Source: a candidate division KSB1 bacterium | GTDB lineage: Bacteria > Zhuqueibacterota > JdFR-76 > DREG01 | Length of the DNA stretch: 11,778 bases | Direction: 5' to 3' | NCBI GenBank assembly: GCA_022566355.1 | Contig: JADFJB010000137.1 | Location: 1-11,778, forward strand | Part shown: piece after piece, positions 1 to 11,778 of the stretch | Layout of the letters: each line of letters starts with the position of its first letter | Numbering within the stretch: the stretch's first letter is position 1 | Notes under the pieces: model-generated | Database searches by the model: none | The model's input: the letters and a program-made list of their open reading frames with translations, nothing else | What the model was told of the DNA's origin: nothing | Made by a program: the position numbers and the translations under genes

Positions 1-69
1 TGAGTTTCTAGTTTTAGATAGTTAAATCATTTCGGATGATTAACCTGATCTATTCATAAACCTTATCAC

Positions 70-167
70 TGTCATCCAGGACGGATCTATTTAGCCCTTT
101 ATTCTATACCTGCTTTTGAGCTTTTTCGATCATATCAAACAAGATCCCGTCGTGCGACGGGATGACA
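70..167. repeat. GC-rich inverted repeat with outer half-copy
   Basis: ATCCCGTCG (144-152) and CGACGGGAT (155-163) are perfect 9-base arms around a TG loop. A second layer is visible: TGTCATCC (70-77) is the reverse complement of GGATGACA (160-167), and GGATCT (83-88) is the reverse complement of AGATCC (142-147). The whole could form a larger nested hairpin, or be a degenerate plus an intact copy of one element in opposite orientation. The GC-rich core stands out from the AT-rich surroundings and resembles dispersed REP-like palindromes of other bacteria. No T-run follows, so it is a poor intrinsic terminator. Confidence 0.6.
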
Positions 168-404
168 ACTAAGAGAGATTTATGCTTAAAACTGCAATTC
201 ATAAATTATCAGGTTAATTTATTCTTTTCTATCCTCAAAGTTGCCAGGTTCCGGATTCAAATTAACAATTTAGTTTGCCCTAATTGTTCTTTAGGGGCCA
301 TATTGATTGAAATCATACAGAAGATAGAAAATCCTTGAAGATCATCTGTCCGATCTATACATTGATCAATATGCTTGCCTTGTTGTTGATATGTTTCAGG
401 TATT

Positions 405-423
405 TTGGTTTAGATCTAACCAA
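405..423. promoter_or_regulatory. bulged inverted repeat upstream of yceI-like gene
   Basis: TTGGTT (405-410) and AACCAA (418-423) are inverted arms around a central AGATCT palindrome, with one bulged T. It lies about 85 bases before the YceI start, where an operator could sit. No regulator is assigned, and chance is possible in AT-rich sequence. Confidence 0.25.
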
Positions 424-508
424 GATCTTTGAAAAAAATACCGGTAAACAAGAAATTATAGAAGTATAAATTGCTAATGGTTGAATAAATCAAAAAAGGA
501 GTAATATT

Positions 509-1057
509 ATGGCAAAATGGACTTTTGAACCAGGTCATACTGCAGCGGAATTTCGCGCCAGACATATGATGGTAACCTGGGTGCGCGGTCACTTTACAGA
601 TATTCACGGTTCTCTTGAGTTTGATCCAATTGATCCGCGAAAATCTTCCGTGGAAATAACAATCGACGCAAGCAAAATTTGGACCGGCGATGAGAATAGG
701 GATGGCCATTTGCGGAGCGCAGATTTTTTAGATTGTGAAAACCATCCTGAAATAACCTTTAAGAGTAATAAAGTAGAACAAACCGGCGACAATGACTACT
801 CGGTTATGGGTGATCTCACCCTACGCGGGGTTACCCGCGAAGTGCAGATGGAGGTCCATTATTTAGGCCAATGGCAAACTTCATTCTGGGTAGATGGGGT
901 TGATAAAGGACCCAAAGCCCGGGCTGGTTTTGAAGCAACCATAAAGATCAACCGCCATGATTTTGGCGTAAGCTGGAATGATACGATGGACAAAGGCGGG
1001 CTTGTAGTGGGTAATGATGTTCACATTGTTATCGATGCTGAAGCTATTATGGATTAA
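509..1057 (+). CDS. YceI-family protein
   Basis: This 182-residue protein matches the YceI/polyisoprenoid-binding-like family, an extended lipocalin-like beta-barrel that binds long isoprenoid or amphiphilic ligands in characterised members. Visible landmarks are WTFEPGHTAAEFRARHMMV at the N-terminus, SADFLDCENHPEITFKS (about 70-86), DLTLRGVTREV (102-112), RAGFEATIKINRHDFGVSW (138-156) and the closing GNDVHIVIDAEA strand (168-179). The length is normal for a cytoplasmic member. There is no signal peptide, unlike the periplasmic E. coli protein, so it probably acts in the cytoplasm. AAGGAG (496-501) sits 7 bases before the ATG and fixes the start. It appears to be a single gene. Its stop is followed immediately by a two-copy 32-bp repeat. 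The family call is firm; the ligand is unknown. Confidence 0.95.
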   Translation: MAKWTFEPGHTAAEFRARHMMVTWVRGHFTDIHGSLEFDPIDPRKSSVEITIDASKIWTGDENRDGHLRSADFLDCENHPEITFKSNKVEQTGDNDYSVMGDLTLRGVTREVQMEVHYLGQWQTSFWVDGVDKGPKARAGFEATIKINRHDFGVSWNDTMDKGGLVVGNDVHIVIDAEAIMD

Positions 1058-1122
1058 AGAGTGCCACTGACTTTCACAAGACAAAAATTTAAAGAGTGCC
1101 ACTGACTCTCACAAGACAAAAA
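1056..1122 (+). repeat. stop-codon-associated repeat, two tandem copies
   Basis: Two 32-base copies, 1056-1087 and 1091-1122, differ at one position (CTTTCAC against CTCTCAC) and repeat with a 35-base period. Each reads AAAGAGTGCCACTGACT, then YTCACAAGACAAAAA. The first copy starts inside the TAA stop of the YceI gene. The same core recurs after the propeller gene (8003-8043) and, on the minus strand, after the J-PilZ gene (8149-8220). Confidence 0.9.
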
Positions 1123-1153
1123 CAATATAAAACAATATTATTTTCGATTTCGA

Positions 1154-1173
1154 CCATAAATTTTGATTTATGG
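1154..1173. repeat. 8-bp perfect hairpin between yceI-like and small-protein genes
   Basis: CCATAAAT (1154-1161) and ATTTATGG (1166-1173) form a perfect 8-bp stem with a TTTG loop, 47 bases before the next start codon. There is no T-run after it, so it is a weak terminator at best. It could be an operator or a leader structure. The flanks carry a further imperfect duplication, GATTTCGA (1146-1153) and GATTTCGAT (1186-1194). Confidence 0.4.
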
Positions 1174-1219
1174 ACTGTTGATCTTGATTTCGATAAATTA
1201 TGAGAAAAAGTAAAATAAA

Positions 1220-1489
1220 ATGGATGACACACCAAAGAATATCGCAAATCTATACAAAGATACGATCTTAGCTCCTTCTCCTCAGGATAGATTGAGAATG
1301 GTAAGCTCGATGTTCGACTCTGCAAAAAAGCTAGCTGCAGCAGGAATTCTATCAGAAAAGCCAAATCTATCTCCTGCTGAACTACGGGCTAGTTTGTTTA
1401 CAAGATTTTATGGGGGTGATTTTTCAACTGATGAATGCAAAATTATTGTTGATAGATACCTTAACCTTGCAGAAGTCAATTCGAATTGA
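1220..1489 (+). CDS. small helical protein of unknown function
   Basis: This is an 89-residue soluble protein without signal peptide or membrane segment. I cannot give it a function. The layout is NIANLYKDTILAPSPQDRLRM (7-27), a helix SSMFDSAKKLAAAGIL (29-44), then SPAELRASLFTRFYGGDFS (51-69). It resembles a recurrent type of small protein in which an 'SPxxRLRM..MFxxAK' helix is followed by 'ELRxxLFxRFYGxDF'; that comparison is from memory. The ribosome binding site is weak (AGAAAAAG, about 10 bases upstream), but no better in-frame start exists. It ends 25 bases before the GT9 gene on the same strand and could be co-transcribed with it. Codon use looks like that of its neighbours. It is likely a real gene, but translation is not assured. 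Confidence 0.7.
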   Translation: MDDTPKNIANLYKDTILAPSPQDRLRMVSSMFDSAKKLAAAGILSEKPNLSPAELRASLFTRFYGGDFSTDECKIIVDRYLNLAEVNSN

Positions 1490-1514
1490 AAATCGTACTA
1501 GCACGGGATTATGA

Positions 1515-2606
1515 ATGAAAGCTGAATCGGTCAAGACAGATTGTTTCCATTACAAGGGCCACATCCCTTGCTGGCCAAACAAAAAATACGATGTGTCATG
1601 TGACTCATGTGATCACTATAAACCCATCCGAACCAAGGTTTTGATTATTAAACTTGCTGCAATCGGTGATGTTATTCGCACTACACCTTTACTTAAAAAG
1701 TTAAGGGAGACAACCCAAAATTGCCATATCTCATGGGTTACAGATAGCCCGGAAATACTTTCGCACAGGCATGTTGATCAAATTTACAAATTCAATTTTA
1801 AATCAGCCTTCATTCTCTCAAATGCAAGCTTCGATATTGCCATCAATTTGGACAAAGACCTCGATGCATGTACATTATTGGATAAAATCCAGGCTTCACA
1901 AAAATACGGTTTCGGCTTAAAAGACGGTACTGTTTTTCCGGTAAATTCTCTAGCCGAACACAAATATCTGACAGGTATATTCGATCATTTGTCAAAAGAA
2001 AATAAGAAGAATTATCTACAAGAAATCTTTGAGCTATGTGGCTTTGAGTTCAACCAAGAACCATATGTTCTGGAAGCAGATCCAAAATATCAGGTTAAGT
2101 GGGCCGGATTAAGAGAACAAGCGGGTTCGAAAAAAATAATCGGTTTAAATATCGGTTGCGGGACGAGATGGCTCACTCGTTTGTGGCCCGATGAATATTG
2201 GTTTGAATTAATCCGAAACTTACAAGATGCGCAACACTATCCGATTCTGTTGGGCGGGAATGATGAAGATGAAAAGAACACGGCGTTTTCCGAAAAAACC
2301 AATGCATTTTACCCGGGGACTTTCTCACTGCTGGAATTTATCTCTCTAACCTCGCAATGTGATATAATTATTTCTGCTGTGACCATGATGATGCATATTG
2401 CAATTGGACTAAAGATCCCGCTGGTTTTGTTTAACAATATCTTCAATCCGCATGAATTTGAACTTTATGATAACGGCATCATTTTACAACCGGATACCGG
2501 TTGCGATTGTTATTATGGCAATACATGTCAGCGTGACCGGCACTGCATGTATGATCTTCCAGTGAATTCGGTTCACAATGCTATCGATGAATTATTGGAT
2601 CGATGA
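1515..2606 (+). CDS. GT9 (heptosyltransferase-like) glycosyltransferase with N- and C-terminal cysteine clusters
   Basis: This 363-residue protein is a GT-B fold glycosyltransferase of family GT9, the family of LPS heptosyltransferases. It would add a sugar to lipopolysaccharide core or another surface glycan on the inner face of the membrane. The N-terminal domain opens with KVLIIKLAAIGDVIRTTPLL (41-60), the GT9 hallmark. The donor-binding half has LNIGCGTRWLTRLWPDEYW (211-229) and VTMMMHIAIGLKIPLVLFNN (289-308). The usual SGDTG before MHIA is replaced by SAVTM. A cysteine-rich N-terminus (C10, C19, C29, C32) and a C-terminal cluster (C330, C332, C338, C344) look like metal-binding knuckles. 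The start follows an in-frame TGA directly, so it is the first possible ATG; no clear Shine-Dalgarno is seen. The stop overlaps the next gene by ATGA. Family is firm; substrate is unknown. Confidence 0.92.
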   Translation: MKAESVKTDCFHYKGHIPCWPNKKYDVSCDSCDHYKPIRTKVLIIKLAAIGDVIRTTPLLKKLRETTQNCHISWVTDSPEILSHRHVDQIYKFNFKSAFILSNASFDIAINLDKDLDACTLLDKIQASQKYGFGLKDGTVFPVNSLAEHKYLTGIFDHLSKENKKNYLQEIFELCGFEFNQEPYVLEADPKYQVKWAGLREQAGSKKIIGLNIGCGTRWLTRLWPDEYWFELIRNLQDAQHYPILLGGNDEDEKNTAFSEKTNAFYPGTFSLLEFISLTSQCDIIISAVTMMMHIAIGLKIPLVLFNNIFNPHEFELYDNGIILQPDTGCDCYYGNTCQRDRHCMYDLPVNSVHNAIDELLDR

Positions 2607-3727
2607 AAATAGCATTACTCTCCACCCTCTACCCTTTTCGTGGCGGTATTGCTCAATTTAATGCGGCTCTATTTAATGAATTCAAAAAAAATCATACCAC
2701 CAAAGCCTATACCTTCACAAGGCAGTATCCCAATTTATTATTCCCGGGGCAAACACAATATGTGACCGAATCTGATAATGCTGAAGTAATCGAATCTGAG
2801 GAGGTGTTAGATTCAATTAATCCATTGTCTTATTATTTAACTGCAAGAAAAATAAATTTATATCGACCAGATCTTTTGATTGCGAAATTTTGGATGCCTT
2901 TTTTTGCACCATCCCTTGGATATGTGTCAAAAAAATTGCGAAAGCAAGGGACAAAATCGATTGCCATAATAGATAATTTGATTCCCCATGAAAAAAGAAT
3001 AGGCGACTTGGCCCTGGTCAAATATTTTATCAATCGTTTTGATGCCTTTGTTGTGATGAGCAAAGTAGTCGAACAGGATTTATTGCGAGTTTTACCTAAG
3101 GCTCAATATGTTCTGCATCCCCACCCGATTTATGATCATTTTGCCAAGAAGGTCGAAAAAGAAAAAGCGCTAAATCAACTGAACCTTCCGCAAGACAAAA
3201 AGATACTGCTCTTTTTCGGATTCATTCGAAAATATAAAGGACTGGATATTCTACTCAGATCTATGCGCCATTTAAGTGATGATTATCTTCTGCTTGTAGC
3301 CGGTGAAATCTATGGCAGTTTTGATGAATATCAAAAAATAATTGATGAAGAAGAAATCGCCGGGAAAGTCAGCTTGCATATTCGTTATATTAATGATGAT
3401 GAAGTCCCACTATTTTTCTCGGCAGCGGATGTGACTGCTCTCCCTTATAAATCAGCCACACAGAGTGGGATTGCGCAGATTGCAATGCATTATGAATTGC
3501 CGCTTATCGTGACCCAAAAAGGCGGATTACCCGAACTGATTGAACACGAGAAAACCGGACTCATCCTTAAAAATGAAGATGCCGAAGAATTAGCCCGTTT
3601 AATCGACTATTATTTTCAAAATAATTGTAAATCAAAATTCGCTAGTGAGATTGCAAAACAAAAGGACCGGTACTCCTGGCCACAATTTACCCAAAGCCTC
3701 TTAACACTTTATGAACAACTTTCTTGA
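2603..3727 (+). CDS. GT4-family glycosyltransferase
   Basis: This 374-residue GT-B glycosyltransferase belongs to the GT4 (retaining) superfamily. The N-terminal acceptor half begins MKIALLSTLYPFRGGIAQF (1-19), where RGGIAQ is a typical glycine loop. The donor half starts at ILLFFGFIRKYKGLDILL (201-218). It carries LPYKSATQSGIAQIAMHYELPLI (280-302) and then GGLPELIEHEKTGLI (307-321). The canonical first glutamate of the EX7E motif is replaced in the SATQSG segment, while the glutamates of GGLPELIE remain. The ATGA overlap with the GT9 gene implies translational coupling, and the two enzymes probably work on the same surface glycan, heptose- or hexose-containing. No membrane segments are seen. 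The stop is TGA, and no clear terminator follows before the minus-strand relic. Donor and acceptor cannot be read from the sequence. Confidence 0.92.
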   Translation: MKIALLSTLYPFRGGIAQFNAALFNEFKKNHTTKAYTFTRQYPNLLFPGQTQYVTESDNAEVIESEEVLDSINPLSYYLTARKINLYRPDLLIAKFWMPFFAPSLGYVSKKLRKQGTKSIAIIDNLIPHEKRIGDLALVKYFINRFDAFVVMSKVVEQDLLRVLPKAQYVLHPHPIYDHFAKKVEKEKALNQLNLPQDKKILLFFGFIRKYKGLDILLRSMRHLSDDYLLLVAGEIYGSFDEYQKIIDEEEIAGKVSLHIRYINDDEVPLFFSAADVTALPYKSATQSGIAQIAMHYELPLIVTQKGGLPELIEHEKTGLILKNEDAEELARLIDYYFQNNCKSKFASEIAKQKDRYSWPQFTQSLLTLYEQLS

Positions 3728-3757
3728 ATAATTTAATTCTAAACTTAATCTAAATCA

Positions 3758-4518
3758 TTATTCCTTTTCCAGCGCCTCGAGTTTCTTTTCACAATAGGAT
3801 TTGGCAGCAACTCCATTACTTTTTCATAGTTTTGTTTCGCTAATGCTTTATCATCTTTCATCACATGGAGCTCAGCTAACTAATGTAAAGTAACTCATGA
3901 AAGATTTAGTTAGGATAATGATCAATATTCAATTTAAGTATTTCGATTGCTTCTTCACTTTGATTTTGCATTGCCAGTTGACTGGCAAGCCGGGTTAGTA
4001 CATTTTTCCGAAAATCGTAAACAAAGCTGAGTTCCCGCAAATCATGGTATTTTGAGATAGCTGCTTGTATACCTTCTTCAGAAACGGTTGCCGTCAGTAC
4101 CTCTTCAAGCGTTTGCTGCAGATTCTGGCCATGCTGACAGGTTGTACAATTGACTTCAATGGTTTTCTCTCTACCCAATTTTGTCATATATTGGCTGTTA
4201 ATTTCTTTGGTCATCTTGAGCATAAACCGAGCAATTTCTTTGGTCTCTTTTTCATCTGCAGGAAAATCGAATTGCGAAAGTGGCATCCTTCTTCACCCAT
4301 AAGGCAATACTGGCAACGAAAACCAAGCGCCCGGTAAAGCCTTTCATATTTTCGATAAGTTCATTGATGGCTATTTCTTTTGGAAACACCTTCAAGTTTT
4401 TCAATTCTTTTGGCGGAAACTGGGCACAAACATTAGCTGCGCCGAATAATAAGATCAACAAAAAAAATGCTAGGACCTTCCTCCATGTTTGTATTTTGTT
4501 TATTTCAGACTTTATCAT
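3758..4518 (-). pseudogene. decayed dihaem c-type cytochrome (reaction-centre cytochrome-like) with TPR tail
   Basis: Joining frames on the minus strand gives one recognisable protein. From ATG 4518 (ribosome site AAAGGAG, 4525-4531) it has a signal peptide ending NVCA-Q, then PPKELKNLKVFPKEIAINEL. A frameshift near 4325 leads to ALGFRCQYCLMGEEG, and another near 4286 to PLSQFDFPADEKETKEIARF, then VNCTTCQHG. A helical, TPR-like stretch follows (SEEAIEILKLNI), a stop at 3906-3908, a further frame with AELHVMKDDKALAKQNYEKV, and a last shift to KKLEALEKE and TAA (3758-3760). The layout matches the short dihaem cytochromes related to the photosynthetic reaction-centre cytochrome subunit. Both CXXCH motifs have lost histidine: CQYCL (4301-4315) and CTTCQ (4134-4148). 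At least three or four frame breaks make function very unlikely. A living paralogue probably exists elsewhere. Confidence 0.85.
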
Positions 4519-4541
4519 GAGAAACTCCTTTCTTGTGTAAT

Positions 4542-4577
4542 TGGATACAAAATCGATTGATGGCTGTATCCATCAAT
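4542..4577 (-). promoter_or_regulatory. two overlapping, mutually exclusive hairpins in leader of cytochrome relic
   Basis: TGGATACA (4542-4549) pairs with TGTATCCA (4565-4572), and ATTGATGG (4556-4563) pairs with CCATCAAT (4570-4577). Both stems are perfect 8-mers and share bases 4570-4572, so the full stems cannot form together. The site lies 24-59 bases upstream of the relic's start codon, just before its ribosome binding site. It may be a relic of an attenuator or a double operator. Confidence 0.35.
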
Positions 4578-4837
4578 ATTGTGAAGTTAATTCCAATTGC
4601 TGGTAGTTTGATTGTAGCGGAAAAGCTAGGTCAATACCCAAAGACTACAGATTTGTAACCATTCGACAATAAATTTATTTTGTTTCATTTTTAATTGTTT
4701 TGCTTTATATTAATTCAGTCCGGCAGGATATTGATCAGGAATTTGAACTTTCTAAAGTTGAATATCCAACTTCTGTATGTCCCTTTTAAATTAAAAAATG
4801 ATTCACACAATAGGTAACCATACCATTTCACAAACCC

Positions 4838-4846
4838 AAAGGAGGT
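4838..4846 (+). promoter_or_regulatory. strong Shine-Dalgarno of propeller gene
   Basis: AAAGGAGGT is complementary to the anti-Shine-Dalgarno over its full core, four bases before ATG 4851. It is the strongest ribosome site in the window and decides the start, in agreement with the signal peptide that begins there. Confidence 0.85.
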
Positions 4847-4850
4847 CGTT

Positions 4851-7800
4851 ATGAAACGATTATCTCTATGCTTTATAATACTGGCGGTTTTGTTTACCAC
4901 TTTACCAACCTTCGGTCAACCGATGCCACCGGATAAAGCGCTCAAATCACTGAAATGGCGTGCAATCGGTCCGGCGAATATGGGTGGCCGAGTAACGGCC
5001 ATTGCCGGTATTCCGGGTGATCCAAGCACATATTATGTTGCCGGAGCAGATGGCGGTTTGTTTAAGACCACAAATGGCGGGGTTACATTCGAAGATCTGT
5101 TTACCGACCAACGCTCCTATTCCGTGGGCGCTATTGCCATTGCGCCATCTGACCAAAATGTTATCTGGTTGGGCTCCGGCGAAGGCGATCCTCGCAATAG
5201 CGTTGGCTACGGCCATGGCGTCTACCGTTCCCTGGATGCTGGTAAAACCTGGACGCATCTGGGCCTGGAAGGCACCGAACGTATCAAACGGATTGTCGTT
5301 CATCCGGATAATCCTGATATAGCATACGTTGCAGCATTGGGTCGTGAGTGGGGACCCAATGAAGAGCGCGGTGTATTTAAAACCAGCGATGGCGGTAAAT
5401 CCTGGGAAAAAGTTCTTTATATAAACGAGGACACCGGCTGCTCGGATATTGCCATGGAAAATAACAATCCACGTATTCTCTATGCCGGTATGTGGACATT
5501 CCGCCGCCGGCCCTGGCGTTTCGATGATGGCGGTAAAGAAACAGCGCTTTACCGCTCGATGGATGGCGGCGCTAACTGGAAAAAATTGACCAAGGGTTTG
5601 CCTAAAGGTTCAATGACACGCATCGGTGTAGCAGTGGCGCAAAGCTCACCCAATATTGTTTACATGATCACCGAATTTAAAAAAGATGGTACCTTTTTCC
5701 GGTCGGATAATCGCGGCGATACATGGCGGAAGGTGTATGACAATCCCAATATCAATTTTCGTCCATTTTATTACAGCGATATCCGTGTCGATCCTAACAA
5801 TCCTGATCATATTTACGCCCTTTCCGGTGGATTAAGCAAATCCACCGATGGCGGTAAAAATTGGACCAGAATAGCCCGGGGGGTTCATGGCGACCACCAG
5901 GCTTTCTGGATCGATCCGATGAATTCCAAACGTTTACTAAGCGGCAGTGATGGTGGTTTCCAGGTTTCATATGACGCCGGTAAAACCTTCGATATCATTA
6001 ATAATGTCGAACTGTCCCAATTTTATCAATTGAATCTCGACGATCTCGATCCATATAATGTCTACGGCGGATTGCAGGATAACGGTACCTGGGTCGGGCC
6101 GAGTAACTCATTGAGAAGCGTTGGTATTTTAAAGCGGGACTGGAAAGCCCTGGCAGGCGGCGATGGTTATTATGCTGTTCCGATACCGGGAAGTGAGCAT
6201 GAAATTTATGCCAATCTGCAGGGCGGTGTCATTTTTCATGTGGATTCGCGAATGGGCAATGTTCGCAATATCCATCCTTACCCTAAAATAACGGGTTCTG
6301 CAGGCGATGCCATTTTCGAACACAAATACCGCTTTAATTGGGACTCACCCATTCTTATTTCACCTCATGATCCCAATACGGTTTATTTTGGCGGAAATGT
6401 ACTGTTTAAGACAACCGATAAAGGCTATTCATGGGAAATCATTAGTCCGGATTTAACCACCAACGACAAAAGTAAGCAGCAAACTTCGGGTGGCGAAATT
6501 TACCAGGACAATACTGCTGCAGAATTTCACTGCACGATTTTAACCATAGCAGAATCACCTGTGGAAAAGGGTGTTATTTGGGTGGGAACTGATGATGGCA
6601 ACATCCAAATCACCCGCGATGGCGGTAAGAATTGGACAAATATAAAAGATAAAATAAAAGGACTGCCGGATTTTTCCTGGGTTGCTAAGATTCACGCATC
6701 CGAACATGATGCAGGTACAGCCTTCGTCGCAGTCGATCATCACCGCAGTGATGACTTCCGACCCTATGCGTTCATGACGACAAATTATGGCAGCTCCTGG
6801 ACTATGGTAAGCAAGGGCTTGCCACAGGATGATTATGTCAAGGTGATCCGCCAGGATCCACATAATGCAAACCTGCTGTATGCCGGCATGGAGCATGGTA
6901 TTTTTGCTTCCTGGGACAAGGGGTTAACCTGGACAAAAATCAATAATAATTTACCACCAGTCTCAGTGCGAGATTTACGTGTACAGGCACGTGAACGAGA
7001 CCTGGTGGTAGCCACCCACGGACGCGGCGTCTGGATTTTGGACGATATTCGGCCTCTGCAGGAATTGGCTGAAGCACAAAAGCAAGACGTTCATCTCTTT
7101 GAATCCCGTCCGGCTACTCGATGGCACTTGCAGGGTCGTATCGAAAACCTGGGCCAGCGTACATATATTGCAAAAAATCCTGCTTACGGCGCTTATGTGA
7201 ACTTTTACCTGGCGGAAAAAGCTGACGAGCCGGTAAAGTTAACCATCAACGATTCTGACGGCAATTTGGTGAGGACCATAACGGATTCTACAGCCAAGGC
7301 CGGTGTAAATCGAATAGTCTGGGATTTACGTTACGGTCAAGGAACCAGGCTAAACGCGCCGACTACCACCAGACGCCGACGTTTTGGTGCCGGCGGGCCA
7401 AGGGTTACTCCCGGAACTTTTGCAGCTATTTTGGAAGTTAGCGGAAAAACATTAACATCGTCTATTACGGTTCGTCCTGATTTTCGTATTGAAATGACCC
7501 CTGGGGATTACCAGGCGCAAGCGGAAGCGACACTTGCATTGCGGGATTTACAATCCCAAACCAATAAATTGCTCAATGATACAAAATTATTAACTGACCA
7601 ATTGAAAGAGCTAAGTAAAAAAGTTAAACAAATGCCTGCGGCGACCAATGGTCATAATGGATCCAACGATGACGCAAAAGGAATGCCTAGTGAAATAACT
7701 GAAGCAATTAAAAATACACTCAAAAATATTAAGGAGATGCGGAATGAACTGCAGCGTCCGCCGCCCAGCATGTCTTATCGCCAGCGACCACGCTTGCGCG

Positions 7801-8003
7801 AAGAAATTCGGTCTTTATCCAGAGCCATTGATGGCGCTACGGCGCGGCCAACGAAACCACAATTGCTGCGTCTATCACAGCTGCAAGAAGAAACAACTGC
7901 CGCTGTCCGTGCTTACGAGCAATTGATTACTACTGAGATTGATGCGATTAACAAGATGGTAGAAAATATTCCCCAGATTGTTGTGGGATCGAGCGGCACA
8001 TAA
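4851..8003 (+). CDS. secreted Asp-box (BNR/sortilin-type) beta-propeller protein
   Basis: This is a 1050-residue exported protein. Residues 1-23 are a signal peptide ending TFGQ. Residues about 35-735 carry eleven Asp-box motifs (S/TxDxGxTW type): 73, 127, 178, 236, 285, 331, 373, 521, 588, 643 and 687, for example TSDGGKSW and STDGGKNW. These mark blade turns of one large or two consecutive sortilin-like propellers. Family landmarks GDHQAFWIDP (347-356), SGSDGGFQVSYDAGKTF (364-380) and ATHGRGVWILDD (721-732) are present. A beta-sandwich-like part (PVKLTINDSDGNLVRTI, 794-810, and NRIVWDLRYG, 820-829) resembles FlgD-type Ig domains. From about 885 to 1045 it is helical and coiled-coil-like, with a proline/arginine linker (969-982). 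Such proteins are common in FCB bacteria and often annotated as glycosyl hydrolases, but no catalytic residues can be named. The role is probably binding in the periplasm or at the surface. Confidence 0.93.
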   Translation: MKRLSLCFIILAVLFTTLPTFGQPMPPDKALKSLKWRAIGPANMGGRVTAIAGIPGDPSTYYVAGADGGLFKTTNGGVTFEDLFTDQRSYSVGAIAIAPSDQNVIWLGSGEGDPRNSVGYGHGVYRSLDAGKTWTHLGLEGTERIKRIVVHPDNPDIAYVAALGREWGPNEERGVFKTSDGGKSWEKVLYINEDTGCSDIAMENNNPRILYAGMWTFRRRPWRFDDGGKETALYRSMDGGANWKKLTKGLPKGSMTRIGVAVAQSSPNIVYMITEFKKDGTFFRSDNRGDTWRKVYDNPNINFRPFYYSDIRVDPNNPDHIYALSGGLSKSTDGGKNWTRIARGVHGDHQAFWIDPMNSKRLLSGSDGGFQVSYDAGKTFDIINNVELSQFYQLNLDDLDPYNVYGGLQDNGTWVGPSNSLRSVGILKRDWKALAGGDGYYAVPIPGSEHEIYANLQGGVIFHVDSRMGNVRNIHPYPKITGSAGDAIFEHKYRFNWDSPILISPHDPNTVYFGGNVLFKTTDKGYSWEIISPDLTTNDKSKQQTSGGEIYQDNTAAEFHCTILTIAESPVEKGVIWVGTDDGNIQITRDGGKNWTNIKDKIKGLPDFSWVAKIHASEHDAGTAFVAVDHHRSDDFRPYAFMTTNYGSSWTMVSKGLPQDDYVKVIRQDPHNANLLYAGMEHGIFASWDKGLTWTKINNNLPPVSVRDLRVQARERDLVVATHGRGVWILDDIRPLQELAEAQKQDVHLFESRPATRWHLQGRIENLGQRTYIAKNPAYGAYVNFYLAEKADEPVKLTINDSDGNLVRTITDSTAKAGVNRIVWDLRYGQGTRLNAPTTTRRRRFGAGGPRVTPGTFAAILEVSGKTLTSSITVRPDFRIEMTPGDYQAQAEATLALRDLQSQTNKLLNDTKLLTDQLKELSKKVKQMPAATNGHNGSNDDAKGMPSEITEAIKNTLKNIKEMRNELQRPPPSMSYRQRPRLREEIRSLSRAIDGATARPTKPQLLRLSQLQEETTAAVRAYEQLITTEIDAINKMVENIPQIVVGSSGT

Positions 8004-8043
8004 AGCCACTGACTTAAGCCACTGACTCGCACGGACGAAAAAA
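8003..8043 (+). repeat. stop-codon-associated repeat after propeller gene
   Basis: AAGCCACTGACT occurs at 8003-8014 and again at 8016-8027, followed by CGCACGGACGAAAAAA (8028-8043). The first unit begins on the last base of the TAA stop. The order GCCACTGACT, two bases, CAC, GAC, A-run is the same as in the repeat after the YceI gene (1063-1087). A looser continuation, ACACAGACTAAAAAATGG (8056-8073), follows. Confidence 0.8.
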
Positions 8044-8148
8044 TGCCAAAGACATACACAGACTAAAAAATGGACCACTCACTTACACTGTGCCTCAAAA
8101 AATAAAAGTGATTTCTGAGATGTGTTAAAAGTCTGTATAAGCCTATGG

Positions 8149-8220
8149 TTCTAGTCTTATGCAAGTCTGTGGCAGTCTGTGGGTCTAGTCTTGTGTAAGT
8201 CTGTGGCAGTCTGTGGCCTA
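8149..8220 (-). repeat. stop-codon-associated repeat after J-PilZ gene, two tandem copies
   Basis: Two 34-base units (8149-8182 and 8183-8216) match at 31 of the 33 positions from 8150 and 8184 onward. Read on the minus strand the sequence is TAA, TAGGCCACAGACT, GCCACAGACTTACACAAGAC. It therefore starts 3-4 bases after the stop of the minus-strand gene and is the same family, with A for T in the core, as the plus-strand copies at 1056 and 8003. With the 8003 copy it forms an inverted pair in the convergent intergenic region. Confidence 0.85.
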
Positions 8221-8910
8221 TTATGCAGAAGCAGAAAGAAACGAGCCAGACGAAATTGCAAATGTGACTGTCTGAAATTGAACGCCAACTGAATAGAAAA
8301 TTGTGCCGTTTATTTTTTGGCGATGACATTCAACTACTTTCGCGATTGCTTTAAGCAAAGCTCCGCTTACTTTAATGACGATATTGTTTGGCAAACCCTT
8401 CTTACTGAGGAAGCGCATGCCCTTCGGCGAAAGATCAATAATGTCTGCATCATCCCCCTTTTGCGGCCAATACGAATAAAATCGAATTTTACCGAATTTC
8501 TTGATCCGCACCACAGAGCGGCGGCATTTCTGTTCCAGCTCCTCATCATCGCTTGATTCCAACGGACAGCTACACGTATAACAGGTTTCATTTGGACTTG
8601 CCTTGCGGGCTAAGGGTCGTTTACAAAAGGGACAAAAAACACGAATTATTGGCGTCTTTTCGGGCTCCTTTGAGGAAAAAGGTTCCTTAGTATAATATTC
8701 ATAAAGTTTAATATCATAGACTCCGCGTTGAAAGGGATCGCTGAGAACCTCATAGGCTTCATTTAATACCTTGGCATTCCAGTGTTCACCTCCTAAATCC
8801 GGATGCTGCCGGAGCTCTTTCATCAATGTACGATAACTTGAGCGAATGATTTCAAATGGCGCGTCGGGCTGAATGTGGAGAACCCGATAATAATTTCGTC
8901 TGGATTTCAT
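8221..8910 (-). CDS. J-domain / zinc-ribbon / PilZ fusion protein
   Basis: This 229-residue cytoplasmic protein has three modules. Residues 6-66 are a J-domain (NYYRVLHIQPDAPFEIIRSSY...AKVLNEAYEVLSDPFQRGVYD) with the catalytic HPD at 36-38, so it should stimulate an Hsp70/DnaK ATPase. Residues 93-115 hold CPFC and CYTC knuckles (C93, C96, C110, C113), consistent with a zinc ribbon. Residues about 128-217 are a PilZ domain with RSVVR (131-135) and DLSPKG (159-164), fitting the RxxxR and DxSxxG cyclic-di-GMP contacts, and the closing strand YSVGVQF (206-212). It lies downstream of the ArsR-SRPBCC gene on the same strand, 109 bases away, and may be transcribed separately. No good ribosome site is seen before ATG 8910, but the J-domain begins at once, so the start is sound. 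The domain calls are firm; a chaperone role controlled by cyclic di-GMP is inference. Confidence 0.9.
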   Translation of the reverse strand: MKSRRNYYRVLHIQPDAPFEIIRSSYRTLMKELRQHPDLGGEHWNAKVLNEAYEVLSDPFQRGVYDIKLYEYYTKEPFSSKEPEKTPIIRVFCPFCKRPLARKASPNETCYTCSCPLESSDDEELEQKCRRSVVRIKKFGKIRFYSYWPQKGDDADIIDLSPKGMRFLSKKGLPNNIVIKVSGALLKAIAKVVECHRQKINGTIFYSVGVQFQTVTFAISSGSFLSASA

Positions 8911-9019
8911 TTTGTTAATTCTGGTTTGTTAGATTTATCGGCAAAAAGACGGAATTTGTAAATGTTACCGTTTGGGTAAAAGATGGGTCACTAATTATGA
9001 CCAATTCACAAATATTCCC

Positions 9020-9829
9020 TTAACTATGACCTTCCACATACGGCTTCAATCCTTCTTCAAAAAGCAATCTCCAACCTTCAGAAACCTGGGATTGTGTCTC
9101 GTTGGATAACCGGCCGAACAATGCATCTGAAACATGTAATGTTGTTGAACCGTTGGCTTCTGCCAAAGTGAGCTGCAAAATCGTTGTGGCTGGACCGCCA
9201 TATTGTGGCGCCAAGTGTCCAACCAACTGCAATTGGTTTGGAGGTGAAATATTCATGACCGTATACCACACTCCCCCACCTTTTTCGCCGGCATCTTCAT
9301 ACAAACGGCCACCGGGATAGGCTTCGAAAACGAGCTTTGCATTTTCATACACATAAAAATCCTTGCGCCACCAGGTGCCGATTTCCTCGGTGATGGCCTG
9401 CCATACCCTTTGCTTTGAAGCCCGGATATCGATCTTTAACTCGATTTGTGTTGAACTTACCTGCGTAAGACTTTGCTCTTTATCTGTCATACTGATTTCT
9501 CCTTTTTTTTCTTGTTCGATATGTTGTTTTAAATTAGAAATCGATACAGCAAGGGGGATTGTATACTTGCTCATCCAGCGTTCATAAATTTCCTGAATTG
9601 GCGCCGTATTAATAAAATTCCAACGAAATTTACCCTCACGTTTGACAATGACTAAATCCGCATCATGAAGGATGCCAAGATGCTTCATCACCGCAAAGCG
9701 TGACAGACCTTTAAAATAGTCACACAAATAACTCGTTGTTCGAGGCTCCTCTTTTAGAAGATCGAGGATCGTTCTTCGAGTAGAGTCTGAAAATGCTTTC
9801 CAACTTAGATGTTTGTTATTATTGTTCAT
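9020..9829 (-). CDS. ArsR-family regulator fused to SRPBCC (AHSA1) domain
   Basis: This 269-residue protein has an N-terminal winged helix of the ArsR/SmtB type, KAFSDSTRRTILDLLKEEPRTT (11-32) with recognition region LSRFAVMKHLGILHDADLV (42-60) and wing VKREGKFRWNF (62-72). No metal-binding CxC is seen. Residues about 130-266 are an AHSA1-like SRPBCC domain: RVWQAITEEIGTWW (141-154), AYPGGRLYED (170-179), GVWYTVMNISPPNQLQLVG (186-204), GWRLLFEEGLKPYV (252-265). In related bacteria these are often two adjacent genes. Here they are joined through EQEKKGEIS, encoded by an A8 run, and M114 inside has its own ribosome site. No Shine-Dalgarno precedes ATG 9829, which lies inside a palindrome. Likely a self-repressing regulator whose SRPBCC part binds a hydrophobic ligand or is the regulated product. 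Confidence 0.92.
   Translation of the reverse strand: MNNNNKHLSWKAFSDSTRRTILDLLKEEPRTTSYLCDYFKGLSRFAVMKHLGILHDADLVIVKREGKFRWNFINTAPIQEIYERWMSKYTIPLAVSISNLKQHIEQEKKGEISMTDKEQSLTQVSSTQIELKIDIRASKQRVWQAITEEIGTWWRKDFYVYENAKLVFEAYPGGRLYEDAGEKGGGVWYTVMNISPPNQLQLVGHLAPQYGGPATTILQLTLAEANGSTTLHVSDALFGRLSNETQSQVSEGWRLLFEEGLKPYVEGHS
9488..9510 (-). promoter_or_regulatory. internal ribosome binding site and start for standalone SRPBCC domain, with A8 run
   Basis: On the minus strand an A8 run (9503-9510) leads into GGAG (9499-9502), eight bases before an ATG (9490-9488) that is codon 114 of the fusion. Initiation here would give a 156-residue SRPBCC protein. If one A is dropped, the upstream frame reads EQEKKEKSV and stops at a TGA that overlaps this ATG as ATGA. 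The spacing and the overlap look like a former, or still used, two-gene arrangement. Confidence 0.7.
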
Positions 9830-9847
9830 GTTACTTTAGAGTAACAT
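9828..9847 (-). promoter_or_regulatory. palindromic operator overlapping ArsR start codon
   Basis: ATGTTACTTTAGAGTAACAT is a perfect inverted repeat of 8-base arms around four central bases. It includes two bases of the start codon (9827-9829) and extends 18 bases upstream on the minus strand. ArsR-family repressors bind such short dyads near their own promoters, so autoregulation is the simplest reading. Because it replaces the usual ribosome site, the transcript may be leaderless or the hairpin may control translation. Confidence 0.6.
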
Positions 9848-10274
9848 AGTATGTTTGAAATTGCTAGTTTTTTTTGACGCGGTAAATAATTCAGTGAAAT
9901 ATTGGCTTTGTATAGTTGCCCATTTAGTTTTGCAATTCAATTTCCCCAATAATTTCCCACCGCCAGGATCGGCCTCTGCTCCTAACTTCCCCTAACTGGA
10001 GTCGAATTTCCCGCGAATGGCGATTGGTGCGTGTTATTTTAAATATGCGGGATCTTAAACAAATATTTGATAAGTATGGTTAATAAAAATGCAGAAAGTA
10101 ACATAAATTATTGTGGTGTACTTGAGATTTTTCCCGTTTATGGGTACTTTTCTATTGACATATTTACCTTAATAAATTAGGTTCTTATTGTTATATAAAT
10201 TTCATAAACCAGCCTAAAATAACGAAAAGGAGATAAACAGGTTCAATAAATACAATTACTATTGGAGGTTTAGT
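9848..10274. other. intergenic region before hicBA
   Basis: No gene is visible. It contains the first 50-nt direct repeat (9911-9960), a local duplication around CTCCTAACTTCCCCTAACTGG (from 9978), the perfect palindrome CAAATATTTG (10060-10069), a consensus -35-like TTGACA (10155-10160) whose best -10 at 17 bp is only TAGGTT (10178-10183), and an orphan Shine-Dalgarno-like AAAAGGAG (10225-10232) with no start codon at a usable distance. The real ribosome site of the next gene is GGAGG (10264-10268). Confidence 0.5.
9911..9960 (+). repeat. 50-nt direct repeat, left copy, flanking hicBA
   Basis: It runs from TATAGTT (9911) to CCCAC (9960). The right 29 bases (9932-9960) match 11060-11087 with one base missing and one mismatch, sharing CCCCAATAATTTCCCAC. 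The left part (TATAGTT, then ATTTAG) is more diverged. The copies are in the same orientation, 1127 bases apart, with hicBA between them. Confidence 0.75.
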
Positions 10275-10613
10275 ATGGACAAAGTATATTATATTCATTT
10301 AACAATATACTTCAAAAAAGAGGATGATAATCGCTGGACTGCTGAATGTATCGAATTGGGGAGCGCTTCATTTGGCAACAGCCTTGATGAAGCAAAGGAA
10401 AGTATCGAAGAGGCAATAGAATTAAAATTAACTGGTCTTAGCGAAGTAGGTGAGCTTGATAGGTTTTTGAAAGAGAATAATGTTATTATGTTTAAGGAAT
10501 TTCCCCAGGAAATCAAACAACATAAAATCAAGGTGCAACCTAAGTTAGATCCAAATATTTTCGAACAGCATCAGTTTAGATCTTTACAACAATATGCCGA
10601 AGCCTCGGGGTAA
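10275..10613 (+). CDS. hicB: HicB-like antitoxin
   Basis: This 112-residue protein has the partial RNase-H-like fold of HicB antitoxins: a first strand VYYIHLTIYFKKEDDNRWTAEC (4-25), ELGSASFGNSLDEAKESIEEAIELKL (27-52), where the glycine-Ser-Leu-Asp-Glu-Ala turn leads into the long helix, and ELDRFLKEN (59-67). The C-terminal 40 residues (KIKVQPKLDPNIF...) do not show a clear ribbon-helix-helix or HTH and may be the segment that wraps the toxin. GGAGG (10264-10268), six bases before ATG, supports the start. The toxin gene overlaps its end by 20 bases, so the antitoxin is made first and the two are coupled. Order antitoxin-toxin is the reverse of classical hicAB but is known in variant systems. 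Pair context makes the call good. Confidence 0.82.
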   Translation: MDKVYYIHLTIYFKKEDDNRWTAECIELGSASFGNSLDEAKESIEEAIELKLTGLSEVGELDRFLKENNVIMFKEFPQEIKQHKIKVQPKLDPNIFEQHQFRSLQQYAEASG

Positions 10614-10872
10614 TAAAGATTTACCTGCCATATCTGGTAATCAATTAATAAAACTTCTGGTGGATCATGATGGCTGGGAAGTCGCTCGCCGAGCAAACCA
10701 TGGCAAAAGCTTGCGGAAGCAATTCCCTAATGAACGATTTAAAGTAACGGTTATACAAACAACTAATCAATCCTTGCCTATTGGTACTCTTCTTGCGATT
10801 CTAGGCCCAAAGGAAACAGGACTTATGAGGGATGGCTTTATAAAACTTTTAGAGAAACGAAGGAAGAAATAG
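10594..10872 (+). CDS. hicA: HicA-like mRNA interferase toxin (variant)
   Basis: This 92-residue basic protein has the dsRBD-like HicA fold. After a short basic leader comes LPAISGNQLIKLLVDHDGWEVARRANHG (10-37), corresponding to the 'sGkelik.L...Gwe..R..GSH' of HicA, then FKVTVIQTTNQSLPIGTLLAILGPKETGL (49-77), corresponding to the 'vtvP.H...l..GTL..Il' end. The usual G-S-H-H becomes A-N-H-G, with H36 the likely catalytic histidine, as in a HicA subgroup I remember with R-H-G at this place. HicA toxins cleave mRNA without the ribosome. It starts inside hicB (20-base overlap) with no own ribosome site, so it depends on translation of the antitoxin. Fold and pairing are convincing; activity is inferred. 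Confidence 0.8.
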   Translation: MPKPRGNKDLPAISGNQLIKLLVDHDGWEVARRANHGKSLRKQFPNERFKVTVIQTTNQSLPIGTLLAILGPKETGLMRDGFIKLLEKRRKK

Positions 10873-10902
10873 ATTTTTTTAAAATCATGGGGAATTATCA
10901 AA

Positions 10903-10923
10903 GAGGTCATCTAAAAAGACCTC
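10903..10923. terminator. weak hairpin after hicBA
   Basis: GAGGTC (10903-10908) and GACCTC (10918-10923) form a perfect 6-bp stem with a 9-base loop, 30 bases after the toxin stop. No T-run follows on either strand, so it would be a poor intrinsic terminator; the stronger one is at 11148-11181. Confidence 0.25.
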
Positions 10924-11096
10924 ACTTCTTCATCACCTTCTCCTCTCTTTCCGCCCCGCTCAACCTCACTAAAAACACTGCCCTTATTCCCAAGCTGCAC
11001 ATTCACATCCGTAAAATTCCGGGCGCGTACCGATTGGTATAGTTTAGCAACTAAATTACGCAATTCATATCCCCAATAATTTCCCACAACATCCAT
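10911..11096 (-). other. short open frame, probable fragment of a dispersed element
   Basis: A 61-codon minus-strand frame begins MDVVGNYWGYELRNLVAKLY and ends in a low-complexity charged stretch (VERGGKRGEGDEEVRSF). I do not recognise it. Its first part is the right-hand 50-nt repeat; the left copy translates in the same frame as VGNYWGN and then stops. The shared VGNYWG suggests both are fragments of one once-coding or mobile element. No ribosome site precedes the ATG (11094-11096). I would not annotate it as an active gene. Confidence 0.3.
11038..11087 (+). repeat. 50-nt direct repeat, right copy, flanking hicBA
   Basis: It runs from TATAGTT (11038-11044) to CCCAC (11083-11087) and is the partner of 9911-9960. 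The shared GCAATTCA and CCCCAATAATTTCCCAC make up the best conserved half. It is preceded by CGATTGGT (11031-11038), which also occurs at 10021-10028, after the left copy, so the repeats may be pieces of a longer element. Confidence 0.75.
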
Positions 11097-11147
11097 TTAT
11101 ACGCACGGTATTAAAGGCAGTTTGCAAGTGTGATGTAAGGCAAAAAT

Positions 11148-11181
11148 AAACGGGCAGCATCATGAGAAGCTGCCCGTTTTT
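11148..11181 (+). terminator. strong intrinsic terminator, possibly bidirectional
   Basis: AAACGGGCAGC (11148-11158) pairs perfectly with GCTGCCCGTTT (11169-11179) around a 10-base loop, and TTTTT (11177-11181) follows. The A-rich left flank (AAAAATAAA, 11142-11150) gives a T-rich run on the other strand, so it could stop transcription from both sides. It is the first good terminator downstream of hicBA and insulates the next gene. Confidence 0.85.
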
Positions 11182-11253
11182 AGACATATATCCCCTTTTT
11201 AACTAATTATCGGCATATTAGAATGAAATTTTATATCCCTCCCAAACAAATCC

Positions 11254-11282
11254 TTGACATCCCTTTAAACACATCTTAAATT
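11254..11282 (+). promoter_or_regulatory. sigma-70-type promoter before outer-membrane-protein relic
   Basis: TTGACA (11254-11259) is a consensus -35 box. With a 17-bp spacer the -10 is TAAATT (11277-11282), four of six matches. A transcript would start near 11289, about 50 bases before ATG 11341, which is a sensible leader length. The upstream region is AT-rich. Confidence 0.5.
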
Positions 11283-11340
11283 ATCATTAATCAAGAATTC
11301 ACCTACATAGCCCTTCACCCCTAATTTAGGGAAGTGTAGC

Positions 11341-11778
11341 ATGAAGCGTTTCATGGTTGTTTTAATCATTGTCAGCCTACCAAATGTGTTGCTATCTCAA
11401 AGTATTTTTCTCAATAAGGGGAAGAGCGCACCTGTTTTTAATGCAGGTACTGCTGCCGCAAAGAACATAACGGCTTATGCGCTTAATATAGGTTACTCTG
11501 TCAATGGCATCCTTGATATTGGCGTAGGAGCGGCAAGATCCAACTTTAGTGACAATTCATTACGTAGCGATCTTAACTCGACTGATTTTATTCTTTTTAC
11601 TAAAGTGTTCGCCTTAAAAGAAATGGAAAAGATGCCAATTTCTTTATCATTTGATGGCAGCTAACAAAGATCATCTTACTCATCAGATTTGCTTGATGAT
11701 TCTAATTACGATTTAAGCAACACCGATTACACTTTGTGAGCAACTATCTATAAAAACATCCGATGGGATGGCAAAAGA
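11341..11778 (+). pseudogene. outer-membrane beta-barrel-like protein, two in-frame stops, 3' end outside window
   Basis: The gene starts with AGGGAAG (11328-11334) six bases before ATG and a signal peptide (MKRFMVVLIIVSLPNVLLSQS). It then shows alternating polar/hydrophobic strands such as ITAYALNIGYSVNGILDIGVGAA (43-65) and TDFILFTKVFALKE (81-94), as in small outer-membrane barrels. The frame stops at TAA (11662-11664) after ISLSFDGS. The same frame continues with QRSSYSSDLLDDSNYDLSNT and DYTL, meets TGA (11738-11740), and goes on with ATIYKNIRWDGKR to the window end. One base change restores Tyr at the first stop and Gly at the second (TLGATIYKN), giving good barrel strands. TGA is an ordinary stop elsewhere in the window, so recoding is unlikely. 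It is probably a recent pseudogene; a functional 107-residue product is unlikely. Confidence 0.65.

Follow-up and report, generated by a model that had tools for sequence, protein, structure and literature searches.

Stop-abutting short-word repeats in a candidate division KSB1 genome as probable arms of small hairpin mobile elements associated with GxxExxY genes

The short repeats that abut stop codons in the window, by which is meant the whole 11,778-nucleotide stretch of candidate division KSB1 DNA analysed here, probably constitute the arms of mobile elements of inverted-repeat (hairpin) form, which are small, IVS-like or MITE-like in kind and carry a GxxExxY gene when complete. The architecture of the elements, their dispersion, their presence or absence at corresponding sites, their association with GxxExxY genes and their proximity to stop codons are all matters of observation. 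The plan to which these point would begin with a degenerate word of 10 nt (GCCACAGACTNNCACAGACTAAA) repeated in tandem and facing outward, followed by a loop and then by reverse-complement copies; in complete elements the loop would house a small gene, GxxExxY, bearing a PD-(D/E)XK nuclease signature, and most copies, including that at window positions 8005-8217, would be gene-less derivatives.

Copies at stop codons in the window and its genome

A sequence-only reading of this DNA had reported that three unrelated genes, coding for YceI-family, propeller and DnaJ-domain (J-PilZ) proteins, are each followed at or just beyond the stop codon by the same motif, and re-examination of the window confirmed the coordinates of every copy. 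The YceI stop (1055-1057) precedes copies at 1063 and 1098, the propeller stop (8001-8003) precedes copies at 8005 and 8018, and the DnaJ-domain stop on the minus strand (8221-8223) precedes leftward copies at 8217 and 8183 located in two 34-nt units. With up to three mismatches allowed, the pattern matched the window 11 times against 2.4 expected, a number reached in none of 200 shuffles.

Table 1. Coordinates within the window of the repeat copies and of the genes that they adjoin.
Feature	Position	Strand	Remarks
YceI-family gene, followed by the one-armed copy	509..1057	+	domain complete, profile 1-150/150
One-armed copy at the YceI stop	1054..1122	+	two 35-nt tandem units, each with TTAA of the stop codon
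Sortilin/VPS10-like propeller gene	4851..8003	+	ends 1 nt before the element
Gene-less inverted-repeat (hairpin) element	8005..8217	.	fills the gap of two convergent genes
Left arm	8005..8043	+	GCCACTGACTTAA GCCACTGACTCGCACGGACGAAAAAA
Inner degenerate words, left half	8045..8095	+	GCCAAAGACATACACAGACT, ACCACTCACTTACACTG
Right arm	8146..8217	-	two 34-nt units GCCACAGACTGCCACAGACTTACACAAGACTAGA (91%)
DnaJ-domain gene	8221..8910	-	stop 3 nt from the element

The entire gap between the propeller and DnaJ-domain genes proved to be a single structure, with GCCACTGACTTAAGCCACTGACTCGCACGGAC on its left and the two leftward GCCACAGACTGCCACAGACTTACACAAGACTAGA units on its right, presenting GCCAC at both outer ends. 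The copies previously listed at 8003 and 8149-8220 are consequently correct in position but are not independent, since they form the left and right arms of a single element. Folding bore out a possibility already raised in that listing, namely that the plus copy at 8003 pairs with the minus copy at 8216: as RNA, positions 8001-8223 form one predicted hairpin of -73.2 kcal/mol, compared with -50.5 +/- 4.2 kcal/mol for shuffled sequences (z -5.4), with no U tract of the kind that characterises intrinsic terminators after the stem.

The YceI copies lie in a 35-nt tandem unit (TTAAAGAGTGCCACTGACTYTCACAAGACAAAAAT, 97%) which itself contains the stop codon, and because both units begin right at that codon (TTAAAGAGTGCCACTGACTYTCACAAGACAAAAA), the duplication took place in situ and included it. 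No inverted partner was found within the gap up to the next gene, and these copies do not fold (z -1.2); they may represent a one-armed remnant duplicated in place along with its stop codon.

Other features of the window were also recorded. Positions 9907-9960 and 11034-11087 hold a different dispersed repeat pair of 54 nt and 70% identity (TTTGTATAGTTGCCCATTTAG...CCCCAATAATTTCCCAC), unrelated to the stop-abutting element. A palindromic stretch (CACTGTCATCCAGGACGGATCTATTTA, GATCCCGTCGTGCGACGGGATGAC) at about 40-170, and likewise at L078:100-290, resembles by eye the sequence beside a 23S-rRNA-IVS protein (IVP) gene on contig C148, and is possibly another short mobile repeat. On the minus strand at 3906-4518, a c-type cytochrome-like gene (CytoC_RC match) is apparently split over two frames and is probably a frameshifted pseudogene.

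When the search was extended to the genome of the window (G000; 4.62 Mb in 213 contigs), the pattern as first described returned 55 matches with at most one mismatch, against four for its reversed form, and a wider pattern, CACNGAYTNNCACNGAY, returned 54 against none for the control. The repeat is real, its core requiring correction to a degenerate 10-nt unit, CACRGAYTNN. Genes were called with a purpose-written simple codon-model finder, which may err on individual starts and on very small genes. Of the 28 GAC-type clusters that it placed between genes, 16 lie behind a gene on their own strand, at stop distances of -1, -1, 1, 1, 2, 3, 5, 5, 7, 14, 34, 54, 72, 79, 169 and 377 nt; where the upstream neighbour is on the opposite strand, the distance is never below 39 nt. 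The orientation of the motif with the gene is thus genuine throughout the genome, and arises because the arms always face outward, with the outer end meeting a stop.

The genome-wide comparison with random positions that had been put forward to probe the stop preference upheld it. Ten of the 24 testable GAC-type clusters (those with both neighbours known) start no more than 14 nt from a same-strand upstream stop, as against a Monte Carlo expectation of 1.6 under uniform placement and random strand within the same gaps (P < 5e-5), since none of 20,000 trials reached ten and none exceeded six. One of the ten adjoins the stop of a GxxExxY gene itself. A GAT-type sister repeat of the same genome (20 clusters) was rejected as an instance of the same entity, because it shows no stop attachment, its nearest cluster being 16 nt away, and forms part of a longer conserved repeat, roughly GCCACAGACTAACACAGCGCGGCCTTGGGCCGCAACCAAATTATTTAGCCACGGATTTTCACTGATTGACACGGATAAAATCCGTTTAG, which is dispersed over L034, L036, L039, L054, L059, L060, L137 and L141.

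An inverted partner, when present in G000, is always on the inner A-rich side of a GAC-type cluster and never on the GCCAC side; about half of the clusters are without a recognisable partner in the same gap, and in unbiased tiles inverted arrays occupied four of 74 tandem gaps, hardly above the 2.7 obtained from shuffles. That clusters lie at stops more often than random placement allows suggests either that gene ends are truly preferred or that the gap has been trimmed as far as the stop. More generally, adjacency to stops may stem from targeting, from survival only in gaps, or from erosion of the remaining gap. Survival is enough to account for it in short operon gaps; in G000, where 50-350 nt of the gap often remain beyond the copy, survival alone does not explain it. 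Under targeting, the TA of a TAA or TAG codon joined to a G-starting end would regenerate TAG, as seen in several of the -1 cases. The earlier suggestion of a mobile sequence targeting gene ends is close to the reading preferred here.

These same data could be read as describing a host 3'-end element that certain genes carry behind them, whether a terminator or a signal for processing or mRNA stability: copies in G000 lie close to stops and follow gene orientation beyond chance, the paired element folds stably between convergent genes as a two-way terminator would, and the C-rich, G-poor gene-sense strand of the arms makes a Rho-type signal conceivable. Such a role is very unlikely to be their primary nature, in view of the non-folding YceI copies, the failure of an Rfam search of the window to match any family, and the layout of the arms in other phyla.

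Arms in other phyla and the genes between them

The motif scan with GCCACAGACTNNCACAGACTAAA covered 84,980 species genomes, and the same 23-mer was encountered in 33 stretches from Nitrospinota, Nitrospirae, Lentisphaerae, a Brocadiaceae bacterium and BMS3Bbin05. In these stretches the motif is often arranged in facing pairs, GCCACAGACTTTCACAGACTAAA ... TTTAGTCTGTGAAAGTCTGTGGC, of 59-440 bp end to end between neighbouring genes, where one end commonly follows a stop at -8 to about 20 nt and the other precedes the next start by 7-30 nt; because these loci were picked by motif, and L117 and L121 match in sequence around it, their counts are descriptive. Many such copies lie inside tandem gene pairs, and a second arm just ahead of the next start codon, as in Nitrospinota, argues against a 3'-end signal. 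In 13 genomes GCCACNGAYTNNCACNGAY was present at 3-88 copies per genome, its reversed control being absent, and in six Nitrospinota genomes arrays occupied 60 of 179 tandem gaps of at least 40 nt against 1.9 expected. The outer ends often read TTAGCCAC...GTGGCTAA.

In Nitrospinota, nested arrays were observed at L100:3773-4005, L102:3055-3358 and L109:3041-3180, in which several words, each with its inverted partner, are stacked with CACAGAC outermost, ACAGGAT inside it and GAAGATAG further in, a pattern that the insertion of one element into the loop of another might produce. At L192, L213, L215 and L117 of the same phylum the words differ and the outer flank is conserved, with roughly AACAAAAACCTGATTTTA preceding the words and TAATCAGGTTTTTGTTCTTG following them; this flank may be the true element end.

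Between matching arms in Lentisphaerae (L096:6410-6849) lies a gene for a 123-aa GxxExxY protein (TIGR04256, E 1.3e-40), and a full copy with the same layout as the window element, GxxExxY gene included, was located in G000 itself on contig C175 (2807-3341). The latter spans stop to stop: an ABC-permease-like gene ends 1 nt before its left arm, and the stop of the convergent gene overlaps its right arm. The loop protein passes the family cut-off (GxxExxY, TIGR04256 / PF13366), and that of C175 keeps the D...ExK signature of PD-(D/E)XK nucleases (ADIVVEDTVIIEIKA), a putative catalytic D..ExK being retained in 40 of 45 GxxExxY ORFs. Among the 791 kb of G000 examined, the rare CACAAGAC variant was confined to the window and C175, whence the window elements look like close kin of the GxxExxY-bearing one.

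A PDB sequence search with GxxExxY revealed no real homologue (the best hit, with E 0.0016, covers a portion of a restriction-endonuclease GTPase chain), and a PADLOC search only weak Cas4 similarity. In the literature searched, most subscription journals lying outside it, mentions of GxxExxY are sparse, the one consulted being a passing remark, and propose no function for it; the search yielded no description of a link between GxxExxY and arrays and nothing relevant on the words or flanking repeats.

Within the phylum of the window, GxxExxY was detected in 73 and the four-helix IVP in 74 of the 82 genomes searched. Flanks 10-300 nt outside each match were scored for the GxxExxY and IVP genes of these genomes and for GxxExxY genes from 14 other genomes, with array-detector thresholds set after first looks at the data. 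Outward-inverted CACNGA...TCNGTG arrays flank 12 of 25 GxxExxY genes in the phylum and 8 of 22 in other phyla (20/47 in total), as against none of 26 IVP genes (Fisher p = 2.5e-5), with 0.0 expected from shuffles in each of these three sets; among size-matched ordinary genes from G000 and from Nitrospinota tiles they flank none of 53 and none of 132 respectively. These strict CACNGA arrays are found at some GxxExxY genes only; inverted arrays of any word are found at 17/25 and 19/22 GxxExxY genes and at 20/26 IVP genes, compared with 4/53 and 29/132 ordinary genes. The arrays at IVP genes use other words, for example GGCAAAC, ACTGGAT and TAGAGGC. In G000 there are 18 matches to the four-helix IVP family, on contigs C79, C19, C97, C112, C83 and others, and several of them are stop-broken; each of the ten that were inspected is flanked by short inverted arrays of words.

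This recurrent partnership bears on whether the repeats are a classic MITE, the non-autonomous relative of a DDE-transposase IS with a TA or similar target, for which GxxExxY would be a mere passenger. Terminal inverted repeats, small size, high copy number and occurrence in distant phyla would all be expected of such an element, and the outer ends TTAGCCAC...GTGGCTAA fit insertion at a TA target, by which a TAG stop would be restored. It is nevertheless an unlikely explanation, given that the gene seen repeatedly between matching arms is GxxExxY, that the arms consist of degenerate tandem words with no fixed terminal repeat, and that the word varies between sites and species.

Under the preferred reading of GxxExxY-carrying hairpin elements, the GxxExxY protein would recognise CACNGA-type arms and move or maintain elements both in cis and in trans, gene-less copies being served in trans. 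The element would persist in transcripts as an RNA hairpin, in the manner of the 23S rRNA IVS, and that hairpin would let it sit in operons; insertions would be retained where both neighbouring genes were spared, so that the arms would come to begin at stop codons.

Occupied, empty and changed orthologous gaps

Orthologous gaps were compared in six genomes of one Nitrospinota family. At site A, two genomes have a CACGGAT/CACAGAC element and a third has CACCAGAG words, whereas the others lack an array, the neighbouring genes overlapping in the empty site of G064. At site E, a 9-nt gap (TAA-AGGAGTATT-ATG) in G059 corresponds to an 80-bp CACAGAC element in G060 and to CACCAG words in G069. Site B is occupied by CACAGAC in two genomes, CACGAAT in one and AGCAATG in two, and site C by four different words, one genome having no array. 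Because arrays fill about one third of tandem gaps of at least 40 nt, the sharing of a gap by different arrays is unsurprising in itself, and it is the empty sites and the change of word that matter. The empty/occupied pairs are A-rich and diverged, and no clear target-site duplication was resolved in them.

For G000, an exact 19-mer was absent from all 58 relatives, so that the insertion history of its lineage is not directly readable; the DnaJ-domain orthologue in G001 ends at a contig edge, and the propeller homologues are too distant for comparison.

The finding that sister species have nothing, or words of another kind, at these sites weighs further against a 3'-end signal, as do arms that bracket a nuclease-like gene. 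Different words in the same orthologous gap, the nesting of arrays with several words, and tandem growth in situ, as of the YceI unit with its stop codon, could alternatively be products of hairpin-templated slippage, in which a polymerase switching between arms would grow arrays de novo, with no mobility, in any gap with a small inverted repeat. This is considered very improbable, since identical words turn up in distant phyla and at numerous loci that are not linked, the class of word corresponds to the family of the loop protein, and the window and C175 have the rare CACAAGAC variant in common.

Mobile hairpin elements, the reading retained here, may moreover belong to a broad class of bacterial selfish elements, a proposal advanced only tentatively. 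In such a class, short, degenerate words in inverted arrays would form the hairpin, the loop protein would dictate the word class (CACNGA with GxxExxY nucleases, other words with the four-helix IVP), elements with different words would replace each other in the same gaps, and the 23S rRNA IVS would be the rRNA-resident members.

Comparison with known systems

Several described families of short repeats share part of this plan. The TAACTGA repeats of Beggiatoaceae and cyanobacteria and the STRR heptamers, in the parts of that account consulted, are likewise short intergenic tandem words that span distant lineages and lie non-randomly near genes; unlike the present arrays, they are there direct repeats, most of them lying immediately ahead of a start codon, and apart from a single inverted case; no protein partner is described (PMC4679880).

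MITEs, such as the enterobacterial RU elements (PMC2759123), are also short, gene-less, intergenic, multicopy inverted repeats, whereas the arms described here are arrays of 7-10 nt words and matching ends are found around GxxExxY genes. REP/REPIN sequences and the RAYT transposases (PMC2817692, PMC3116915) provide a parallel, since there too dispersed palindromes outside genes are linked with a separate family of proteins, but the present elements lack a GTAG/CGTC tag, end in GCCAC..GTGGC, consist of word arrays in place of a 20-40 bp palindrome, and have a PD-(D/E)XK-type protein as partner. MITEs and REPINs may be regarded as functional analogues.

Taken together, the results point to a little-described class of bacterial selfish DNA and not to a gene-end signal. 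The link with arrays suggests for the GxxExxY and IVP families a role that can be tested, as the protein component of a mobile hairpin element, and since about one third of the sizeable tandem gaps in six Nitrospinota genomes hold arrays, effects on operon mRNAs could be widespread. The link would in addition explain the recurrence of a type of short repeat across distant phyla, and would supply relatives of the rRNA IVS outside rRNA.

The IVS of 23S rRNA in Coxiella, Leptospira and Salmonella has complementary ends that form a stem, with a small ORF in the loop, and has been proposed to be mobile or selfish; its protein, S23p, is of no known function and its origin has been called unclear (PMC4990558). 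Unlike the IVS, the elements examined here lie between protein genes and not in rRNA helices, their CACNGA class carries GxxExxY and not S23p/IVP (0/26), and their arms are tandem degenerate words. Like it, they have complementary terminal arms forming a predicted stem and, in full copies, an ORF in the loop, and the IVP/S23p genes of G000 also lie in inverted arrays.

Follow-up and report, generated by a model that had tools for sequence, protein, structure and literature searches.

The window, i.e., the whole analysed stretch of 11,778 nt from a candidate division KSB1 bacterium, carries on its minus strand (9829..9020) one continuous frame of 269 aa, in which an ArsR-type helix-turn-helix (HTH) is followed by an AHSA1/SRPBCC domain. 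All Pfam matches lie above the gathering score (PF12840, E = 1e-6; PF01022, E = 2e-6; PF08327, E = 4e-7), in agreement with the first-pass annotation, which had described ArsR and SRPBCC genes joined in a single ORF. In the AlphaFold model of the protein (eight-row alignment as input, mean pLDDT 80), a winged HTH with a long helix leads into a stretch predicted to be disordered (residues 110–124, 9458..9502, minus strand, pLDDT <50), after which the SRPBCC fold starts at residue 125. Pfam and the model place the HTH at residues 14–62 (9644..9790, minus strand). The disordered linker includes Met114. As this residue lies ahead of the fold, a product started there would carry the whole second domain. 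In our alignments, the metal-binding CxC motif of ArsR is missing: a single Cys (TSYLCDYF) occupies that place, and the homologue L032 has none. Searches of the PDB by sequence and by fold returned matches to ArsR and START/AHSA1 proteins of a general kind only.

On the minus strand the linker reads ATC GAA CAA GAA AAA AAA GGA GAA ATC AGT ATG ACA GAT. It contains a run of eight A's (GAA AAA AAA GGA, 9503–9510), a Shine-Dalgarno (SD) sequence, AAGGAG (9499..9504), and, 8 nt further 3′, the in-frame ATG of Met114 (9488..9490). Re-reading the sequence bore out the earlier statement that seven A's would restore two coupled genes: ArsR would then be 113 aa long and end in EKSV*, and its TGA (9487–9489, formed by the TG of the internal start and the next A) would overlap the ATG as ATGA. 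With nine or six A's, ArsR would end in RRNQYDR* at a stop no more than 11 nt from the internal ATG. Thus, any out-of-frame slip would terminate ArsR beside the SRPBCC start.

The ribosome-binding site noted in the first-pass annotation is a strong one. In the host genome, which does use SDs, 0.9% of internal ATGs and 13% of gene starts match its duplex energy (−8.7 kcal/mol). The primary start of the fused ORF has none (+0.3). The predicted second product is the SRPBCC domain alone, 156 aa or about 17 kDa (9020..9490, minus strand).

The host's own phylum yielded no close homologue, and the best match across both domains was 27% identical and split. Contig scans with the single protein as the query yielded no relatives; with an alignment as the query, they revealed that Acidobacteriota, Saprospiraceae, Bacillota, Actinomycetota, and Myxococcota harbour fused forms, whereas Planctomycetota are among the groups with split forms that overlap. 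An Aminobacter plasmid also bears a fused form. Whole-genome surveys added further loci, and a survey of Bacillota with an actinobacterial profile gave almost nothing more. Altogether, domain profiles recognized 44 tandem split pairs and 87 fused ORFs, 67 of them distinct and spanning at least six phyla, "fused" meaning an open frame in a public assembly. The loci were collected through their resemblance to the window and to a single actinobacterial group, so their frequencies do not estimate those in populations. Fusion has a scattered distribution (L032–L036 vs. L037 and L072): Planctomycetota are mostly split, and their closest relatives from Acidobacteriota and Saprospiraceae are fused. 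A third arrangement occurs in rhizobia and Paracoccus (L029 967–1833, L030 976–1830), where the closest single-domain ArsR gene is divergent from the SRPBCC gene.

Among 39 non-redundant split pairs, the commonest layout is a 4-nt overlap between the stop of ArsR and the start of SRPBCC (ATGA or GTGA, 14 pairs); an 8-nt overlap comes second (5 pairs). The comparison of homologues proposed in the first-pass annotation thus turned up both forms, and they interleave on the tree: an approximate 107-row quick tree with flagged long branches requires at least 9 to 12 changes between the fused and split states. The rows nearest to the window are split. The prevalence of the ATGA-type layout and the repeated state changes make a one-base fusion of a coupled ancestor, as suggested earlier, a plausible history.

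An in-frame start codon, picked by position without regard to the SD, is present in the linker of all 67 distinct fused ORFs (ATG in 61, GTG in 6). In a set made nonredundant at 80% identity (n = 47), the mean SD energy at this codon is −7.6 kcal/mol. The corresponding means are −2.4 for 190 in-frame ATGs elsewhere (p = 7e-19) and −3.3 for the best candidate primary start. Synonymous recoding gives a null of −5.8, and 41 of the 47 genes fall below it (p = 3.5e-9), whereas other in-frame ATGs show no codon bias towards an SD. Clade averages undercut the synonymous null in 20 of 23 fused clades (p = 2e-4) and the other ATGs in 21 of 22. Additionally, a start preceded by an SD of −5 or better was found in 60 of 67 linkers vs. 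15% of windows of equal length in the same ORFs. The weak sites belong to two Saprospiraceae, one other member of Bacteroidota, and four Arthrobacter/Pseudarthrobacter sequences. Bacteroidota rely little on SDs.

The excess over the synonymous null is modest, because the paired and clade-level tests are significant but the per-gene synonymous p-values combined by Fisher's method are not (p = 0.20). Much of the SD strength is therefore owed to the Glu/Gly/Lys-rich linker itself. Of 20 actinobacterial members in a gapless set, 18 have M and two have V (both encoded by GTG) at the start, while the two preceding residues vary; this retention with replacement by another start codon is suggestive, although the cases are few.

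The first-pass annotation counted fused relatives that mostly lack both the A run and the internal ribosome-binding site as evidence against its reading. The run is indeed missing from them, but the site is kept. As relatives without the run retain the internal start, a separate SRPBCC product requires no slippage. Since the inner start is kept in all 67 ORFs, mostly behind a ribosome-binding site, one gene probably yields two products, the fusion and a separate copy of its second half.

A perfect palindrome, ATGTTACT-CTAA-AGTAACAT (9828..9847, read on the minus strand), covers the first two bases of the primary start codon and is a predicted operator. A candidate DNA target of the fused protein is ATGTTACTCTAAAGTAACAT. 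A motif with the consensus ATGTGAC[CT]-N4-[AG]GTCACATA lies upstream of ArsR-SRPBCC genes, both fused and split, across phyla (loci L032–L249): it was detected at 43 of 66 fused loci (0.3 expected) and 13 of 40 split ones (0.1 expected). The palindrome resembles the operator of Rv2034 of M. tuberculosis, which represses itself and protects positions −30 to +3 of its own promoter, centred on CCGTAAGT-CTAA-ACTTACGG (PMC3338718). In both, a 4-bp CTAA/TTAG spacer separates two 8-bp arms (8-4-8) at the gene start; the arms differ (ATGTTACT in the window vs. CCGTAAGT in Rv2034). As the layout, spacer, and position match the Rv2034 footprint, autorepression of the window gene is supported by analogy. 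A search of the host's own genome for the operator with 2 mismatches gave no more matches than the reversed control, so we claim no regulon. Scans for promoters and terminators near the fused gene did not rise above shuffled sequences.

Two-gene modules combining ArsR with COG3832 (Aha1/START) are known and include Rv2034-Rv2035 (Makarova 2009, PMC2701414; PMC3338718; PMC3968373). The window shares with them the same two families in the same order, the absence of the ArsR metal motif, and short overlaps; an ArsR-family HTH is joined with an AHSA1/COG3832 domain, and a predicted self-operator lies close to the start codon. Unlike such modules, which consist of two separate genes in one operon, the window has a single frame, with the inner start kept inside it. 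We file the gene as a fused variant of the module because the tree intermingles the two states. In 2009 the pairing was predicted to be a toxin-antitoxin-like or resistance module (PMC2701414). A pair from Stenotrophomonas showed no toxicity when tested (PMC7650669); we considered the toxin-antitoxin reading and did not adopt it. In-frame inner starts with their own ribosome-binding sites are also found in phage endolysins with two isoforms (PMC9430671), AerR (PMC6199135), and Cas11b (PMC11899642), and the products predicted for the window are likewise a full-length and a C-terminal one. In contrast to those genes, the inner start here is the start of a gene that is separate in relatives, and the short product is a prediction. 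The ArsR-COG3832 pairing itself is not new; neither the conserved internal start nor the shared operator is described in the open-access papers we found, subscription papers being mostly outside the coverage.

We consider the locus, with a probability of about 0.65, to be an ArsR-COG3832 module like Rv2034-Rv2035, autoregulated and contained in a single ORF, whose SRPBCC half is still made separately by internal initiation. The 269-aa protein would repress itself by binding the palindrome that overlaps its start codon. The SRPBCC pocket would probably take a hydrophobic ligand, the binding of which may relieve repression; a ligand-related role of this domain is inferred from the START-like fold of the model and the polyketide_cyc2 annotation of Rv2035. 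Because the linker retains the ribosome-binding site and start codon of the formerly separate second gene, ribosomes are predicted to initiate also at Met114 and yield the SRPBCC domain alone. An overlapping gene pair would have been fused by a frame change, plausibly by one added A in the lineage of the window.

A competing explanation is that the 269-aa protein is the sole product, with the inner SD and ATG being leftovers of a past fusion and of Glu/Gly/Lys codons. The linker amino acids account for most of the SD strength (−5.8 of −7.6), and, as the states change often, some fusions are recent; fusion by repeated recent events could leave starts behind in the absence of selection. Codon bias towards the SD in 41 of 47 genes and 20 of 23 clades speaks against this account, as does the persistence of the starts, with replacement by GTG, in a fused clade of Actinomycetota with over 20 sequences. 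We regard it as unlikely. An error of sequencing or assembly would mean that the true genome has seven A's and an ordinary ATGA-coupled pair. That is the commonest layout of split relatives, the nearest tree rows are split, and a cytochrome-like gene on the same contig shifts its frame twice within about 60 nt. Close relatives, however, are commonly fused, and the ORFs in the 400 kb of host genome that we sampled are long (about 357 aa on average when those of 100 aa or more are counted), which argues against an indel-ridden assembly. We hold an error at this position to be very unlikely.

The first-pass annotation had proposed that fused and separate proteins arise by slippage. Both products do seem probable, by virtue of the inner ribosome-binding site; the A8 run as the device that produces them is doubtful. 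If RNA polymerase or ribosomes slipped on it, part of the output would be free ArsR ending beside the SRPBCC start and the rest would be the fusion. The nearby stops in both alternative frames would suit such a switch, and A8 can be prone to slippage in some bacteria (PMC1088944). Known slippage genes, e.g., Thermus dnaX and IS elements with A9 (PMC1088944), likewise combine an A run with close stops in the other frames, but the run in the window has 8 nt only, is not conserved, and is not unusual for the host. Among the 67 distinct fused forms, a homopolymer of 8 at the joint is found in the window alone (the next longest has 6), and the A directly after the in-frame start, all that an exact ATGA needs, is present in 21. 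The host sample (400 kb, 40% GC, 307 ORFs) contained 32 A8 runs in ORFs vs. 38.5 expected from synonymous shuffling, and 6 runs of nine or more vs. about 21. Depletion thus starts at nine, the length at which counter-selection becomes visible in a large share of surveyed genomes (PMC1088944). Because it is private to the window, ordinary in frequency, and shorter than 9 nt, the run is probably no switch, and we hold a slippage mechanism to be highly improbable. Within the preferred model of an autoregulated fused module with internal initiation, slippage would merely add some free ArsR and is unnecessary.

The autoregulated module may also be viewed more broadly. It is possible, although we put it forward only tentatively, that ArsR-SRPBCC pairs across many phyla repeatedly fuse and split through minor shifts of frame, with the inner ribosome-binding site preserved by selection, so that each fused gene would make two proteins, a self-repressor that senses its ligand in tethered form and a free subunit that binds it, their ratio tuning repression. 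Such fused genes are annotated as single proteins, and the comparative evidence suggests two products per gene in many phyla. The family permits a direct comparison of fusion, splitting, and internal initiation. Additionally, the shared operator makes this long-predicted and little-studied module testable as an autoregulated ligand sensor.

Several neighbouring features of the window deserve mention. The cytochrome-like gene (CytoC_RC-like, 3906–4518, minus strand) encodes a signal peptide, a GFTG..CQYC motif, and FPADEKET, and its reading passes through three frames within about 60 nt. It is either a pseudogene or the result of assembly indels; its broken frame shows that this contig has local indels, whether genuine or technical. 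Downstream of the fused ORF on the same strand (8221–8910) lies a gene whose 229-aa product has a DnaJ domain at its N-terminus, followed by a long stretch with no annotation. On the plus strand, two small overlapping genes at 10275–10872 resemble a HicB-like (a weak match to DUF7387) and HicA-like pair, both below the Pfam cut-offs. Another coupled pair is found at 1515–3727 (plus strand), where the genes for a family-9 and a group-1 glycosyltransferase share 4 nt.
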